Positions 1 through 64,000 of a stretch of 64,000 bases of DNA are shown here, piece after piece. Source of the DNA: Maricaulis sp. (lineage in GTDB: Bacteria > Pseudomonadota > Alphaproteobacteria > Caulobacterales > Maricaulaceae). Within the stretch, counting starts at the first letter, position 1. Each line of letters begins with the position of its first letter. Location: the NCBI RefSeq assembly GCF_017642925.1, contig NZ_JAEPOL010000005.1, positions 62,001-126,000 of the forward strand, read 5' to 3'. A program made the position numbers and the translations under genes. A model generated the notes under the pieces. The model did not search any database. It was not told the origin of the DNA and worked only from the letters and a program-made list of their open reading frames with translations.

Positions 1-272
1 ATCGTGCCGGGTTGCCAGCCAAAACGTTCGGGAACGGCTCCGAGCGCAACGCTCATGTCGAGCATCTGGTCGTAGAAAGAAAAATCGTTCGACGGAATGA
101 TGTCGATACCCGCCTCGGCCTGGAGCGCCCAGTGCCGGCGGCGCAGTTCGCGGCCGGTATCCTTCAGGGCTTCTGCGGAAACCTCGCCGCGCCAATAGGC
201 CTCGACGGCCTTTTTCAGTTCCCGGCGGCGCCCGATGCGCGGAAAGCCGAGATTGCTGGACCGGATCGTCAT
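1..272 (-). CDS. metE: MetE, cobalamin-independent methionine synthase (N-terminal part)
   Basis: The gene is cut by the left window edge, leaving about 90 N-terminal residues. The start reads [20 protein letters not shown] and continues with a VEAYWRGE segment and [12 protein letters not shown]. This is the typical N-terminal signature of 5-methyltetrahydropteroyltriglutamate-homocysteine methyltransferase. The enzyme transfers a methyl group from methyl-tetrahydrofolate to homocysteine without B12, using zinc. An AAGGGA ribosome binding site precedes the ATG. A cobalamin riboswitch lies about 500 bases upstream on the same strand, which fits the known logic of turning MetE off when B12 is available for MetH. 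The catalytic zinc ligands lie outside the window. Confidence 0.93.
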
Positions 273-327
273 GATCGTCCCTTTCATGGTTCTTGGATGT
301 GAAAATTCGAATGCGTGCCTGGACGGC

Positions 328-645
328 TTACCCCTGTGCCGGACGATGCCGGGCGACATGCTCCAGAAGCGTCAGCATGCGTCGGCGGTCTCGACTGTTC
401 GGATGCCCGATCTCCGTGCGCAGCCGGCTCGCAAGCCGTCTTGCCGCACGGCCCTGGTCCGTCGCCCGGCTGGAGATCAACCAGGCCAGAACCATGGTGT
501 CCGCGTCGGGGTCCGGCCGGTCACAACCGCAATACCAGTCCACAATCATCCCGTCGGGACCGATCTCCCGGCCGGAATGGCGGCGGCCTCTGGCACATTG
601 GGCATCTGTTAGGGGAAAGCGTCGCTCAGCCTGTGAGCGCGTCAC
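328..645 (-). CDS. Small hypothetical protein between cobalamin riboswitch and metE
   Basis: This is a 105-residue ORF with a GTG start; the Met of the [13 protein letters not shown] segment is a possible alternative start. I do not recognise the family. The middle is Cys- and Asp-rich ([13 protein letters not shown]) and is followed by an amphipathic helical stretch rich in Arg and Leu, ending in LLEHVARH. There is no signal peptide or membrane segment. It lies on the same strand as metE, between the riboswitch and metE, so it would be co-transcribed under B12 control. No strong ribosome binding site is visible. It could also be a chance ORF in a long leader. Confidence 0.4.
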
Positions 646-768
646 CGTCAGCCCGGATCAAGGCTTGTACCTGACACGTCTCGGGGGCTTCGGCCCCGGC
701 TGCTGGAGCTGAAAATCATAATCTGTCCTCCGCCGGATATCCCCGTCCGGTGTGTTCGAGTTGTCCGA

Positions 769-945
769 GCGACGGTAGGTCTCCTGGCTTGCGGCCTTTG
801 CAGCCCCCTCGCCTTCCCGGGTTTCCACCCAGTGGCATATTGAGGAGGCCAGCCGCCAACAGTTGCGGGGACAGCTCCGGACTTGACCTGTCAGACAGGC
901 CGTACCGGTATTCCCTGTTATGCCCTTGCGGGCACCGTCGCAGCG
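769..945 (-). promoter_or_regulatory. Cobalamin (B12) riboswitch
   Basis: Read on the minus strand, the conserved cobalamin riboswitch blocks appear in order. They are a GGTGCC start at about 936, then CAGGGAATACCGGT, GCTGTCCCCGCAACTGT, ATATGCCACTG, CCCGGGAAGGC, and the B12 box GCCAGGAGACCTACC at about 774-788. A TTGACA hexamer at 971-976 (minus) may be the -35 of its promoter. The first ORF downstream starts about 125 bases away and metE about 500 bases away. The expected effect is repression of metE when adenosylcobalamin is bound. A GGGGC/GCCCC hairpin near 684-700 lies between riboswitch and ORF and could be part of the expression platform. Confidence 0.93.
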
Positions 946-1016
946 TCAGACTGCGCCAGCTGCGAACGCCTGTCAACAGAGTATAACGACATGCACATTT
1001 CTTTATATCAGATCGG

Positions 1017-1874
1017 TCAGGCTAGCGGCAGGTAGATATCCGACCGCCATTCCGCTTCGGGGCGGCTTTCCGGATCGTCGACATAGTTCACGATCAGGGG
1101 CCGGTCGGCGATCAGATGCGTGTCGTCCGCCATGATCAAGGCGTAGAGCCGGTCGATCGTGTCATGCAGCGACGTATAGCTGCCGACATGGCGCAGGCGG
1201 GCGTGCCGGCCACCGGCGATACCGAGCAGCTCGATCTCGCCCTGCTCGGGGAAGCTCTCTGCGACCTCGATGGCGCAGTCGAAATGGAGGTCTGCGGGAT
1301 CGCAGAAGCGCGGGTCCTCGTGCCAGACGCCCCAGATGCCACGCAGGCTTTCCATCGGAAGCTGCGAGAAGACGGTGGCGAACAGGCGCTCATAAGTCAG
1401 GTTCAGCTCGGCATAGGCGCCGATATTGCGGATCGCGAGCAGGCGCAGCGGGTCGGTGGAGACGATTTCGACCGGCATGGGCGTCTCGGCCTCGATGCCC
1501 TGCGGCTGTAGCAGACGCTCGAACAGGGTGCCGCCTCCCGCCCGGATCTCGCTCGCCGTTGCACCCGTCGCGGCCTTTATGGCGCGGGCGAAGGACTGGC
1601 TGGACGAATACCCCGACGCTGCGGCCGCCTGGGTCACGGTCAGGCGATCATCCTGCAGGGCCGGCGCTGTGCGCACCAGACGGATGCGGCGCACGGTTTC
1701 CGCCGGGGTCTCACCCGTCATGATCCGGTAGATGCGATGGAAGTGAAACGGCGACAGTGCCGCGACGCCCGCAAGGGTCTCCAGATCCAGCGCGGCTTCC
1801 TCGTCGGCTGCCTCGATATACGCCACGACACGATCGATCCGGTCGGCATAGCCTGCTCGATTATCCGCTCTCAT
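1017..1874 (-). CDS. AraC-family regulator with GyrI-like effector domain
   Basis: The N-terminal third holds two helix-turn-helix segments of the AraC DNA-binding domain: LETLAGVAALSPFHFHRIY and VTQAAAASGYSSSQSFAR. The C-terminal 150 residues match the GyrI-like small-molecule-binding fold (segments such as VEIVSTDPLRLLAIRNIGAY and ending in WRSDIYLPLA). The reading frame is open to 1949, but an AGGAG motif about 8 bases before the ATG at 1874 favours that start. Proteins of this layout, with DNA-binding domain first and GyrI-like domain second, usually sense amphipathic compounds and activate efflux or detoxification genes. The next gene downstream on this strand is beyond the riboswitch, so its target is not evident. 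Confidence 0.88.
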   Translation of the reverse strand: MRADNRAGYADRIDRVVAYIEAADEEAALDLETLAGVAALSPFHFHRIYRIMTGETPAETVRRIRLVRTAPALQDDRLTVTQAAAASGYSSSQSFARAIKAATGATASEIRAGGGTLFERLLQPQGIEAETPMPVEIVSTDPLRLLAIRNIGAYAELNLTYERLFATVFSQLPMESLRGIWGVWHEDPRFCDPADLHFDCAIEVAESFPEQGEIELLGIAGGRHARLRHVGSYTSLHDTIDRLYALIMADDTHLIADRPLIVNYVDDPESRPEAEWRSDIYLPLA

Positions 1875-1958
1875 CCCCATGTCTCCTCTGTCCGTGTGGC
1901 AATGATACTCGCCCGGACGGGCAGACACAGCGTGCCTGTTCTTGCTCATTTGCCCCGG

Positions 1959-3575
1959 TCACACGGCACCGGACGCCCCCAGCCCGATCGTGCGCGTCAC
2001 ACCGATCGCGTCGAGAAAGCGCGTATCATGGCTGGCGACCAGAATGGCGCCATCATATCCCGCGAGTGCCTGCTCCAGGAGTTCCACCGCTTCCAGGTCG
2101 ATATGATTGGTGGGCTCGTCGAGGATCAGCAATTGCGGGGCCTCGGCCGCACAGGCGAGACAAGCCAGTCCGGCCCGCATCCGCTCGCCGCCCGACAGCA
2201 CGGAAACAGGCTTCTCTGCGGCTTCTGCCCGGAAGGCATAGCGCGCGAGCGCTGAGCGCACCGCATTCTCGGAGAGTTGCGGATTGAGCCGGCGGGCATT
2301 GGCCGCAACCGACAGTTCCGGTTCCAGGAAGGTCACGGACTGGTCCAGCAGCGCAAAGCGCTCATGCCGGCCCGAGACTGTACCGCTGTCCGGCTGCAGC
2401 CGCCCGGTCAGCAGATCGAAGACCGTGCTCTTGCCCGACCCGTTGGGGCCGGCGAGCGCAATCCGCTCCGGACCTCTGATCTCGAACGAAAGCGGACCGA
2501 CAATCCGCTTGTCATTTCGCGAGAAAACCAGGTCCCGGACATTCAGCACCGACTGGCCGGCGGCCAGTCCGCTGGCGGGAAGATCGATACTGAGTGGCGT
2601 GACGATCTCGACTTTTTCGCGCGCCGCATCGTATTCGGCCCCGGCTGTTTCCATCTGCCGCGCCGACATGCGGGCAACCCGGCTGTCACTGCCCCCGGCG
2701 CGGTTCTTGCGCGCATCCAGGAGGATTTTGGGCTGGCTGCCGGCAGCCCGTTCCTGACGCCCGGCCCGGTCCGAGCGCGCCTTGCGCTCGGATCGCTGGC
2801 GTGCCGCGGCGCGGGCCTGGCGGACACCGGCCTCGGCCCGCTCGGCCTCCGCTTCGACGCGGGCGAGCCGGGCTGCACGGGCGTCGGCAAAGGCGCTCCA
2901 GCCGCCTCCGACAACCGTCGCACCCACGGGGGTCAGTTCGACAATCCGGTCCATGCGCTCCAGCAGGTCGCGGTCATGGCTGGCAATGATGATGCCGCCG
3001 GACCAGTCCTCGATGAGAGACAGGATCGCCGCCCGGCCATCGGCATCGAGATTATTGGTCGGCTCGTCGAGCAGCAGGATATCTGGTTCGGCCAGCAGCA
3101 TGCGTGCGATCGCCAGACGCGTTCTCTGACCGCCGCTGGCCGCCGCAGCCGGACGGTCAAGCGGCCAGGCCGGCAGGCCCACCTGCGCCAGTACCGTCTC
3201 GACGCGGCTCTCCAGCGTCCAGTCGGCCTGATCGAGATCGGCATCACTCGCCGTGCCGTCGAGAATGCGGGCCAGACAGGCCCGCGCATCGTCCACCCCC
3301 AGCGCTTCGGCAATGCTGGCAGCACTGACACAGGCATGCTGTTCCATCAGGGCGATCTTGCCCGTGACGGAGACCTCGCCGGCGGCGGGGGCAAGTGCAC
3401 CGGCGATAACATGAAGAAGGGTCGACTTCCCGCAGCCATTGCGGCCGACAATGCCGGTGCGTTCCGCCCCGAAGGCGAGCGTCAGGTCCGCGACAAGCGG
3501 ACGGGCATCAGGCGTGGCGAGGGAAAGACTGGAAAGCGTGATCGAAGCGGACATGGCAAACACCGGCAAAAACAA
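1959..3575 (-). CDS. ABC-F family ATPase (two ATP-binding domains, no membrane part)
   Basis: The protein has two ABC ATPase domains in tandem. The first has Walker A GRNGCGKST and signature SGGQRTRLAIARMLL followed by LLLDEPTNNLD. The second has GPNGSGKST and LSGGERMRAG followed by LLILDEPTNHID. The domains are joined by a long basic Arg/Ala/Glu-rich linker, probably helical. There are no membrane segments. ABC-F proteins act on the ribosome, as translation factors or antibiotic-resistance proteins, rather than as transporters. The exact subfamily cannot be read from sequence alone. Met1 and Met8 (at 3554) are both possible starts, and neither has a clear ribosome binding site. The Glu after each Walker B, expected for ATP hydrolysis, is present. 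Confidence 0.9.
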   Translation of the reverse strand: MFLPVFAMSASITLSSLSLATPDARPLVADLTLAFGAERTGIVGRNGCGKSTLLHVIAGALAPAAGEVSVTGKIALMEQHACVSAASIAEALGVDDARACLARILDGTASDADLDQADWTLESRVETVLAQVGLPAWPLDRPAAAASGGQRTRLAIARMLLAEPDILLLDEPTNNLDADGRAAILSLIEDWSGGIIIASHDRDLLERMDRIVELTPVGATVVGGGWSAFADARAARLARVEAEAERAEAGVRQARAAARQRSERKARSDRAGRQERAAGSQPKILLDARKNRAGGSDSRVARMSARQMETAGAEYDAAREKVEIVTPLSIDLPASGLAAGQSVLNVRDLVFSRNDKRIVGPLSFEIRGPERIALAGPNGSGKSTVFDLLTGRLQPDSGTVSGRHERFALLDQSVTFLEPELSVAANARRLNPQLSENAVRSALARYAFRAEAAEKPVSVLSGGERMRAGLACLACAAEAPQLLILDEPTNHIDLEAVELLEQALAGYDGAILVASHDTRFLDAIGVTRTIGLGASGAV

Positions 3576-3653
3576 AACATTGGGTTTCGATTTGCAGGTG
3601 GTTGTTCATCACACGCTCCGGGTTCGAGATCCGATAAGGTCGGTATGACCGCG

Positions 3654-3681
3654 CCCGGCCCGGAAATCAAGCCGGGCCGGG
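3654..3681. terminator. Perfect GC-rich hairpin between convergent-facing ends
   Basis: Ten-base arms CCCGGCCCGG and CCGGGCCGGG enclose an eight-base AAATCAAG loop. The hairpin lies just downstream of the secreted hydrolase gene and upstream of the ABC-F gene, both on the minus strand. No T-run follows on either strand, so it is a weak candidate for an intrinsic terminator and may only be an mRNA-stabilising stem. Confidence 0.35.
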
Positions 3682-3708
3682 GCGGTATTCGTCGAGGGTC
3701 AGTCCCGC

Positions 3709-5157
3709 CTAGAAGGGCAGTTCGGTGAAGTCCGGCAGATCGACGATAACCTCTTCGGTCCCCACCGGCTCATCACGCATGAAGCGGTGCATGACATCGT
3801 GCACGTCCGGCGATGTCATGAAGAGATTGTGCCCGGCATTGCGCACAATGACCTGTGTCACATCGGACAGTCCGGAGACTGCTGCTGCCTGGCCTTCCGG
3901 ATAGGTGCGACCGTCCAGCGTGCCGGTCAGCAGGAGGACCGGCGTGTCGCCGGCCGGCGCTGTGCGGAAATCATCCCCCAGATCGAAGCCGTTCCAGGCG
4001 CCGCGGATCTGCGGCATGGGATGGTTGAGATAGGCGCCGACCAGCCCGTCCTGCGCCTGCTGTTCGAACGCAGCCAGACGCGCATCGCCGATACCCGAGG
4101 CCAGATCCATGGCTGTCGGCATGGCACTCAGCGAGATCGGCTCGCCCGGCGTGTGGAAGCGCTGCAGAAGCCCGATGGCCAGTCCGGTCTCGCCGGCGTC
4201 GAGTGTTGCATAGAGCGCCAGCAGGATGGCGGCGTATTGCGGGTCGGAGATCAGCCCTGAACTCATTTGCTGCATGTGCCGCCGCTGCAGGAGTACGGGC
4301 GCCACCGAACCATCCTGCTGCGGGATGTCCAGCAGGACCGGCTCGGCCTCCAGGCGGGCGTGGACCCGCCGCATCATGCCGGCAATATCCGGATAGCGGA
4401 CTGCGGCTTGTGGCTGGCTGTCCACGGCCGCCTGCAGCCGCGCGAAATACGCGTCGGTATAGGCGGGCATCTTCACCGTCTGGTCGAGGCCTTCGGCACT
4501 GGCGATGATAACACGGTCGATCTCATCGGGAATGTCCTTCAGCGCCGCCAGGGCCAGATGGCTGCCATAGGAGATGCCCCACAGCGTGACGGTGTCGGCG
4601 CCCAGATGCTCTCGCAGATCCGAAATATCCTGCACACTGTCGCGCGTCGTATAGCCCTCGATAGCGACACCCTCGCCGCGCCAGAAGGCGCCGCATTCCT
4701 CGACAGCCCGCCGGTAGGCTGCGCCATAGCCGGCATCGGAGACCGGTTCGGTCTCGGACACGTGGACCGAGGAGACACAGCGCGGCAGGCGGGTGGAGTC
4801 GCCGGTTCCGCGCTGATCGAAGGCGATGACATCGCCATGCTGCCGCATCGCCATGAACAGTTCGAAGCGCGGCCCTTGCGCCGTACCGCTGCCCGATCCG
4901 CCCGGCCCTCCGGCCAGGTAGACGATCGGCGGTCCATCGGCATCGCCGGTCGCGGGAAAGCGGACATAGGACAGGGTGATCATGCGGCTGCCGGGATCGG
5001 ACCGGTCTTCCGGCACCTCGAACGAGCCGCGCAGGGCGTCGACGCTGTCGCCGGACCGGGCCGTGAAGGTGATCGGCTCTTCGGCGCCTGCAGCCGGGGT
5101 TAGCGGCAGCGCCATGGCAAGACCGGCAATGACGAGGAAGGATCGGATCGGGGACAT
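3709..5157 (-). CDS. Secreted alpha/beta hydrolase (proline iminopeptidase/TAP-like)
   Basis: An N-terminal signal peptide (MSPIRSFLVIAGLAMALPL, Ala-rich cleavage region AAGA) predicts export. The hydrolase fold is marked by the oxyanion segment YLAGGPGGSGSG, then FDQRGTG, the nucleophile elbow GISYGS, an acidic residue in LLTGTLDGRTYPEGQ and the catalytic His in NAGHNLF. The C-terminal part resembles the TAP-like extension of tripeptidyl aminopeptidases and prolyl aminopeptidases. At 482 residues it has the size of that group. It probably cleaves N-terminal residues or small esters in the periplasm; the substrate is unknown. It is divergent from the membrane LytTR regulator at 5292, and the two share a short promoter region. 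Confidence 0.85.
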   Translation of the reverse strand: MSPIRSFLVIAGLAMALPLTPAAGAEEPITFTARSGDSVDALRGSFEVPEDRSDPGSRMITLSYVRFPATGDADGPPIVYLAGGPGGSGSGTAQGPRFELFMAMRQHGDVIAFDQRGTGDSTRLPRCVSSVHVSETEPVSDAGYGAAYRRAVEECGAFWRGEGVAIEGYTTRDSVQDISDLREHLGADTVTLWGISYGSHLALAALKDIPDEIDRVIIASAEGLDQTVKMPAYTDAYFARLQAAVDSQPQAAVRYPDIAGMMRRVHARLEAEPVLLDIPQQDGSVAPVLLQRRHMQQMSSGLISDPQYAAILLALYATLDAGETGLAIGLLQRFHTPGEPISLSAMPTAMDLASGIGDARLAAFEQQAQDGLVGAYLNHPMPQIRGAWNGFDLGDDFRTAPAGDTPVLLLTGTLDGRTYPEGQAAAVSGLSDVTQVIVRNAGHNLFMTSPDVHDVMHRFMRDEPVGTEEVIVDLPDFTELPF

Positions 5158-5291
5158 GGGGAGACCTCTGGGGTTGTTTCACCCTCACCCTCGAACGCCC
5201 TGCGCCACCGTACACGCGCCGATCTGTGAGCGGTCATGACCGGCCTGCAAACGGCGTCGGCCTTCGCCCGGCGGCGCGCTAGACTGGGTGA

Positions 5292-6818
5292 ATGAAAACC
5301 TTCTGCATCCTCCTCGCCGCGATCACCGCAGGCCTGCTGCTGTGCGTTCCGGCACACGGTCAGCCCGGCGCCCATGTCGATACGGCGAATGTGAGCGTCT
5401 GCCTCGTCGACGATCCGGCCCGGATTCCGGACTTCTCGGGACCGGAATGCCAAATCATGCCGCTCTGGTCCGTCGACCCGCAGGGCCGGCATCTCTGGAT
5501 GCAGGCGCAGCTGGTCCTGCGTCCCGAAAACCTCGACGGTCCCGGACCGTTCGGCCTGCAGGTGCTTGCCAAGGCGTCCAGCGAAGCCTGGATCAATGGC
5601 ACCTATCTGGGCGCCAATGGCCGCCCCGCCGGCACGCGCGACGCGGAAATTCCCGGCCGGATGGACAGCGTGATCTATGTCCCGCGCGCGCTTGTGCAGG
5701 AGGGCGAGAACACGGTGGTGCTACGCCTGTCGGCCCAGCACGGATTCATCCGGCTTACAGCACCGATCCATCGCATCGCCTTCGGCCCCTACCGGAACCC
5801 CAGCCAGCGCATGATCCTGGCCTACTGGCCATCCCTGATCACATTCGGCGCTTTCGCGGTCGGCTGCCTGTTCTTTGGCGTCACGGCCCTGCGCGGTGAA
5901 GACCGCGAAGGCTCGGCCATCCTGTCGGCCGCCTCGCTGTTTGCGGCGATCCAGTTGCTGGCGGAAGTCTCACGCTCGCTCTACCCCTATCCCTACCCCG
6001 TGCACGAGGTCCGGCTTGTGACGATCCTGGCCTGTGCCTTCGGTTTCGGGCTTTGTCTGAACGCCTACCTGTTGCTGCGTCTGAGCGGGCTGGGCGCCAG
6101 GGCGCGTATGCGGCGCCTGGCCGGACTGGCCGCCATCATGGCCGTGATCGTGGTCGTCGTGCCCGGTTTCGATGGCAAGACCGGCTTCGCGCTTCTGGCT
6201 GCCGTGGCGGCGGGGATCATCGGGAGCATCGTCTGGAGCATCGGGAAACGCCCCGGGGCTCCGGCCTATCTCGCGCTGTTTTGCGTCTTCGCGGCGCTCA
6301 TGATCTTTTTCCCGACCGACTTCATCGACACCTATTTCTACCTCGCGGCCGGCGGCATGCTGGTCTTTCTCTTCTACCATCAAGCCTTGAACCTCGTCGG
6401 CGAACGCCGGCGCCGCCAGGCCGAGGAACGACGCGCGCGACAGCTCGAAACGGCTCTGGCCGAAGCGCGCCAGCGCACAGCGCCGGCACAGCTGCAGCTG
6501 GTCAGCGCGGGACGCGTCGATTACGTGCCCACGGACCGGATCGTTCAGCTGAAGGGCGCCGGGGATTATGTCGAAGTGCATTATGATGACGGCCGCACAG
6601 CGCTCTACAACGGCTCCCTGGCGGGGCTTGAGACCGAACTGCCGGAGACATTCCTGCGCGTTCACCGCTCTCACATCGTCAACACGGCTTTCGTCAATGC
6701 GCTCGAGCGCGATGCGTCGGGTGTCGGCCGGCTGCTGCTGACCCAGGGAAGCGAGGTCCCGGTGAGCCGGCGCATCATGCCGAAAGTCAGGACCGCCCTC
6801 GCCTCGCCTGCTGACTAG
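5292..6818 (+). CDS. Membrane-anchored LytTR transcription regulator with 7TM-DISM-like sensor
   Basis: A signal peptide (residues about 1-24) is followed by an extracytoplasmic beta-rich domain of about 150 residues. It has a carbohydrate-binding-like core (LQVLAKASSEAWINGTYLG; VLRLSAQHGFIRL). Roughly seven hydrophobic segments follow (about residues 175-365). Then comes a charged helical linker (GERRRRQAEERRARQLE) and a C-terminal LytTR DNA-binding domain with IVQLKGAGDYVEVHYDDGR, TFLRVHRSHIVN and VPVSRRI. The order, periplasmic domain then 7TM then LytTR, suggests a one-component receptor that binds DNA from the membrane. No phosphorylation domain is present. The partner gene is not obvious; the divergent hydrolase is a candidate. 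Confidence 0.87.
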   Translation: MKTFCILLAAITAGLLLCVPAHGQPGAHVDTANVSVCLVDDPARIPDFSGPECQIMPLWSVDPQGRHLWMQAQLVLRPENLDGPGPFGLQVLAKASSEAWINGTYLGANGRPAGTRDAEIPGRMDSVIYVPRALVQEGENTVVLRLSAQHGFIRLTAPIHRIAFGPYRNPSQRMILAYWPSLITFGAFAVGCLFFGVTALRGEDREGSAILSAASLFAAIQLLAEVSRSLYPYPYPVHEVRLVTILACAFGFGLCLNAYLLLRLSGLGARARMRRLAGLAAIMAVIVVVVPGFDGKTGFALLAAVAAGIIGSIVWSIGKRPGAPAYLALFCVFAALMIFFPTDFIDTYFYLAAGGMLVFLFYHQALNLVGERRRRQAEERRARQLETALAEARQRTAPAQLQLVSAGRVDYVPTDRIVQLKGAGDYVEVHYDDGRTALYNGSLAGLETELPETFLRVHRSHIVNTAFVNALERDASGVGRLLLTQGSEVPVSRRIMPKVRTALASPAD

Positions 6819-6838
6819 GCTGGCCGATCATCAAGCCG

Positions 6839-7414
6839 TCACTCGGCGCCGAGCGGCCAGCGGTCGAGGATGACATGCCGGGTCTGCCCGAGCAGACTGT
6901 GCACGAGCACGAATTCGCCGGCTGTCCACGTCACGGGCTCGACGGGGTGGACCAGGATCATCGCGTCGTCATAAAGCAGGGTGACGTGCGGCGAATACGG
7001 CCCGGCCTTGCGCCCGAGACCGACCGCCATCATCGCCCGCCCCAATGTTCGCTGGAACGCCGTCACGACAGTCTCGCTTTCACGCGACTGCAGGACAAAG
7101 GGCCGGTTGCCGGAGCGTCCTGCAAAACTGCCGGCCCGGTCGAAATGCGGTCTGAAAGCCGGGGCGGACACCTGGTCTCCGGCCTGACGCGCCTTGGCGA
7201 CGATATCCGCCGGCAGGCCGTGATAATCACCCAGGTGCGACAGTGTGATGTGAAAGCGTTCGGCCGCCAGCGCAGGGCCGGTCAGGCCATGCCGCTGCCG
7301 CAGCTGTGCCGCAAGCGCTGCGATCCGTTCTGCCGTGCCCGGGTCGGGAAACAGGGCGAAGAAGAGACGATCGGTTGCACGCGTCTCCCCCAGGAGGCTC
7401 AGCTGTTCAGACAT
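6839..7414 (-). CDS. thpR: RNA 2',3'-cyclic phosphodiesterase ThpR (2H family)
   Basis: The two His-x-Thr-x motifs that define the 2H phosphoesterase family are both present: HITL at residues 55-58 and HVTL at 143-146. The length, 191 residues, is normal. The family opens 2',3'-cyclic phosphates on RNA ends and was first described as a 2'-5' RNA ligase. It is cytoplasmic with no signal peptide. It is convergent with the LytTR gene, with only about 20 bases between stop codons. No operon partner is evident. Confidence 0.9.
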   Translation of the reverse strand: MSEQLSLLGETRATDRLFFALFPDPGTAERIAALAAQLRQRHGLTGPALAAERFHITLSHLGDYHGLPADIVAKARQAGDQVSAPAFRPHFDRAGSFAGRSGNRPFVLQSRESETVVTAFQRTLGRAMMAVGLGRKAGPYSPHVTLLYDDAMILVHPVEPVTWTAGEFVLVHSLLGQTRHVILDRWPLGAE

Positions 7415-7485
7415 GGGGGCTCCAGCGACTCACCGAGCCTCAACCTCGCGGTCCGTCCGGGGTCCGGTCAAGCGCGGCACTCGCC

Positions 7486-8448
7486 CTAGTGATGTGACAT
7501 GTGCATACGGTCGGCTTCCGGTGCTGCGGCATGCGCCTCTTCGGGCAGCGGCGTCTCGAACGCACCCGCCCGCATGTCCTCGATCTGCCGGCGCACCCAG
7601 TGCTCCACCGCGACACTGGGCAGGAGACCGCGGCCGGTGGAGGCGTAGTCCAGCCCTTCCAGGACCTCGGCATAGGGGCCGAAGCCCTGGACCCGATAGG
7701 GCAGGACGATCGTACGCTCTTCGCCTTCATTCGCAGCCGTCACGAATTCACGGATCCGCACTTCGGCGGCTTCGCGCGCTTCCGGCCAGTCCTCGCGCAG
7801 CGTCTCGACACGAACCTCGCGGAAGGGCATCGCCTCGCGAACTGTATCTGCGCGCGCGTCGATCCAGTCGATCCAGCGCTGGTTTTCCGCATCGTCGCCG
7901 GGACCGTGGGCGAGGATCAGAACACTCTCATTCTCCGGCGTTTCGCTGAGTGCGCGCGCCCGTTCGACCAGCACTGCACCCATCTCCGGCGCTTCGGCCA
8001 GGCCTTCAGTCGAAAGCGCGTACTCCGCATCGGTGTCGAGGCGCCAGTACTCCATGCGCATGCCGTGATGGCCGCCCTCTTCCCCGTCCGCCTCTTCCGG
8101 TTCAGGCCGCGCCGGCGCGCCGGTGTCCAGGCCGATGATCTCGCGCGTGCGCTCATACCAGCTCTCACCGGAGATGAAGAGACGCACCACGCCGATCCGG
8201 TCGGCACCGCGGTTCTCCAGCCGGTCGACAGCCTCTTGCAGGCTCACCGCATCAGCCATTCCGAAGGCGAGCTCCAGCGGATAATCCTGATCGATCGGTG
8301 CGAGCATGTCGCGGACTTCGCCATTCCACGTCTCGCCGCCGCCATGTGCCATGACCAGGACGCCGAACCCGTCGGCCTCGTTCTGGGCGGTTGCAGACGC
8401 CGTCGCGAGGCTTGCAGCCGTCATCGCAGCAAGAATGGGGAATTTCAT
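7486..8448 (-). CDS. Exported sirohydrochlorin chelatase-like (CbiX-like) protein with His/Met tail
   Basis: The signal peptide is MKFPILAAMTAASLATASATA. The mature part carries two chelatase-like half-domains, marked by VLVMAHGGGETWN near residue 31 and VLILAHGPGDD near residue 195. Each keeps the His of the CbiX/SirB active site. An acidic and His-containing insert (PEEADGEEGGHHG) separates the halves. The protein ends in a metal-ligand-rich tail, RMHMSHH. True sirohydrochlorin chelatases are cytoplasmic, so an exported version probably handles metal or haem-like compounds in the periplasm rather than making sirohaem. A Fur-like palindrome lies about 40 bases upstream. The function is inferred. 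Confidence 0.78.
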   Translation of the reverse strand: MKFPILAAMTAASLATASATAQNEADGFGVLVMAHGGGETWNGEVRDMLAPIDQDYPLELAFGMADAVSLQEAVDRLENRGADRIGVVRLFISGESWYERTREIIGLDTGAPARPEPEEADGEEGGHHGMRMEYWRLDTDAEYALSTEGLAEAPEMGAVLVERARALSETPENESVLILAHGPGDDAENQRWIDWIDARADTVREAMPFREVRVETLREDWPEAREAAEVRIREFVTAANEGEERTIVLPYRVQGFGPYAEVLEGLDYASTGRGLLPSVAVEHWVRRQIEDMRAGAFETPLPEEAHAAAPEADRMHMSHH

Positions 8449-8487
8449 GATCGCACTCTGGGTCAGCCATCGGACAGGCCGTAGCCA

Positions 8488-8512
8488 TAATGCGATTGGT
8501 TCTCATACGCAA
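8488..8512. promoter_or_regulatory. Fur-like iron-responsive operator candidate
   Basis: On the minus strand the sequence reads TGCGTATGAGAACC followed by AATCGCATTA. This resembles alphaproteobacterial Fur sites (TGAGAAT-x-ATTCGCA type), with partial dyad symmetry between TGCG and CGCA. It lies about 40 bases upstream of the exported chelatase-like gene, a suitable place for repression by iron. The match is by eye only. Confidence 0.5.
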
Positions 8513-8558
8513 TAAAAGCCGGTGCGACCGACTGACGCTTTCGCCAGACGCCCGTGGC

Positions 8559-8768
8559 TCAATAGTGCGGCGGCGGTGCGTTTTCCGGCAGCGGTGCCTG
8601 GTCCTCCAGCGTCGCGACGCGGGACATCAGCTTGTCGATCCGCCGCTCCAGCCGGCGAATGTCCTCACGCTGGGCCAGCACGACCTCGTTGAGCTCCTCG
8701 ATCGTGCGATCCTGGTGCGCGATATGGGTCTCGAGACTGTCAATGCGGGCGGCCTGGCTGTCGATCAT
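8559..8768 (-). CDS. slyX: SlyX family protein
   Basis: This is a 69-residue acidic coiled-coil protein (RIDSLETHIAHQDRTIEELN, then repeated heptads) ending in the diagnostic SlyX tail PPPHY. The family is widespread in Proteobacteria and its biochemical role is unknown. It stands alone, with ordinary intergenic DNA on both sides. The short length is normal for the family. Confidence 0.9.
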   Translation of the reverse strand: MIDSQAARIDSLETHIAHQDRTIEELNEVVLAQREDIRRLERRIDKLMSRVATLEDQAPLPENAPPPHY

Positions 8769-8894
8769 GGTCGGTCTTCCGGAGAGGTTTGCTTGGGTGG
8801 CGCCATCCTATGCCGCGTCGCACCGGGGCCGAACAGTCTTCTGCACCCGGCAGGGCGGTCCGGCGGGGACTCAGCCGCGTCCCCGCCGGTGCAT

Positions 8895-9398
8895 TCATCG
8901 CAACAGCGACCCCACCGGCAGTGCGGTAAGATAGAGTCCAAGTCCGAACAGGGCATGGGTCACCAGGCTGTGAAAGCGGGCGCGGCCCGGAGCCGGTGTG
9001 CGGCTGGCGGCGATACCCGCCCCCAGCGCCGGCTGCATGACCAGAAAGGGAAACAGTACGGTCCCGAGGCCAATAATGAGGGCTGGCGCGAGTGTCGGCG
9101 CGGCAAGCCACCCAAGCCCCCAGACTGCCAGCAGCAACGCGGCAAAAGCGATACCGGTCAGATAGTGGAGGAGCCACCCCAGCGCCCGCTCACCCGCAAC
9201 AGGCGCAGCCGCAGCAATCGGCCGGTGCGCGAACCGCCCCCGCGGCATGTGACCGACCCAGCGGCCCAGAAGGGCGTAATCCAGAGACGGGACACCCCAC
9301 AGGCGGGCCTTCACGACGCCCCAGACATCCATAAACGCCGTTGCCCCGCACCCGATCAGCACGGCAGCCACCAGAAACGCGACAACCGGATCAGACAT
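8895..9398 (-). CDS. DUF2938 membrane protein
   Basis: From the ATG at 9398 the protein is 167 residues with about four to five membrane segments. It shows the family's conserved N-terminal region: TAFMDVWG, then VPSLDYALLGRWVGHMPRG. The open frame extends to 9455, but the family begins at MSDPVVAF. The ATG overlaps the end of the preceding methyltransferase by 8 bases, so the two are translationally coupled and presumably share the MerR-controlled promoter. The function of DUF2938 is unknown. Confidence 0.85.
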   Translation of the reverse strand: MSDPVVAFLVAAVLIGCGATAFMDVWGVVKARLWGVPSLDYALLGRWVGHMPRGRFAHRPIAAAAPVAGERALGWLLHYLTGIAFAALLLAVWGLGWLAAPTLAPALIIGLGTVLFPFLVMQPALGAGIAASRTPAPGRARFHSLVTHALFGLGLYLTALPVGSLLR

Positions 9399-10236
9399 TC
9401 TCGCCTCCGATCGCCCAGCACGCAGCCGTGAAGCGAACCATGTCCCCGTCGACATAGGGCGCGTATGCAGAACGCGCGGCGTCGATCACCGCGGCGCGGT
9501 GCCCTGGATCAAGTTCGGGCAGGAGCCGTCCGAGCGGGCCAAGCCGTGTCAGCCAGGTCTCCAGCGCGTCCTCCGGCAGGGAACAGGCGACATCGAGCGG
9601 CGTCATGGTGACGCCGGACCACCCGCTGTCGCGCAGAATTCCCCGTACATGGTTTTCGTCGGCAAAGGCGAATTGTCCGGTCGGCTGCAGCGCCGCAGCG
9701 AGCGCCTCCGGCAATAAAGGCCGCACTGCCGCCTCGGCAGCTGTCATGAACGGGTTTTCCGCCGGGTCGCGCCAGGCGATGACGGCCAGTTGTGCGCCCG
9801 CCGCGCTCGCCCGGCGCAGATTGGCGAAAGCCCGCACCGGATCGCGGAAAAACATCACACCGAAGCGCGAGACGATGCGGTCATACCGGGCAATGCCGAG
9901 CGGATGATCCTCGGCGTCGGCGCAGATGAAGTCGGCGCCGGATCCGGACTGCACTGCGCGTTTACGCGCCAGCTCGATCATGGGATCCGAGATGTCGATC
10001 CCGGTACAGCCTCCCGCCTCGCGCAAACGGTCTGCCAGCGCCAATGTCGTTGCACCGGTACCGCAGCCGACATCGAGGACATGGCGTGCGCCCTGTTCCA
10101 GACAGCCTGTCACAATGATGTCCTCGAAGCGCTTGAACATGCTGTCGAGCAGGACCTGGGCTTCTACCCAGTTCTGCCCGGCGATGCCGTTCCATATCTC
10201 TTTTGCCGTGGGCGGATTTGCCTGCATCGTGTTCAT
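9391..10236 (-). CDS. Class I SAM-dependent methyltransferase
   Basis: Motif I VLDVGCGTGATTLALA, then GIDISDPMIELARKRA and the motif II/III region YDRIVSRFGVMFF mark a UbiE/Methyltransf_11-type fold. The true start is the ATG at 10236, preceded by AAAAGGAGACCGAC; the frame opens further upstream without a ribosome binding site. The substrate is unknown. The gene is divergent from a MerR regulator whose palindromic operator lies 50 bases upstream, inside a promoter with an unusually long spacer, so it is very likely the regulated target together with the DUF2938 gene. Confidence 0.87.
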   Translation of the reverse strand: MNTMQANPPTAKEIWNGIAGQNWVEAQVLLDSMFKRFEDIIVTGCLEQGARHVLDVGCGTGATTLALADRLREAGGCTGIDISDPMIELARKRAVQSGSGADFICADAEDHPLGIARYDRIVSRFGVMFFRDPVRAFANLRRASAAGAQLAVIAWRDPAENPFMTAAEAAVRPLLPEALAAALQPTGQFAFADENHVRGILRDSGWSGVTMTPLDVACSLPEDALETWLTRLGPLGRLLPELDPGHRAAVIDAARSAYAPYVDGDMVRFTAACWAIGGENV

Positions 10237-10285
10237 GTCGGTCTCCTTTTGCCTTGCCGGAAAGCGGCGGAAGGCGCAGGCTGCC

Positions 10286-10305
10286 ACCTCAAGTCAACTT
10301 GAGGT
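10286..10305. promoter_or_regulatory. MerR-type operator between methyltransferase and MerR genes
   Basis: The palindrome ACCTCAAGTCAACTTGAGGT has two perfect 9-base arms around CA. It closely matches the consensus bound by SoxR and related MerR regulators. For the minus-strand methyltransferase it sits between a TTGACC -35 (10303-10308) and a CAGCCT -10 candidate (10278-10283). The spacer is 19 bases, the distorted spacing typical of MerR-activated promoters. The site ends 6 bases before the merR start codon, so it can also autoregulate. Confidence 0.85.
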
Positions 10306-10311
10306 CAAGCG

Positions 10312-10743
10312 ATGAAAGACCTGGACACTGCAGAACTCGCCCGGCTGACCGGACTGCCCGCCTCGACCCTGCGCTATTACGAGGAGAAAGGACTGATCGT
10401 GTCGATCGGACGACGCGGTCTGAAACGCCTGTTCGACCCGTCTGTCGTCGACCGGCTCTCCCTGATCGCCCTGGGGCGGGCGGCCGGTTTCTCGCTGGAC
10501 GAGATCGGCGGCATGTTCGCACCCGACGGCGGACCGCGCATCGACCGCGGCAGACTGGTAGAGAAGGCGGAAGACATCGACCGGACAATCGGCCAGCTGA
10601 CCGCGATGCGGGACGGGCTTCGTCACGCCGCGGAGTGCCGCGCGCCCAGCCATATGGAATGTCCGACTTTCAGGCGCCTGATGCGGGTGGCGGCAAAGGG
10701 CGGGCTTGGTCATTCCCGGCAAAAGCCTCAATCACCCGCCTGA
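10312..10743 (+). CDS. MerR-family transcriptional regulator
   Basis: The N-terminal winged helix reads AELARLTGLPASTLRYYEEKGL and is followed by RLFDPSVVDRLSLIALGRAAGFSL and a dimerisation helix, as in MerR proteins. The C-terminal region has only two Cys (AECRAPSHMECPTF), not the four-Cys iron-sulfur cluster of SoxR. It therefore reads a SoxR-like box without being SoxR. It is divergently transcribed from the methyltransferase/DUF2938 pair. The two Cys and nearby His could form an effector site; the inducer is unknown. Confidence 0.9.
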   Translation: MKDLDTAELARLTGLPASTLRYYEEKGLIVSIGRRGLKRLFDPSVVDRLSLIALGRAAGFSLDEIGGMFAPDGGPRIDRGRLVEKAEDIDRTIGQLTAMRDGLRHAAECRAPSHMECPTFRRLMRVAAKGGLGHSRQKPQSPA

Positions 10744-10823
10744 CAGCCGCCCCTGCGCGGCCGGGCATCGACGGCGCGGGCTGACTCGTGAAGAATGTGG
10801 GCCGAACCCGAGGAGGCTTGCGC

Positions 10824-11303
10824 ATGACCACGATCTACGACTTCAACGCCATCGATATCGCCGGCCAGGAGGTTTCGCTCGCCGATTATCGCGGCAAGGT
10901 TCTGCTGATCGTCAACACCGCCTCGAAGTGCGGCTTCACGCCCCAGTATGAAGGCCTGGAAGCCCTCTACAGGGACCTGCAGGACAAGGGGCTCGTGGTG
11001 CTCGGCTTTCCCTGCAACCAGTTCGGCAATCAGGAACCCGGCGATGCCGAGGAGATCGCGAATTTCTGCAAGCTCACCTATGATGTGAACTTCCCGATGT
11101 TCGCCAAGATCGACGTCAACGGCGAAGCGGCAGCACCGCTCTATGAATTCCTGAAGCGCGAGGCCCGCGGCCTGATGGGGTCGAAGGCCATCAAATGGAA
11201 TTTCACGAAATTCCTCGTCGACCGCGAAGGGAATGTGGTCAAACGCTTCGGCCCCCAGGAAACGCCGGAAAGACTGCGCGGTGCAGTCGAGGCCCTACTC
11301 TAG
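10824..11303 (+). CDS. Glutathione peroxidase family protein (Cys type)
   Basis: The peroxidatic site NTASKCGFTPQYEGLE has Cys in place of selenocysteine. The other conserved catalytic residues are visible in GFPCNQFGNQEPG (Gln) and IKWNFTKFL (Trp and Asn). The start at 10824 has a strong GAGGAGG site; the frame opens 36 bases earlier without one. At 159 residues it has the usual bacterial length. It reduces hydroperoxides in the cytoplasm, in bacteria often with thioredoxin rather than glutathione. It is a single gene, not obviously in an operon. Confidence 0.93.
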   Translation: MTTIYDFNAIDIAGQEVSLADYRGKVLLIVNTASKCGFTPQYEGLEALYRDLQDKGLVVLGFPCNQFGNQEPGDAEEIANFCKLTYDVNFPMFAKIDVNGEAAAPLYEFLKREARGLMGSKAIKWNFTKFLVDREGNVVKRFGPQETPERLRGAVEALL

Positions 11304-11322
11304 GCCGGGCGTACCGTGCGCC

Positions 11323-11799
11323 TCACAGCCCCAGCTCGCTCAGTCCGGGATGATCGTCCGGGCGGCGGCCCTGCTCCCAGTGGAATTTGCGGTCGGCCTC
11401 GCGGATCGGTGCGTCATTGATGCTGGCGATGCGCCGCCGCATCAGGCCGTCCGGGGCAAACTCCCAGTTCTCATTGCCATAGGCACGATACCAACTGCCG
11501 CAGTCATCGCGCCATTCATAGGCGAAACGGACGGCGATGCGACTGGCCTGGAACGCCCAGATCTCCTTGATCAGGCGGTAGTCATGCTCGCGTTTCCACT
11601 TGCCGGTGAGAAAGGCGACGATTTCCGCCCGTCCGGTCAGAAAGATCTCGCGATTGCGCCACTCACTGTCCGGCGTATAGGCCAGCGACACACGTTCGGG
11701 GTCGCGCGAATTCCAGGCATCCTCTGCCAGGCGCACCTTCTCGGCGGCAGCCTTGAGTGTGGTGAAGGGCGGAACCGGCGGGCGGATGATCGGGGTCAT
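11323..11799 (-). CDS. DUF1348 (NTF2-like) family protein
   Basis: This 158-residue protein has the hallmark DUF1348 features: [26 protein letters not shown] near the N-terminus, then [21 protein letters not shown] and [24 protein letters not shown]. The fold is that of NTF2-like small proteins. The function is not established. The ATG overlaps the stop of the upstream flavin-type oxidase gene by 4 bases (ATGA), indicating a coupled two-gene unit. Confidence 0.9.
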
Positions 11800-12437
11800 T
11801 GTTCACACTCCCGATGGCCCGCAAGAGCGAGCTCGGCGCGCAGGCGCGCATTCTCGTCCTCAAGACCGGCCAGGCGTTCCCGCACGCCGCGCATGGTCTC
11901 GATGATCTCCGCTTCGGTGAAGCGTGGCGTGATGTGCTGCGGGCAATTCCAGTCGAAGGCGACCAGGTGCAACAGCACGATGCGTTCCGGCCGGGCCCGA
12001 TAGCCCGGCGTCAGCACCTGGCCGGCCAGACCGCTGTCCGGCTCCGCCGGCAGAAGCTCGACCGTGGCGAAGATCTTGAGGCGCGCCTGGCGGACATAAT
12101 CCATCAGGATCAGCGCGACACGGGCATTCGCCCGGGCATTGCCGGTGGAGATGTATTGCCGGTTTCCGCGATAGTCGGCGAAGGCCAGCGTGCGCTCGTC
12201 GAGCACGGTGAGAAAGCCTGCCGGCCCGCCGCGATGCTGAACATAGGGCCAGCCGGTCTCGGAGACCGTGGCCATGTAGAAACTGTCGCGCGCCGCGATG
12301 AAATCCATCTCGTTGCGCCCGAACCGGTCGAAGGCGCGATCGCCCGCGAACTGCTCCCAGACATGGGCACTGCCCATCTCCGCCTGCATCGCGCGCACGC
12401 TGGGTGTGGTCGCGATATCGAGAAATCCGTAGCTCAT
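11796..12437 (-). CDS. Pyridoxamine 5'-phosphate oxidase-like flavin-binding protein
   Basis: The split-barrel FMN-binding region is recognisable: [19 protein letters not shown], then [17 protein letters not shown] and [11 protein letters not shown]-terminal helical stretch ([19 protein letters not shown]) forms a short coiled coil. Members of this group bind FMN or F420 and reduce small molecules; the substrate is unknown here. It is followed by the overlapping DUF1348 gene. The adjacent upstream AhpD-like gene ends in a clear terminator, so this pair probably has its own promoter. Confidence 0.85.
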
Positions 12438-12463
12438 GGCGAAGCTCCTGTCCTGGCCGCCGC

Positions 12464-12499
12464 AAAAAAAACGGGCGGACCGGTGATCCGGCCCGCCCG
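12464..12499 (-). terminator. Rho-independent terminator after AhpD-like gene
   Basis: Read on the minus strand, a CGGGCGG...CCGCCCG stem with an inner CCGG/CCGG pairing is followed directly by eight T residues. It begins about 8 bases after the stop of the carboxymuconolactone decarboxylase-family gene. Confidence 0.88.
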
Positions 12500-12506
12500 C
12501 TCGCGA

Positions 12507-13052
12507 TCAGGCTGCTTCCGCGGCGCTGACGACGGGGAAGTCGATATCCGTCTGGGCGACGATATTGATCAGGTTGGTGAAGACGTTCTCGGCCGCGACA
12601 GCGACGATCTCGACAATCTGGCCGTCCGAATAGCCGGCATCGCGCAGCTCGGCGATATCGATATCGGAGACCTGGCCGCGCTCGCGCACCACTTTCGCGG
12701 CGAAGCGGACCGCGACATCAGCCTTGGCGTCGCCGGACTGGCCGCGGCGATTGCGGTCGATCTCTTCCGGCGTGAGCTTGGCCAGGTTCAGACCGAGATA
12801 GGTGTGGGCCGACAGGCAATAGTCACAGCCATTGATCTGGGCCACGGCCAGGGCGATGCGTTCGCGGGTCTTCACATCGAGCGTCTTCGCCAGGGCACCG
12901 TTATTGCCGGCGAACCCTTCCAGCGCGGCCGGGCTGGTCGCGACCAGGCGGAACATGTTCGGCACCGTGCCGAGCTGTTTGTGGACGGCGTTGAGGATCG
13001 GCTTGGACGCTTCCGGTGCGGAATCGAGATCGGGGATCGGCAGACGGGACAT
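12507..13052 (-). CDS. Carboxymuconolactone decarboxylase/AhpD-like protein
   Basis: The core shows the AhpD-type redox site INGCDYCLSAHTYLG with Cys-x-x-Cys and a downstream His. An N-terminal peroxidase-related extension (LGTVPNMFRLVATSPAALEGF) precedes it. The start at 13052 is set by an AAGGAG site. At 181 residues it belongs to the larger uncharacterised peroxidase-related branch rather than to true decarboxylases. It probably supports thiol-based peroxide reduction. It is divergent from a LysR regulator 125 bases away, its likely regulator, and ends at a strong terminator. Confidence 0.9.
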   Translation of the reverse strand: MSRLPIPDLDSAPEASKPILNAVHKQLGTVPNMFRLVATSPAALEGFAGNNGALAKTLDVKTRERIALAVAQINGCDYCLSAHTYLGLNLAKLTPEEIDRNRRGQSGDAKADVAVRFAAKVVRERGQVSDIDIAELRDAGYSDGQIVEIVAVAAENVFTNLINIVAQTDIDFPVVSAAEAA

Positions 13053-13176
13053 GTTTTCTCCTTCGGGGTCCGTGCGATCCATCGCGGATCGCGTCTTGCC
13101 GGGGAGAAATAGGCATTTCACCGGGAACGATAATCCGCTACTTCCGGAAACGTCTTTTCCATTTTACGGAACAATC

Positions 13177-14082
13177 ATGGACCGTCTCAAAGCCATGTCG
13201 ATCCTGGTTCAGGTCGTCGACAGCGGAAGCTTCTCGGCCGCCAGCCGCACGCTGGGTATCCCCCTGGCAACGGTGAGCCGACAGGTCACCGAGCTGGAAA
13301 CCCATCTGGGAACTCGGCTTCTGACGCGCACCACGCGCAAGCTTGCCCTGACAGATGCCGGCATCGCCTATCTCGCCTCGGCCCGCCGTGTCCTCGAGGA
13401 TATCGACGAGGCCGAGCGCACAGCCGCCGGCGAATTCCACACGCCGCGCGGTGCGCTGAACCTGACCGCGCCGGTCTGTTTCGGACGGCTGCACACCCTG
13501 CCCGTCGTGAAAGACTTTCTCGCCGCCTACCCGCAGATCAGCGTCGGCCTCACCCTGTCCGACCGGAATCTGCATCTGATGGAAGAACATATCGACATGG
13601 CCGTCCGGATCGGTGCCCTGCCCGACAGCTCCATGGTCGCCACCCGTATCGGTTCGGTGCGGACCGTTCTCGTCGCCAGCCCGCAGCTGCTTGCCGCGCA
13701 TGGCACGCCGAAAACCCCCGACGACATCGCCGCCCTGCCGGGTGTGCATTTCGATGTCCTCTCGCCGGGTGGCCGCTGGAGCCTCACGCCGCCGGACGGC
13801 AAACCGGTCGACATCGCCTGCCCGCCCAGGCTCACCGTCTCTGCCGCCGATGCCGCCGTGTGGGCGGCCAGCGAAGGTATCGGCGTGACCCGGGTGCTGA
13901 GCTATCAGTGTGCGGATGCGGTCCGCGACGGTTCGCTGCGCATCCTCATGGAGGATTTCGAGCCGGCGCCCCTGCCCGTGCATCTGATCCATGCCAGCCG
14001 CGGCGCCCTGCCGACGAAAATGCGCGTCTTCCTCGACTTCGCGAAAACAGCACTCAAAGACCGCCTCGCGGCCATTGCCTGA
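13177..14082 (+). CDS. LysR-family transcriptional regulator
   Basis: The N-terminal winged helix-turn-helix (FSAASRTLGIPLATVSRQVTELE) and the start of the effector domain (RGALNLTAPVCFGRLHTLPVV) place it in the LysR branch related to aromatic and stress regulators. The ATG at 13177 lies in a 125-base divergent promoter region with the AhpD-like gene. That region contains TTCCG (13142-13146) and CGGAA (13167-13171), a candidate binding dyad. The inferred role is control of the divergent AhpD-like gene. Confidence 0.92.
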   Translation: MDRLKAMSILVQVVDSGSFSAASRTLGIPLATVSRQVTELETHLGTRLLTRTTRKLALTDAGIAYLASARRVLEDIDEAERTAAGEFHTPRGALNLTAPVCFGRLHTLPVVKDFLAAYPQISVGLTLSDRNLHLMEEHIDMAVRIGALPDSSMVATRIGSVRTVLVASPQLLAAHGTPKTPDDIAALPGVHFDVLSPGGRWSLTPPDGKPVDIACPPRLTVSAADAAVWAASEGIGVTRVLSYQCADAVRDGSLRILMEDFEPAPLPVHLIHASRGALPTKMRVFLDFAKTALKDRLAAIA

Positions 14083-14088
14083 CCGGCT

Positions 14089-14787
14089 CTAGGACCGGCC
14101 CAGCTGTTTGCGGCGGGCGGCAACATAGTCGCGCAGCAAGCCGACCCGGCGCGGCCGGAAGCTTTCGCCGCCGCGTTGCAGGCCTTCAATGCGCGACACG
14201 TGGAAGACCCGGTAGTCCAGCCGCAGGCGGCAATGCGCCAGCAGCATCAGCGTCCCCTCGCCATAGGACAGACCCAGCGGCCAGATCTCGCGCTCGGTGC
14301 GGTTCTCCTTCAGATCCCGATAGCTCATGACGAGCGAGAACTCGTCCCAGCAGGCCTGGCGCAGCAGGTCCATGTCGATCCCGACCGGCGGACGCATATC
14401 GGCCGGAAACCAGGCGCGCATCGCCGAGTGCATCGCCTGGCGCGACTGGGCGTCGGGCAGCGTCGCGATGATCCGCGCCAGCGCATCCTTTCCGGCCGCC
14501 GTCAGCGTGTCGTCGCCGATCCGCTCCAACGCCCCGATGGCCAGCGTCAACGCCTCGATCTCCAGACGCGAGAAACTCTGCGGCGGCAGGGCCGGATCCT
14601 CGGTCAGCGTGTAGCCAGCCCCCGCCGCCCCGTCGATCAGGGCACCGCCCGCGCGCAGGGTAGCGATATCGCGGTAGAGCTGGCGCAGGGAGACGCCGGT
14701 CTCGTCCGCCAGCCGGGCGGCCGTCACCGGGGACGGCAGGCGCCGCATCGCGTCCATCAGACGCATCAGCCGGTCTGTGCGGGCCAT
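14089..14787 (-). CDS. YafY-type HTH/WYL-domain transcriptional regulator
   Basis: The N-terminal HTH (VTAARLADETGVSLRQLYRDIATL) is followed by a WYL-type ligand-binding domain (FSLVMSYRDLKENRTEREIWPLGLSYGEGTLML and CRLRLDYRVFHVSRI). It has the standard size for the YafY/PafC group, 232 residues. It is divergent from a glutathione transferase gene with 72 bases between starts. This is a frequent pairing that suggests it controls that gene. It is convergent with the LysR gene, with only 6 bases between. Confidence 0.92.
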   Translation of the reverse strand: MARTDRLMRLMDAMRRLPSPVTAARLADETGVSLRQLYRDIATLRAGGALIDGAAGAGYTLTEDPALPPQSFSRLEIEALTLAIGALERIGDDTLTAAGKDALARIIATLPDAQSRQAMHSAMRAWFPADMRPPVGIDMDLLRQACWDEFSLVMSYRDLKENRTEREIWPLGLSYGEGTLMLLAHCRLRLDYRVFHVSRIEGLQRGGESFRPRRVGLLRDYVAARRKQLGRS

Positions 14788-14859
14788 TCTCGCTCCTGCC
14801 GCAATCTGTCAGCAGGGCGTGTGTAAGACACCGTCATCGCAAGACAAAGGAAAAACCCC

Positions 14860-15465
14860 ATGCCCACGCTCTACCATTCGCCGATGAGCCGTTCCTCCGG
14901 CATCGTCACGCTGATCGATGAACTCGGCGCCGATGTGGACATCCGCGAAGTCACGATCCCGCGTCAGGACGGGTCCGGCGGGCCGGATCCGGCCAATCCG
15001 CACCCGGAAAAGAAAGTGCCCTTCCTGGTGGATGGCGAGCAAACGGTCCGCGAGCGCGGCGCCATCATCCTCTATCTCACCGACAAATATCCCGAGGCCG
15101 GCCTCGGTCCGATCGAGGGCGAGCCGGGGCGCGGCGAGTACCTGTCCTGGCTGTTCTACTATCAGGGCGTGATGGAGCCGGTCTTCATCCTGCACTGGGC
15201 CGGCGTGTCGCATCCCGCGATCACCGCCAGCATCCGGGACATGGACACCATGCTCGCCCGTCTCAATGATGCGCTGGAGAAGGGGCCATACCTTCTGGGC
15301 GACCGCTATTCCGCGGCCGACCTGCTGTGCTCCAGCCCCTTCCAGTGGTTCTCCGACCTCTTGCCGGACAATCCGAAAATCCGCGACTGGGTCGCCCGCT
15401 GCGCCGACCGGCCGGCGGTCAAGCGGACGCTGGAGCGGGACAATGCGGCCCTGCAGCCGGGCTAG
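14860..15465 (+). CDS. Glutathione S-transferase family protein
   Basis: The thioredoxin-like N-terminal domain (MPTLYHSPMSRSSGIVTLI, cis-Pro in KKVPFLVDGE, RERGAIILYLTDKYP) is followed by the all-helical C-terminal domain (LGDRYSAADLLCSSPFQW). The GST N-cap motif SAAD is intact. The length is 201 residues and it is cytosolic. The likely role is conjugation or reduction of electrophiles. It is divergent from the WYL regulator. It overlaps the end of the convergent small gene at 15462 by 4 bases. Confidence 0.92.
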   Translation: MPTLYHSPMSRSSGIVTLIDELGADVDIREVTIPRQDGSGGPDPANPHPEKKVPFLVDGEQTVRERGAIILYLTDKYPEAGLGPIEGEPGRGEYLSWLFYYQGVMEPVFILHWAGVSHPAITASIRDMDTMLARLNDALEKGPYLLGDRYSAADLLCSSPFQWFSDLLPDNPKIRDWVARCADRPAVKRTLERDNAALQPG

Positions 15466-15683
15466 GACTTGGTGCGGCGGGGGCTTCGGCGTTTGGCCGG
15501 TTCAGGCGCCGGCTGGGCGGCCTCCCGGGCCAGGCGTGCTGCACGCAGCTTGTTGGTAAGAGCCGTCCGCGCATCATGCTCTTCCTTGAGATATTCACGG
15601 ACCGTGGCGTCGGTGATGTCGGCCTTGGATTTCGGCGCCGTCGACTTCAGCGTGAAGATACTCTCATCAATTTTCTGGACCAT
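15462..15683 (-). CDS. Small basic hypothetical protein
   Basis: This is a 73-residue protein starting at the ATG at 15683, preceded by AAGGAGAAC. It has a predicted helix (DATVREYLKEEHDARTALTNKL) and a Lys/Arg/Pro-rich C-terminus (KRRSPRRTKS). I do not recognise the family. The basic tail suggests nucleic acid or ribosome contact, but this is only inference. The gene follows the cold-shock gene on the same strand, with a terminator between the two. Confidence 0.7.
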   Translation of the reverse strand: MVQKIDESIFTLKSTAPKSKADITDATVREYLKEEHDARTALTNKLRAARLAREAAQPAPEPAKRRSPRRTKS

Positions 15684-15720
15684 GCGTGTGTTCTCCTTGA
15701 ACCGGGGGTCCGGAAACGAC

Positions 15721-15746
15721 AAAGGCCGGGCTGATGCCCGGCCTTT
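15721..15746 (-). terminator. Rho-independent terminator after the cold-shock gene
   Basis: A perfect 10-base stem AAAGGCCGGG / CCCGGCCTTT with a 6-base loop lies about 50 bases past the cold-shock stop codon. Read on the minus strand it ends in CCTTT and a partly T-rich GTCGTTT. It separates the cold-shock gene from the small basic protein gene. Confidence 0.75.
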
Positions 15747-15797
15747 GCAATTGCCAATCCGGCGTGCTGGCATCCAGCTGCCGGATAAACCGGATGC

Positions 15798-16007
15798 CTA
15801 GACGGCTTCCAGATTGTCAGCGGCGCTCTTGCCCGAACGCTTGTCCTGGACGACATCGAAGCTGATCTTCTGGCCTTCGGACAGCGGCGGCAGACCGGCG
15901 CGCTCGACGGCAGAGGCGTGGACGAACACGTCCGTGGAGCCATCTTCCGGAGCGATGAAGCCGAAACCTTTGGTGGTATTGAAGAATTTAACGGTACCAA
16001 TAGCCAT
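15798..16007 (-). CDS. CspA-family cold-shock protein
   Basis: This single OB-fold nucleic-acid-binding domain of 69 residues has RNP1 KGFGFI and RNP2 VFVHASAV. It is slightly shorter at the C-terminus than alphaproteobacterial CspA and ends in SAADNLEAV. It acts as an RNA chaperone. The region from 16008 to about 16244 upstream has no gene and probably contains its promoter and a long 5' leader, as is usual for cold-shock genes; I see no specific element there. Confidence 0.95.
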
Positions 16008-16244
16008 GACGAGATCCTTTCAATCAGTCACGTGTAGGTGGGCCCCGCCGACCGCGTGCCGGCAGATACCCGAGTGTCGATTTTGGAAGGAAGAGCGTCA
16101 GGGGGGCGAAAACCGTGCCCAGAAGATTCGTCATTCAATATCGATGAGCCATCATATGCGCCGGAACTGTGTCGGAAACAAGGCCTGAGCGGCTGCCTTC
16201 CGGAAATTCCGGCGCCCGGGTCCGATCAAGCATGCCGTTACAGC

Positions 16245-16844
16245 TCAGCGGTCGCACCGTCCGGGAACCGCATCAATCCGTCTCCAGACCTGTTCCCGGG
16301 CCAGCAATTCCCGCCCGGCGGCAGCGCGGACAGCGAGATAACCCAGATCGACCGGGTCGGGCAGATTGCCCATCGCCGCCCCGATCACGACCGATACGCC
16401 CTCATCCACGCTCGCGCCCTCATAGAGCAGCACGTCAAGCCTGTCCGGTCCGGCCGCGGCGATCTCGGCGTGGTAGATCGCGCCTTCGGCACGCACATAG
16501 ACGCGGCCCTGCCAGACCCCGGTCTCCGGCTGCACACGCGCGTCGAACACGACCTGGCCGCCACAGACCCGCTCGCCCCACGCCCAGACATCGGGATGGG
16601 AATAGTCGCGCGCATTGTCCGGCCCGTCATGCGCGACGAGCCGGCCGCACAGCGCATCGGCCCGCGTTTGACATCGCACGAGCTCGATCACGCCCTGATT
16701 GTCCGGCAATCTCCAGAAGCCGGTGAGAGCGTCGGTGCGCCCGGACGGCATGTCCGGCGTTGCGGCGCAGCCGGCCAGGGCTGCCATCAGGGCGAGGAGC
16801 AGGGCCAGCGCCACGGCGCGCACAAGAAGGACAAACGGGTTCAT
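16245..16844 (-). CDS. DUF2147 lipoprotein
   Basis: The 199-residue protein starts with a lipoprotein signal (LLLALMAALAGC, lipobox LAGC). It has the DUF2147 core: TGFWRLPDNQGVIELVRC, LCGRLVAHDGP, VYVRAEGAIYHAEI and a C-terminal half predicted to be beta-rich. DUF2147 proteins are small calycin-like outer-membrane or periplasmic proteins of unknown role. Its ATG overlaps the stop of the DUF418 gene by 4 bases, so the two are coupled. A longer frame running back into DUF418 is not the real gene. Confidence 0.85.
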   Translation of the reverse strand: MNPFVLLVRAVALALLLALMAALAGCAATPDMPSGRTDALTGFWRLPDNQGVIELVRCQTRADALCGRLVAHDGPDNARDYSHPDVWAWGERVCGGQVVFDARVQPETGVWQGRVYVRAEGAIYHAEIAAAGPDRLDVLLYEGASVDEGVSVVIGAAMGNLPDPVDLGYLAVRAAAGRELLAREQVWRRIDAVPGRCDR

Positions 16845-17989
16845 GATCTTGCCCCCTCCCCGTCGCGGCGGATCGGCGCGCCATAGGTCACCCGGCGCAA
16901 GACGGCTTCCAGCGGACCCCGGCCGAACAGCCGGGCAAACAGGCCGACAGCCAGCATGGCGGTAAGCGCCACACAGACGCTCAGTGGCAGGAGCGCGGCG
17001 TGTCCCAGCTGGCCGAACAGACCCAGTCCATAGGCGCCGAACAGAAAACCGGCGATCACGCCCTGCAGCACATAGGCCGACAGGGAATTCCGCCCGGCCA
17101 GAACCAGGATCTGCGGCAGGCGCGGCCGCTCGAAAACGAGACGGATGATGCACAGATACGCCGCTGCGAGCACGGGCGCGCCCAGACCGAGCGACACAAA
17201 ACTCACAAGATCGGCCAGACCGGTGCCGCCGAAGCCCGGCCCGTTGGCGACATAGCCATAGGCGATGTTGAGCGGCAGACCCGCCATGAGCAGCCAGGGC
17301 AAGGCATGCGCGCAATGACGCCGCCAGGGCGATCCCGGCTCGAAGAAGCCGGTCTTGGCCGCCGCCAGGCCCGCCGCATAGGCACAGAAGGCCAGCGGTC
17401 CCTGCAGGATGATCAGGAAAATGAGGGTTTCCGGCCAGTCCGTCAGGCGCGCAAGGACGGCCTCGCCATAGCTGCCGCCCAGCCCCGGCCCCGAGGGAAG
17501 GGGCACGGCCCCGGACGGCAGCAGCGTGACCAGCCATGTCAGCGACAGGCAGGACACAAGCACCATGCCCGCCGCTATCGCGGCCAGAACGCCGGGACGC
17601 GCACGGCGAAACGGCCAGATCAGAAGACCGAGCAGCGCATAAAGCACGAGGATATCGCCGGAGAAGACGAAAATGGCGTGTGCCGCGCCGAACAGGGCCA
17701 GCATGACCAGGCGCCGGCCATAACGCCGCCCGGCACTGGCGCCGGCCCGTTCGGCCGCCCTTTGCTGGATCTCGATCCCCCAGCCGAACAGGAAGGAGAA
17801 CAGCATGAAGAATTTGGCTTCGAAGAAGATACCCGTGAAGAGCGCCGCCGCCTGGTTCCACAGCCCGTCCGGTGCCGACAGGACGGCGCCCTGCGGCAGG
17901 CCCATGAAAGGCAGGTTGACCACGCAGATGCCGATCAGCGCCGCGGTGCGCAGCGTATCGACGGTTGAATTACGATCCGGTACCGGCAT
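16841..17989 (-). CDS. DUF418 family integral membrane protein
   Basis: This is a 382-residue protein with about nine to ten membrane segments. It shows typical DUF418 features: TLRTAALIGICVVNLPFM at the N-terminus, FFEAKFFMLFSFLFGWG, and GRNSLSAYVLQ near the C-terminus. The family is related to acyltransferase-3-like membrane proteins and its function is unknown. It is divergent from a TetR regulator, with two overlapping palindromes just before its start, and is coupled to the DUF2147 lipoprotein downstream. Confidence 0.9.
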   Translation of the reverse strand: MPVPDRNSTVDTLRTAALIGICVVNLPFMGLPQGAVLSAPDGLWNQAAALFTGIFFEAKFFMLFSFLFGWGIEIQQRAAERAGASAGRRYGRRLVMLALFGAAHAIFVFSGDILVLYALLGLLIWPFRRARPGVLAAIAAGMVLVSCLSLTWLVTLLPSGAVPLPSGPGLGGSYGEAVLARLTDWPETLIFLIILQGPLAFCAYAAGLAAAKTGFFEPGSPWRRHCAHALPWLLMAGLPLNIAYGYVANGPGFGGTGLADLVSFVSLGLGAPVLAAAYLCIIRLVFERPRLPQILVLAGRNSLSAYVLQGVIAGFLFGAYGLGLFGQLGHAALLPLSVCVALTAMLAVGLFARLFGRGPLEAVLRRVTYGAPIRRDGEGARS

Positions 17990-18009
17990 AAAACCCTCAT
18001 TGAACAGTC

Positions 18010-18036
18010 GCTCAATTTAATTGAGCAATGGCTCAA
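18010..18036. promoter_or_regulatory. Two overlapping TetR operator palindromes
   Basis: GCTCAATT-T-AATTGAGC (18010-18026) overlaps TTGAGC-AATG-GCTCAA (18021-18036). The sites sit 20 bases upstream of the DUF418 start and about 19 upstream of the tetR start, in the right place for repression of both directions. Confidence 0.82.
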
Positions 18037-18054
18037 TGAGTCAAGAGGGACGCG

Positions 18055-18645
18055 ATGTCAGATGTGAAGAAACCCCGGGGCAGCGGCCGCGAGCGGATAT
18101 TCCGGGCGGCGGTCGAAGTGTTAATGGAGAGCGGTCTGGAAGCGGCCCAGACCCGCAGCGTCACCGAGCGCGCCGGTGTGGGCACCGGGCTGCTGAACCA
18201 TTATTTCCGCTGGCCGGTGCTGCGGGCCGCGGCCTGGGAAGCGGTATTCGAGGACGCTCCGGCCGACATCCGGCGTGCCGACGAGACGCCCCGCGCCGCG
18301 ATCGAGCGTTTCATGGCCGAGGCCTTTGCGCCGGAGGCCCGGCTTTACTGGCGGCTGTGGATCGATGCCGAACGGCTGGCGCCGCACGACCCGCCCATCG
18401 CCGAAGCGCTGGACCGGATCCGCACGCAATTGCGCAGCGCCCTCGCCCGCCTGCTCGCCGACGGGGTCTCGTCCGGCGACTGGCAACTCCCCGACCCGGC
18501 CGCTACAGCCCTGCGCCTCGACGCCCTGCGCGACGGCCTTGCCGGGCTTATCCTGGCAGGCGATCCGGCGATGAATGCGGACACGGCGCGGCAGCACCTG
18601 GAAGCGCTGTTTGCGATGGAGTGCGGTGTGGCGGGCGGAGGCTAG
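18055..18645 (+). CDS. TetR-family regulator (BetI-like C-terminus)
   Basis: The N-terminal HTH reads RIFRAAVEVLMESGLEAAQTRS, then VTERAGVGTGLLNHYFRW. The C-terminal domain resembles the BetI-type TetR_C group (LYWRLWIDAERLAPHDPPIAEAL, DALRDGLAGLILAG). It is divergent from DUF418/DUF2147 with paired palindromes between, so it most likely represses that unit and itself. It overlaps the convergent GNAT toxin gene by 4 bases. Confidence 0.9.
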   Translation: MSDVKKPRGSGRERIFRAAVEVLMESGLEAAQTRSVTERAGVGTGLLNHYFRWPVLRAAAWEAVFEDAPADIRRADETPRAAIERFMAEAFAPEARLYWRLWIDAERLAPHDPPIAEALDRIRTQLRSALARLLADGVSSGDWQLPDPAATALRLDALRDGLAGLILAGDPAMNADTARQHLEALFAMECGVAGGG

Positions 18646-19193
18646 ACGACAGGGCCCTGGATGATCGCGCGGACCTGCTTCATCGTCATGAACATGCGGC
18701 CGGCCCGGCTGGCAAAATCCTGGAATCCGAAATCCCGATACCAGGCGCAGCGACGGGCGAATGCGGCCTCGCCGCCATCGTCCATCACATCGAGGACCAG
18801 GGCAAAGCAGCCGGCTTCCTGGCTGATCCGGCCGGCTTTCTCGAAAACGTGGTGCATCAGGATCGAGCCGATCCCCCGGCCTTGCACGGATTGGCTGACA
18901 GCAACCTGTCCGAGGAAAAGAGCGGGCAGTTCGCCATGAGCGGGCGTACCGCGCGGCTTTTTGGGCAGCTCCGTCACATCCATCATGCCCAGATTGATGG
19001 CGTGGTAGCCCAGGACCCTGTTATCGCCATCAGCGATGATGACATAGACCCGGGTCATGTCATCGATTTGCTGCCGCTTCGCCGTCAGCTTGAGATAATT
19101 GTCCAGCCGCTCAACGCCGCATGAAAAACCGGCGCGGTCATGCCGCGCCGGGTCAAACTTTTCTATGCGCAGATCGACGCCGTCAGTCGGCAT
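18642..19193 (-). CDS. GNAT acetyltransferase toxin (TacT-like)
   Basis: From the ATG at 19193 it is 183 residues. The GNAT acetyl-CoA site is VSQSVQGRGIGSILMHHV. The N-terminal region FDPARHDRAGFSCGVERLDNYL and the C-terminal ARRCAWYRDFGFQDF are typical of TacT/AtaT toxins, which acetylate charged tRNA and stop translation. Its start overlaps the upstream DUF1778 gene by 11 bases, the classic antitoxin-first arrangement. The sequence looks intact. Confidence 0.88.
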   Translation of the reverse strand: MPTDGVDLRIEKFDPARHDRAGFSCGVERLDNYLKLTAKRQQIDDMTRVYVIIADGDNRVLGYHAINLGMMDVTELPKKPRGTPAHGELPALFLGQVAVSQSVQGRGIGSILMHHVFEKAGRISQEAGCFALVLDVMDDGGEAAFARRCAWYRDFGFQDFASRAGRMFMTMKQVRAIIQGPVV

Positions 19194-19491
19194 GCACAAC
19201 GCGGCGGCGATAGGCTTTTGCAGCCTCCAGGGCCCGCGGCGTCGGCGGCAGATCCGCATCCAGGGCCGCGGCAAACCGTGCTGCGTCCTCCGCCGAGAGC
19301 ACGTGACGCGATTGCGCCTCGATCACACGCGCGGCCTCATTCTCGATTGCAGCGCGCAGGAAGACCGACTTGTCGACACCCAGCGACGTCGCCGCACGCT
19401 CGATCATCTCGCCAAGCTGATCGCCATGACGGATTTGCGTTGTGCGGGTCTGCTTTTCAGGTGTGCGGCCGGGGCCGGTAAAATTGAGCAT
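19183..19491 (-). CDS. DUF1778 antitoxin (TacA-like, ribbon-helix-helix)
   Basis: From the ATG at 19491, with AGGAGA before it, this is a 102-residue protein. The DUF1778 ribbon-helix-helix is TRTTQIRHGDQLGEMIERAA, then SLGVDKSVFLRAAIENEAARVIE. The C-terminal part (SAEDAARFAAALDADLPPTPRALE) would neutralise the toxin. It is co-transcribed with and overlaps the GNAT toxin gene. A perfect palindrome 21-41 bases upstream is the expected autoregulatory site. Confidence 0.88.
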   Translation of the reverse strand: MLNFTGPGRTPEKQTRTTQIRHGDQLGEMIERAATSLGVDKSVFLRAAIENEAARVIEAQSRHVLSAEDAARFAAALDADLPPTPRALEAAKAYRRRVVHAD

Positions 19492-19511
19492 CGCAAGTCT
19501 CCTCACCGCAA

Positions 19512-19532
19512 TGTAGTGCACGAAGCACTACA
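19512..19532. promoter_or_regulatory. Operator palindrome of the TacA/TacT-like module
   Basis: Perfect 8-base arms TGTAGTGC and GCACTACA flank ACGAA. The site lies 20 bases upstream of the antitoxin start and 11 bases from the junction with the duplicated guaA end. It is a typical position for repression by the antitoxin-toxin complex. Confidence 0.75.
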
Positions 19533-19543
19533 AATCAATGAAG

Positions 19544-19804
19544 CCCCTACTCCCACTCAATCGTCCCCGGCGGCTTGCTGGTCACGTCATAGACCACCCG
19601 GTTCACACCGCGGCATTCATTGATGATGCGGGTGGCGACGCGGCCGAGGAAGTCGTGTTCGAACGGGTAGTAGTCGGCGGTCATGCCGTCGACCGACGTC
19701 ACCGCGCGCAGGGCCAGGACGTGGTCATAGGTGCGCTCATCGCCCATCACGCCGACCGTGCGCACCGGCAGCAGCACCGAGAAGGCCTGCCAGATCTTGT
19801 CGTA
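19544..19804 (-). pseudogene. Duplicated 3' end of guaA (fragment)
   Basis: These 261 bases repeat the last part of guaA, including the stop codon and the PPGTIEWE terminus, with 7 mismatches against 21545-21805 (about 97% identity). The fragment has no start codon of its own; the frame is fused upstream to unrelated sequence. All seven differences are synonymous, including a Ser codon switched between AGC and TCC. It looks like the scar or attachment side of an inserted segment rather than a working gene. Only the dimerisation end of GuaA is present. Confidence 0.92.
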
Positions 19805-19876
19805 CGGGTCCGCCTGGGCGCAGCGGCATCTACGCGCGTGACGCCGGCGCGGCATGGCCGCGCCGGTCGGCCGGCC

Positions 19877-20791
19877 TCATCCGAACGAAACGCTGGTCAG
19901 CGCCTCGGATCTTTCCCAGAGGCGGGCGGCGACCGTTCCGTCCAGGGCCTGGGGCGGAATTCTTGCAGGACCTGGGGAGCCGCGCAGTTCGCTGAGGCCC
20001 TGCGGCCCGTAATATCCGCCGGGCGAGACCTCAAGCGCGGCAGCGGCGTACAGGGCCGGCAAGGCGCCCTGCTCCGCCGGCTGGAACAGAAACCAGAGCA
20101 GGGATCGGGTCAGGCCCGACGCGCTCCAGCGGCCGGGCGCATTGTGGAGCAGGCTGGTGCGCGCGATCCCCGGATGCGCGGCCATGCCGGCGACGCCCCA
20201 GCCAGCGGCTTCGCTGCGCCGCTGGAACTCCAGCGCGAACATCAGGCACGCGAGCTTGGACTGGCTGTAGACGGCCATCGGCCGGTAGCTGGCCTCAGCG
20301 TTCAGATCATCGAAATCGATGGCGCCGCCACGCGCGGCGATGCTGGACAGCGCGACGACGCGCGACTGCTCGGCGTTGCGCAGCAAAGGCAGCAGCCGGC
20401 CGGTCAGGGCGAAATGGCCAAGATAGTTCGCGCCGAGCTGAAGCTCGAAGCCGTCGGCCGTCACAAGCCGCCGCGGGGGCGTCATCACGCCGGCATTGTT
20501 GATGAGGATGTCGACCCGGTCATGCCGCGCGGCGAGGCGTTCGGCGAAGGCTGCGACCGAGGCGAGGCTCGCCAGGTCCAGCGCCTCGAACCGCACCCGG
20601 GCCGCCGGCGCCGCGGCGGCGATCCGCGCCACGGCCTCCGCGCCCCTGGCCGGATTGCGGCCCGCGACGAGAACCTCCGCCCCCGCGCGCGCCAGAGCCA
20701 GCGCGTTCTCGACCCCCAGACCGCCCGTGCCGGTGACGACCGCCAGGCGCCCCTGCTGTGACGGGATATTCGCTGCCGCCCATTTCGTCAT
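19877..20791 (-). CDS. Short-chain dehydrogenase/reductase (retinol dehydrogenase-like)
   Basis: From the ATG at 20791 it is a Rossmann-fold enzyme of 304 residues. The features are the nucleotide loop VVTGTGGLG, the [10 protein letters not shown] strand, catalytic Ser in VVALSSIAA and Tyr/Lys in YSQSK. Arg in VAGRNPARG after strand 2 suggests NADP(H) preference. The glycine loop is one residue shorter than the usual TGxxxGxG, a possible weakness. It is divergent from a TetR regulator with a clear operator and lies between the two copies of the guaA 3' end. The substrate is unknown. Confidence 0.88.
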
Positions 20792-20813
20792 GGAGACCGG
20801 CCTTTCCTGATTG

Positions 20814-20828
20814 TTGCACTCAGTGCAA
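20814..20828. promoter_or_regulatory. TetR operator between SDR and TetR genes
   Basis: TTGCACT-C-AGTGCAA is a perfect 7-base-arm palindrome. It lies 22 bases upstream of the SDR start and 13 bases upstream of the tetR start. This is the type of site (TGCACTxAGTGCA) commonly bound by TetR repressors of dehydrogenases. Confidence 0.82.
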
Positions 20829-20841
20829 TTATCAAGGCGCC

Positions 20842-21450
20842 ATGAACAGCGACGACGAAATTTCACCCCCGGGCGAAGGCAAGCGCGAGCGCAAGCGCCG
20901 CGAGACCCTGGCGCGCATCACCGATGTGGGCCTCCGCCTCTTTCTTCAGCGGGGCTATGACGCGACGACGCTCGACGAGATCGCCGCGGAGGCTGGGATC
21001 TCCCGCCGCACTTTCTTCCATTATTTCAAGTCGAAGGATGAGATTCTGCTGTCGCTGCAAAGCGATATGGGCCTGCGGATCGTGCGCGCGCTGGAGGACG
21101 AACCGGCCGACAAGCCGCCACTGGAGGCTATTCGCGACGCGGTCCTGGAGGTGTGCAACACCATCCCCGCCGACGAGATGCTGGCCATCGACCGGCTGAT
21201 GCGCGCCAGCCCGGTGGTGCAGGCGCGCAAGTTGGCCAGCTATGTCGAGCACGAGGCCACGTTGTACGCCGCCCTGCGTCGGAAATGGCCCGGGGAGCAG
21301 CGGCAGCTGGCCCTCCGGCTTGTCTCCATGATGTCCATCGGAGCGCTGCGCCTGTCGACCGACGCGTATCACCGCGAAGACGGGGCGCGACCGTTCGGAG
21401 ACTTGCTGCGAGAGGCTTTCGCGGCGCTCGGCGGCGAGGCCAATCCGTAG
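20842..21450 (+). CDS. TetR-family regulator
   Basis: The N-terminal HTH is [20 protein letters not shown], then [25 protein letters not shown]. The C-terminal helical domain carries [21 protein letters not shown]. At 202 residues it has normal length. The ATG at 20842 is chosen because the operator and promoter lie directly upstream. It is divergent from the SDR gene, which it probably represses. The pair lies between the guaA 3' repeats and may have been acquired as a unit. Confidence 0.9.
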
Positions 21451-21544
21451 GAGACTTCGCTTTATTTCGGTCGCATGGCGATAGCGCCGGGACCGGAATT
21501 ATAGATGGCGTCCAAGAGCATCAGGGGGCTGCCCGCAAATTGCC

Positions 21545-21805
21545 CCCCTACTCCCACTCAATCGTCCCCGGCGGCTTGGACGTCACATCATAGACCACCC
21601 GGTTCACGCCGCGGCATTCATTGATGATGCGGGTGGCGACCCGGCCGAGGAAGTCGTGTTCGAACGGGTAGTAGTCGGCGGTCATGCCGTCGACCGACGT
21701 CACCGCGCGCAGGGCCAGGACGTGATCATAGGTGCGCTCATCGCCCATCACGCCGACCGTGCGCACCGGCAGCAGCACCGAGAAGGCCTGCCAGATCTTG
21801 TCGTA
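21545..21805. repeat. Direct repeat: native copy of the guaA 3' end
   Basis: This is the partner of 19544-19804, in the same orientation at a spacing of exactly 2001 bases. It forms the last 258 coding bases of the complete guaA. Homology stops abruptly at both ends. The unit between the repeats holds only the SDR/TetR pair. A GGGGGC/GCCCCC hairpin at 21524-21547 lies directly after the native guaA stop and is absent beside the fragment. Confidence 0.9.
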
Positions 21806-23122
21806 GAGGCCTTCCTTGCGGATCTCGTCGATATAGATCGCGTCGGCCTTGCGCAGGATGTCGGCCTTTTCCTTGGAGACGGCGCCGGGGATGCGGATCG
21901 CCAGGCCCGGCCCCGGGAAGGGATGCCGGCCGACAAAGGCTTCCGGCAGGCCCAGCTCGCGGCCCAGCGCGCGCACCTCGTCCTTGAACAGTTCGCGCAG
22001 CGGTTCGACCAGCTGCATGTTCATGCGTTCCGGCAGGCCGCCGACATTATGGTGCGACTTGATGGTGACCGAGGGGCCGCCATCGAAGCTGACGCTCTCG
22101 ATCACGTCCGGATAGAGCGTGCCCTGGGCGAGGAAATCGGCGCCGCCGGCCTCTTTCGCCTTGGCCTCGAAGACGTCGATGAAGAGCTTGCCGATCGTCT
22201 TGCGTTTCTTTTCCGGATCGTCGATGCCGTCCAGCGCCTCGAGGAAGAGTTTCTCCTCGTCGGCATGGACGAGCGGGATGTTGTAGTGCTCGCGGAACAG
22301 GGTCACCACCTCGTCCGCCTCGCCCAGGCGCATCAGGCCGGTATCCACGAAGACGCAGGTCAGCTGGTCGCCGATGGCCTCGTGCAGCAGCACGGCCACG
22401 ACCGAGCTGTCGACACCGCCGGAGAGGCCGCAGATCACCTTCTTGTCGCCGACCTGGGCGCGCACCTTGGCGATCGCCTCGTCCTTGAAGGACTTCATCG
22501 ACCAGTCGCCGGTCAGGCCGGCAATCGTGTGGGTGAAATTGCGCAGCAGGGCGGCACCGCGCGGCGTGTGCACGACTTCCGGGTGGAATTGCACACCGTA
22601 GAAACGGCGCGCCTCGTCGGCGATGGCGGCAAACGGGGCATGACCCGATTTCGCAATCACCTTGAAGCCCGGCGGCAGGGCCGAGACCCGGTCGCCATGG
22701 CTCATCCAGACACGTTCCTCGTGACCGACCGGACCGAAGCCCTCGAACAGCGGGCTGTCCTCGATCAGGGTGATGTCGGCGCGGCCGAACTCGCGATCGT
22801 CCGAAGCTTCCACCGCCCCGCCCAGCTGGGCACACATGGTCTGCTCGCCATAGCAGATGCCCAGCACCGGCAAGCCCCGGGTGAAGACGCTGTCATCGGC
22901 GCGGGGCGAGTTGTCCCAATGCGTCGAGTGTGGCGAGCCGGACAGGATGATCGCCCGAGGGTCGAAATCGTCGATGAAGGCAGCATCGGCGCGATTATAA
23001 GGGTGGACTTCGCAATAGACGCCACTCTCGCGCACGCGGCGGGCGATCAGCTGGGTCACCTGGCTACCGAAATCGATGATCAGGAGTTTCTGGTGGTTCT
23101 GGTCGATAATATCGTCGGTCAT
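21548..23122 (-). CDS. guaA: GMP synthase (glutamine-hydrolysing)
   Basis: The full-length protein is 524 residues. The N-terminal class I amidotransferase has [12 protein letters not shown], nucleophile Cys in [17 protein letters not shown] and His in [11 protein letters not shown]. The ATP pyrophosphatase P-loop [18 protein letters not shown] follows, and the C-terminal dimerisation domain ends in PPGTIEWE. It converts XMP to GMP using glutamine and ATP, the last step of GMP synthesis. guaB lies about 5 kb away on the same strand. The 3' end is the target of the duplication described at 19544. Confidence 0.98.
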
Positions 23123-23355
23123 GCGCGCACGGGCCTGCAGGCGCAGGCCTCCCGGAGGTCAAATTGTGAGGAAAGGGCCGAGTCGAGGTTCAGCATGCGG
23201 CCGGATAGCGCGTAACGGGCAAATTGGCTAGAGGGCACGGGCGTCCCGTGTGCAACCGGGCAGATATTTTCCCCGCGGCCGTTCCGGTTTCCCTTGATCC
23301 CGGCCCCGGCGGGCTTCACCTATAGGGAACTCGCACGTGCAATCAGGAGAGTCTC

Positions 23356-23952
23356 ATGCGCCGGTTTCGCCATGCCCTTCTTCCCGCCGCTCTCGTCCTC
23401 GCGGCCTGCGCCCAGCCCGCGGCACAGGGCAATGACTGGCAGCTCGATCGCGAGACCTCCTCGGTCGGCTTCGTTTCCATCAAGTCCGGCGAGATCGCGG
23501 AAGCGCATCATTTCACGAACCTCACGGGTTCGGTTGCGGAAGACGGCACAGCCGAGCTCCTGATCGCGCTGGACAGCGTGGAAACCGGCATCGAGATCCG
23601 CAATGAGCGCATGCGGGAACATTTCTTCCAGACAGGCGAGTATCCGCAGGCGCGCCTGACCGCCCAGATCGACCTGGCCGCCCTGACCGGCCTGTAACCG
23701 GGCCAGCGCACCACCCTGCCGCTGCAGGGCACGCTGGAACTGCACGGCGTCAGCCTGCCGGTTGAAACAGATGTCACCGTGACCGATCTCAATGGCGAGC
23801 GGGTGCTGGTGGAGACCACGCAGCCGGTTCTGCTCCACGTCGACGACTTCGGCCTGACAGACGGTCTCGCCACGCTCCAGGACCTGGCCGGCCTGCCCTC
23901 GATCACACCGGTCGTGCCGGTGACGGCGTCACTGGTGTTCGAGCGGGAATAG
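23356..23952 (+). pseudogene. YceI-family lipoprotein gene interrupted by an in-frame stop
   Basis: The gene begins with an AGGAGAG site and a lipoprotein signal (LPAALVLAAC). It continues with YceI features (DRETSSVGFVSIKSGEIAEAHHF, MREHFFQTGEYPQARL). A TAA at 23695-23697 ends the frame after 113 residues. Beyond it the same frame runs uninterrupted for 84 more codons and completes the YceI fold (LPLQGTLELHGVSLPVE, VTASLVFERE, then TAG). Only this codon breaks it. The possibilities are a recent nonsense mutation, a sequencing error or readthrough. YceI proteins bind lipid-like molecules in the periplasm. Confidence 0.85.
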
Positions 23953-24054
23953 CTTGCATTAAATCCCTGTAATACATTGAATTAGTTTAACTTAAAAGAC
24001 AGCCGCGCGTCATTGTAGACGCCCCACTCTCGTCACAGCGAGGGATGCGGCGCG

Positions 24055-24852
24055 ATGCAATATGCAGTGGGGAAATCTCCGATTTTCATCGGCGGCGCGC
24101 CGCGCTCCGGCACCACGCTCTTGCGCGCCATCGTCAATGCCAGCCGCAATATCGTCTGCGGGCCGGAGATGCGCGTTATCCCGGCGCTGTGCCATCTGGC
24201 AGAGCAGATCGAGACTTCCCATCTCGACGTGCTTTCAGCCGATTATGGCCTCGATGCAGACGCGCTGAACGCCCGTTTCGCCCAGACCATCGATACCCTT
24301 CTGTCACCTTTGCACGCCCGTACCGGCGCGCGTGTGGCCGAGAAGACGCCGGCCAACATCCTGCACTTCAGCCAATTGCGCCGGCTCTTCCCGGACAGCC
24401 CGCTGATCGGGATCGTGCGCGACGGGCGCGATGTCGTGGCCTCCCTCCTCTCGATGAACTGGCGCGACAATCAGGGCCGGCCGATGGCCATCACGCAGGA
24501 TGCCGGTGCCGCCGCCGAACTCTGGATGCGCAGCATCGAGTCCGGCGCCCGGATGCATGACGATCCGAATTATCTGGAACTGCGTTACGAACATCTGGCG
24601 ACCGATCCGGAGCGCGAAATCGGACGGCTGTTCGACAAGCTGGGCGAAAACGATGCCGCCAAGGCTCGTGCCCTTGATCATGCCCGCCATTTCGACCGCA
24701 CGGCCGGCCAGTCGGAATCCAGCGCCGAACGCGTCGCCCAGCCGATCGACGCCTCGGCAATCGGTCGCTGGCAGCGCGATCTCGATGACCGCCAGCTGGC
24801 ACAGATCGACGCTGTTGCCGGCCGCGTCCTGCGTACGCTCGGCTATGCCTGA
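24055..24852 (+). CDS. Sulfotransferase family protein (first of a pair)
   Basis: The 5'-phosphosulfate loop reads FIGGAPRSGTTLLRAIV, followed by EKTPANILHF and the 3'-phosphate-binding segment LIGIVRDGRDVVASLL. The C-terminal region YLELRYEHLATDPE is typical of Sulfotransfer_3 proteins. It is 265 residues and cytoplasmic. It transfers sulfate from PAPS to an unknown acceptor, possibly a glycan or lipid. It overlaps the next, related gene by 8 bases. The region just upstream (23953-24054) is AT-rich and likely holds the promoter. Confidence 0.9.
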   Translation: MQYAVGKSPIFIGGAPRSGTTLLRAIVNASRNIVCGPEMRVIPALCHLAEQIETSHLDVLSADYGLDADALNARFAQTIDTLLSPLHARTGARVAEKTPANILHFSQLRRLFPDSPLIGIVRDGRDVVASLLSMNWRDNQGRPMAITQDAGAAAELWMRSIESGARMHDDPNYLELRYEHLATDPEREIGRLFDKLGENDAAKARALDHARHFDRTAGQSESSAERVAQPIDASAIGRWQRDLDDRQLAQIDAVAGRVLRTLGYA

Positions 24853-25681
24853 GCCGGCTGACCCCGCCCCCGGCGACGGTCAACGCCTGGTCTTTGCCGG
24901 CGGCTGCCCGCGCTCCGGCCTCACCCTGCTGCGCCGGCTCGTCGAGCCGCACAGCCGCATCCATTGCGGGCCAGATACCGGCCTGCCGCCCGCTATCGCC
25001 ATGCAATGGCAGGCCTTCGCCAGCCAGCTGGGCGATCTGCACGCGCGCGATTTCGACCTCCAGGCCGAAGACATGCGCCATGCCATGGCGGAACTGCTGA
25101 CGGGTCTGTTCGAGGTGCCGCTGGCGGCCGATCCGCGCCGCGTCCTGATCGAGAAGACCTCGCTCAACATCGCCGCGTTCGAACAGCTCGGGCGCCTGCT
25201 GCCGCAGGCGAAGTTCATCCATGTCGTGCGCGACGGGCGCGATGTGGCCGCATCGCTGCTCGCGCGCGACTGGCGCGATGCCGACGGCCAGACCTATCCG
25301 CATGTCAGCCGGCCCGATGCCGCACTGAAATACTGGTTCGACCTCACAGGGATCGGCCTGCGCGCCGAACGCGCCCTTGCCGGCCGGATCCACCGGGTGC
25401 GCTATGAGGATCTGGTCAAACGCCCCAAGGCCACGCTGACGGCGCTGACAGCCTTCCTGGGCCTGGGCTACGAGCCCGCCATGCTTCACTTCGCCGGCCG
25501 GCCTGTGGAGCTGAAAGGGCTGGAGCGCGACAGCCTGCCCCTGATCAATTCAGCCCTGACCCAGCGCCGCATCGGTGCCGGCGCGGCGCTCGACGCGCAG
25601 GTCTCGCCGGACATCCGGGCCCGGCTGGACGCGCTGGGCTATGCGGCGGCTCCGGGACGCCGCCGCAAGGTGCGCGGCTAG
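24845..25681 (+). CDS. Sulfotransferase family protein (second of a pair)
   Basis: The ATG at 24845 overlaps the stop of the previous gene. The phosphosulfate loop is VFAGGCPRSGLTLLRRLV, slightly altered (Leu for the usual Thr). EKTSLNIAAF and FIHVVRDGRDVAASLLARDWRD follow. It is clearly a paralogue of the upstream gene in order of motifs, but diverged. It is 278 residues with a basic C-terminus (RRRKVRG). The tandem arrangement suggests two steps or two acceptors in one modification pathway. Confidence 0.88.
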   Translation: MPEPADPAPGDGQRLVFAGGCPRSGLTLLRRLVEPHSRIHCGPDTGLPPAIAMQWQAFASQLGDLHARDFDLQAEDMRHAMAELLTGLFEVPLAADPRRVLIEKTSLNIAAFEQLGRLLPQAKFIHVVRDGRDVAASLLARDWRDADGQTYPHVSRPDAALKYWFDLTGIGLRAERALAGRIHRVRYEDLVKRPKATLTALTAFLGLGYEPAMLHFAGRPVELKGLERDSLPLINSALTQRRIGAGAALDAQVSPDIRARLDALGYAAAPGRRRKVRG

Positions 25682-25692
25682 CCCACCGACTC

Positions 25693-25849
25693 GTCCTTCC
25701 CCTTGATGGGGAAGGTGTCCGGCGCAGCCGGACGGAAGGGGTGAACCCCGGTGATGGCCTTTCAGGTGCGTAGCCGGAAACACCTTGCTCCCACCCCATC
25801 CACCCCGCCTTCGGCGCGGTCCCCCTGCCCCATCAAGGGGCAGGATGAC
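25693..25849. repeat. Intergenic REP-doublet (REPIN-like) repeat
   Basis: The left half contains CCTTCCCCTTGATGGGGAAGG and a GTCCGGC/GCCGGAC hairpin. The right half, read on the other strand, starts CTGCCCCTTGATGGGGCAG and has a CCGCGCC/GGCGCGG-type hairpin. Two related hairpin units therefore face each other around a spacer of about 60 bases. It lies between convergent genes and carries no ORF. The family differs from the 164-bp repeats at 35827 and 37700. Confidence 0.7.
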
Positions 25850-25873
25850 GCGGGTGGCGCCAAAGCCGCCAGC

Positions 25874-27187
25874 CTACCCCACCCGCTCCATCACGCAGAT
25901 GTAGAAGCCGTCGGTATCCGTCCGGCCGGGCGAAAGCTGGATTGCGCCGTGTTCACCGACGCAAGGCTCCAGCATTGCGCGGGCGCCTTCGGCGAGGTGG
26001 CCGCTGGCTTCGATCACATCCAGCGCCGGGACCGGTTTGAATGCATCGGTGCGGTCGAGGAAGGCCGTGACCCGGTCGCCATTCTCCTCGGGCAGGACCG
26101 AACAGGTGACATAGACCAGACGGCCGCCGGGCTTCACATAGCGCCGGGCGCGCTCCAGCACCGTGTCCTGCTCGGCCATGCGCTTCTCCAGCGCGGCCGG
26201 TTTGAGACGCCATTTCGCATCGGGCCGCCGGCGCCAAGTGCCGGTTCCGGTGCACGGGGCATCGCAGAACACGACATCCATTTTCTCAACAAATTCGGAC
26301 AAAGCCTTGTCTTCATTGCCGTCATGGACCTGAACATTGCGCGACCCGGCTCGCTTCAGACGCGGCCAGATGGCCCGCAACCGGCGCCAGTCCAGATCCC
26401 AGGCATGAACCTGTCCGGTATTCATCAGCAGCGCTGACAGGGCGAGCGTCTTGCCGCCTGCACCGGCGCAATAGTCCAGGATCTGCTGGCCTGGCTGGGC
26501 GCCCGCGGCCAGGGCGGCCAGCTGCGACCCGGCATCCTGCACCTCGACCCAGCCCTTGCCATAGGCGGGAATGCTCTCGGCGGCGGCCGCCTTGCCGCGC
26601 GGATCGCGCTGGGCAATCCGAATACCCGAGCGCACCAAAGGGGTATTTTCGGCCGCTTTGAGTTTCGACGATACTTCCTTGAAAGCCTTGTCGAAATCAG
26701 CTTTCAGTTCATTCACTCTCAGATCGACCGGGGCGCGGGACGAGAGGGCATGCCCCTCCTCGGCCGCCGCATCGCCGAAGGCGCGCAGCAGGCTCTCTTC
26801 CAGCCATTCGGGCACATCGGCCCGCACGTGGAGCGGAGCATCGGAAATATCGCGGACAAGGCCGGCCCGTTCCGCTTCGCTCAGCGGTTCGGGCGCGTGC
26901 TCGTCGCCCTCGAACAGGGCGTCGATCTCGTCAGCGGACAGTCCCCAGATACGGCCGACCGTCCCCAGGGCCAGCGCCCGCGCCGAACCCTCTCCCATCG
27001 CATGGGCGATCGATGCCTGGTGCCGCAACGCGTCGAGCACGAGGCCCGCAATCCAGGCCCGGTCGCCGGATCCGGCAAAGCGGTGCGCCTTGCCCCAGTC
27101 GCGCACGGCGTCCTTCACCGGCTGGTGCTGACGCGTCAGCGTGTCGAGGATTTCAATGGCCGCAGCGATACGGGCGCCGTCTCTCAT
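25874..27187 (-). CDS. RsmB/NOP2-family RNA (cytosine-C5) methyltransferase
   Basis: The N-terminal helical domain (about 130 residues) resembles the NusB-like part of RsmB. The methyltransferase core shows ILDYCAGAGGKTLALSALL (SAM site), VFCDAPCTGTGTWRRRPD with one catalytic Cys, and LVYVTCSVLPEEN with the other. The start at 27187 (MRDGARIAAAIEIL) is preferred over the longer frame. It probably methylates cytosine in 16S rRNA; the exact position cannot be assigned. Two small genes on the same strand lie upstream. Confidence 0.9.
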   Translation of the reverse strand: MRDGARIAAAIEILDTLTRQHQPVKDAVRDWGKAHRFAGSGDRAWIAGLVLDALRHQASIAHAMGEGSARALALGTVGRIWGLSADEIDALFEGDEHAPEPLSEAERAGLVRDISDAPLHVRADVPEWLEESLLRAFGDAAAEEGHALSSRAPVDLRVNELKADFDKAFKEVSSKLKAAENTPLVRSGIRIAQRDPRGKAAAAESIPAYGKGWVEVQDAGSQLAALAAGAQPGQQILDYCAGAGGKTLALSALLMNTGQVHAWDLDWRRLRAIWPRLKRAGSRNVQVHDGNEDKALSEFVEKMDVVFCDAPCTGTGTWRRRPDAKWRLKPAALEKRMAEQDTVLERARRYVKPGGRLVYVTCSVLPEENGDRVTAFLDRTDAFKPVPALDVIEASGHLAEGARAMLEPCVGEHGAIQLSPGRTDTDGFYICVMERVG

Positions 27188-27314
27188 GGGGTGCGATCCT
27201 GTGCATCTGACGTCCCGGCATAGCGGGGAAGTCGGCCGGCGCAAAGCGCCGGATCAAAAGGGCGCCTTCCCTAGCGCAAGCCGGGCACGCCGGACAGTGC
27301 CGCACGCAGGGCCG

Positions 27315-27683
27315 CTATTTCGGCCGGGCTCCGCCATGGGTGGCGGCGAGCTGGCGGCAGATCGTCTTGGGATCGGTGAAGATGCGAAGGCCGTTCACCA
27401 CGGCCTCCGGCTCTTCGTGCGCCACCGTGTCCCCGGCGAGGATCAGGGTCGGCGCGTTCTGGTGATCGGCATCCAGCAGCGCGACGATCTCGGCCCGCGG
27501 CCGGGCATAGTCGACGCGCACCAGGGTGATGGCATCCACCCAGTGCGGATTGACCGCAAGCGCGCCCTCCATTGTGCAGCAATCGGCGCACAGCCAGGGA
27601 CCGCCATCGGCGTCATCCCACTGGCCGGTCAGCAGGAAGAGCACATCTTTGGACAAATCGAGCGGCGGCTGGTCCTGCATCAT
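27315..27683 (-). CDS. DUF3088 family protein
   Basis: This 122-residue protein contains a Cys cluster in GGPWLCADCCTMEGALAVNP and the sequence TLVRVDYARPRAEIVALL. Both are consistent with the thioredoxin-like DUF3088 family of unknown function. The ATG overlaps the stop of the MAPEG gene by 4 bases, so the two are coupled. No signal peptide is visible. Confidence 0.78.
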   Translation of the reverse strand: MMQDQPPLDLSKDVLFLLTGQWDDADGGPWLCADCCTMEGALAVNPHWVDAITLVRVDYARPRAEIVALLDADHQNAPTLILAGDTVAHEEPEAVVNGLRIFTDPKTICRQLAATHGGARPK

Positions 27684-28096
27684 CGGGTCAGCACCTCAAT
27701 GGCCATGAAGACCCAGAAAGCAGCCAGCACGAGCACGCTTGCCAGGAAGGCTGCGAAACGGTGCAGCATGTGATTGGTGGTGATGTGGATCGCGACATGC
27801 ACGATGCGCAACCCGACCCAGATCCAGGCCAGGGTGAGCAGGAGATCTCCGGCGACGCCGAACACGCCTGCGAACAGCACCCCGGCATAGAAGAGGATCG
27901 GTGTTTCCAGCTGGTTCTGATAGGCGTTGGAAACTTGCATCGACCGTTTCGGCCACGCCTTCTGCCCCAGCGCCACCTCGGACACTTTCACCTCGCCCCG
28001 CCGGATTGCAGCGGTCCGGGTCAGCCCGGTCGCAATCACCAGCGCGAAGGTCAGCGCCACCTGCACCAGGACCGGATAGAGAAAAGCCGTGTTCAT
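27680..28096 (-). CDS. MAPEG family membrane protein
   Basis: It has four membrane segments in 138 residues. The MAPEG core NAYQNQLETPILFYAGVLFAG has the conserved Asn/Gln/Glu pattern, followed by WVGLRIVHVAIHITTNHML. The family includes microsomal glutathione transferase-like proteins; bacterial members of this branch have no assigned reaction. It is the first gene of a MAPEG-DUF3088 pair and lies 124 bases after guaB on the same strand. Confidence 0.88.
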   Translation of the reverse strand: MNTAFLYPVLVQVALTFALVIATGLTRTAAIRRGEVKVSEVALGQKAWPKRSMQVSNAYQNQLETPILFYAGVLFAGVFGVAGDLLLTLAWIWVGLRIVHVAIHITTNHMLHRFAAFLASVLVLAAFWVFMAIEVLTR

Positions 28097-28169
28097 TGCA
28101 TCACTCCCCTTTTGCAGCCGCTCGTCCGGCGGCCCTGCGCGACCCTAGGCAGGCTTTCCGGCGAACGAC

Positions 28170-28190
28170 AGCCATCCGCGATGGATGGCT
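28170..28190 (-). terminator. Hairpin downstream of guaB
   Basis: Perfect 8-base arms AGCCATCC / GGATGGCT enclose a GCGAT loop about 30 bases past the guaB stop. No clear T-run follows, so intrinsic termination is uncertain. Confidence 0.4.
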
Positions 28191-28220
28191 GCCATACACC
28201 GGTTTTGGCAGCACCGCCGC

Positions 28221-29723
<1,503 letters not shown>

Positions 29724-29839
29724 TTAGTCCGGATTCGACAGGGAGGCAAGGGGGCGGGGTGCGACATCGCGGAATTGTCGCATTTGGCGGGGCCGGCACC
29801 CGGCAGGGATCTGCCGCTTATTGCCGCCCGGCCCCGCAT

Positions 29840-29854
29840 TGGCATATATTGCCA
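29840..29854. promoter_or_regulatory. Operator candidate of the parDE module
   Basis: TGGCA-TATAT-TGCCA is a perfect 5-base-arm palindrome ending 20 bases before the parD start, with an AT-rich centre that could include the -10. It is a typical site for ParD ribbon-helix-helix autoregulation. Confidence 0.6.
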
Positions 29855-29874
29855 CACCGACAAAGGAGCGCCTC

Positions 29875-30135
29875 ATGGCCACACGCAATGTTGTCCTGAC
29901 CGAAGCCCAGTCCGGCCTGATTGACCGGCTGGTGGCATCTGGACGCTTCCAGAATGCCTCGGAAGCCATGCGGGCCGGCCTTCGGCTTCTGGAAACCGAG
30001 GAAGCGGAACTTGCCCTGCTGCGTGACCGGCTTCAAACCGGTATCGCGCAGGCCCGGACCGGCGAACTCGCCGCCGGCAGCGGCGAAGATGCCGTACGCC
30101 GGGCTTTCGCACAGGCCCGGGCAAGCAAGGATTGA
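29875..30135 (+). CDS. parD: ParD-type antitoxin
   Basis: From the ATG at 29875, with AAAGGAG before it, this is an 86-residue protein. The ribbon-helix-helix region is MATRNVVLTEAQSGLIDRLV, then SGRFQNASEAMRAGLRLLE. The acidic/amphipathic C-terminus would bind ParE. Its stop overlaps the start of the toxin gene. It represses the shared promoter and neutralises the toxin. Confidence 0.92.
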   Translation: MATRNVVLTEAQSGLIDRLVASGRFQNASEAMRAGLRLLETEEAELALLRDRLQTGIAQARTGELAAGSGEDAVRRAFAQARASKD

Positions 30136-30449
30136 CCCGCAACTGGCGCCTCACACGGCAAGCTGAGGCCTCCCTTGTCGATATCGCCCGCTGGACCCTG
30201 AAAACCTTCGGCCCCCGCCAGGCCGAGGCCTATGAAACCGATCTCATTGCATGCTGCCATGAGATCGCAAACGGCACCCGTTTTTCACAGAGCTGCCGTC
30301 AGCTGGTGGGTGCCGAAATGACCGAAGACCTGCGCTACGCGCGCGCCGGAGAGCATTTCGTCGTCTTTCTGGAAGCCCCGGCAGAGATTGTCATCGTCGA
30401 CTTTCTTCACGCCCGGTCAGACCTCCCCGGGAAACTTCGATCGGAGTAA
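30132..30449 (+). CDS. parE: ParE-type toxin (RelE/ParE superfamily)
   Basis: The start is a TTG overlapping the parD stop by 4 bases (TTGA). The 105-residue protein shows WRLTRQAEASLVDIARWTLKTFG, then EIANGTRFSQSC and LRYARAGEHFVVFLEA, all typical of ParE. ParE toxins poison DNA gyrase. The non-ATG start would keep toxin synthesis low relative to antitoxin. An unrecognised membrane protein gene starts 6 bases downstream. Confidence 0.9.
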   Translation: MTRNWRLTRQAEASLVDIARWTLKTFGPRQAEAYETDLIACCHEIANGTRFSQSCRQLVGAEMTEDLRYARAGEHFVVFLEAPAEIVIVDFLHARSDLPGKLRSE

Positions 30450-30455
30450 ATCAGG

Positions 30456-30890
30456 ATGTTCGACATTCTCACCGTCATTGCCGCCTGGTTCGGCGCGATA
30501 ACAGCTGCAGTCGCTCTCGTCTGGCAGATTGCAAGCGACCGAAGACGCCGGAAAGAAATTGAAGAGGAACGCCTGGAGATCGTTTCCAAGCCCGTTGCGG
30601 CTTGGCATAGGGGAACTCTAGTGCGTTACAGACCGCGTATAAGCGGACCGACATATCATTTGAAATTCAAAATCGAAGGGGCGACGTGGGATCCCCACGA
30701 AGCCAACGGCAATTGGATCGAGAGTGGTCCTAGCGGCGGCCGCTATGTAATGGTGCCAGACGCCGACGGTCGTCATCGCACACATATTATTTTCCGCTCA
30801 GGCCCGCCAGAAGGCGCCTTTGTTGACTTCAAAGTCGTTGAATCGAACTCCAACAAGCCGGTGGTCAGGCGCCGCGTATATATCGAGTAG
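30456..30890 (+). CDS. Unknown single-pass membrane protein downstream of parDE
   Basis: An N-terminal membrane segment (FDILTVIAAWFGAITAAVAL) is followed by a short basic, coiled stretch (SDRRRRKEIEEERLE). A soluble domain of about 95 residues with a beta-rich pattern follows (TYHLKFKIEGATWDPH, RYVMVPDADGRHRTHIIF). I do not recognise the family. It begins 6 bases after parE with an AGGA site, so it is probably co-transcribed. Its base composition is less GC-rich than that of its neighbours. It could be a third gene of the toxin-antitoxin transcript or separate cargo. Confidence 0.65.
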   Translation: MFDILTVIAAWFGAITAAVALVWQIASDRRRRKEIEEERLEIVSKPVAAWHRGTLVRYRPRISGPTYHLKFKIEGATWDPHEANGNWIESGPSGGRYVMVPDADGRHRTHIIFRSGPPEGAFVDFKVVESNSNKPVVRRRVYIE

Positions 30891-31315
30891 ACACACAATC
30901 CCATACTTGGGTCATCCGTCACGCCCGAACCTGTTTTGCGGGGATAACCCCGATCTTATCCCCACCCTGCAAAGACCGCGCATAATCACCCCACGGTCCG
31001 CTGTCGCCGGTGCACAGGCAAGGCGGAGCGGGTGGCGCTGAGGCGGGCACGATCGGCCGGCTTCTTAATCGGCTTCACCGGGTTGCAGACGATCCTGCGG
31101 GACTTCTCGTACCCATATTAGATACCGGATACCCCCGAAGGGTCGTCTGCAATGCCCGCCCTCCGGCGCTGACACGCCCGGAGCCGCTTTCGTACGCCCG
31201 TGAGAGATACCCCGATATCCCCAAGTAAATTGAGGACTTCCAGACACCAAATATCAACATGCCGCTGCGACAAACCGCCCCATAGCGCGACCAAAAAAGA
31301 AAGTTGGGGTTGGTC
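30891..31315. other. Non-coding stretch with an inverted repeat upstream of the GGDEF/EAL gene
   Basis: No supported gene was found in these 425 bases. A perfect 8-base inverted repeat GGGGATAA / TTATCCCC with an 8-base spacer lies at 30940-30963. An AT-rich stretch near 31220-31310 before the MHYT gene probably contains its promoter. No tRNA or small RNA could be recognised. Confidence 0.5.
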
Positions 31316-33361
31316 ATGCGGGTGATTACCTGTCTTTTCACGGAACATAATCTCTGGCTGGTGCTGCTGGCGGCGGCGATGTGTGTCATCGGCTCCTTCG
31401 CCACGCTGCGGCTGGGCCGCCGGGCTGCGGCCAGCGAAGCCACGCCGGAGCGTCTGGGCTGGCAGTTCCTGACCGCCGTCTGTGCCGGGTCCTCGATCTG
31501 GACCACCCACTTCATCGCCATGCTGGGCTATCAACCCGGCGTCCCCGTGAGCTTCGACGCCGCCCTGACCGTCGTCTCGATGATCATCGCCATTGCCGGG
31601 ACGGGCATCGGCATCCTGCTGTCGACCGCTCCGCTGGGCCGGCTGGCCAACCCGCTGGGCGGTGCCGTGTTCGGCCTGGCCATCGCAGCGATGCATTTCA
31701 CCGGCATGTTCGCCTATCGCGTCGACGGGCTGGTCTCCTGGGACCAGGCCTATATCACCGCCGCCATCATCCTGTCGGTGACGCTGACCGCCCTCGCCTT
31801 CATGGGCGTGAAGCGTTGGACCACGGGCGCGATGTCCTACGCACCGGCCGGCATTCTCGTGCTCGCCATCGTTGCGCTTCACTTCACCGGCATGGCCGCC
31901 TTCGAGGTCACGCCGCTGGCCGGGATCGAGCACGGCGCCGACAGCGCGGCCTTCCGCGCGATGGCACTGTCGATTGCGGTCGCCGGCCTAGTGATCGTCG
32001 GCACCGGCATGTCGAGCTATCTGATCGACACCCGCGTGCGCGAAAGCTCCGACGAACGCCTGCGCCACATGGCGCTGCACGATCCGCTGACCGGCCTGCC
32101 CAACCGCACCAGCTTCAATGCCTGCCTCGACGCCTGGCTGGCCGAGGCCGAGGATGGCGGCGTGGCGGTGATCGGGATCGATCTCAACCGCTTCAAGGAA
32201 ATCAACGATGTCTGGGGCCATGAGGCCGGCGATGCCGTGCTGTGCACCCTGGCCAATCGCCTCAAGGGCTTTGTCGGCCGCACGCATTTCGCAGCCCGCC
32301 TGGGCGGCGATGAATTCAGCGTGATCCTGCGCACCGACTCGCGCATCGGCCTGCAGGAACGCGTCGAGGCGATCGAGAGCCTGTTCAACGACCCCGTCGT
32401 GTTCGGCGAATACAAGTCGGCGACCGGCGCCAGCCTGGGCATTGCCGTCTATCCCCATGACGGGAACGACCGCGACACGCTGGTGCGCAATGCCGACCTG
32501 GCGATGTACAAGGCCAAGGTCGATCCGCTGCAGGATGTGTGTTTCTACGATACCGGCCTGGGCGAAGCGGTGCGCGAACGCCGGGCCCTGGCGAGCGATC
32601 TGCGCGAGGCCATCGAGACCGACCAGTTGCAGCTGCACTACCAGGTCCAGACCGCGATTGGCACCGGCGATATCCGCGGCTATGAGGCGCTGCTGCGCTG
32701 GACCCATCCGACGCGCGGACGCATCGGTCCGGACGATTTCATTCCGCTGGCCGAGGCCAACGGCCTGATCCTGCCGCTGGGCGAATGGGTGCTGCGCCGC
32801 GCCTGCGAGGAGGCCATGCGCTGGTCCGAACCGCACAAGATCGCGGTCAATCTCTCCGCCGTGCAGCTGACGCATACCGGCCTGCCACAGCAGATCCACC
32901 AGATCCTGATGGAAACCGGCCTGCCGCCGGCCCGCCTCGAGATCGAGCTGACCGAGACCGCCGTCATCAAGGACCGCGTGCAATCGCTGCACATCATGCG
33001 GCAGATCAAGGCGCTGGGCGTCTCCGTCGCGCTCGACGATTTCGGAACGGGTTATTCCTCGCTGGATATCCTGCGCACCTTCCCCTTCGACAAGATCAAG
33101 CTGGACAAGTCCTTCACCGAGGAACTCGAGCACGATCACCGCTCGCTCGCCGTGGTGCGCGCCATCCTGGCGCTGGCCAAGAGCCTGGGCATTCCGGTGC
33201 TCGCCGAAGGCATCGAGACCGTGCAACAGCTCGACCTGCTGCGCAGCGAAGCCTGCGACGAAGGCCAGGGCTATTATCTCGGCCGCCCGGCCCCGATGGA
33301 CGTGGTCAGCAATCCCGGCAGCACGGCCTCGACGGCGGACCGGGACGACGCCGTGGCGTAG
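31316..33361 (+). CDS. MHYT-GGDEF-EAL c-di-GMP signalling protein
   Basis: The N-terminal MHYT sensor has about seven membrane segments with the repeated motif (TTHFIAML, MHFTGMFAY, LHFTGMAAF), known to bind metal in the membrane. A diguanylate cyclase domain follows (DPLTGLPNR, active site LGGDEFS). The phosphodiesterase domain is last (GYEALLRWTHP, FGTGYSSLDIL, KLDKSF, LAEGIET). Both active-site signatures are intact, so it may make and break c-di-GMP. The start at 31316 is used; the frame opens 12 bases earlier. It probably controls motility or attachment. Confidence 0.95.
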   Translation: MRVITCLFTEHNLWLVLLAAAMCVIGSFATLRLGRRAAASEATPERLGWQFLTAVCAGSSIWTTHFIAMLGYQPGVPVSFDAALTVVSMIIAIAGTGIGILLSTAPLGRLANPLGGAVFGLAIAAMHFTGMFAYRVDGLVSWDQAYITAAIILSVTLTALAFMGVKRWTTGAMSYAPAGILVLAIVALHFTGMAAFEVTPLAGIEHGADSAAFRAMALSIAVAGLVIVGTGMSSYLIDTRVRESSDERLRHMALHDPLTGLPNRTSFNACLDAWLAEAEDGGVAVIGIDLNRFKEINDVWGHEAGDAVLCTLANRLKGFVGRTHFAARLGGDEFSVILRTDSRIGLQERVEAIESLFNDPVVFGEYKSATGASLGIAVYPHDGNDRDTLVRNADLAMYKAKVDPLQDVCFYDTGLGEAVRERRALASDLREAIETDQLQLHYQVQTAIGTGDIRGYEALLRWTHPTRGRIGPDDFIPLAEANGLILPLGEWVLRRACEEAMRWSEPHKIAVNLSAVQLTHTGLPQQIHQILMETGLPPARLEIELTETAVIKDRVQSLHIMRQIKALGVSVALDDFGTGYSSLDILRTFPFDKIKLDKSFTEELEHDHRSLAVVRAILALAKSLGIPVLAEGIETVQQLDLLRSEACDEGQGYYLGRPAPMDVVSNPGSTASTADRDDAVA

Positions 33362-33382
33362 CGCTGCCGGAAGACCGGACCG

Positions 33383-34138
33383 TCAGGCCTTTCGGCCCCG
33401 GAATCCCGTCGCGATGACGAAGGTCTCGGCGCTCTCGGAGCGGCTGGCGTCGGGTTTGAAGTGGCGGACCTTGTCGAAATTGGCTTTCAGCAGGTCCAGT
33501 AATTCGCCCTCGGCGCCGCCCTGGAAGACCTTGGCGACGAAAAAGCCGCCGGGCTTGAGGGTTTCCAGCGCGAACTGGGCTGCCAGCTCCACCAGCGCCA
33601 CAATGCGCAGGTGATCGGTCTTCTTGTGGCCGGTCGTCCAGGGCGCCAGATCCGAGATCACGGCATCGGCCGGCCCGCCCATTTCGGCTTTCACCAGACC
33701 CGGTGCGTCATCGGCCGAGAAATCGTGCTGCAGCAGGGTGGCGCCGGGGATGGGCTCAATCTCCAGCAGGTCGATCCCGACGACTTCGGCCGCATCTTTC
33801 TTCAGCGCCACCTGCACCCAGCCGCCCGGCGCCGAGCCGAGATCGACGATCCGCATGCCGGGGCGCAACAGGTGGAAGCGCTCGTCCAGCTGGATCAGCT
33901 TGTAGGCCGCGCGAGAGCGATAGCCCTCCATCTGGGCTTTCTTCACATAAGGATCGTTCAGCTGGCGCTGCAGCCAGCGCGTGGAGGAGGACTTGCGGCC
34001 GCGCGCCGTCTTGACGCGTTCGAACATCTGCTTGGCCGCACGGGCGTCCCCGCCCTTGGTGACGGGGCCGGACCGGCGCCGGCGGCGGCCGCCGCTCTCA
34101 CCCTCGCCTTCGGGCTTTTCGCTGTCGTCGTCGCTCAT
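33383..34138 (-). CDS. rlmE: 23S rRNA (uridine-2'-O)-methyltransferase RlmE/FtsJ
   Basis: From the ATG at 34138 it is 251 residues. After a basic N-terminal extension of about 45 residues comes the FtsJ core: [19 protein letters not shown] site [33 protein letters not shown] and [10 protein letters not shown]. The Lys-Asp-Lys-Glu catalytic tetrad is complete. It methylates U2552 in 23S rRNA late in ribosome assembly. Its start overlaps the stop of ppx/gppA by 4 bases, an arrangement known in other alphaproteobacteria. Confidence 0.94.
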
Positions 34139-35241
34139 TCTTCGCCACCCGTCTCGTCGCTGCTGCTGCGGCGCTTGCGGCGGCGCTTGCGCGACTTGCG
34201 CATCAGGTTCAGCAGCATGCCTTCGCGCAGCCCCCGGTCGCCGACGCGCAGCCGGTCCGCCGGCCAGGCCTCTGCCACCGCCTCGTAGATCGCGCAGCCC
34301 GCGAGCACAAGCTCGGCGCGGTCCGAACCGATGGTCGGTTCCAGCGCCCGGCCGGCCACATCCAGATTGCGCAGGCGCGCGCAGGCGGCCAGCGCCTCCT
34401 CGCCCGACATCCACAGCCCGTCCACGCGCGAACGGTCATAGCGCGGCAGGCGCAGATGCACGCCGGCCATCGAGGTCACCGTGCCGGACGTGCCGACCAG
34501 ATGCCCCCGCCCTTCGCTGAACAGCGGCCGCATCGCCCGGGCGCCGCGCGGCGTCTTCATCAGCCCGGCGGCATAGGCCTTCATCTCATTATACCAGGCC
34601 TCGCGATCCTCGCGCTCGGGAAAGCGTTCGGACAGGGTGACGACGCCCACCGGCGTGGAGGTCCAGGACTTCATCGGCGGACGGCCGCCGCTTTCCGGAC
34701 CGCCGCGCTTGCGCCATTCGGCCAGATCCACCCAGGAAAGCTCCGTCGAGCCGCCGCCGATATCGATCACCAGCGCGGCATCCTTGTCCGGATCCAGCAG
34801 GTCGACACAGCCATGCACGGCCAGCCGCGCCTCTTCCTCCGGCGAGATCAGGTCGAATTCCAGCCCGGTCTCGGTGCGCACGCGCTCGAGGAAAGCCTCG
34901 CCATTGCCCGCCATGCGGCAGGCCTGGGTGGCGATGGAGCGGTAGCGGATGGATTTGTGCCGGCGGATCTTGGAGGCGCAAATCTTCAGCGCCTCGACCG
35001 CCCGGTCCATCGCATCGTCGGAAAGCCTGCCCTCGGCGGCCACGCCTTCGCCCAGGCGCACGACGCGCGAAAAGGCGTCGATTACCTGGAAGCCGCTGCC
35101 CGTGCGGTGTGCCAGCAGCATGCGGCAGTTATTCGTACCCAGATCGATCGCGCCGTACACCGGAGACGGCGCGCGTTTGCGCCGGTTCCGTTTGCGTCCG
35201 GCGGCGACCTTCCCCGGTTCCCCGGGTGATGGCTCCGCCAT
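34135..35241 (-). CDS. Ppx/GppA family phosphatase
   Basis: From the ATG at 35241 it is 368 residues. The sugar-kinase/Hsp70-like fold shows the phosphate 1 loop [14 protein letters not shown], phosphate 2 [14 protein letters not shown] and [14 protein letters not shown]. Both termini are strongly basic ([22 protein letters not shown]), which may favour polyphosphate or ribosome association. It hydrolyses polyphosphate or pppGpp; the two activities cannot be told apart from sequence. It is coupled to rlmE. Confidence 0.9.
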
Positions 35242-35421
35242 GATAGTCCTCTCGCCGTCCGGCGCGCCTGGGTCCCGGAGCGGGAGCACGAACCCGCAAG
35301 GGTCCGCCGGCGCGACACGAATCGGCCTGATACCGTTTCGAAACCAGAATACTCTCCCTGCCCCGGCCTGCAAGGATGCGTGACGGATGGCCCGTGTTTT
35401 CGTAGCTTATTGCCGGAAACA

Positions 35422-35429
35422 CCCCATAT
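35422..35429 (+). promoter_or_regulatory. Sigma-32-like -10 element before hspQ
   Basis: CCCCATAT matches the -10 consensus of heat-shock promoters. The expected -35 (CTTGAAA) is not clear; CTTATTGC lies upstream at a short distance. Transcription would begin close to the first hspQ ATG, which would favour the internal ATG at 35474 as the start. Confidence 0.4.
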
Positions 35430-35437
35430 AGAAGGGT

Positions 35438-35809
35438 ATGAACACTTTAATGGACGCGAGTCAGAGTACGCCCATGATCATTCGCCACGCCCGTTTCGGC
35501 CTCGGCGATGTGGTTCGGCACCGCCTTTTCCCCTTCCGGGGCGTGGTGGTGGATGTCGATCCGGAATTCGCCAACACCGAGGAATGGTACCAGTCCATCC
35601 CGGAGGATATCCGTCCGTCCAAGGACCAGCCTTTCTACCATCTGCTGGCCGAGAACGAGGAAAGCTATTACGGCGCCTATGTCTCGGAAGGAAACCTGAT
35701 CCCGGACGCCGAGAACGGCCCGGTCAGCCACCCGCAGGTGCCGGACGCCTTCGAAGGCTTCGATGGCGAACGCTACACCCTGCGCGCCGGACCGGAGAGC
35801 GCGCACTAG
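35438..35809 (+). CDS. hspQ: Heat shock protein HspQ (hemimethylated-DNA-binding family)
   Basis: The core matches HspQ/YccV: FGLGDVVRHRLFPFRGVVVD, VDPEFANTEEWYQSIPE, KDQPFYHLLAENEESYYGAY and VSEGNLIPD. In enterobacteria HspQ promotes Lon proteolysis and binds hemimethylated DNA. The ATG at 35438 follows GAAGGG; the ATG at 35474 (MIIRHARF) would give the normal family length. A sigma-32-like -10 lies just upstream, in keeping with heat induction. Confidence 0.93.
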   Translation: MNTLMDASQSTPMIIRHARFGLGDVVRHRLFPFRGVVVDVDPEFANTEEWYQSIPEDIRPSKDQPFYHLLAENEESYYGAYVSEGNLIPDAENGPVSHPQVPDAFEGFDGERYTLRAGPESAH

Positions 35810-35826
35810 GTCGATACACATACGGT

Positions 35827-35990
35827 GTCATTCCGGATGGACGCCCCGCGCAGGCGGGGCGCAAGCCCGGGACCCATAATCCCGGTATTCGTCCAGCTGA
35901 CACCGATATCGAGCCTGCTTTCGGTTGACGGCGGCGTTTATGGGTCCCGGCCCTCCAGCCCGCCTGCGCGGGCTATCCGGCCGGGATGAC
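35827..35990. repeat. 164-bp REPIN/MITE-like repeat, copy A
   Basis: The element begins GTCATTCCGGATGGA and ends TCCGGCCGGGATGAC, which are imperfect terminal inverted repeats. Each half forms a GC-rich hairpin (left GCCCCGC/GCGGGGC, right AGCCCGC/GCGGGCT), and GGGACCC boxes lie on the inner sides. The same element occurs in inverted orientation at 37700-37863 with identical length, on the other side of the acyl-CoA ligase gene. It has no ORF. Confidence 0.88.
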
Positions 35991-36014
35991 AATGAGCGGC
36001 ATCGTCGCCCCGCC

Positions 36015-37565
36015 TCAGCCCGCGTCATACCCCGCCTGCAATTCGCGCTTCAGCACCTTGCCGATGGCGCTGCGGGGGAGTTCGTCGATGATGCGCAGAT
36101 CGGCGAGGCGCTGCATCTTGCCCAGTTTCGCATTGGCCCAGGCGAGGAGTTCGTCCGCGCTGGCCGCGTCCGGTGCCGACAGGCACACGAAGGCCACCGG
36201 CGTCTCGCCCCAGTCCTTCGATGGCACGCCCACGACAGACGCGTCGGCGATGGCGGCGTGCTCCATCAGCACAGCTTCCAGGTCCGCCGGATAGATATTC
36301 ATGCCGCCGGAGATGATCATGTCCTTGGCGCGGCCGGCGATGGTGAAGAAGCCGTCGGCATCCATCTTCGCCAGATCGCCGGTGCGGATGAAGCGCTCGC
36401 CCTGCGGCGAAATCCATTCCGCCTCGCGCGTCTTGTCCGGCCGGCCGTGATAGCCGGTCATCATCGAGCCCGAGCGGCCGACAACCTCGCCCACCTCGCC
36501 CGGCGGCAATTCGCGCCCGTCCGGCCCGATGACGCGGATATCGTGACCGGGCATCGCCTTGCCCACCGTGTGCAGCTTGTCCGGATGCTCGTGAGCAACA
36601 AGGGCGCAGGACCCGCCGCCCTCGGTCATGCCGTAGAATTCGATCAGACCGCCCGGCCAGCGGCGCAGCACCTCGGCCTTCAGCTCGGCGGAGAAGGGCG
36701 CGGAGGTGCAGTATTTCAGGCGGAAGGCCGACAGGTCGAAAGCGTCGAAATCCTCGACCGCCAGAATGCGCTGATACTGCACCGGTACCAGCATGGCATG
36801 GGTCGCCCTGTGCTGCTGGGCCAGTTCCAGAAAGCCGCGCGCGTCGAATTTCGGCATCAGCACGACCGTGCCGCCACCGGCCAGCGCCGGCAGGAAAGCG
36901 ACCAGCGTGGTGTTGGAATACAGCGGCGTCGACACCAGCCCCACCGCATCGGGACCGAACCCCGGCGGATCGGTCAGCTGATTGTGCGGCCAGCGCATCT
37001 TGTGCGACTGGACGATCCCCTTGGGCGTACCGGTCGTACCTGAGGAATAGATGATGTTGAAAGCCATCTCCGGCGTGATCTCGACCGGATCCGGCCGGGC
37101 GCCCTGCGGCGCCATCCAGCCGTCCAGCGGTTTGCCCCGCGCACCCTCTGTCAGCGCGATGAAGTCTGCCCCGATCCCGTCCGCGACCGGTGCCAGATGC
37201 GCCGAGACGCTTGCATCGGTGAAGATATGGCTCGCCCCGCAATCGGCGATCATGCCAGCAAGCTGTTCGGCCGTGGCCGAGGGCGAGAGCGGCGCGACGG
37301 CCGCACCTGTGCGCAGCGTGGCAATGAAGACGGCGACATAGTCGATCGAGGCCGCCGCACAGATCGCCACGGCACCGCCCGGCTTCACCCCGTCACGCTG
37401 CAGCGCCGCCGCAATCCGGTCGGCCCGCGCATCCAGGTCGCGATAGGAAAGACCCGCCTCGCCGCAGATTACCGCGGTTTTTTCAGGATTGGCCGCCACC
37501 TGCAGGGCGAACAGCCCGGTGAAGGTGCCGAAAGCCTGCTGCACATAATCCCGGATCGCACTCAC
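36015..37565 (-). CDS. Acyl-CoA synthetase/AMP-dependent ligase
   Basis: This 516-residue protein of the ANL superfamily has the A3 loop IIYSSGTTGTPKGIVQSH, A5 EFYGMTEGGGS, A7-A8 RTGDLAKMDADGFFTIAGRAKD then MIISGGMNIYP, and the A10 lysine in PRSAIGKVLKREL. It activates a carboxylic acid with ATP and CoA; chain length or aromatic preference cannot be read. The start is a GTG with GGGAGAG upstream. It stands alone, flanked on both sides by copies of a 164-bp inverted repeat. Confidence 0.93.
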   Translation of the reverse strand: MSAIRDYVQQAFGTFTGLFALQVAANPEKTAVICGEAGLSYRDLDARADRIAAALQRDGVKPGGAVAICAAASIDYVAVFIATLRTGAAVAPLSPSATAEQLAGMIADCGASHIFTDASVSAHLAPVADGIGADFIALTEGARGKPLDGWMAPQGARPDPVEITPEMAFNIIYSSGTTGTPKGIVQSHKMRWPHNQLTDPPGFGPDAVGLVSTPLYSNTTLVAFLPALAGGGTVVLMPKFDARGFLELAQQHRATHAMLVPVQYQRILAVEDFDAFDLSAFRLKYCTSAPFSAELKAEVLRRWPGGLIEFYGMTEGGGSCALVAHEHPDKLHTVGKAMPGHDIRVIGPDGRELPPGEVGEVVGRSGSMMTGYHGRPDKTREAEWISPQGERFIRTGDLAKMDADGFFTIAGRAKDMIISGGMNIYPADLEAVLMEHAAIADASVVGVPSKDWGETPVAFVCLSAPDAASADELLAWANAKLGKMQRLADLRIIDELPRSAIGKVLKRELQAGYDAG

Positions 37566-37699
37566 CGCATCTCTCCCGCCATGGATTTAAAGACAGGGTA
37601 TGCCTGCCCTGCCACATATTCGTGCGGAAAGGTTAGCCTTGCGATCTACGGTATGGAAGAAGCGCGGTGCAGCACGCACAACACGCCATCGCTTCATCT

Positions 37700-37863
37700 G
37701 TCATCCCGGCCGGATAGCCCGCGCAGGCGGGCTGCAGGGCCGGGACCCAAACGCGCCGATGTCGGCCGGAAGCAGACTTCACCGCCGAGACAGCTGGAAA
37801 GCACCGGGATTATGGGTCCCGGACTTCCGCCCGGCCCAAGGCCGGGCATCCATCCGGGATGAC
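37700..37863. repeat. 164-bp REPIN/MITE-like repeat, copy B (inverted)
   Basis: This is the reverse complement of copy A at 35827-35990, with the same length and near-identical ends and GGGACCC boxes. One hairpin stem has changed on both arms (GCCCGGC/GCCGGGC against GCCCCGC/GCGGGGC in copy A), so base pairing is kept. It lies in the 314-base gap between the acyl-CoA ligase start and the fumarylacetoacetase-family stop. No gene was found in that gap. Confidence 0.88.
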
Positions 37864-37880
37864 AGCGGGATTTGCAGCCC

Positions 37881-38888
37881 CTACGCCTTCACCACTTCCT
37901 GTTCGATAGCGCCGAAGATGGAGTGGCCGGTCTTGTCCTTCATCTCGATGCGCACCGTGTCGCCGTAATTCATGAAGGGGGTTTTCGGTTCGCCGCTCTC
38001 GATGGTCTCGATCATGCGGATCTCGGCGATGCAGGAATAGCCCACCCCGCCTTCGGAAATCGGCTTGCCGGGACCGTCATCCAGCTTGTTGGACACCGTG
38101 CCCGAGCCGACAATCGTGCCGGCGGTGACCGGGCGCGTCTTGGCCAGATGGGCGATCAGCTGCGGGAAGTCGAACGTCATGTCGACGCCGCACTCGGCCT
38201 TGCCGAAGGGTTCGCCATTATATTTCACCAGCAGCGGCAGATGCAGCTTCCTGCCGTCCCAGGCCTCGCCCAGCTCGTCCGGTGTCACGGCGACCGGCGA
38301 GAAGGCGCTCGGCGGCTTGGACTGGAAGAAGCCGAACCCCTTGCCCAGCTCGGCCGGGATCAGGCCGCGCAGCGAGACATCATTGACCAGCATGACCAGA
38401 CGGATCGCCTTTTCGGCCTCCTCGACCGAGCAGCCCATCGGCGCATCGCCGGTGATCACGGCGATCTCGCCTTCCATGTCACAGCCCCAGGCCGTGTCGC
38501 CCAGCGGGATATCGCCGCGCGGCGCCAGGAAGGCGTCGGACCCGCCCTGATACATCAGCGGATCGGTCCAGAAGCTGGCGGGCATTTCCGCCCCGCGCGC
38601 CTTGCGCACGAGTTCGACGTGATTGACATAGGCCGAGCCGTCGGCCCACTGGAACGCCCGCGGCAGCGGCGACAGGGCTTCGCGCTCATGGAAGCGCTCA
38701 CGCGGGATGGTCTCGCGCTCCAGCTCGTCGGACAGCGTGCGCAGCTCGCCCTCGCATCGCTCCCAGTCGTCCAGGGCAGCCTGCAGGGTCGGCGCGATGC
38801 GGGTCGCATCGGCGCACCAGGCCAGATCCTTCGAGACGACGACCAGACGGCCGTCACGGCTGTCCGACTTGAGCGTTGCGAGTTTCAT
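37881..38888 (-). CDS. Fumarylacetoacetate hydrolase family protein
   Basis: From the ATG at 38888, with AGGAAAG upstream, it is 335 residues. It matches the large fumarylacetoacetase-type branch: MKLATLKSDSRDGRLVVVSK, FWTDPLMYQGGSDAFL, then the metal-binding WGCDMEGEIAVITGD and MLVNDVSLRGLIP, and SGTVSNK near the C-terminus. It probably cleaves a C-C bond in the degradation of tyrosine-like or other aromatic compounds. No other tyrosine pathway gene is adjacent. The longer frame upstream is not part of the protein. Confidence 0.9.
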   Translation of the reverse strand: MKLATLKSDSRDGRLVVVSKDLAWCADATRIAPTLQAALDDWERCEGELRTLSDELERETIPRERFHEREALSPLPRAFQWADGSAYVNHVELVRKARGAEMPASFWTDPLMYQGGSDAFLAPRGDIPLGDTAWGCDMEGEIAVITGDAPMGCSVEEAEKAIRLVMLVNDVSLRGLIPAELGKGFGFFQSKPPSAFSPVAVTPDELGEAWDGRKLHLPLLVKYNGEPFGKAECGVDMTFDFPQLIAHLAKTRPVTAGTIVGSGTVSNKLDDGPGKPISEGGVGYSCIAEIRMIETIESGEPKTPFMNYGDTVRIEMKDKTGHSIFGAIEQEVVKA

Positions 38889-38949
38889 GATCGGTCTTTC
38901 CTTCGACGTTCGTGGATACCGGCCGCCCCTCTGCGGGAACGGTCCGGCG

Positions 38950-39960
38950 CTAGACCAGCGCGCCGGGCAGGCGCCCGTCGCGCGGGGATTGCGGGAATAC
39001 GCCGTAGCTCCAATCGACGATGGCGTCGAGCTCCGGCCCCAATTGTTCGGCGATACGTTCGGCCTCGGCGCGGCGGCGGTCCGGACCATGCGCCTGTCCC
39101 GTATCCTTGGCATCGCGCGTGAAGAGCGACCCGGAGGCCGTGGCGGTGATATGCTCGGCACCCAGTTCCAGCCCGAAAAACGCGTCGACGGCCGTCAGCC
39201 CCTGTTCCGGCGCGGCGACGAAGGCATCGCCGTCGAGCCAGGCGAAACGGTCCGCGGCGCCCTGGGCGCGTGCTTCCAGCATGGCGGCGACCTGCATCTG
39301 CCAGACGAGGGCCGCGATCTGCAGATCGGACATCTGCATCAGCTGGCGCGGGTCGGTGCGCGCGACCGGATGCCCGTCCATCGCGAAAATCGTGAACAGC
39401 CGCCGCGCAAAGGCCCGTCCCGCCTCGCCCTTCTTGGCGATAGAGATCAGGAAGGCGCGCAGCTGGGAGGTCAGGAAGAGATGCCGGCTGTCCGGGAAGA
39501 GGCGCGCCACATCGCCGATCAGATTGTTGACCGTATTGGTCGGCTTGATCGTGACATGGGCCTCGCCGGCAAAGGGCTGGCTCAGGGCACCGAGAACGGG
39601 TTTCAGCCAGCTGTCGGAGACCGCCCGGCCCTCGCGCCGCTTGATGTTGGCGACCTCCATCAGGGCGGCCGGCTCTTTCAGGCTCAGATTGACGCCCGGC
39701 CGGTCGAGACAGCGCGCCAGCAGGGTCGAGCAGCAAAAGGCGGTATGCCAGATGAAGACCGGTGCGGCCGGCTTGTCCGGCTGCGGCAGCTCGTTCAGCG
39801 ATACAGGCCGGGTGCGGCAGCCGGTGCGGTCCCAGCGCTCGTCCAGGAAGGCCGTATCGGCGAGACTGTCACGCGTGACCTGGCACAGGCGCACCGCCCG
39901 GTTCTGCGCATCCAGCGCATCGGGGAACCACAGCGCGTCTGGCATGGCCGTATCCGTCAA
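38950..39960 (-). CDS. Putative sulfotransferase-like P-loop protein
   Basis: This is a 336-residue protein without signal peptide. A region VFIWHTAFCCSTLLARCLD looks like a degenerate sulfotransferase phosphate-binding loop. It is followed by SLKEPAALMEVA and by a segment similar to the 3'-phosphate site (RLFPDSRHLFLTSQLRAFLI). The usual PRSGTT loop is missing. It may be a diverged or substrate-shifted sulfotransferase-fold protein. It lies between the fumarylacetoacetase-family gene and carbonic anhydrase on the same strand. Confidence 0.6.
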   Translation of the reverse strand: MTDTAMPDALWFPDALDAQNRAVRLCQVTRDSLADTAFLDERWDRTGCRTRPVSLNELPQPDKPAAPVFIWHTAFCCSTLLARCLDRPGVNLSLKEPAALMEVANIKRREGRAVSDSWLKPVLGALSQPFAGEAHVTIKPTNTVNNLIGDVARLFPDSRHLFLTSQLRAFLISIAKKGEAGRAFARRLFTIFAMDGHPVARTDPRQLMQMSDLQIAALVWQMQVAAMLEARAQGAADRFAWLDGDAFVAAPEQGLTAVDAFFGLELGAEHITATASGSLFTRDAKDTGQAHGPDRRRAEAERIAEQLGPELDAIVDWSYGVFPQSPRDGRLPGALV

Positions 39961-39981
39961 ATCCCGCTCCGCCTGCTTGTG

Positions 39982-40611
39982 TCAGATGTTTCCGAACGTG
40001 CCGTCTTCGCCCAGCCATTCCAGGACGCCGTCATGGATGGAGAAGCGCGCTCCGTGCAGTTCCAGCCCGCGCTGTTCGATGGCATCGCGCACGAAGGGGA
40101 ATTGCTTCAGGCGCTCCAGCGAATGGCGGATCGAGACCAGTTCCAGCGTGTCGGCGATCTCGGCCAGCGGCGCATCGCCCAGCTCGCCCGTCACCTCGTC
40201 ACGGGCCGGCTCCATCGTGCTCAGCCAGGGACCGAGATAGGTGTTGGGCAGGCCGTCGAGGCCCGTCGCGCAGGCTTTCACGCCGCCGCAATCGCCATGG
40301 CCCATGACCAGCACGCCCTTGACCTTGAGCACTTTCACCGCGAACTCCAGCGCCGCCGAGACGCCGTGCAGGCCGCCGCCCTCTTCGGCCGGCGGGACCA
40401 GATTGGCGACATTGCGCACCACGAACAGCTCGCCCGGCGCGGCATCGAAAATCGCAGCCGGATCGACCCGGCTGTCCGAACAGGCAATGACCAGCGTGTG
40501 CGGCGTCTGCCCGTCGGCGAGCTCGGCATAATGCGCCCGCTCGACCCGGAACCGGCCGTCCTTGAAGCGGCGATAGCCCGAAATCAGGGTTTCTGGCGGC
40601 TGAAACGACAT
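39982..40611 (-). CDS. Beta-class carbonic anhydrase
   Basis: From the ATG at 40611, with GGAGGTG upstream, it is 209 residues. Zinc ligands and active site are visible: ACSDSRVDP (Cys-x-Asp-x-Arg) and GHGDCGGVKA (His-x-x-Cys), separated by FVVRNVANLVPP. It interconverts CO2 and bicarbonate in the cytoplasm. All catalytic residues are intact. It is the first gene of a minus-strand group with the sulfotransferase-like gene 20 bases downstream. Confidence 0.95.
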   Translation of the reverse strand: MSFQPPETLISGYRRFKDGRFRVERAHYAELADGQTPHTLVIACSDSRVDPAAIFDAAPGELFVVRNVANLVPPAEEGGGLHGVSAALEFAVKVLKVKGVLVMGHGDCGGVKACATGLDGLPNTYLGPWLSTMEPARDEVTGELGDAPLAEIADTLELVSIRHSLERLKQFPFVRDAIEQRGLELHGARFSIHDGVLEWLGEDGTFGNI

Positions 40612-40704
40612 GAACACCTCCGGCGATGCCTGGGCCCCTCAGAGGGCATCTTTGCCAGCGTTTCTAGTTGCAATCGCAATCGACGGGAACCCGCAGCCGC
40701 AGGC

Positions 40705-40736
40705 AAAAAAGGCCGGCCCCGCGAACGGGACCGGCC
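40705..40736 (-). terminator. Rho-independent terminator after the TPR protein gene
   Basis: Read on the minus strand, the stem GGCCGGTCCC / GGGGCCGGCC (one G-U pair) is followed by six T residues. It lies about 40 bases after the stop codon at 40775 and upstream of the carbonic anhydrase gene. Confidence 0.9.
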
Positions 40737-40774
40737 TCCAGTGTCGTGCATTTCGCCTTGGCAGTCTGGGAGGA

Positions 40775-41242
40775 TTACCCGGCAGTCGTGCACTGAGCCA
40801 TGGCCAGATTGGCCTCGACCTCGTCCTCGCCGGACGAGGCCGCATTCGCCGCCTGGAACGCCTCGACAGCGGCCGCACGGTCGCCGGACAGCCACAGGGC
40901 CACGCCGCGATTATTCATCGCGCGCCAGGCGTCGTCGCGCATCTCGATGGCCGCATCGCAGGCCGCGATCGCCATCTCGTACTCGCCGGTGGCGGCATAG
41001 GCGGCGCACAGATTGGTGTGGGCGGCCACCTTGTGACCCGGCGCACCGGAACCGGCGACAACTTCTTCGCCGAAATGGATGGCTTCCGGCCACTCGCCGC
41101 GGCTCACCGCATTGTACTGCGCGCGGATCACGCCGTTGGCGGTGCGGTGGGCGGCAAATTGCGGTTCGGCATCGCAGGACTGGGCCAGGGCCGCAGACGA
41201 AGAGACGGCCGCCAGGGCCGCCGCGAGAAACACAGAGCGCAT
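40775..41242 (-). CDS. Secreted tetratricopeptide-repeat protein
   Basis: From the ATG at 41242, with GAGGGAG upstream, it is 155 residues. It has a clear signal peptide (RSVFLAAALAAVSSSAALAQ) followed by two to three TPR-like units (AHTNLCAAYAATGEYEMAIA, WRAMNNRGVALWLSGDRAAA). The mature protein has Cys in QSCDAEP and near the end (MAQCTTAG), possibly a disulfide. It presumably mediates protein contacts in the periplasm. The function is unknown. It is divergent from a LysR gene. Confidence 0.85.
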   Translation of the reverse strand: MRSVFLAAALAAVSSSAALAQSCDAEPQFAAHRTANGVIRAQYNAVSRGEWPEAIHFGEEVVAGSGAPGHKVAAHTNLCAAYAATGEYEMAIAACDAAIEMRDDAWRAMNNRGVALWLSGDRAAAVEAFQAANAASSGEDEVEANLAMAQCTTAG

Positions 41243-41454
41243 GGTCACTCCCTCAACAAGCGCGACCCTTCGGGGGTGTCCGTCAGGGACAGAACGGGCT
41301 CCGATCCGTTCTCCAGGCCGCGCGACCATTCAAGATTGGCAGACAGCGCGGCTCCGCTCGGAAGCTGCGCCGTCCAGGTAAACAGCGTTCAGATTTAGAA
41401 CTAAGTTATGCGAATGGAATTGACGAATTCAGGATTGCCGGAATACATAATCGT

Positions 41455-42363
41455 ATGGATGACTGGTCCGATTATCTTGTCTGCCTTGCGATTTCCGAGG
41501 CCGGCAGCCTGACCGCCGCGGCGTATCAGCTGGGCGTCAGCCAACCCACCGTGACCCGGCGCCTGCAGGCGCTGGAACGCCGATTCGGCGAGCCCGTTTT
41601 CGAACGCGAAAACGGCCAGTCACGGCTCACCCCGCTCGGTCACAAGGTTATCGCACATGCCAAGCGCATGCGCGACGAGGCGTCGGCCATCGAACGCGCC
41701 GTGATCGCCCAGGACCAGTCCCTGTCGGGCCTCGTTGTGGTCTCCGCCTCCGAAGGCATCGGGGCCGACTGGCTGCCGCGCGCCCTCGTCTCCTTCCAGC
41801 GCGACAATCCGGGCATCGGCATCGAGATCGCGATCAAGAACAACTCCGCCAATCTGGCCGACCGTGAAGCCGATATCGCGCTGCGCTGGAACGGGCCGGG
41901 CACGCAGCAGAGCCTGATCGGCCGCCGCGGCGCCACGGTCGGCGCGGGCCTCTATGCCTCGAAGGATTATCTCGACCTGCACGGACGCCCCGAACAGGTC
42001 GAGGATCTCGCCGACCATGCCTGCGTCGGCTGGTCGATGGGCGATTATTTCGGCTGGCCGTCCACCATACACGGCACGCCCGTCCTGCCCCGCCATGTCT
42101 CGATGAAGGCCAACTCCCCGGCCAGCCACGTCATGGGCATCGAGGCCGGCTTCGGCGTCGGCGTCACCTCCCACCGCCTCGCCCGCCGCAACCCCAACCT
42201 GGAACGCCTCCTGCCCGACTTCGAATCCTCCCTGGACCTCTGGGTCGTCGCCCACGAAACGGTGAGAAAAAGCGCCCGCGTGCGCGCAGCCTTCGACCAC
42301 ATCATCGCGCAGATGCAGGCGGATGGGGCTTATTTCTCAAGGGGGGAGGCTTCGATTTTGTGA
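41455..42363 (+). CDS. LysR-family transcriptional regulator
   Basis: At 302 residues it has the normal LysR layout. The winged HTH is CLAISEAGSLTAAAYQLGVS, then QPTVTRRLQALERRFGEPVF. The effector domain begins near SLSGLVVVSASEGIGADWLP. The ATG at 41455 is the only one that fits; a longer frame upstream is antisense to other genes. It is the last gene before the large NTPase gene on the opposite strand. The 218 bases between their ends (42364-42581) hold no supported gene. Confidence 0.92.
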   Translation: MDDWSDYLVCLAISEAGSLTAAAYQLGVSQPTVTRRLQALERRFGEPVFERENGQSRLTPLGHKVIAHAKRMRDEASAIERAVIAQDQSLSGLVVVSASEGIGADWLPRALVSFQRDNPGIGIEIAIKNNSANLADREADIALRWNGPGTQQSLIGRRGATVGAGLYASKDYLDLHGRPEQVEDLADHACVGWSMGDYFGWPSTIHGTPVLPRHVSMKANSPASHVMGIEAGFGVGVTSHRLARRNPNLERLLPDFESSLDLWVVAHETVRKSARVRAAFDHIIAQMQADGAYFSRGEASIL

Positions 42364-42581
42364 GGGGGCGGATTGGGCGCAGGAGCGGACCTAATGATCG
42401 AAGTTTTTCGCATCGAGCGTTTGATTCCGCGCGAGACATCATCAAAATCGAACAGAACTAGGCCTCGTGCCTTGGGTCCGAGCATGCTTGATTTGGAATT
42501 TGGGGTCAGCTCCAGGGCACTACCGGCGTAGAAAACGACGATATGCTCAAGCAAATGCATCACATGTCAGAACGTTTCGAC

Positions 42582-45500
42582 CTAGATCGTTTTAGATGGC
42601 TTTTCGGAGATGTCGCGCGTCACTGCTACCACCATCTTGCCTTCAGCGAGCCCGTCATTCACTGCCGCACACTTCGCTCTCACAAGTGTCTCGAGCTCCT
42701 CAAAGTTAACTACGTTGCCAGCGACTCGCTTTCGAAATGCCTTTCTTCTGACTTTTCTGGTCTTCTTGTCCTTCATCGCCTTCCTAGGAAGTGACGCATT
42801 AACGAGAACATATACTCCGGTGTGTGATGAAGCCTCGAACAGATACTGGTTCGAGAGCTGCTCATCAGGAGTGTTGACCAACTGATTTCCAGTCCAATGC
42901 CTCTTGTCGGCGAGCTTAATCTCAACCGACACCTTTCCCAAGGCCTCCACTCTCGAATGCAGCCTTAGGTCGGGCCGCTTCTCCCCTGCGACTTCTTGCT
43001 CCCGTATCACCGTGTAAAAACGCTCCCCTACCTCTCTCAGGCGAGCGGCCAACCAATTTCGTAGGTCACTCTCTTCGGATGCACCACGCCTGAAAAATGC
43101 GCTTTCGTCATCATCGGAAGAGTGTAGTTTTTCCAAGAGTGTCTCTATATGGGATTGGCAAAGTCGTCTGAACTCTTCCACAGTCGTGGGAGGCTTAGAC
43201 TGATCGTTTAGAAACCGGATCGCGTCTTCAGGTGAAAATTCGATTCTCCTTCCGGCTCCTCGCTTCATCAGCTCGATTTGATACAGAAACGTATCTCGAT
43301 AGCTCAACAGTTCTTTCGACTGCGCCAGTCTCCCGAATGCACCAACAGCATCGGGCGTTTGAAGCGCCGCCAACATGTTGGTGTAGCTTCGCCGGCTGCT
43401 CTCGGCGTGGTCCTCTTTTCCCGGCGAGTAGACGCCCTCGTGCCTCAGATCCTTCTCAGGTGGCCATGCGAGATATGATGCCCGAACCAACCACTCAAGC
43501 AGAATAGGATCGCGCTCACATTCTCTTCTCACAAAATCCGATCCGCCTTCCAGAGCAGGCTTGTTTCCTTCGCGTCCTAAATATTCAAAGAAGAGCGCTC
43601 TTTGTGCCGCGATCTGTAGATCGCCAAATGTTGCAGCTAAAACGCGTTTGGCGGCACCAGTGTTTGCGTTCATCAACCCATCAAGCCACCCCCAAGCTTC
43701 TCGAAAGTCGAAACGGGTCCAAGCCGCCAGATAGCCGGAAGCAAGAAATCTTGATAAGCGGTTCAGTTCGACGCTCGGGGCACGAGCCACGATATCCAAG
43801 CAGAGCATTCTGTCGCGGCGTTTTTTGGGCAGTGCAATCATCAACATCCGAAGAAGCATCGGAGCTACTAGGTTTCTGATTTCGCTGTTGGAGTAGGCGA
43901 GTTTGCTGACGCAGTCCGATACATGGTGGTCGCCCTCACCTTGCTCGGTGCTGAAATCCGTCAACAACGCAATTTTGACCTCGGAGCAAAACGGGGCTGG
44001 AAACCGGGTCGCCAATTCCTCGACCCACACGGGAAAGCCGTTCAATTCGTGAAATGCGTAACGAAAGGCTTTTCGCGCGTCGTCGGCCTCATTAGGCAGC
44101 TCGCCACATTCGTAGTCCAAGTTTATGCCCGCTAGGCCTATGTGGCCCAGATATGTCCGCCTCTCAAAGTAGCTTGTATCATGGTTCTTCCAGTATTGTC
44201 GTAAACCATCGCTAAATAATTGGGCGATCTCAGAATTATATTCTTCCTTGACAGCACGGATAGTTTCATATCCAGGATCATTGGGAGCTTTGTTAAAAAG
44301 CCAAATTGCATTGCTGTTGTCGAACTCACCCGCAGCAATTCCTTTTCGATTGCTCCAGATGAACTTGCGATTCCTTCGCGCAACATTCCAAGACCGCAAT
44401 GCTTTCTTCTTGCCCCTTATCCACCTTTGGGGCTCGTAGCGATAATGATGTTGGAAGCGCGACTTCGTTCGAAGAAACCAGCCGCTAACGCCGAACTGCC
44501 GCCTTTGTTCCTCGTCCCCATATCTCTTGAGGTGCTGCCTGAGTACACTTAACGCCGTTTTGCGGTCTGCGGCCGAGAGTTTGCCCAGAACCGTTTGGGC
44601 CAAGTCGAGTAGAAATGCCCGCTCCGATGGATCGGTTGCGTCGGAAGCGCGCCCACAATAGTGGGATACGTCAGAGTGAACGAAGAGGTGTCCGTTTTGG
44701 TCTCTAACATTAAACTCTAAGGGGTGAACCAATCCAAACGGAACCCTATTCCGCTGACCACGATCAGAGAACAAGTTTACCCGCCGTTGAACAAGAGCGT
44801 GTTTGACTTCGGGTCTGGCTCGAAGGCCACCGGCTAAAATATTCGTCGGCGACTTTCGCCCGAGTAAGTCGATCCTGTCATCTATGCCCATCGCCATCTC
44901 CACGGCGTTCAGCAAGTCACTGTCGTCAGGACGAACGCCTTCATCACCAACTAGTTCGGACGCTAGGTAGATAATGGCTGGCACAAACTTCCTGTACCGC
45001 ACCGAGGTATTCGGCATTCGGTATCGGTTCTCGTCGCGACCAGCAAATGCAAAGCCCAACAGCACGGATAACCAGGCCCGCCTCTCTGACTTCGACAAGT
45101 CGTCAAGTATTTCAATCAAATACTCATATGTCGCGGACGAGTAGTTCGAGCGCTCTCTTTGGATTCTGGAAAGAATGGCAATAACATCGAGCGGTAACGC
45201 CTCACCAAGGCTATACCTCAAGGCCTTCAGCTGAAACATGTTCCAGTTCGGCGCCGAGTCGGTATCCTGTGGGTCTGGTGGTGTGGCCGTAAGAGCTTCT
45301 AAAAGCACAGCAGCGCGATAAGTCTGGTCTCCTATCTCATAGAGAGCCGCGCACGCTTCCGCCTTGATCTTATAACCAGTATTCGGATTTCCGACATACC
45401 CCGCCAGTTTGGGGGCCAATGGTTCCATTCGGCCAAAGCGGGCAATATCGATCAGAAACTCGGTCAATTCAGGAGAATTAGACTTGTTTAACAGCTCATC

Positions 45501-46955
45501 GACTACAGGCCACAAGTCCGGGTGTGTGAACCGCTTTACGTCGTCATGATAGAACCATTCGCCTCTATAGCGAAGGTCGTCGTAGAGACGCGCCTGGTTG
45601 CGCAGGATGTCCTCTTTGTCGCCCACGGATAGTGACTTTGGGTCTCCAGTTTCGATGAGCAGGGCGGGTCTTGCATTTGCGACAACCGCCTTTGCTGAGT
45701 TGTTCAAGGCGGCTAACCAGCCCATGACATGTTCAGTCGACTGTGGAATCGATCGCTGACCCAGCCCCTCGGCAAGCAGTGGGGCAATTGTATTTCTCGA
45801 ATGCGCTCTGGCTCGCAAGCTCTCGTCGAAATGTTCAGCTGCAAGGAAGTCGCGAATCTCTCGATGCGCGAACCTGATGCGCCCCCCAACAGAGGGCTGG
45901 AAAAGCCCGCTGGCGAGTAGTTGGCGAATTTCTGTAGTCGTCCATGCCTCCACATCCGTAGATAGGATATTTGCAGCATTCATCGCATCGCCGGCCGCTA
46001 AGGGGAGGACGGTAAAGTCCTGTTTGCCTGACAAAATCACAAAAGCTGCAAGTTTAGCGGCGGCCTTCCGTGCTCTGTTAACGTCAATGTTCAGCCGGTC
46101 TTTGCCTTCAGATCGTCCGAACAGCCGCCACGCAACCAAATCGCGCATAACTTGAAGTCGGGACTTGAAAACTTCCTCAGAGGAGCGGCCCTCATCAACA
46201 GCCTTCTTCCAAACATCCAAAAATAGATGCGCATCCAGCGGCTGCTGTATTAGACCAGCAGAAAGATTGGTGTTCACGGCGTTGATGAAGTCCGAAGGAT
46301 TTACGTCGCGAGAAATGGCAAGTTTCTCAATGTCTCCGGTCGCAAGCGGTGCGAGGCGAAAAATTTTCTGCGTCGGACTATCGGCTTCCAAGTCCTGCTT
46401 GGCATCTCGTGCCTGCCTCACGAAACGAGATAAACGTCTTAGATCGCCATCCCCTAGCCACTCGCTTGGGCGGCTCGTGACGAGAACATGTATCGGTGCC
46501 AGTCGCCGCCCGATTTCTTGCGAGACAATGCTAAGGGCCCTTTCTAGAGCACTTTCATTGCGCGAAGCCGGCAGACGCGCCTCGTCGAGTGCGTCGAAGA
46601 ACAGAAATCCGCCTCTTCGAGATCGCTTCCATTTTTCAAAACGTTCGCTTTGATTTTCCAGTTCGAAGTCGAATGAGCCCGTCAGGGAGCCGTCCTGTAG
46701 CGCCTCCAATCGCAGTAAGAACGCGTCTTCTCCTTCCTCAATGAGACGCTTCACGTGTTGACGAACTTCTGTAGTTTTCCCCGAGCCCGCAGTGCCTAGG
46801 AGAACAGACACATCATTCGAAAGAACTTCTTCCCACGTTTTCCCTGTCTCGCGGGTCGCGAGCGAAGCCCAAATACTGTCCAGTTCATTGTCAAATTCTG
46901 TCGATTGAATTTCGACAAAGCGCCGCGACAATGGAATGTACTGACCGCTGTTCAC
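42582..46955 (-). CDS. Giant NACHT/STAND-type NTPase with C-terminal PD-(D/E)XK nuclease-like domain (putative defence protein)
   Basis: The best start is the GTG at 46955, preceded by AGGGAG (1457 residues); the frame is open to 47156. Residues about 35-330 form a NACHT-like NTPase. It has a WEEVLSNDVSVLLG lead-in, Walker A GTAGSGKT at 54-61, Walker B LFFDALDEA near 119-126, and VLVTSRPSEW near 157-166. A winged-helix-type end RFAHREIRDFLAAEHF follows. The middle 900 or so residues are helical and partly HEAT-like. The C-terminus shows PDLRL (Asp 1329), VEIKLAD (Glu 1345, Lys 1347) and EQLSNQYL (Gln 1366), matching a PD-(D/E)XK nuclease. Base composition is clearly less GC-rich than its neighbours, suggesting transfer. 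No membrane segment or partner gene was found. The antiviral role is inferred. Confidence 0.85.
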   Translation of the reverse strand: MNSGQYIPLSRRFVEIQSTEFDNELDSIWASLATRETGKTWEEVLSNDVSVLLGTAGSGKTTEVRQHVKRLIEEGEDAFLLRLEALQDGSLTGSFDFELENQSERFEKWKRSRRGGFLFFDALDEARLPASRNESALERALSIVSQEIGRRLAPIHVLVTSRPSEWLGDGDLRRLSRFVRQARDAKQDLEADSPTQKIFRLAPLATGDIEKLAISRDVNPSDFINAVNTNLSAGLIQQPLDAHLFLDVWKKAVDEGRSSEEVFKSRLQVMRDLVAWRLFGRSEGKDRLNIDVNRARKAAAKLAAFVILSGKQDFTVLPLAAGDAMNAANILSTDVEAWTTTEIRQLLASGLFQPSVGGRIRFAHREIRDFLAAEHFDESLRARAHSRNTIAPLLAEGLGQRSIPQSTEHVMGWLAALNNSAKAVVANARPALLIETGDPKSLSVGDKEDILRNQARLYDDLRYRGEWFYHDDVKRFTHPDLWPVVDELLNKSNSPELTEFLIDIARFGRMEPLAPKLAGYVGNPNTGYKIKAEACAALYEIGDQTYRAAVLLEALTATPPDPQDTDSAPNWNMFQLKALRYSLGEALPLDVIAILSRIQRERSNYSSATYEYLIEILDDLSKSERRAWLSVLLGFAFAGRDENRYRMPNTSVRYRKFVPAIIYLASELVGDEGVRPDDSDLLNAVEMAMGIDDRIDLLGRKSPTNILAGGLRARPEVKHALVQRRVNLFSDRGQRNRVPFGLVHPLEFNVRDQNGHLFVHSDVSHYCGRASDATDPSERAFLLDLAQTVLGKLSAADRKTALSVLRQHLKRYGDEEQRRQFGVSGWFLRTKSRFQHHYRYEPQRWIRGKKKALRSWNVARRNRKFIWSNRKGIAAGEFDNSNAIWLFNKAPNDPGYETIRAVKEEYNSEIAQLFSDGLRQYWKNHDTSYFERRTYLGHIGLAGINLDYECGELPNEADDARKAFRYAFHELNGFPVWVEELATRFPAPFCSEVKIALLTDFSTEQGEGDHHVSDCVSKLAYSNSEIRNLVAPMLLRMLMIALPKKRRDRMLCLDIVARAPSVELNRLSRFLASGYLAAWTRFDFREAWGWLDGLMNANTGAAKRVLAATFGDLQIAAQRALFFEYLGREGNKPALEGGSDFVRRECERDPILLEWLVRASYLAWPPEKDLRHEGVYSPGKEDHAESSRRSYTNMLAALQTPDAVGAFGRLAQSKELLSYRDTFLYQIELMKRGAGRRIEFSPEDAIRFLNDQSKPPTTVEEFRRLCQSHIETLLEKLHSSDDDESAFFRRGASEESDLRNWLAARLREVGERFYTVIREQEVAGEKRPDLRLHSRVEALGKVSVEIKLADKRHWTGNQLVNTPDEQLSNQYLFEASSHTGVYVLVNASLPRKAMKDKKTRKVRRKAFRKRVAGNVVNFEELETLVRAKCAAVNDGLAEGKMVVAVTRDISEKPSKTI

Positions 46956-47115
46956 AGATGCTCCCTGACACTCTTTGGTTGATGGTATCAGTGGTATCGC
47001 CAGAGCACCATCTGGGGTGGTGGGCATTTTTATCAGTTTCAACAAGATAGAGCGTGACTGCGGGCGGGAGAATGCCTGCTGTACCCAATGTCCGCTTCCA
47101 GGATTATCCAGCCCC

Positions 47116-47784
47116 CTACCCCTCCGGCGGCGCCCCTGCCGGCAGGGCCAGCACATTCATCGCCACGGAGATCCGTTCTCCCGGGCCCTTGTGGGGGCGG
47201 ACGGCGTGCATGAGCCAGGAGGGGAAGATGACCAGCTTGCCGGGCTCGGGACGGACGCGGAACTGGGACATCTGCTTTTCGCCGGTCTCGTCGGTGAAGA
47301 CGAGGTCGGGGGCGACCATGCGGATCATCGGGAAGCGCGGATCCTGGGCGACGAAGAAACCGTCCTCGCCATCGCCGCCATCGTCGACATAGAAGCTGGC
47401 CGACCAGAAGGAGCCGGGATGGGAATGCATCTGGTTGGACGCGCCGGCGGGCGAGACATTCGCCCACATCTCCATGCCCATTTCATAGCGCGAACGGCCT
47501 TTGGCGGCATTCACGTCCGAGGTGAAACGGCCGCAGACCTGCATCGTCTCCCGCGCCAGCGCGATCGCGGCCTCGCCGCCCCAGTCCAGCATCTCGATGT
47601 CGGAATGCCAGCCATGAATGTTCGAGCGCCGCACGCCCGGCGAGGCGGCCCGGCGTGCCAGGATCGCCTGCTTCAGCTCCGAGACGAGCCGGTCGGCACC
47701 GGGCAGGCGCACCTCGATCAGCGGGGTGGCGAAGAGCCGGTTGACCGTGATCTGCGGCGCGGCGCTGCCGTCCGTCACCGTCAT
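47116..47784 (-). CDS. Putative 2-oxoglutarate/Fe(II)-dependent oxygenase (TIGR02466-like)
   Basis: This 222-residue protein begins with VNRLFATPLIEVRLPG. It then has SNIHGWHSDIEML, EMWANVSPAGASNQMHSHPG with candidate iron ligands, SFWSASFYVDDG, and a second His region VIFPSWLMHAVRPHKG followed by ERISVAMNV. This pattern fits the small double-stranded beta-helix oxygenases found beside sulfotransferase and TPR genes in marine bacteria. The substrate is unknown. It overlaps the upstream isoaspartyl peptidase stop by 4 bases. The downstream 160 bases separate it from the NTPase start. Confidence 0.85.
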   Translation of the reverse strand: MTVTDGSAAPQITVNRLFATPLIEVRLPGADRLVSELKQAILARRAASPGVRRSNIHGWHSDIEMLDWGGEAAIALARETMQVCGRFTSDVNAAKGRSRYEMGMEMWANVSPAGASNQMHSHPGSFWSASFYVDDGGDGEDGFFVAQDPRFPMIRMVAPDLVFTDETGEKQMSQFRVRPEPGKLVIFPSWLMHAVRPHKGPGERISVAMNVLALPAGAPPEG

Positions 47785-48839
47785 TCCTCGTCGCCGTAGA
47801 TCGCCACCACCGGCTCGCCGCCTTCGGTCAGGCGGGCGCGGTACATGCCCGGCGTGTTGAAACTCCAGGCGATATCGCCCTCAGCCGTCAGCGCGATAAT
47901 GCCGCCATCGCCGCCCAGATCCGTCAGCTCTTGCTGGATCACCTGGTCGGAGGCCGCCTGCAGGGTGAGGCCCTGCATCTCGACCAGCGCACAGATGCGG
48001 CTGGCCACGGTGAGGCGGATGAAATACTCGCCCGTGCCCGTCGCCGAGACGCCGCAGCTGTCATTATTGGCATAGGTGCCCGCGCCGATGATCGGGCTGT
48101 CGCCGACCCGGCCCCAGCGCTTCGCCGTCGTGCCGCCTGTCGACGTGCCCGCCGCGATATTGCCGGCCTCGTCCAGCGCCACCACACCGACCGTGCCGAA
48201 ACGGTGTTCCAGCGCGTCACGCTCGAGCAGGCCCTCCTGGACCGGTTCCGGATCCGGTGCGCCGTCCGGACGCGGCGGAATCTCCAGACCGTCGCGGCCG
48301 AGCGACCGTTCCAGCGCTGCCCAGCGGCGTTCGGTGAAAAACCAGGCCGGCTCGACCATTTCCAGCCCCTGCTCCCGCGCGAACGTCTCCGCGCCCTCGC
48401 TTTGCAACATGACGTGACGCGAATGTTGCATCACTGTGCGTGCAAGGGTGATCGGATGTCGCACCTGTGTGACACCTGCGACGGCTCCCGCTTCAAGGGT
48501 CGCCCCGTCCATGATCGAGGCATCGAGCTCGTTACGGCCGGCCGCCGTGAACACGGCTCCCCGCCCGGCATTGAACATGGGATCGTCCTCGAGACCGTGG
48601 ATCACCGCCTCGATCGCATCGAGCGCACTGCCGCCCTGCGACAGCACCGCCTCGCCACGCTCCAGCGCCGCATGCATGGCTGCGCGATAGGCGGCATCGG
48701 TCTCCGGCGTCATGCTGTCACGCTCGATCACACCGGCCCCGCCATGCACGACAAGCGCCCAGTTTCCGTCCTCCGCCAGGGCCGGAGACAGGGTCAGAAG
48801 GGCCGCGGCAGAGGCCGCCGGCAGAACAGATCGCAGCAT
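47781..48839 (-). CDS. iaaA: Isoaspartyl peptidase/L-asparaginase (Ntn hydrolase), exported
   Basis: The signal peptide is LRSVLPAASAAALLTLSPALA. The proenzyme starts NWALVVHGGAGVIERD and continues with GGSALDAIEAVIHGLEDDP and FNAGRGAVFTAAGRNELDASIMDG. Autocleavage should occur before Thr in HRFGTVGVVALDEAGNIAAG, freeing the catalytic Thr; GGTTAKRWGRVGDSPIIGAG follows. It hydrolyses beta-aspartyl dipeptides and asparagine, here in the periplasm. It is coupled to the downstream oxygenase gene by a 4-base overlap. Confidence 0.94.
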   Translation of the reverse strand: MLRSVLPAASAAALLTLSPALAEDGNWALVVHGGAGVIERDSMTPETDAAYRAAMHAALERGEAVLSQGGSALDAIEAVIHGLEDDPMFNAGRGAVFTAAGRNELDASIMDGATLEAGAVAGVTQVRHPITLARTVMQHSRHVMLQSEGAETFAREQGLEMVEPAWFFTERRWAALERSLGRDGLEIPPRPDGAPDPEPVQEGLLERDALEHRFGTVGVVALDEAGNIAAGTSTGGTTAKRWGRVGDSPIIGAGTYANNDSCGVSATGTGEYFIRLTVASRICALVEMQGLTLQAASDQVIQQELTDLGGDGGIIALTAEGDIAWSFNTPGMYRARLTEGGEPVVAIYGDEE

Positions 48840-48920
48840 GTTGAAATCTCCCCAAATCAGTTGGTTTCAGCTTTGCCATTCGCACCGCCCGGCGCAAGCC
48901 TGAAGACGCTCCGGGGCTGC

Positions 48921-50960
48921 TCAGCCGCCCGTGCGGATACGCACCCGGGACTGCGCCATCCGGCCGGATTCATCAACGGCCGTAACGGCATAGAAGCCCG
49001 GCCCCGGCGGCACCCAGACCGGTTCGCCCAGCGCATTACGGTCGACCGGTTCGCCATCGGCATACCAGTCCAGCGCGCCGCTCGCCTGGGCTGCCAGGAC
49101 AAAGCCGCGCCCCTCGCCTTCCGACCAGACCTCAGCCCCGTCCGGCGGGAAGAGGATGTGCGGCGCCGGGTCGGTGCGGTACTGCGCCATCGTGCCCGGA
49201 ACGTCCTGCACAGGCGCCCGGTCTTCCGCCCGCGAGACAGAGCCCGGCTCGATCCGCTCCAGCCCGTCTGCCAGGCGGAACAGCAGCGGCAGGGCGCCGT
49301 CACGGCCGGTAATCCCCTCCCGCGGCGCACCGTCGGCGCGACCGGTCCAGACCACCAGGGTATAGCGCCCGGTCACGCCGGCCGCCCAGGCATCGCGGAA
49401 GCCGTAGGATGTGCCCGTCTTGAAGGCGATGTCCGGCGCCCCGCGCGCCAGCGAGGCCGGCATGCGTCCACCCGGATGCGGTGCCCGGCGAAGGATATCA
49501 AGCACTTCCGCCGCCGATTCCGCGCCCAGCACGGCATAGCCGTCTTCTGCGGCCGGATCGTCTTCGCGCCAGCGCAATGGACGCGCCACGCCCTCATCGC
49601 CCAGCGCTGCATAGAGCACGGCCAGCTGGCGCAGGGTCAGCCCGGCACCGCCCAGAGCCACGGCAAGCCCGCTGTCGGCTCCTGCCGTGCGCGGCCGTTC
49701 CGGATGGGCGCCGGCAAAAGTCAGTGCGGCATTGAAGCGGCGTGCTCCCACCCCGTCCAACGCCGTGACCGCCGGAACATTCAGCGAGTGCTGCAAGGCC
49801 TCCGCGATCGTGACATCGCCGCGGAAACGGCGGTCGAAATTGTCCGGCCGGTAGCCGGCAAACCGGCGCGGCAGGTCGGAAATGCGTGTCCCTCCGGCGG
49901 CCAGACCGTCATCGAACGCCATGCCATAGATGAAGGGTTTCAGTGTCGAGCCGGGTGAACGCGGCCGGTCTGTCAGGTCGATCCAGCCGCCGGGACGCGC
50001 CCGGCTGGCCGATCCCGCCATCGCCCGCACAGCCCGTGTCTGCGTTTCCACCAGCATGGCGGCAAACTGTACATCCGGCCCGGTTTCCCGGGCCGCCAGT
50101 GCCAGCTCGTCCTGCAGCATCGTCTGGAGATGACTGTCGAGGGTGGAGACGATATCCGCCTCCCCGGGCCCGGCCGCCCGGCGCAGGGCATCGGCCGCAT
50201 GCCAGGCATCGGCCGGGAAATCCTGGCGCCCCGGTGCCGGATCGAAAGCGGCATCGGCAGACGCATCCGCACGCGCCAGCCCCACTTCGGCCAGACGGTC
50301 CAGCACGCGTCCGCGCGCCAGCACCGCATTGTCGGGACGCCGATCCGGACGCCGCGCTTCCGGCGATTGCGGCAAGGCGATCAGCAAGGCGATCTGCTCG
50401 ATGGTCAGCGCGTCGGGCTCGCGCCCGAAATAGGCCCAGCTGGCGGCCCGGACACCTTCCAGATTGCCGCCATAAGGCGCCAGGGTGAGATAGAGTTCGA
50501 GGATCTCGCGTTTGGAGTAGCGCAGTTCCAGCTGCCAGGCCCGCAGGATCTGGATGACCTTCGCGCCCACCGTCCGCTCGCGCGGCTCGATCAGACGGGC
50601 AAGCTGCATGGTCAGGGTAGAGCCACCAGAGACGATACGGCCGGCCAGGGCGCTGTCCCGCGCCGCGCGCACCAGCGCCAGCGGATCGACACCGGAATGC
50701 TGGTAGAAGCGCGCATCCTCATACGCCAGCAGGGCCTCGACAAAGTTCGGGTCGATGCCGTCCAGATCGGCTTCAAGCCGCCAGCGGCCATCGGCGACCG
50801 GGAAGGCCCGCAACACCTGCCCGTCCCTGTCCCGAACCACGGTGGAGACGACATGCCCTGCCTCGACAGGCGGCGGCAGGGCATGGTCGGCCGCGAGAAC
50901 CGCCGCAAACAGGGTCAGGGCGATCACCCCGGCCCAGTATATCCGCGGCAGTCCCAGCAC
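48921..50960 (-). CDS. pbpC: Penicillin-binding protein 1C
   Basis: The 679-residue protein has an N-terminal membrane anchor. The glycosyltransferase-51 domain includes ALLAYEDARFYQHSGVDPLAL, then GGSTLTMQLARL and YLTLAPYGGNLEGVRAASW. The transpeptidase has SxxK SPGSTLKPFIYG, SLNVP and KTGTSYGFRDAW. A C-terminal PBP1C-type beta domain ends in AQSRVRIRTGG. It builds and cross-links peptidoglycan. The start is a GTG 4 bases after the stop of the alpha-2-macroglobulin gene, the well-known yfhM-pbpC pairing. Confidence 0.95.
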   Translation of the reverse strand: MLGLPRIYWAGVIALTLFAAVLAADHALPPPVEAGHVVSTVVRDRDGQVLRAFPVADGRWRLEADLDGIDPNFVEALLAYEDARFYQHSGVDPLALVRAARDSALAGRIVSGGSTLTMQLARLIEPRERTVGAKVIQILRAWQLELRYSKREILELYLTLAPYGGNLEGVRAASWAYFGREPDALTIEQIALLIALPQSPEARRPDRRPDNAVLARGRVLDRLAEVGLARADASADAAFDPAPGRQDFPADAWHAADALRRAAGPGEADIVSTLDSHLQTMLQDELALAARETGPDVQFAAMLVETQTRAVRAMAGSASRARPGGWIDLTDRPRSPGSTLKPFIYGMAFDDGLAAGGTRISDLPRRFAGYRPDNFDRRFRGDVTIAEALQHSLNVPAVTALDGVGARRFNAALTFAGAHPERPRTAGADSGLAVALGGAGLTLRQLAVLYAALGDEGVARPLRWREDDPAAEDGYAVLGAESAAEVLDILRRAPHPGGRMPASLARGAPDIAFKTGTSYGFRDAWAAGVTGRYTLVVWTGRADGAPREGITGRDGALPLLFRLADGLERIEPGSVSRAEDRAPVQDVPGTMAQYRTDPAPHILFPPDGAEVWSEGEGRGFVLAAQASGALDWYADGEPVDRNALGEPVWVPPGPGFYAVTAVDESGRMAQSRVRIRTGG

Positions 50961-50964
50961 GGCA

Positions 50965-53900
50965 TCAGCCTCGCGGTGCGATCACGATACGCCCGGTCGC
51001 ACTGCGCGCGAACGTATCCGGCCGGTACATGTCCTCAACCACGGCCCCGGGCAGTGTGTAACTGCCCGGCGTCACGGCGCGCACGACATAGGCGATACGC
51101 TCGGCCCGCCGGTTGCGCAGATCTAGCGCCGCCACGAAGCGGTCGTCACGCGCTTCGGCCACGCGCGGTGTGCGGATATTGTCGAGCCAGGAATAGACGC
51201 CGGTATTGCCGGCATCCTCGGGCCGCACGACCGCTTCAATCTCGAAACCGGGCGGCAGGAGATCTTCCACGATCGCCGGGATCAGGCGTTCCTCGCGCGG
51301 CGCGACAACAAGATCGATAATCAGGCGGTCGCCCTGGACCAGGTTCTCAAGGTCGGCCTCGGAACCATCCAGGCGGCGAACCCGCTTCTGGATCACCAGG
51401 CCCTGGGCATCGACATCCGGCGCCTCGACCGTCTGACCGTGAGCGATCTGGGTCACCCACGCTGGCGCATCGCCGGTCATGCGGAACTCGACCCCCTCGC
51501 CGATCTCGCCGGCTTCCAGCCGGTAGCGCAGCGGGCCGTCGGCCTCGACGGCCGTTTCGACGGCGATCTCCTCGCCGCCATCGCGAAGCGCATTCGCAGC
51601 GAGAAGCAGGAAGGCCTTCTCCTGTGTGTTGAGACGGGCCGGTTCCGGCAGGTCCTGACCGACACGCTCGGCCAGGCGAGCAACACGCTCATGCTGGCCG
51701 GCTTCGGCGGCGAGCGCCAGAACACCGGCCAGGTCACGACGCGGCGACATGTAGTAATTGCCGGGGTTTTCAAAGCCCAGCGCCGCCTCGGCCGCATCGA
51801 AAGCGTTCACGGCGCGGGATTGATCGCCGATGAGATAAAGCGCTGCACCGATCTGTGCCCGGGCCAGCGGGCTTTCGATCGCCTCCAGGCGCTCGTCATG
51901 CATGTAGCGCAGGCGCGAACGATCGACCCGTCCGGCGCGGGCCAGAACGTAGAGCGCATAGGCCGCGGAACGGTCATTGAGACGCTCGGGCGTGTCGGTC
52001 TGACCGCGCCAGCGATGGATCTCGGTGTCATAGCCGTTGACCCGCCACATCTCGCCGGAGGCAATATGCTCAAGGCCGGTATAGGCCCGCTCCAGCGCCG
52101 CATCCGGCACGGTGTAGCCGGCCTCTTGGGCACGGGCCAGGAAGTCGGTGGCGTAGGCGCCGATCCACGGCCGCAGGCCACGATCGCCGATACGCCACAG
52201 ACCGATGGCACCATCGGCCGACTGACGGGACAGCAGCGTTGCGATGGCCTCCTGCACGCGTGCCCGTGCACCCTCGACCGGATCTTCACCCGCAGCGCTG
52301 GCGAGAGGATCGGCGTAGAGCAACGGCAGCGCCCGGCTGGTGATCTGCTCGGTACACCCATAGGGATAGCGGCTGAGGGCCGTCAGCAGCGCCGCCTCGT
52401 CCAGCGGTGTCGGCGAGAAGCTCACCGTCACATCTGACGTGCCCGGCAGGTAGCCCGCCAAGACATCGCTCGACAGGCGCCAGCTATCGCCCGGCATGAC
52501 GCGTCCGCGCCGGACGCTGGAAGACGGCAGCCAGGCCCAGCGCACCTCGATCGGATAGCTGCGCGCGACGGCGAAGTCGTCCGGTCCGTCGACTGACAGC
52601 CCCACCGAGCCCACACCGGCATCGTCGGATGAAAGCCCGTAGCGGCGATCGACACGCTGGCCGGCGGCGAGCTCGATCGTGTCGGTGGCCGACATGCTGA
52701 CCGGCGCTTCGGCGTCCATCGCCACGGCATAGGCGCCCGGCGCGCCATCGATATTGTCAATCGTCAGCGTGGCCGTCGACTGATCGCCCGGTGCGAGGAA
52801 GCGCGGCAGGATCAGTTCAGCCGGCACATCGTCGCGCACGGTCAGGGGCTGGGCCGCCTGACCGACGGCACGGCCACTCCAGGCGACCGCCATGAGGCGC
52901 AGCTCGCCATTGAAGTCGGGCACGTCGAAGGACACGGTCGCCCGGCCATTGCGGTCCACTTCAACCGGTCCGGTGAACAGCGCCACGGTCTGCGTCGGCA
53001 CGACGGTCAGACCGGCACCGCCGATCTGGTCACCGCCCTGGCGAACGGGCGCCGCGGCGCCCTGGTTCGGATCGAGCAGGCGGCCATAATCATCGTGCAG
53101 ATCGACATCGAGCGCCGTCTTGCCGAAATACCAGGCCTGCGGATCGGGCGACGCGAAACGGGTCAGGGCGAGAATGCCCTCATCGACCGCCGCCACGGAC
53201 ACGTAGGCACCGCTGCGCACCGGCCCCTCGATTGCCAGTTCCAGCTCGACGGTCTGGCGCGGATGAATGCGCTCGGGCGCGTTGAAATCGATCTCCAGCG
53301 TCCGGTCCGACATGTCGACCGGCAGATGAACCACGCCGACAGCCCGGCGCGGGGCCGGCCGGTCGACCGGGTCGCGCGGCGTGTAGACCGACACCATGGC
53401 GTAGGCGCCGGCGCCCCAATCCTCGGTGACATTGAAGGACAGTTCGACACCGCCTTCGGGAATGCTGACCGAACGGGTTTCCAGCACGCGGTCGCTGGCA
53501 ATCACCACCTCGGCCTCGCCGGGATAGGGCGGACGAATAGATACGGTTGCGGTGCCGCCAACAGAGACAGGCTCTTCAGGGCCGGACAAAGCCACGCGGT
53601 CCGGCGCCTCGACGCCTGGCTCGGACGTCCCGCCCCAGCCGACCCAGAACTGGGCGCTGGCAGACATGCCGCTTTGGGGATCGGTCACGACAAGCTGGTA
53701 GTCGCCCCAGTCAAGCGCGCGCAGGGACAGGGGATCGGCGCCCTCGCCGTCCAGCGACAGCACCCCCTCCTCGATAGGCACCACATGGCGGGTACGGCGC
53801 CAGCGCCAGCGTTCGCCATCGGTGCGGTACCAGTCATAATCCCAGTCGATCCGCATCAATTGCCATTCGACATCCACCGCGACCGGCGCACCACCGGCAT

Positions 53901-55824
53901 CGACCGCGACCACGTCGAAAGCGCTCTCGCGATTGCGCTCGGCGCGGCCTTCGAATTGCGGCTTCAGGCCGAGATAGAGCGGCGCAGGACGGTAGGGAAT
54001 GCGGACATCGTCGGCGACGGCCCGGCCGCCGGGCTCGATGGCGGAGACGACGGCGCGGATGCGCAGTGGCTGGGTGGCATCGGCACCGATCTCGCCCGCA
54101 CTGACGGTCAGGGTCGCGGCACCGGCCCCGTCGGCCACCGTGCCAGGCAGATCCTCGGTACGGTCGCGGAAAGGCTCGTCATGGCGGCCGAAACTGAACC
54201 CGGGATAGTCGGCGAAGGGACGCGGGTCGGTCTCGATCCGCAGACGGCCCTCGACCGGCAGTCCCGCCCCCGGCGCACCATAGAGAAAGCGGACATTGGT
54301 GGCGATTTCACGCTTGCCGCCCAGCAGGATCGGCGTTTCGTCGTCGGCATCGAGTTCCAGGGCGATGCGTTGCGGCACGAAATCCTCGACCGAGAACCGG
54401 GTCGAGCCGACATCGCCATACCCGTCCATCGTCGCCACGATGCGCCATTCACCGCGCGCGGCGGCAACGGGCAATTCATAATCCCAGAATACCGATCCGG
54501 CCTGCGGCAGGCCTTCAAAGCGCGACACGGCGGCTTCGATCCCGTTCGGCCCGTAGACCGTCAGCGTGACGGGCCGGTCCGATATAGCCACGGCTTCGGC
54601 ATCGCGCACCATCGCACCGGCATGAACCGTTTCGCCCGGCCGGTAGATACCCCGGTCGAGCCAGATATATCCGTCTGCACCGTCAGGACGTTGGCGGCCG
54701 CCGATATCCTGACCGGACAGGTCGACCGGATTGCGCTGGAAGTCGAGCACGGCGAAGTCATTATTGCGGCCATAAGCGGTCAGGAGACGCGGTGCCATGG
54801 CACCCTCGCCTCGCGTCAGCGGCCCGTCAAAGCGCGCACGGCCGTTCGAATCCGTCATGGCCGTGGCAAGGATCTCGTTGGAGCGTGCGATAAGCTGCAC
54901 CTCGACACCGGCCTCCGGCATCGCGGTCTGCAGCGAGCGCACCACGAAATCGATCCCATCCGCACCGCGATAGGCTGTGAGGGCCAAATCCGTGATCACC
55001 AGCCAACGTTCGGCGCGGGCCGGAACGTCGTCGTCAGCCGCTTCGCTGTCTTCGCGTACCGAAACGAAGTAGGCGCCGGGCGAGAGGGTTCCGATGGCTT
55101 CGGCGATCGGGAAAACAGTCGTCACCGGCGTATTCGGCGCGCCGGCGGTTTCCATGCGGCCCTGCCAGATCTGTTCGCCGACCGCGTGCGGGCTCTCCTC
55201 TTCGGGAACCCAGTTGTATTCACCCTGGGCCGCGTTGAAGCCGGTCGTGATCGAGCGGAAGGCCAGCGCCCGGTCGGTGATCCGCCAAACCTCCAGCTGG
55301 ACCGCATCGACATTCACCGTCTCGATGGCCAGACCATCGGCGTCACGGCGGGGCAGAATCACGCCGTCGCCGGCAATACCGACAAAGGCCGGGCGGTCAC
55401 CGAAATCGATCTCGACGGTTTCGTCCGCCAGCAGGGCATCGCCATTCGCAGCCGGCAGGCCCTCGCGCAGCGTCAGGCTCTGGCCATCACCGAAAGTCAG
55501 ACCGCCGACACACAGCGAGCGCCCCGATGCCGACAAGGCGATCGGGCGCTGCGGCGTCACGGCGACATAGGGTTCGTAGTCGGCGTCGGGATCGAGCGGA
55601 TGCGTAAAGCCGAGGCAGACCTCCGGCGTATCGCCATCGACGCTAATCGCATAGCGCAGGAATGCGAAATTCGCTGGTGCCTCGGGCTCGGCACGGGGCG
55701 CGTCGGCAGATCGTCGTTCCAGTCGGGGCCCGGTTGATTCGACCGTCTCGTCAGACGGACCGGTACACGCAACGGCCCCCAGCGCCAGTGCCAGCGCGAG
55801 GATTCGACTGTGCCACAGCGACAT
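50965..55824 (-). CDS. Bacterial alpha-2-macroglobulin lipoprotein
   Basis: From the ATG at 55824, with AGGAG upstream, it is about 1619 residues. The lipoprotein signal is ILALALALGAVAC. A series of MG beta-sandwich domains follows. The middle region includes a bait-region-like stretch and DRGIYRPGETVHAGAMVRD, typical of the MG3-type domain. The thioester motif CTEQ lies in YPYGCTEQITSRALP, coded near 52340-52366. An alpha/alpha-toroid and receptor-like end follow. It traps proteases in the periplasm and works beside PbpC to protect the cell wall. Confidence 0.95.
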   Translation of the reverse strand: MSLWHSRILALALALGAVACTGPSDETVESTGPRLERRSADAPRAEPEAPANFAFLRYAISVDGDTPEVCLGFTHPLDPDADYEPYVAVTPQRPIALSASGRSLCVGGLTFGDGQSLTLREGLPAANGDALLADETVEIDFGDRPAFVGIAGDGVILPRRDADGLAIETVNVDAVQLEVWRITDRALAFRSITTGFNAAQGEYNWVPEEESPHAVGEQIWQGRMETAGAPNTPVTTVFPIAEAIGTLSPGAYFVSVREDSEAADDDVPARAERWLVITDLALTAYRGADGIDFVVRSLQTAMPEAGVEVQLIARSNEILATAMTDSNGRARFDGPLTRGEGAMAPRLLTAYGRNNDFAVLDFQRNPVDLSGQDIGGRQRPDGADGYIWLDRGIYRPGETVHAGAMVRDAEAVAISDRPVTLTVYGPNGIEAAVSRFEGLPQAGSVFWDYELPVAAARGEWRIVATMDGYGDVGSTRFSVEDFVPQRIALELDADDETPILLGGKREIATNVRFLYGAPGAGLPVEGRLRIETDPRPFADYPGFSFGRHDEPFRDRTEDLPGTVADGAGAATLTVSAGEIGADATQPLRIRAVVSAIEPGGRAVADDVRIPYRPAPLYLGLKPQFEGRAERNRESAFDVVAVDAGGAPVAVDVEWQLMRIDWDYDWYRTDGERWRWRRTRHVVPIEEGVLSLDGEGADPLSLRALDWGDYQLVVTDPQSGMSASAQFWVGWGGTSEPGVEAPDRVALSGPEEPVSVGGTATVSIRPPYPGEAEVVIASDRVLETRSVSIPEGGVELSFNVTEDWGAGAYAMVSVYTPRDPVDRPAPRRAVGVVHLPVDMSDRTLEIDFNAPERIHPRQTVELELAIEGPVRSGAYVSVAAVDEGILALTRFASPDPQAWYFGKTALDVDLHDDYGRLLDPNQGAAAPVRQGGDQIGGAGLTVVPTQTVALFTGPVEVDRNGRATVSFDVPDFNGELRLMAVAWSGRAVGQAAQPLTVRDDVPAELILPRFLAPGDQSTATLTIDNIDGAPGAYAVAMDAEAPVSMSATDTIELAAGQRVDRRYGLSSDDAGVGSVGLSVDGPDDFAVARSYPIEVRWAWLPSSSVRRGRVMPGDSWRLSSDVLAGYLPGTSDVTVSFSPTPLDEAALLTALSRYPYGCTEQITSRALPLLYADPLASAAGEDPVEGARARVQEAIATLLSRQSADGAIGLWRIGDRGLRPWIGAYATDFLARAQEAGYTVPDAALERAYTGLEHIASGEMWRVNGYDTEIHRWRGQTDTPERLNDRSAAYALYVLARAGRVDRSRLRYMHDERLEAIESPLARAQIGAALYLIGDQSRAVNAFDAAEAALGFENPGNYYMSPRRDLAGVLALAAEAGQHERVARLAERVGQDLPEPARLNTQEKAFLLLAANALRDGGEEIAVETAVEADGPLRYRLEAGEIGEGVEFRMTGDAPAWVTQIAHGQTVEAPDVDAQGLVIQKRVRRLDGSEADLENLVQGDRLIIDLVVAPREERLIPAIVEDLLPPGFEIEAVVRPEDAGNTGVYSWLDNIRTPRVAEARDDRFVAALDLRNRRAERIAYVVRAVTPGSYTLPGAVVEDMYRPDTFARSATGRIVIAPRG

Positions 55825-55914
55825 CGCTGAACTCCTATCCCATTGGCGCCGAACCATAATACTTTGTTAAGAAAAACGCACCGGCGAAATGGGCATTCGG
55901 CGCGTTTTCTCCCG

Positions 55915-56625
55915 TCAGGCGAGTTCGATGCCGCAGAATGCAGCAATCGTGCGCCAGGGCAGTGCGGCCGACGCCACGCCGATCCCCACGATCGCCAGCC
56001 CGACTGCGATCCGGACCCGGGGTGTGCGCGCCGCCGACAGCAATCCGCTTACGCCGAACGCCGCTGCTGTGACGGCTGGCAGTGTTCCCAGACCAAATCC
56101 AAGCATGATCAGCGCGCCGGTCGTGGCCGAACCGGATAGCATGGCGTAGAACAGCGTGGCGTAGACCATGCCGCACGGCAGGAAGCCCCAGAGAAAACCG
56201 GCCAGCAGCGGGCTGGCCAGCGACAGGGCTCCCGCAAACGGCGCCCTCATCCAGGTCAAAAGGCGCGCACCGAGACGGTCGACACCGGCCAGCGAAGGCG
56301 CCCAGCCCGCGACCGACAGCCCGATATAGACCAGCATGGCCGCCGCCAGCCAGCGCAGGATCAGGTGTGCCTCGGCACGATCGAAGGCGAAATAGGCCTG
56401 TGAGCCGAGCGCTGCGAGGACTGCTCCGGCGGCGACATAGGCCACGATGCGGCCGGTCTGTGTGAGCATGAGTGCCCGAGCGCGGCTTTGGACTGCATCC
56501 CCGCCGAGCGAAACAGACAGGCTCGCCGCGATGCCGCCGCACATGCCGACACAGTGCAGGCTGGACGCGAATCCGGCGAGCATTCCGCCCAGAAGGCTCA
56601 GTTCTGACAATCCGGCCGGTGCCAT
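55915..56625 (-). CDS. Sulfite exporter TauE/SafE-like membrane protein (CcoH-neighbour type)
   Basis: From the ATG at 56625, with AGGGAG upstream, it is 236 residues with about six membrane segments. Conserved motifs are GFASSLHCVGMCGGIAAS and GFLWGFLPCGMVYATLFYA, with Cys and Met residues suited to copper. Genes of this type frequently sit near cbb3 oxidase assembly genes and are thought to take part in copper handling or cytochrome maturation rather than sulfite export. Here the cco operon lies 0.8 kb upstream, separated by the DUF2189 gene on the other strand. Confidence 0.85.
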   Translation of the reverse strand: MAPAGLSELSLLGGMLAGFASSLHCVGMCGGIAASLSVSLGGDAVQSRARALMLTQTGRIVAYVAAGAVLAALGSQAYFAFDRAEAHLILRWLAAAMLVYIGLSVAGWAPSLAGVDRLGARLLTWMRAPFAGALSLASPLLAGFLWGFLPCGMVYATLFYAMLSGSATTGALIMLGFGLGTLPAVTAAAFGVSGLLSAARTPRVRIAVGLAIVGIGVASAALPWRTIAAFCGIELA

Positions 56626-56735
56626 GCCATACTCCCTGGCGCTGTCTTCGACTGGACAAGCCCACAAATAAAGTGTGGCGTAATGCCGCAAAACAGCTGA
56701 CGATACCCAGCATAGAATTTCCGAGGGAGGACACC

Positions 56736-57518
56736 ATGGTTCATCTCAAGCACGTGCGCCGGGACGCACCCTGGGCCTGGCTGAAGGCCGGATGGCAAGA
56801 CATCGTGCGCGCGCCGCGGGTGACGGTCGGCTACGGCCTGATCTTTGTCGGTGCGGGCGCCCTGATCGTGCTGGGATTGAACGCTATAGGCTTTGCGTCC
56901 GCTGTCCCGGTTGCGCTCAGCGGTTTCGCCCTCGTTGCCCCCGCGCTCGCGATCGGTATCTACCAGGTGCCCCGCGCGATCGAGCGTGGTGAAAAGCCCC
57001 GCTTCCGTTTCATCATCTCGCGCTTCCCCTCGCGACTGTCACAGATCGGTTTCCTCAGCCTGCTGCTCCTGATGCTCTTCCTGCTCTGGGTCCGGATCGC
57101 ACAATTCCTGCTCGTCGCTCTCGCACCCGATACCCCACTGGTGCCGGGTCCCTTCCTGGAATATGCGCTGAGCGATCCGGCCGGGCTGAGCCTGATGGTC
57201 ATCGGCACCGCCATCGGCGCCATCCTGGCAGCCGTCGCCTTTTCGATGTCCGCCCTCGCCTTCCCGATGCTGGTCGATCAGGATGTGGACGCGGTGACCG
57301 CACTCGTCGCGAGCTTCAAGGCCGTGATCGGACAGCCCTTCGTGATGCTGACCTGGGCCTGGCTGATTGCCTTCATGATGGCGGCGGGATCAGCGGTCTT
57401 CCTGATCGGGCTCGCAGTGACCTTCCCGTGGGTCGCGCTGGCGACCTGGCATGCCTACCGGGATTTCTCGCCGGAAGCGGCGCCGTCAGCGTCGTCCTCC
57501 GCCTCGCCCTCGGCATAG
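56736..57518 (+). CDS. DUF2189 integral membrane protein
   Basis: From the ATG at 56736, with GAGGGAGG upstream, it is 260 residues with about six membrane segments. The family signature is visible at the N-terminus (APWAWLKAGWQDIVRAPRVTVGYG) and in FALVAPALAIGIYQVPRAIERG. The C-terminus is a low-complexity Ser/Ala/Pro tail. DUF2189 genes are regularly found beside cco clusters in alphaproteobacteria; the function is unknown. Its 3' end overlaps the convergent ccoS gene by 64 bases. Confidence 0.9.
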   Translation: MVHLKHVRRDAPWAWLKAGWQDIVRAPRVTVGYGLIFVGAGALIVLGLNAIGFASAVPVALSGFALVAPALAIGIYQVPRAIERGEKPRFRFIISRFPSRLSQIGFLSLLLLMLFLLWVRIAQFLLVALAPDTPLVPGPFLEYALSDPAGLSLMVIGTAIGAILAAVAFSMSALAFPMLVDQDVDAVTALVASFKAVIGQPFVMLTWAWLIAFMMAAGSAVFLIGLAVTFPWVALATWHAYRDFSPEAAPSASSSASPSA

Positions 57519-57676
57519 CCTTTCGGTACGATCGGCTTGTCGTCATCCATCAGGATGCGCTCTGCGGCACCGTCCAGATCCTCGAACTGGCCGGACTTCA
57601 GGCTCCACATGAAAGCCAGAAGACCCAGACCGCCCATGGCAATGGCGACAGGTATCAGCCAGATCAGAACGGACAT
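57455..57676 (-). CDS. ccoS: CcoS, cbb3 oxidase maturation protein
   Basis: This is a 73-residue protein with one N-terminal membrane helix (SVLIWLIPVAIAMGGLGLLAF). It has the CcoS hallmark MWSLKSGQFEDLDGAAERIL, followed by DDDKP and an acidic C-terminal tail. It starts 3 bases inside the ccoI stop and is the last gene of the operon. It is needed in other bacteria for cofactor insertion into cbb3 oxidase. Its end overlaps the opposite DUF2189 gene. Confidence 0.92.
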   Translation of the reverse strand: MSVLIWLIPVAIAMGGLGLLAFMWSLKSGQFEDLDGAAERILMDDDKPIVPKGYAEGEAEDDADGAASGEKSR

Positions 57677-59934
57677 CAGCGAGCGAGCCTCAGCGCATTG
57701 AGTGTGACCAGGACCGAGGACGCCGACATGGCGATGGCGGCGATCAGCGGCGTGACCAGACCGGCCACCGCAAGCGGCACGGCGATCATGTTGTAGACCG
57801 CGGCCAGACCGAAATTCTCCAGCACCCGCCGTTTGGCACCGCACGACACATCATAGGCCACGATGGCCGCCGCCAGGCGATCACCCTGCAGCACGAAATC
57901 GGCTGCGGCCTGTGAAATCTCCGCTGCCGATGCCAGTGAGACAGACACGTCTGCCGCAGCGAGCGCCGGCGCATCATTGATCCCGTCGCCGATCATGGCG
58001 ACGCGGCGTCCCTCGGCCTTGAGCGCTTCCAGACGCGCGATCTTGTCCTGCGGTTTCAGCTCGGCCTGCCAGGCATCCAGTCCCAACTCGGCCGCAACGG
58101 CTGCGACCGGGCCACTGCGATCTCCCGAAAGAAGCTCAACCCGGCTACCGCGATCACGCAGTGCCGCGACCGTCTCGGCAGCGTCTGCGCGCAGCCGGTC
58201 TTCAAAGCGGAAGCGGACGGGGGCCTCATCACCGGCCTTGAGCCAGACTTCGCTGTGCGGATCGCTCGCCGCGTCGATGCCCAGCCAGCGGGCCGAACCG
58301 AAGCGGATCGTCATACCATCCTCGACGGCCTCGATGCCGCCGCCGGAAATCTCGCGCGCTTCGGACGCTGCGATCCCCATGCCTGCGGCATCGGCAACGG
58401 CACGGGACAGGGGGTGACGGCTGGTCCGGGCGAGCCGTGCAGCCATCTCGAACGCCGAATCGGGAATCTCGTCCCGATTGATCAGGCGCGGCCGACCTTC
58501 GGTCAGCGTACCCGTCTTGTCGAACACGACGGTATCGATCCCGGCCAGACGCTCCATGGCGTCGCCCGATTTCACCAGCACGCCTTCGCGATAAAGACGG
58601 CCGGATGCGACCACCTGGACGGCGGGAACCGCCAGTCCGAGCGCACAGGGACAGGTGATGATCAGGACCGCAATCGCGTGAATGATCGCCAGATGCGGGC
58701 TCTGCCCGATGACGAGCCAGCCCAGCAGCGTCAGCGCCGCGAGCGAATGAACCACCGGTACATAGAGTTTCGCTGCACGGTCGGCGAGACGCACATAGCG
58801 CGACCGGCTTTGCTCGCCCGCCTCGACGAGACGTGTGATCTCGGCGAGCAGGGAATTGTCGCGGTCGGCCGTCGCTTCCAGCACCAGCTTGCCATCCAGG
58901 TTCAGCATGCCGGAAAAGACTTCGATGCCCGGCTTTGCCGCAACGGGAGCTGTCTCGCCAGTCACAAGGGAACCGTCCAGCGCGCCCTGCCCTTCGCGGA
59001 TCACGGCATCCACCGGCACCCGGTCGCCTGCGGCCAGGACCAGCCGGTCGCCGGCCTTCACCTCGCGGGCCGGGATCGCCTCGATCCGTCCGTCTGCCCG
59101 AAGCCGGTTGGCGGTCGCAGCCTGCATCGCCGCCAGGCCGCGAGCCGCTTCCCCGGCCTTGGCCCGCAGACGCATGTCGAGAAACCGCCCGATCAGCAGG
59201 AAGAAGAGCAGCATCGCCGCGGCGTCGAAATACGTGTCGCCATGCCCGTAGAAGGTTTCCCAGATCGACAGGCCACAAGCCAGGATCACCGCGAGCGAGA
59301 TCGGCACGTCCATATTAACGTGCCTGTTGCGCAGCGCCGTGATTGCCGAGCGGAAGAAGGGCTGGCCTGCATAGGCGACCGCCGGCAACACGATCAGCGC
59401 CGATATCCGGTGCATCAGTGCCTGGGTCGCCTCGGTCATTTCCATGCCGCCGGCCCAGACCGAGATCGACAGCAGCATGACATTCGCCATGGCAAAGCCG
59501 GCGACGGCCATCGCACGAAGCAGCTTGCGCTCTTCTTCCTTCTGGGGGTCGGCTTCCGCTTCCGGCTCGTAGGGCGTGGCGGGATAACCCAGCCGGCCCA
59601 GCCGGCTGACATAGGTCGATGCCAGCGCCGCATCGCCCCGCCAGCTCAGACGAAGGCGGCCGGTCGACAGGTTGAGCCGGGCGCGTTCGACGCGGTCGTC
59701 CTCGAGCAGGCCCGACTCGATGCGCGAGATACAGCCGGCGCAGACAGCGCCGCGCACCAGCAGGTCAAGATGGCATTGTCCGTCAGCAAGGCGGACAAAG
59801 GCCTGCGGATCGACCTGGCTGACAGGTTCTGAAAAATGGGCCGTGTCTAGCGCAGCCAAAGCGCGTGCTCCATTTCGAACGGCGCGTCGCCATTGTTGTG
59901 CGCGCGCAGATGCCATTGCCCGGTCTCGGTACAC
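57676..59934 (-). CDS. ccoI: CcoI/FixI, copper-exporting P-type ATPase for cbb3 assembly
   Basis: The N-terminal heavy-metal-associated domain has the metal-binding pair GAVCAGC. Membrane segments lead to the ion path motif CPCALGLAVPA. The phosphorylation site is DKTGTLTEGRP, followed by SRHPLSRAVAD (HP motif) and GDGINDAPALAAADV. It supplies copper to the cbb3 active site through the periplasm. The 5' end overlaps ccoH by up to 88 bases; the exact start (59934, 59916 or later) is uncertain because no strong ribosome binding site is visible. Confidence 0.94.
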   Translation of the reverse strand: MYRDRAMASARAQQWRRAVRNGARALAALDTAHFSEPVSQVDPQAFVRLADGQCHLDLLVRGAVCAGCISRIESGLLEDDRVERARLNLSTGRLRLSWRGDAALASTYVSRLGRLGYPATPYEPEAEADPQKEEERKLLRAMAVAGFAMANVMLLSISVWAGGMEMTEATQALMHRISALIVLPAVAYAGQPFFRSAITALRNRHVNMDVPISLAVILACGLSIWETFYGHGDTYFDAAAMLLFFLLIGRFLDMRLRAKAGEAARGLAAMQAATANRLRADGRIEAIPAREVKAGDRLVLAAGDRVPVDAVIREGQGALDGSLVTGETAPVAAKPGIEVFSGMLNLDGKLVLEATADRDNSLLAEITRLVEAGEQSRSRYVRLADRAAKLYVPVVHSLAALTLLGWLVIGQSPHLAIIHAIAVLIITCPCALGLAVPAVQVVASGRLYREGVLVKSGDAMERLAGIDTVVFDKTGTLTEGRPRLINRDEIPDSAFEMAARLARTSRHPLSRAVADAAGMGIAASEAREISGGGIEAVEDGMTIRFGSARWLGIDAASDPHSEVWLKAGDEAPVRFRFEDRLRADAAETVAALRDRGSRVELLSGDRSGPVAAVAAELGLDAWQAELKPQDKIARLEALKAEGRRVAMIGDGINDAPALAAADVSVSLASAAEISQAAADFVLQGDRLAAAIVAYDVSCGAKRRVLENFGLAAVYNMIAVPLAVAGLVTPLIAAIAMSASSVLVTLNALRLAR

Positions 59935-60317
59935 GGCAGTGCGGCGCGATAGAGGCCGGCGCGGCCTTCCAGAAACTCGAGCGGACAGTCACGCGACGTG
60001 TTCGTGGGATGGTTCATGGCGCCGGTCAGCTGGAGCCCCGGCACGGGCGCGCCATCGGCGTCACTGACCTCGACCAGCAGCTCGCCGTCGACCACATTGA
60101 CCCGGGCCGACCAGCCCAGCTCGGCCTGTTCGTGGCGGCGGGCCAGCGTCTCGTTGTAATTGAGGCCCTGATAGTAGGAGCGCGGGACGTCTTCGCCGGG
60201 ATGCGTGCGCATGGCGAGGGTGATGAAAGTGGCGTTCACCCCGATCGTGACGCTGAAAAACAGTACAATGAGAACCAGGACATGCCAGCCCCGCACGGGG
60301 TTGAGAAACGACTTCAT
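59847..60317 (-). CDS. ccoH: CcoH/FixH, cbb3 oxidase assembly protein
   Basis: From the ATG at 60317, overlapping the ccoG stop, it is 156 residues. It has one N-terminal membrane helix (WHVLVLIVLFFSVTIGVNAT) and a periplasmic domain (YYQGLNYNETLARRHEQAELGW) as in FixH. It is required for stable assembly of the cbb3 oxidase in other species. It is part of the ccoGHIS assembly block. Confidence 0.92.
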   Translation of the reverse strand: MKSFLNPVRGWHVLVLIVLFFSVTIGVNATFITLAMRTHPGEDVPRSYYQGLNYNETLARRHEQAELGWSARVNVVDGELLVEVSDADGAPVPGLQLTGAMNHPTNTSRDCPLEFLEGRAGLYRAALPCTETGQWHLRAHNNGDAPFEMEHALWLR

Positions 60318-61798
60318 CACTCGGCTCCGGTCACGATCATTGACGGGGTGGTCGCGGTCTCGCCGGTCCGCGTGTCGGTGACACGGAAATTGAAGGTCTC
60401 GCGTGCGCCGTCGATCGCACTGGCCGGCAGGGTGAGATATATCACGAAGTCCTGGGTCCGGTCGGCATCCACTCTCAGCTGCATGGGGGCGTCATCTGCG
60501 GCGCCCAGAAGCCGCGTTTCGATCTGCGGATCGCCTTCAATCGACAGGGTGAGAGTGCGCGGCTCGTTGGCCTTGTTGACGACCTTGAGATTATAGCCGT
60601 TTCGCACCGCACCATCCGACAGGATCACGAAGTTCGGGTTGCGGTCGCGCTGCGAGTTGAGCTCGAGTTCCGACCGGTTGAGCAGGGCTGCCAGCATGAT
60701 CGCCGCAACGATGGCGAAGGCCACGCCGTAGACGACCGTACGCGGGCGGATGAACTTGTAGACGGCTTTCTCGCCTCTCTGAAAACGGTCGACATTGTCG
60801 TCCGTCTCGTAGGTGATAAGGCCGGTCGGACGATCCACCTTTCTCATGATGTCGTCACAGGCATCGATGCAAAGCGCGCACTGGATACACTCCAGCTGGG
60901 CGCCATCGCGAATGTCGATCCCCATCGGGCACACCGCCACGCACTGCTTGCAGTCGATACAGTCGCCGCGGCCGTCCCAGCTTTCATTCTTCTTGTGCGG
61001 ACCGCGCGGTTCGCCCCGGTCGACCCGGTAGGTCACGTTCAGGGCATCCCGGTCCGTCATGGCCGCCTGAATGCGCGGCCATGGGCACATATAGGTGCAC
61101 ACCTGCTCACGCATCGTGCCGGCGAGCGTGTAGGTGGTGAAGGTGAGAATACCGGCAAACAGATAGGAAGACGGTTCGGCCTGGCCGGTGAAGAAATTCC
61201 CGATCACGTCATAGGCGTCGTGGAAATACAGGATCCAGGCGCCGCCGGTCGCCAGTGCGATGACGAGCCAGACCGTGTGCTTGCCGATCTTGCGCCAGGC
61301 CTTGTCGAAGGACATCGGCGACCGGTCCAGCTTGATCCGGGCATTGCGGTCGCCTTCAAAAGCGCGCTCGACCCAGATGAACAGGTCGGTCCAGACGGTC
61401 TGCGGGCAGGCATAGCCGCACCAGACCCGGCCGAAAAGCGCTGTTGCCAGGAACAGCGCCAGCGCCGCGAGGATCAGCAGGCCGGTGATATAGTAGACTT
61501 CCTGCGGCCAGATCTCGATGAAGAAGAAGTAGAAACGCCGGCCGGCAAAATCGACCAGGACAGCCTGGTCCGGTGCGTCCGGCCCCCGGTCCCAGCGCAG
61601 GAAGGGAACGAGGTAGTAGATGCCGAGCGTCACCGCCATCACCACCCATTTGACGGTCCGGAACTTGCCGTGCGCCAGCTTGGGGTAGATGGGTTCGCGC
61701 TTTTTGTAGAGTTCGCGCGTGTCCGCTGCGTTGACCGCTTCGGCCTTTGACTTGCGGATACCGGGCGCCGCCATGGCGCGTGTGTTCTTGTCACTCAT
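60317..61798 (-). CDS. ccoG: CcoG/FixG/RdxA, cbb3 oxidase accessory iron-sulfur protein
   Basis: The 493-residue protein has about five membrane segments and two bacterial ferredoxin-like clusters: CIDCKQCVAVCP and CIQCALCIDACD. It also has the conserved VWCGYACPQTVWTDLF and the C-terminal immunoglobulin-like FixG domain (LTLSIEGDPQIETRLL). It is thought to reduce copper(II) during oxidase assembly. It is the first gene of the assembly block, 42 bases after ccoP. Confidence 0.95.
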   Translation of the reverse strand: MSDKNTRAMAAPGIRKSKAEAVNAADTRELYKKREPIYPKLAHGKFRTVKWVVMAVTLGIYYLVPFLRWDRGPDAPDQAVLVDFAGRRFYFFFIEIWPQEVYYITGLLILAALALFLATALFGRVWCGYACPQTVWTDLFIWVERAFEGDRNARIKLDRSPMSFDKAWRKIGKHTVWLVIALATGGAWILYFHDAYDVIGNFFTGQAEPSSYLFAGILTFTTYTLAGTMREQVCTYMCPWPRIQAAMTDRDALNVTYRVDRGEPRGPHKKNESWDGRGDCIDCKQCVAVCPMGIDIRDGAQLECIQCALCIDACDDIMRKVDRPTGLITYETDDNVDRFQRGEKAVYKFIRPRTVVYGVAFAIVAAIMLAALLNRSELELNSQRDRNPNFVILSDGAVRNGYNLKVVNKANEPRTLTLSIEGDPQIETRLLGAADDAPMQLRVDADRTQDFVIYLTLPASAIDGARETFNFRVTDTRTGETATTPSMIVTGAE

Positions 61799-61839
61799 GA
61801 CGGCGCTTTATCCCGGTTCCTCTGGTTGGTGTATGCGAC

Positions 61840-62778
61840 CTAGCGCCCCGTGGGACCGTTCGCCGCACCCTCTGCTTCCTCACCGCCGCCGAGCAGATAG
61901 ACATAGGCGGCCAGCGCATCGATCGTGGCTTCGTTCAGACGGCCTTCCCAGGCCGGCATCACGCCATAGGGACCGCGATGGATGATGTTGATCACCTGCT
62001 CGCGGCTCGAACCATAGAGCCAGTCCTGATCGGTCAGGTTCGGAGCCCCCTGCATGCGGTCGCCCGTACCGTCAGGCATGTGACAGGACGCACACTGGAT
62101 GTCATAGGTCTCCTGCCCGCGGGCGAGCGCCTCGGCACTCACATCCCCGGCACGGCCGGACATCGACAGGACATAGTCGGCCACATCGGCGATCTCGCTG
62201 CCGGTGAGCAGTTCGTCGCGGCCGAAGGACGGCATCTGCGAGAAACGGGTATCGGGATGTTCGCTCCGGATGCCGTAGCGCAGCGTGGTGCGGATATCCT
62301 CATAGGTCCCGCCCCACAGCCAGACGTCGTCATTCAGGTTGGGGTAGCCGATGGCCCCCTGGGCGCCCGACCCGTGACAGGTCGCGCAATTGTCGCCGAA
62401 AGCCGCCTCGCCCGCCGCGCGGACAAAGCCGAGCAGTTGGGGATCGTTCTCGATCTGATCGATCGAAGCCCCCTCGAGAGCCGCGAACCCGCTGGCCCGG
62501 CTGGCGTGCAGCTCCTCAATGGCCTGGGCGACATTGGCCCGCTCGGAGTGGTCACGAAGGCCGCGGGTGTGGTCGGTCTCACCAGCCAGTCCCGGCAGGG
62601 CCGGCCAGGCCGGCATGAAGATCATGTAGACCACGGACCAGGCGATGCTGGCGTAGAAGACCCACAGCCACCAGCGCGGCAACGGCGTGTCCAGTTCCTT
62701 GATACCATCCCATTCGTGACCGGTCGTCGCGGTACCCGAATGGGCGTCTCTTTCGCGTTCTTGATCATGCTCGGACAT
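61840..62778 (-). CDS. ccoP: CcoP, dihaem cytochrome c subunit of cbb3 oxidase
   Basis: The N-terminal membrane segment (WLWVFYASIAWSVVYMIF-like region) is preceded by EWDGIKELDTPLPRWW, the CcoP signature. Two c-type haem sites follow: NCATCHGSGAQGA and QCASCHMPDGTGD. The length is 312 residues. It passes electrons from cytochrome c to the catalytic subunit. Its ATG overlaps the ccoQ stop by 14 bases. Confidence 0.96.
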   Translation of the reverse strand: MSEHDQERERDAHSGTATTGHEWDGIKELDTPLPRWWLWVFYASIAWSVVYMIFMPAWPALPGLAGETDHTRGLRDHSERANVAQAIEELHASRASGFAALEGASIDQIENDPQLLGFVRAAGEAAFGDNCATCHGSGAQGAIGYPNLNDDVWLWGGTYEDIRTTLRYGIRSEHPDTRFSQMPSFGRDELLTGSEIADVADYVLSMSGRAGDVSAEALARGQETYDIQCASCHMPDGTGDRMQGAPNLTDQDWLYGSSREQVINIIHRGPYGVMPAWEGRLNEATIDALAAYVYLLGGGEEAEGAANGPTGR

Positions 62779-62962
62779 GGGTCTCGTCCTTATTGTGATC
62801 GGCCGTTTCCGGCTTGTCGGTTTCTTCCAGCGGCGTGCGCGCGGCGGCGTCGAATTTCGCCTGGTTACGCGGCCACAGCGCGTAGGCGAGCACCCCGGCG
62901 AACAGGAGGACGAAGATCAGCAGCCCCCCTGTCTGGGCGAAGTTGGAAAGTGTCTCGTGCAT
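62765..62962 (-). CDS. ccoQ: CcoQ, small cbb3 oxidase subunit
   Basis: This 65-residue single-span protein (GGLLIFVLLFAGVLAYALWP) has the typical RNQAKFDAAARTPLEE motif and a charged tail. It stabilises the interaction of CcoP with the core. It lies between ccoO and ccoP in the normal order, 4 bases after the ccoO stop. Confidence 0.93.
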   Translation of the reverse strand: MHETLSNFAQTGGLLIFVLLFAGVLAYALWPRNQAKFDAAARTPLEETDKPETADHNKDETHVRA

Positions 62963-62966
62963 CGCC

Positions 62967-63728
62967 CTACCTCAGGTTTTCGTCGGCTTCGGCCTCATAG
63001 GTGGAGAAGTCCACCATGGTGCCGAGCACCTGCAGATAGGCGACGAGCGCATCGAGCTCGGTGACCTGCGAGGGGTCGCCGTCAAAATCGCGCATCACCG
63101 CATTCGGATAGCGTTCCTGGAAGCCGTCATAATCGGCGGCGTAGGGATCCAGCTGGGTCGTGATGTCGGACACGGCGGTCTCGATCATCTCGTCGGTGTA
63201 GGGCACACCCACGCGGCGCAGCGCCCGCAGATTGGCCGCCACATTGTCGTAGTCCAGCTCGGAGGTTTCCAGGAAGGGGTAGTCCGGCATGATCGACTCC
63301 GGCACCACTGATTGCGGGTTGCGCAGGTGGTCGCGATGCCATTCATCCGAATACTTGCCCCCGACACGGGCGAGGTCCGGCCCCGTCCGCTTCGAGCCCC
63401 ACTGGAAGGGGTGGTCGTACATGCTCTCGGCCGCCAGCGAGTAGTGGCCGTAGCGCTCCACCTCGTCGCGCAGCGGGCGGACCATCTGCGAGTGGCAGTT
63501 GTAGCAACCCTCGCGGATGTAGATGTCCCGGCCCAGCTGTTCCAGCGGCGTGTAAGGGCGCACGCCTTCCACCTCTTCGATGGTCGAGTCGAGGTAGAAG
63601 AGCGGTGCGATTTCCACGATCCCGCCGATCGAGACCGTGACCAGGATGCCAACGGTCAGGAGGAGCGAGTTCTGCTCGAAGAGCTTGTTGTGGAGCTTGC
63701 TCCAGCGGCTTTTCTTTTGTTCTGACAT
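62967..63728 (-). CDS. ccoO: CcoO, monohaem cytochrome c subunit of cbb3 oxidase
   Basis: The 253-residue protein has an N-terminal membrane anchor ([20 protein letters not shown]). The single haem c site is [39 protein letters not shown] and [13 protein letters not shown] are conserved in CcoO. It transfers electrons to CcoN. It lies 9 bases after the ccoN stop. Confidence 0.97.
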
Positions 63729-63737
63729 GACAGGCCC

Positions 63738-64000
63738 CTATTCGGCCGGAACGGCGGCGGACTGAGGAATGACATTCTCGTCTTCCTCTTTCACGTCGCC
63801 CTTGATCGTGCGGTACATGTTGTAGGCCATGATGATCGCGCCGCTCAGGTAGAGCAGACCGCCGACGGCCCGGATGATGTAGGAGATGTGCATCGCCTCC
63901 ACGGTCTCCACGAAGGAGAATTCCAGGAAGCCGAGCTCGTTATAGGCCCGCCACATCAGACCCTGCATGATGCCCGCGACCCACATCGAGGTGATGTAGA
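63738..64000 (-). CDS. ccoN: CcoN, catalytic subunit of cbb3 oxidase (C-terminal part)
   Basis: The gene runs off the right edge, leaving the last 87 residues or so. Two C-terminal membrane helices remain, with [20 protein letters not shown], then [19 protein letters not shown] and an acidic tail. This is the normal CcoN end, and its position before ccoO confirms it. The metal-binding helices and upstream regulatory region, where an FNR/FixK box would be expected, lie outside the window. Confidence 0.95.

Follow-up and report, generated by a model that had tools for sequence, protein, structure and literature searches.

Avs1-5 are large sensors of the STAND NTPase type, some of which bear PD-(D/E)XK effectors, and in Avs proteins the effector is located at the N-terminus and the sensor at the C-terminus. 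In the accessible text of PMC12169576, bacterial NACHT proteins and STAND NTPases as a whole are likewise described as effector first and sensor last, e.g., bNACHT25 and bNACHT32, which exhibit an N-terminal nuclease, a NACHT and a C-terminal sensor and where a nuclease residue is required for defence. In Caulobacter, LypABC is presented in PMC13236601 as a CARD-NLR system, where an NLR-like ATPase works together with an endonuclease part; it comprises three genes and serine peptidases, the endonuclease residing on LypC and not on the ATPase LypB. Closest to the locus considered here are two families of NCBIfam, namely HyoA (NF058534) and EruA (NF058535), both bearing the name “NACHT domain-containing antiphage protein,” to which NF058536 is unrelated. 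The report at the origin of the names HyoA and EruA was not found in the open-access literature, including the accessible part of the DefensePredictor paper (PMC13092281), and searches of the same literature showed nothing that matched for NACHT defence with effectors at the C-terminus or with Fic as a partner.

The window, i.e., the whole stretch of 64,000 nucleotides from Maricaulis sp. that was analysed, holds one gene for a protein of this kind (Table 1), hereafter the window protein. It shares with Avs1-5 the large STAND NTPase type, but its effector-like domain is at the C-terminus. Like bNACHT25 and bNACHT32, it combines a NACHT-type NTPase and a PD-(D/E)XK signature in one protein, but in the order NTPase, middle and putative nuclease; as the preliminary description had proposed, the effector-like domain, with D/ExK/Q at residues 1329-1366, thus lies at the end opposite to that of the bNACHT layout given in the available text of PMC12169576. 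The tripartite bNACHT/STAND layout was accordingly discarded for this protein, where D/ExK/Q is C-terminal and little space is left for an N-terminal effector because Walker A already occupies residues 54-61. As for LypABC, the likeness consists of an NLR-like ATPase and an endonuclease part in an alphaproteobacterium, whereas the window protein is encoded by a single gene. A comparison with Avs and the other PADLOC models, which the preliminary description had suggested, returned four weak matches (E up to 1), namely PDC-S68 twice, PDC-M54A and RecD_like, none of them Avs by model name, and assignment to Avs or another PADLOC system was rejected.

Table 1. Coordinates of the features of the locus within the window.
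Feature	Position	Strand	Remarks
HyoA/EruA-like gene, NTPase and putative nuclease	42582..46955	-	1457 aa; GTG start 46955, stop 42582
Upstream DNA common to some relatives, with AGGGAG	46956..47060	-	blastn matches
Walker A GTAGSGKT, residues 54-61	46773..46796	-	K60 in 53/54 long homologues
Walker B-like FFDALDE, residues 119-125	46581..46601	-	D124 and E125 in 54/54
TSRP, residues 160-163	46467..46478	-	R162 in 54/54
Longest poorly conserved stretch, residues 551-900	44256..45305	-	may be the sensor (tentative)
PD-(D/E)XK-type C-terminal module, residues about 1257-1457	42585..43187	-	absent or exchanged in some relatives
Asp1329	42969..42971	-	kept in 52/54
Glu1345-x-Lys1347	42915..42923	-	kept in 52/54
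Gln1366	42858..42860	-	kept in 52/54
Inserted segment, 4.75 kb	42364..47115	.	absent at the junction in 17 other congeners

Relation to HyoA and EruA

The HyoA model matched the window protein with 589.8 bits (1.2e-176), residues 9-1392 aligning with model positions 1-1384 of 1430 in one colinear stretch; this score is under half the cut-off of 1200, and membership of HyoA was rejected. The EruA match is in two parts, i.e., model positions 67-764 (NTPase and middle) and 1039-1267 (C-terminal), and membership of this family was likewise rejected, with 150.6 bits for a cut-off of 1000. Length, N-terminal NTPase, C-terminal D-ExK-Q domain and colinearity are as in HyoA, but the window protein is only 21% identical to a HyoA protein scoring over the cut-off (L010). 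An EruA protein over the cut-off (L075) has identical D/ExK/Q residues but is separated by a deeper split in the tree, with 14% identity over the aligned residues. In this tree, where labels cover the rows of known score and the remaining rows are unlabelled, the window clade forms a group (value 100) with two Rhizobium/Sinorhizobium plasmid proteins (L058/L059), and a separate group of 27 rows (value 99) contains all eight labelled HyoA rows over the cut-off. As judged from sequence, the window clade is a separate branch of the HyoA/EruA superfamily, and a predicted nuclease at the C-terminal end is the norm of this family, the reverse of the published bNACHT/STAND layout. The preliminary description had seen here a candidate new defence system; since NCBIfam already has two antiphage-named families of the same layout, both matched by the window protein, this reading is not supported. 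As both cut-offs were failed, the activity annotated for HyoA and EruA is not to be assumed for the window clade, for which we infer antiphage protection.

Gene and insertion site

The open reading frame, strand and coordinates of the 1457-aa gene proved to be as first described. The start site at 46955 is common to relatives, with GTG or ATG in eight of ten aligned rows and TTG at the equivalent site in the other two (L002 and L007), and it is preceded by AGGGAG (46961-46966), which resembles a ribosome-binding site. A longer reading frame from the ATG at 47156 was discarded, as the added part would run into the 2OG oxygenase gene and the 46955 start is the one that relatives share; blastn matches extend upstream to 47051-47060 in three loci (L003, L006, and L009). 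Eight genome loci and one plasmid (H1) encode proteins 70-77% identical over almost the full length, and a chance reading frame is excluded by these long alignments together with invariant motifs, which are kept in homologues of 14-25% identity.

As previously indicated, the gene is AT-rich (GC 0.525 vs. 0.658-0.701 in six gene stretches close by) and has no companion, its neighbours being a LysR gene on one side and a gene for a 2OG-Fe(II) oxygenase on the other; among nine ORFs close by in the window, three of them without a Pfam family, no defence gene was recognised beside it. The junction is empty in all 17 other Maricaulis genomes where both flanks were found, the gap from flank to flank being just 24-112 bp in 16 of them. 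Within the genus, the gene was found in two of 19 genomes (that of the window included), at different places, and not in the other 17, and in the tree the two do not group as sisters (value 99). The AT-rich insert, the empty site in congeners and the patchy presence bear out the horizontal transfer suggested in the preliminary description. A transposon was rejected, the only direct repeat linking the flanks being 26 nt long with 77% identity and the insert having no second long ORF.

Sampling of homologues

Counts refer to 54 distinct long homologues upon recount, i.e., 53 and the window protein. From 75 profile matches, ten that ran off the locus and 12 that were duplicates or the window itself were dropped; L069 (contig end), L151 (C-terminal fragment) and L154-L159 are outside these counts. 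The sample favours nuclease carriers, because the 16 rows of the search profile all carry the nuclease and ORFs below 900 aa were left out. In viral_contigs, the window protein alone found no relative and a diverse alignment found six, later scans adding no contigs; in one further class, a search with the core was positive for two of 78 genomes, both previously found.

NTPase, middle region and C-terminal module

The NTPase motifs lie at the N-terminus at the residue positions originally reported. All Pfam NTPase models remain below cut-off, so that the term STAND-like, which holds for this region, is based on the motifs and the HyoA/EruA matches: NACHT (PF05729) scored 14.1 bits against a gathering score of 26.7, and the best matches, all of STAND type and sub-cut-off, were NPHP3_N (0.00035), nSTAND_NTPase5 (0.00098) and nSTAND3 (0.014).

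The C-terminal signature is likewise where it had been placed, and its conservation in the long homologues (Table 1) is that of the D...(D/E)xK...Q signature of the PD-(D/E)XK superfamily. In two alignments of C-terminal domains (A6 and A8), whose members were selected for having the domain, E/E/D/E/K/Q/Y/G are identical in 51 out of 51. A profile search of the C-terminus against described nuclease families gave no significant match. The weak nuclease matches rank among unrelated hits that are similar or better. They comprise two Pfam families seen in one of 21 members each, PDDEXK_9 (E=0.033) and PDDEXK_3 (0.069), as well as DpnII-MboI (E=0.062, one of 30 members) and PDB 4ic1 (E=0.47), where the D, ExK and QL positions line up. 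A first PDB profile search with the C-terminus returned three matches, all unrelated, and the full protein had no match in PDB. Considering its signature, the C-terminal module is a predicted nuclease effector.

The NTPase half and the core of the putative nuclease are the best conserved parts. Against 25 HyoA-like homologues, identity per 50 residues is 0.10-0.17 over residues 551-900, compared with 0.36 at 1301-1350 and 0.17-0.36 across residues 51-550; it is also low at 1001-1150 (0.12-0.16) and 1201-1250 (0.14), so that low identity is not confined to the middle. One conservation alignment left out four fragment ORFs (L011 and L015). The preliminary description had called the middle helical/HEAT-like; a Pfam search of the protein matched no repeat family. 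Residues 551-900 might constitute the sensor.

Variants of the C-terminus

In one relative (L072), the C-terminus is an apparent membrane helix instead of a nuclease. On two Rhizobium plasmids, the core without nuclease signature (L156/L157, about 95% identical, one lineage) adjoins a separate Fic gene (motif HPFLDGNGR), whose last 4 bp are shared with the start of the core. L154 and L155 retain the nuclease signature, L158 is shortened and is followed 118 bp further on by a transposase gene, and L159, in several annotated pieces, was excluded from the alignment. L059, one of the 54, stops at residue 1212 of the window protein and is bordered at the opposite end by an IS630 gene, and proteins of three more Sinorhizobium plasmids stop at the same residue, which may reflect decay or another natural variant.

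From these cases, the C-terminal module with the putative nuclease seems to be replaceable, having been lost or exchanged in some relatives. A broader reading, to which we give slightly less than even chances, views the HyoA/EruA/window superfamily as an “inverted NLR,” with an N-terminal switch, a middle sensor and an exchangeable C-terminal cartridge, either nuclease or membrane helix, or a separate Fic gene in the operon. If so, a single NTPase core would be coupled to DNA cutting, to attack on the membrane or to modification of proteins by Fic, as a mirror of the N-terminal effector exchange in Avs and bNACHT proteins.

Proposed function and alternatives

The window protein is probably a single-gene, horizontally moving antiphage sensor-effector, belonging to a clade of its own within the HyoA/EruA superfamily, and would cut nucleic acid when triggered. 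The N-terminal STAND-type NTPase would be an ATP-driven switch, the fast-evolving middle would detect an infection cue, and activation, probably via oligomerisation, would free the C-terminal PD-(D/E)XK nuclease; with the activity and DNA target predicted, the latter would cut DNA and phage growth would be stopped, perhaps with the cell as cost. Restriction enzymes also join a PD-(D/E)XK domain to a P-loop NTPase, and a protein working in their manner, where the middle or the nuclease reads foreign DNA and the NTPase translocates, with neither a protein trigger nor cell death, would account for this layout as well as for the weak helicase-type matches of the P-loop (Viral_helicase1 0.066 and AAA_30 0.18 in Pfam, RecD_like 0.023 in PADLOC) and the restriction-type Mrr_cat genes that precede the L002 and L007 homologues by about 45-60 bp (two of ten neighbour ORFs, seven loci). 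This is nonetheless unlikely: the top Pfam matches, albeit sub-cut-off, are of STAND type, NACHT proteins make up the closest named families, and the nuclease-free cores, next to a Fic gene in one lineage and ending in an apparent membrane helix in L072, fit a DNA-tracking enzyme poorly.

It is most improbable that the C-terminal domain serves as a sensor that binds nucleic acid, with killing coming from elsewhere, considering that D, ExK and Q are invariant in the 51 aligned domains, unlike in an inactivated sensor, that no other effector domain was found in a protein whose Walker A starts at residue 54, and that relatives lacking the domain have the Fic gene or the apparent membrane helix; in its favour, the usual STAND layout, in the accessible text of PMC12169576, has the sensor at the C-terminus, and nuclease activity in the clade is deduced from sequence. 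Many plasmids bear homologues (64 records, including 22 from Burkholderia), which would suit a defence against plasmids or gene transfer instead of phages; such a role, or a housekeeping one in DNA repair, is nevertheless very unlikely, as absence from 17 of the 19 genus genomes and AT-rich insertion argue against housekeeping and both of the closest NCBIfam families bear antiphage names.

The superfamily is widespread and mobile, with a nuclease-type domain placed last and seemingly exchanged in a few cases. This layout allows two questions to be put directly: by what route the NTPase switch would act on a domain some 1200 residues further along, and whether effectors can be swapped on a constant sensor core. 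The Fic variant, where the effector candidate is a separate gene, would provide a two-protein system for studying the activation signal.

Neighbouring genes of relatives

Defence-type genes near some relatives, the Mrr_cat genes of L002 and L007 included, speak for the antiphage reading. For ten neighbour ORFs of the window clade, PADLOC gave matches for two, both weak. SIR2 and HerA are encountered about 3 kb from one relative (L062).

Family membership and phylogeny

The window gene does not define a new kind of system; it adds a new branch to an antiphage family that already has a name. Its protein matches two NCBIfam models, namely HyoA (NF058534) nearly over its full length (589.8 bits, E 1.2e-176, model positions 1-1384 of 1430), below the curated cut-off of 1200, and EruA (NF058535) with 150.6 bits, below the cut-off of 1000. 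Both families are described in NCBIfam as NACHT domain-containing antiphage proteins, and the proposal of a candidate new defence system made in the preliminary description is accordingly given up. The comparison with PADLOC also proposed there returned four weak matches, Pfam gave sub-threshold matches only, STAND-type best with helicase-type also present, and a PDB search with the whole protein matched nothing. In a diverse alignment, 16/16 members match the HyoA model and 15/16 the EruA model. Literature searches under both names and around them found no primary publication for either family.

A 54-row tree was built by a quick method with SH-aLRT support and a midpoint root. In it, the window protein falls in a ten-row clade (support 100) that groups with a Rhizobium and a Sinorhizobium plasmid row (100). 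Two other groups stand apart: one of 27 rows (99), to which all eight rows known above the HyoA cut-off belong, and one of 15 rows (100) containing EruA. We read the window clade with the two plasmid rows as a third group within what would be one superfamily.

Coordinates of the features discussed
Feature	Sequence	Position	Strand
HyoA/EruA-like gene, 1457 aa, GTG start, single long ORF	window	42582-46955	minus
Interval between LysR and 2OG-Fe(II) oxygenase genes, 4752 bp	window	42364-47115	
Imperfect inverted pair TGATAC...GTGTCA, directly 5' of the start	window	46966-46990	
tRNA-Gly call, 97 bases; GC dip to 0.588 within 30001-31000	window	30018-30114	
HyoA-like gene, viral-collection contig	L072	5956-9921	
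Fic and core gene pair	L156	1871-6756	
Fic and core gene pair	L157	1856-6759	
Sinorhizobium relative	L059	5545-9639	
Pseudomonas plasmid relative	L061	6125-10351	
ORF with C-terminal HyoA-like fragment, 456 aa	L151	985-2355	
Mrr_cat gene	L002	399-986	
Mrr_cat gene	L007	9360-9941	

Insertion, composition and spread

Flank comparison shows that the window carries an insertion missing from the same junction in 17/17 congeners, and that this junction is variable. Among 18 other congeners, one (69% complete, G079) gave no flank matches that could be used. Of the 17 compared, 16 have LysR followed by the oxygenase gene (8) or by the next gene along, asparaginase (8), with 24-112 bp between flank matches, while the remaining genome (G070) has 1769 bp between LysR and asparaginase, too short for the window gene. 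The LysR-asparaginase junction (L181 among the loci) thus holds the oxygenase, nothing, an oxidoreductase-like ORF (G070), or the window gene plus oxygenase. No convincing terminal repeats were found around the insert. The presence/absence check bears out a patchy gene, present in 2/19 genomes of the genus, own included; since the two copies lie at different places and are not sisters in the tree (split at 99), separate acquisitions are likely.

Two earlier observations hold, i.e., a single gene on one long ORF, and its AT-richness: the gene with its flanking 218 and 160 bp has 52-53% GC, against 66-70% in six nearby gene stretches. In eight same-clade loci, gene GC stays within 0.485-0.523 in surroundings of 0.473-0.624, as expected for a mobile gene. 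AGGGAG lies five bases 5' of the start, where GTG or ATG occurs in 8/10 aligned rows and TTG in the loci L002 and L007. The inverted pair, partly common to relatives, could be an operator or promoter part.

The window clade is rare yet scattered. Exact peptide patterns retrieved at least eight loci from genome contigs (70-77% identity to the window protein), in hosts of Rhodobacterales, Rhizobiales and Maricaulales type; the plasmid listing added one plasmid (76%) and a further genome (G798) has a protein identical to that of locus L003. In a class sample, 9/385 genomes match at all, own included, no other above 40% identity.

A putative C-terminal nuclease and its variants

The reading as an NTPase with a C-terminal PD-(D/E)XK domain remains well supported, by the near-full-length HyoA match and by E1295, E1319, D1329, E1345, K1347, Q1366 and Y1371, identical in 52/54 distinct long homologues (window included), some just 14% identical to the window protein. 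Among 51 C-terminal domains, selected because the domain is present, none deviates from E, E, D, E, K, Q, Y and G. PD-(D/E)XK enzymes show the same succession of residues, E ... D-(L/I) ... (V/I)E(I/L)K ... QL..Y ... G. The nuclease assignment, judged from sequence, draws on this invariance rather than on a significant family match or a model, as the profile matches are all weak: PDDEXK_9 (E=0.033) and PDDEXK_3 (0.069) each in 1/21 members among 11 listed families, and DpnII-MboI (0.062) in 1/30 members among 14. Against the PDB, one C-terminal profile gave three matches, all unrelated; the other placed 4ic1 fifth among six matches (E=0.47), its D, ExK and QL aligning in register. This entry, labelled 'Uncharacterized protein', is a Cas4-type nuclease.

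The last 200 residues look like an exchangeable cartridge, from two cases. On L072, a HyoA-like core (983 bits, HyoA model positions 1-1247) ends in a hydrophobic stretch resembling, by eye, one membrane helix in place of the nuclease. On the Rhizobium plasmids CP041205.1 and NZ_CP021027.1 (L156 and L157 among the loci), the core ends just short of the nuclease module and its start is overlapped by 4 bp by the end of a Fic gene (intact HPFLDGNGR; Pfam Fic 1.4e-14, PADLOC SoFic 3.8e-23); these pairs are ~95% identical and hence counted as one event. Left out as possibly decayed are L059 and three more Sinorhizobium plasmids, where similarity stops at window residue 1212 and which may be decay or a nuclease-free variant, and L158, whose early end beside a transposase gene may be decay.

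Other irregular members include one genome (G085) with a HyoA-family gene as two adjacent ORFs of ~700 and 773 aa (L011, L015), split near HyoA model position 677; the Pseudomonas plasmid relative, with the Walker A region unaligned and R in the K60 column; and L151, where the nuclease part runs into sequence resembling nicotinate phosphoribosyltransferase.

Proposed mechanism and defence context

The most economical reading, which we hold to be probable as a whole, is a STAND-type switch driving the C-terminal nuclease: the middle region would sense an infection cue, the NTPase would then assemble and the putative nuclease would then cut. The NTPase half and the nuclease core are the best-conserved parts and residues 551-900 the least; placing the sensor in this middle stretch is only suggestive, since parts of residues 1001-1250 are equally poorly conserved. 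The C-terminal variants suggest that this module is the effector. HyoA, EruA and window proteins would reverse the STAND order, effector first and sensor last, given in PMC12169576. An inverted NLR, with N-terminal switch, middle sensor and an exchangeable C-terminal effector or separate Fic gene, is somewhat short of an even chance. Both this and the switch-and-nuclease reading were lowered slightly, because the middle is not the sole poorly conserved part and exchange was seen in two cases. What deserves follow-up is the variable C-terminal module.

The two nearest families carry antiphage names, which, together with mobility and the neighbours in some relatives, suggests an antiphage defence role. 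Among ten neighbour ORFs tested, two are Mrr_cat restriction-endonuclease-type genes ~45-60 bp upstream of the clade gene on the same strand; SIR2 and HerA lie ~3 kb away on L062, and a SIR2-family gene lies nearby on L154. Around the window gene itself, 6/9 tested ORFs have a Pfam family, all ordinary, as previously described.
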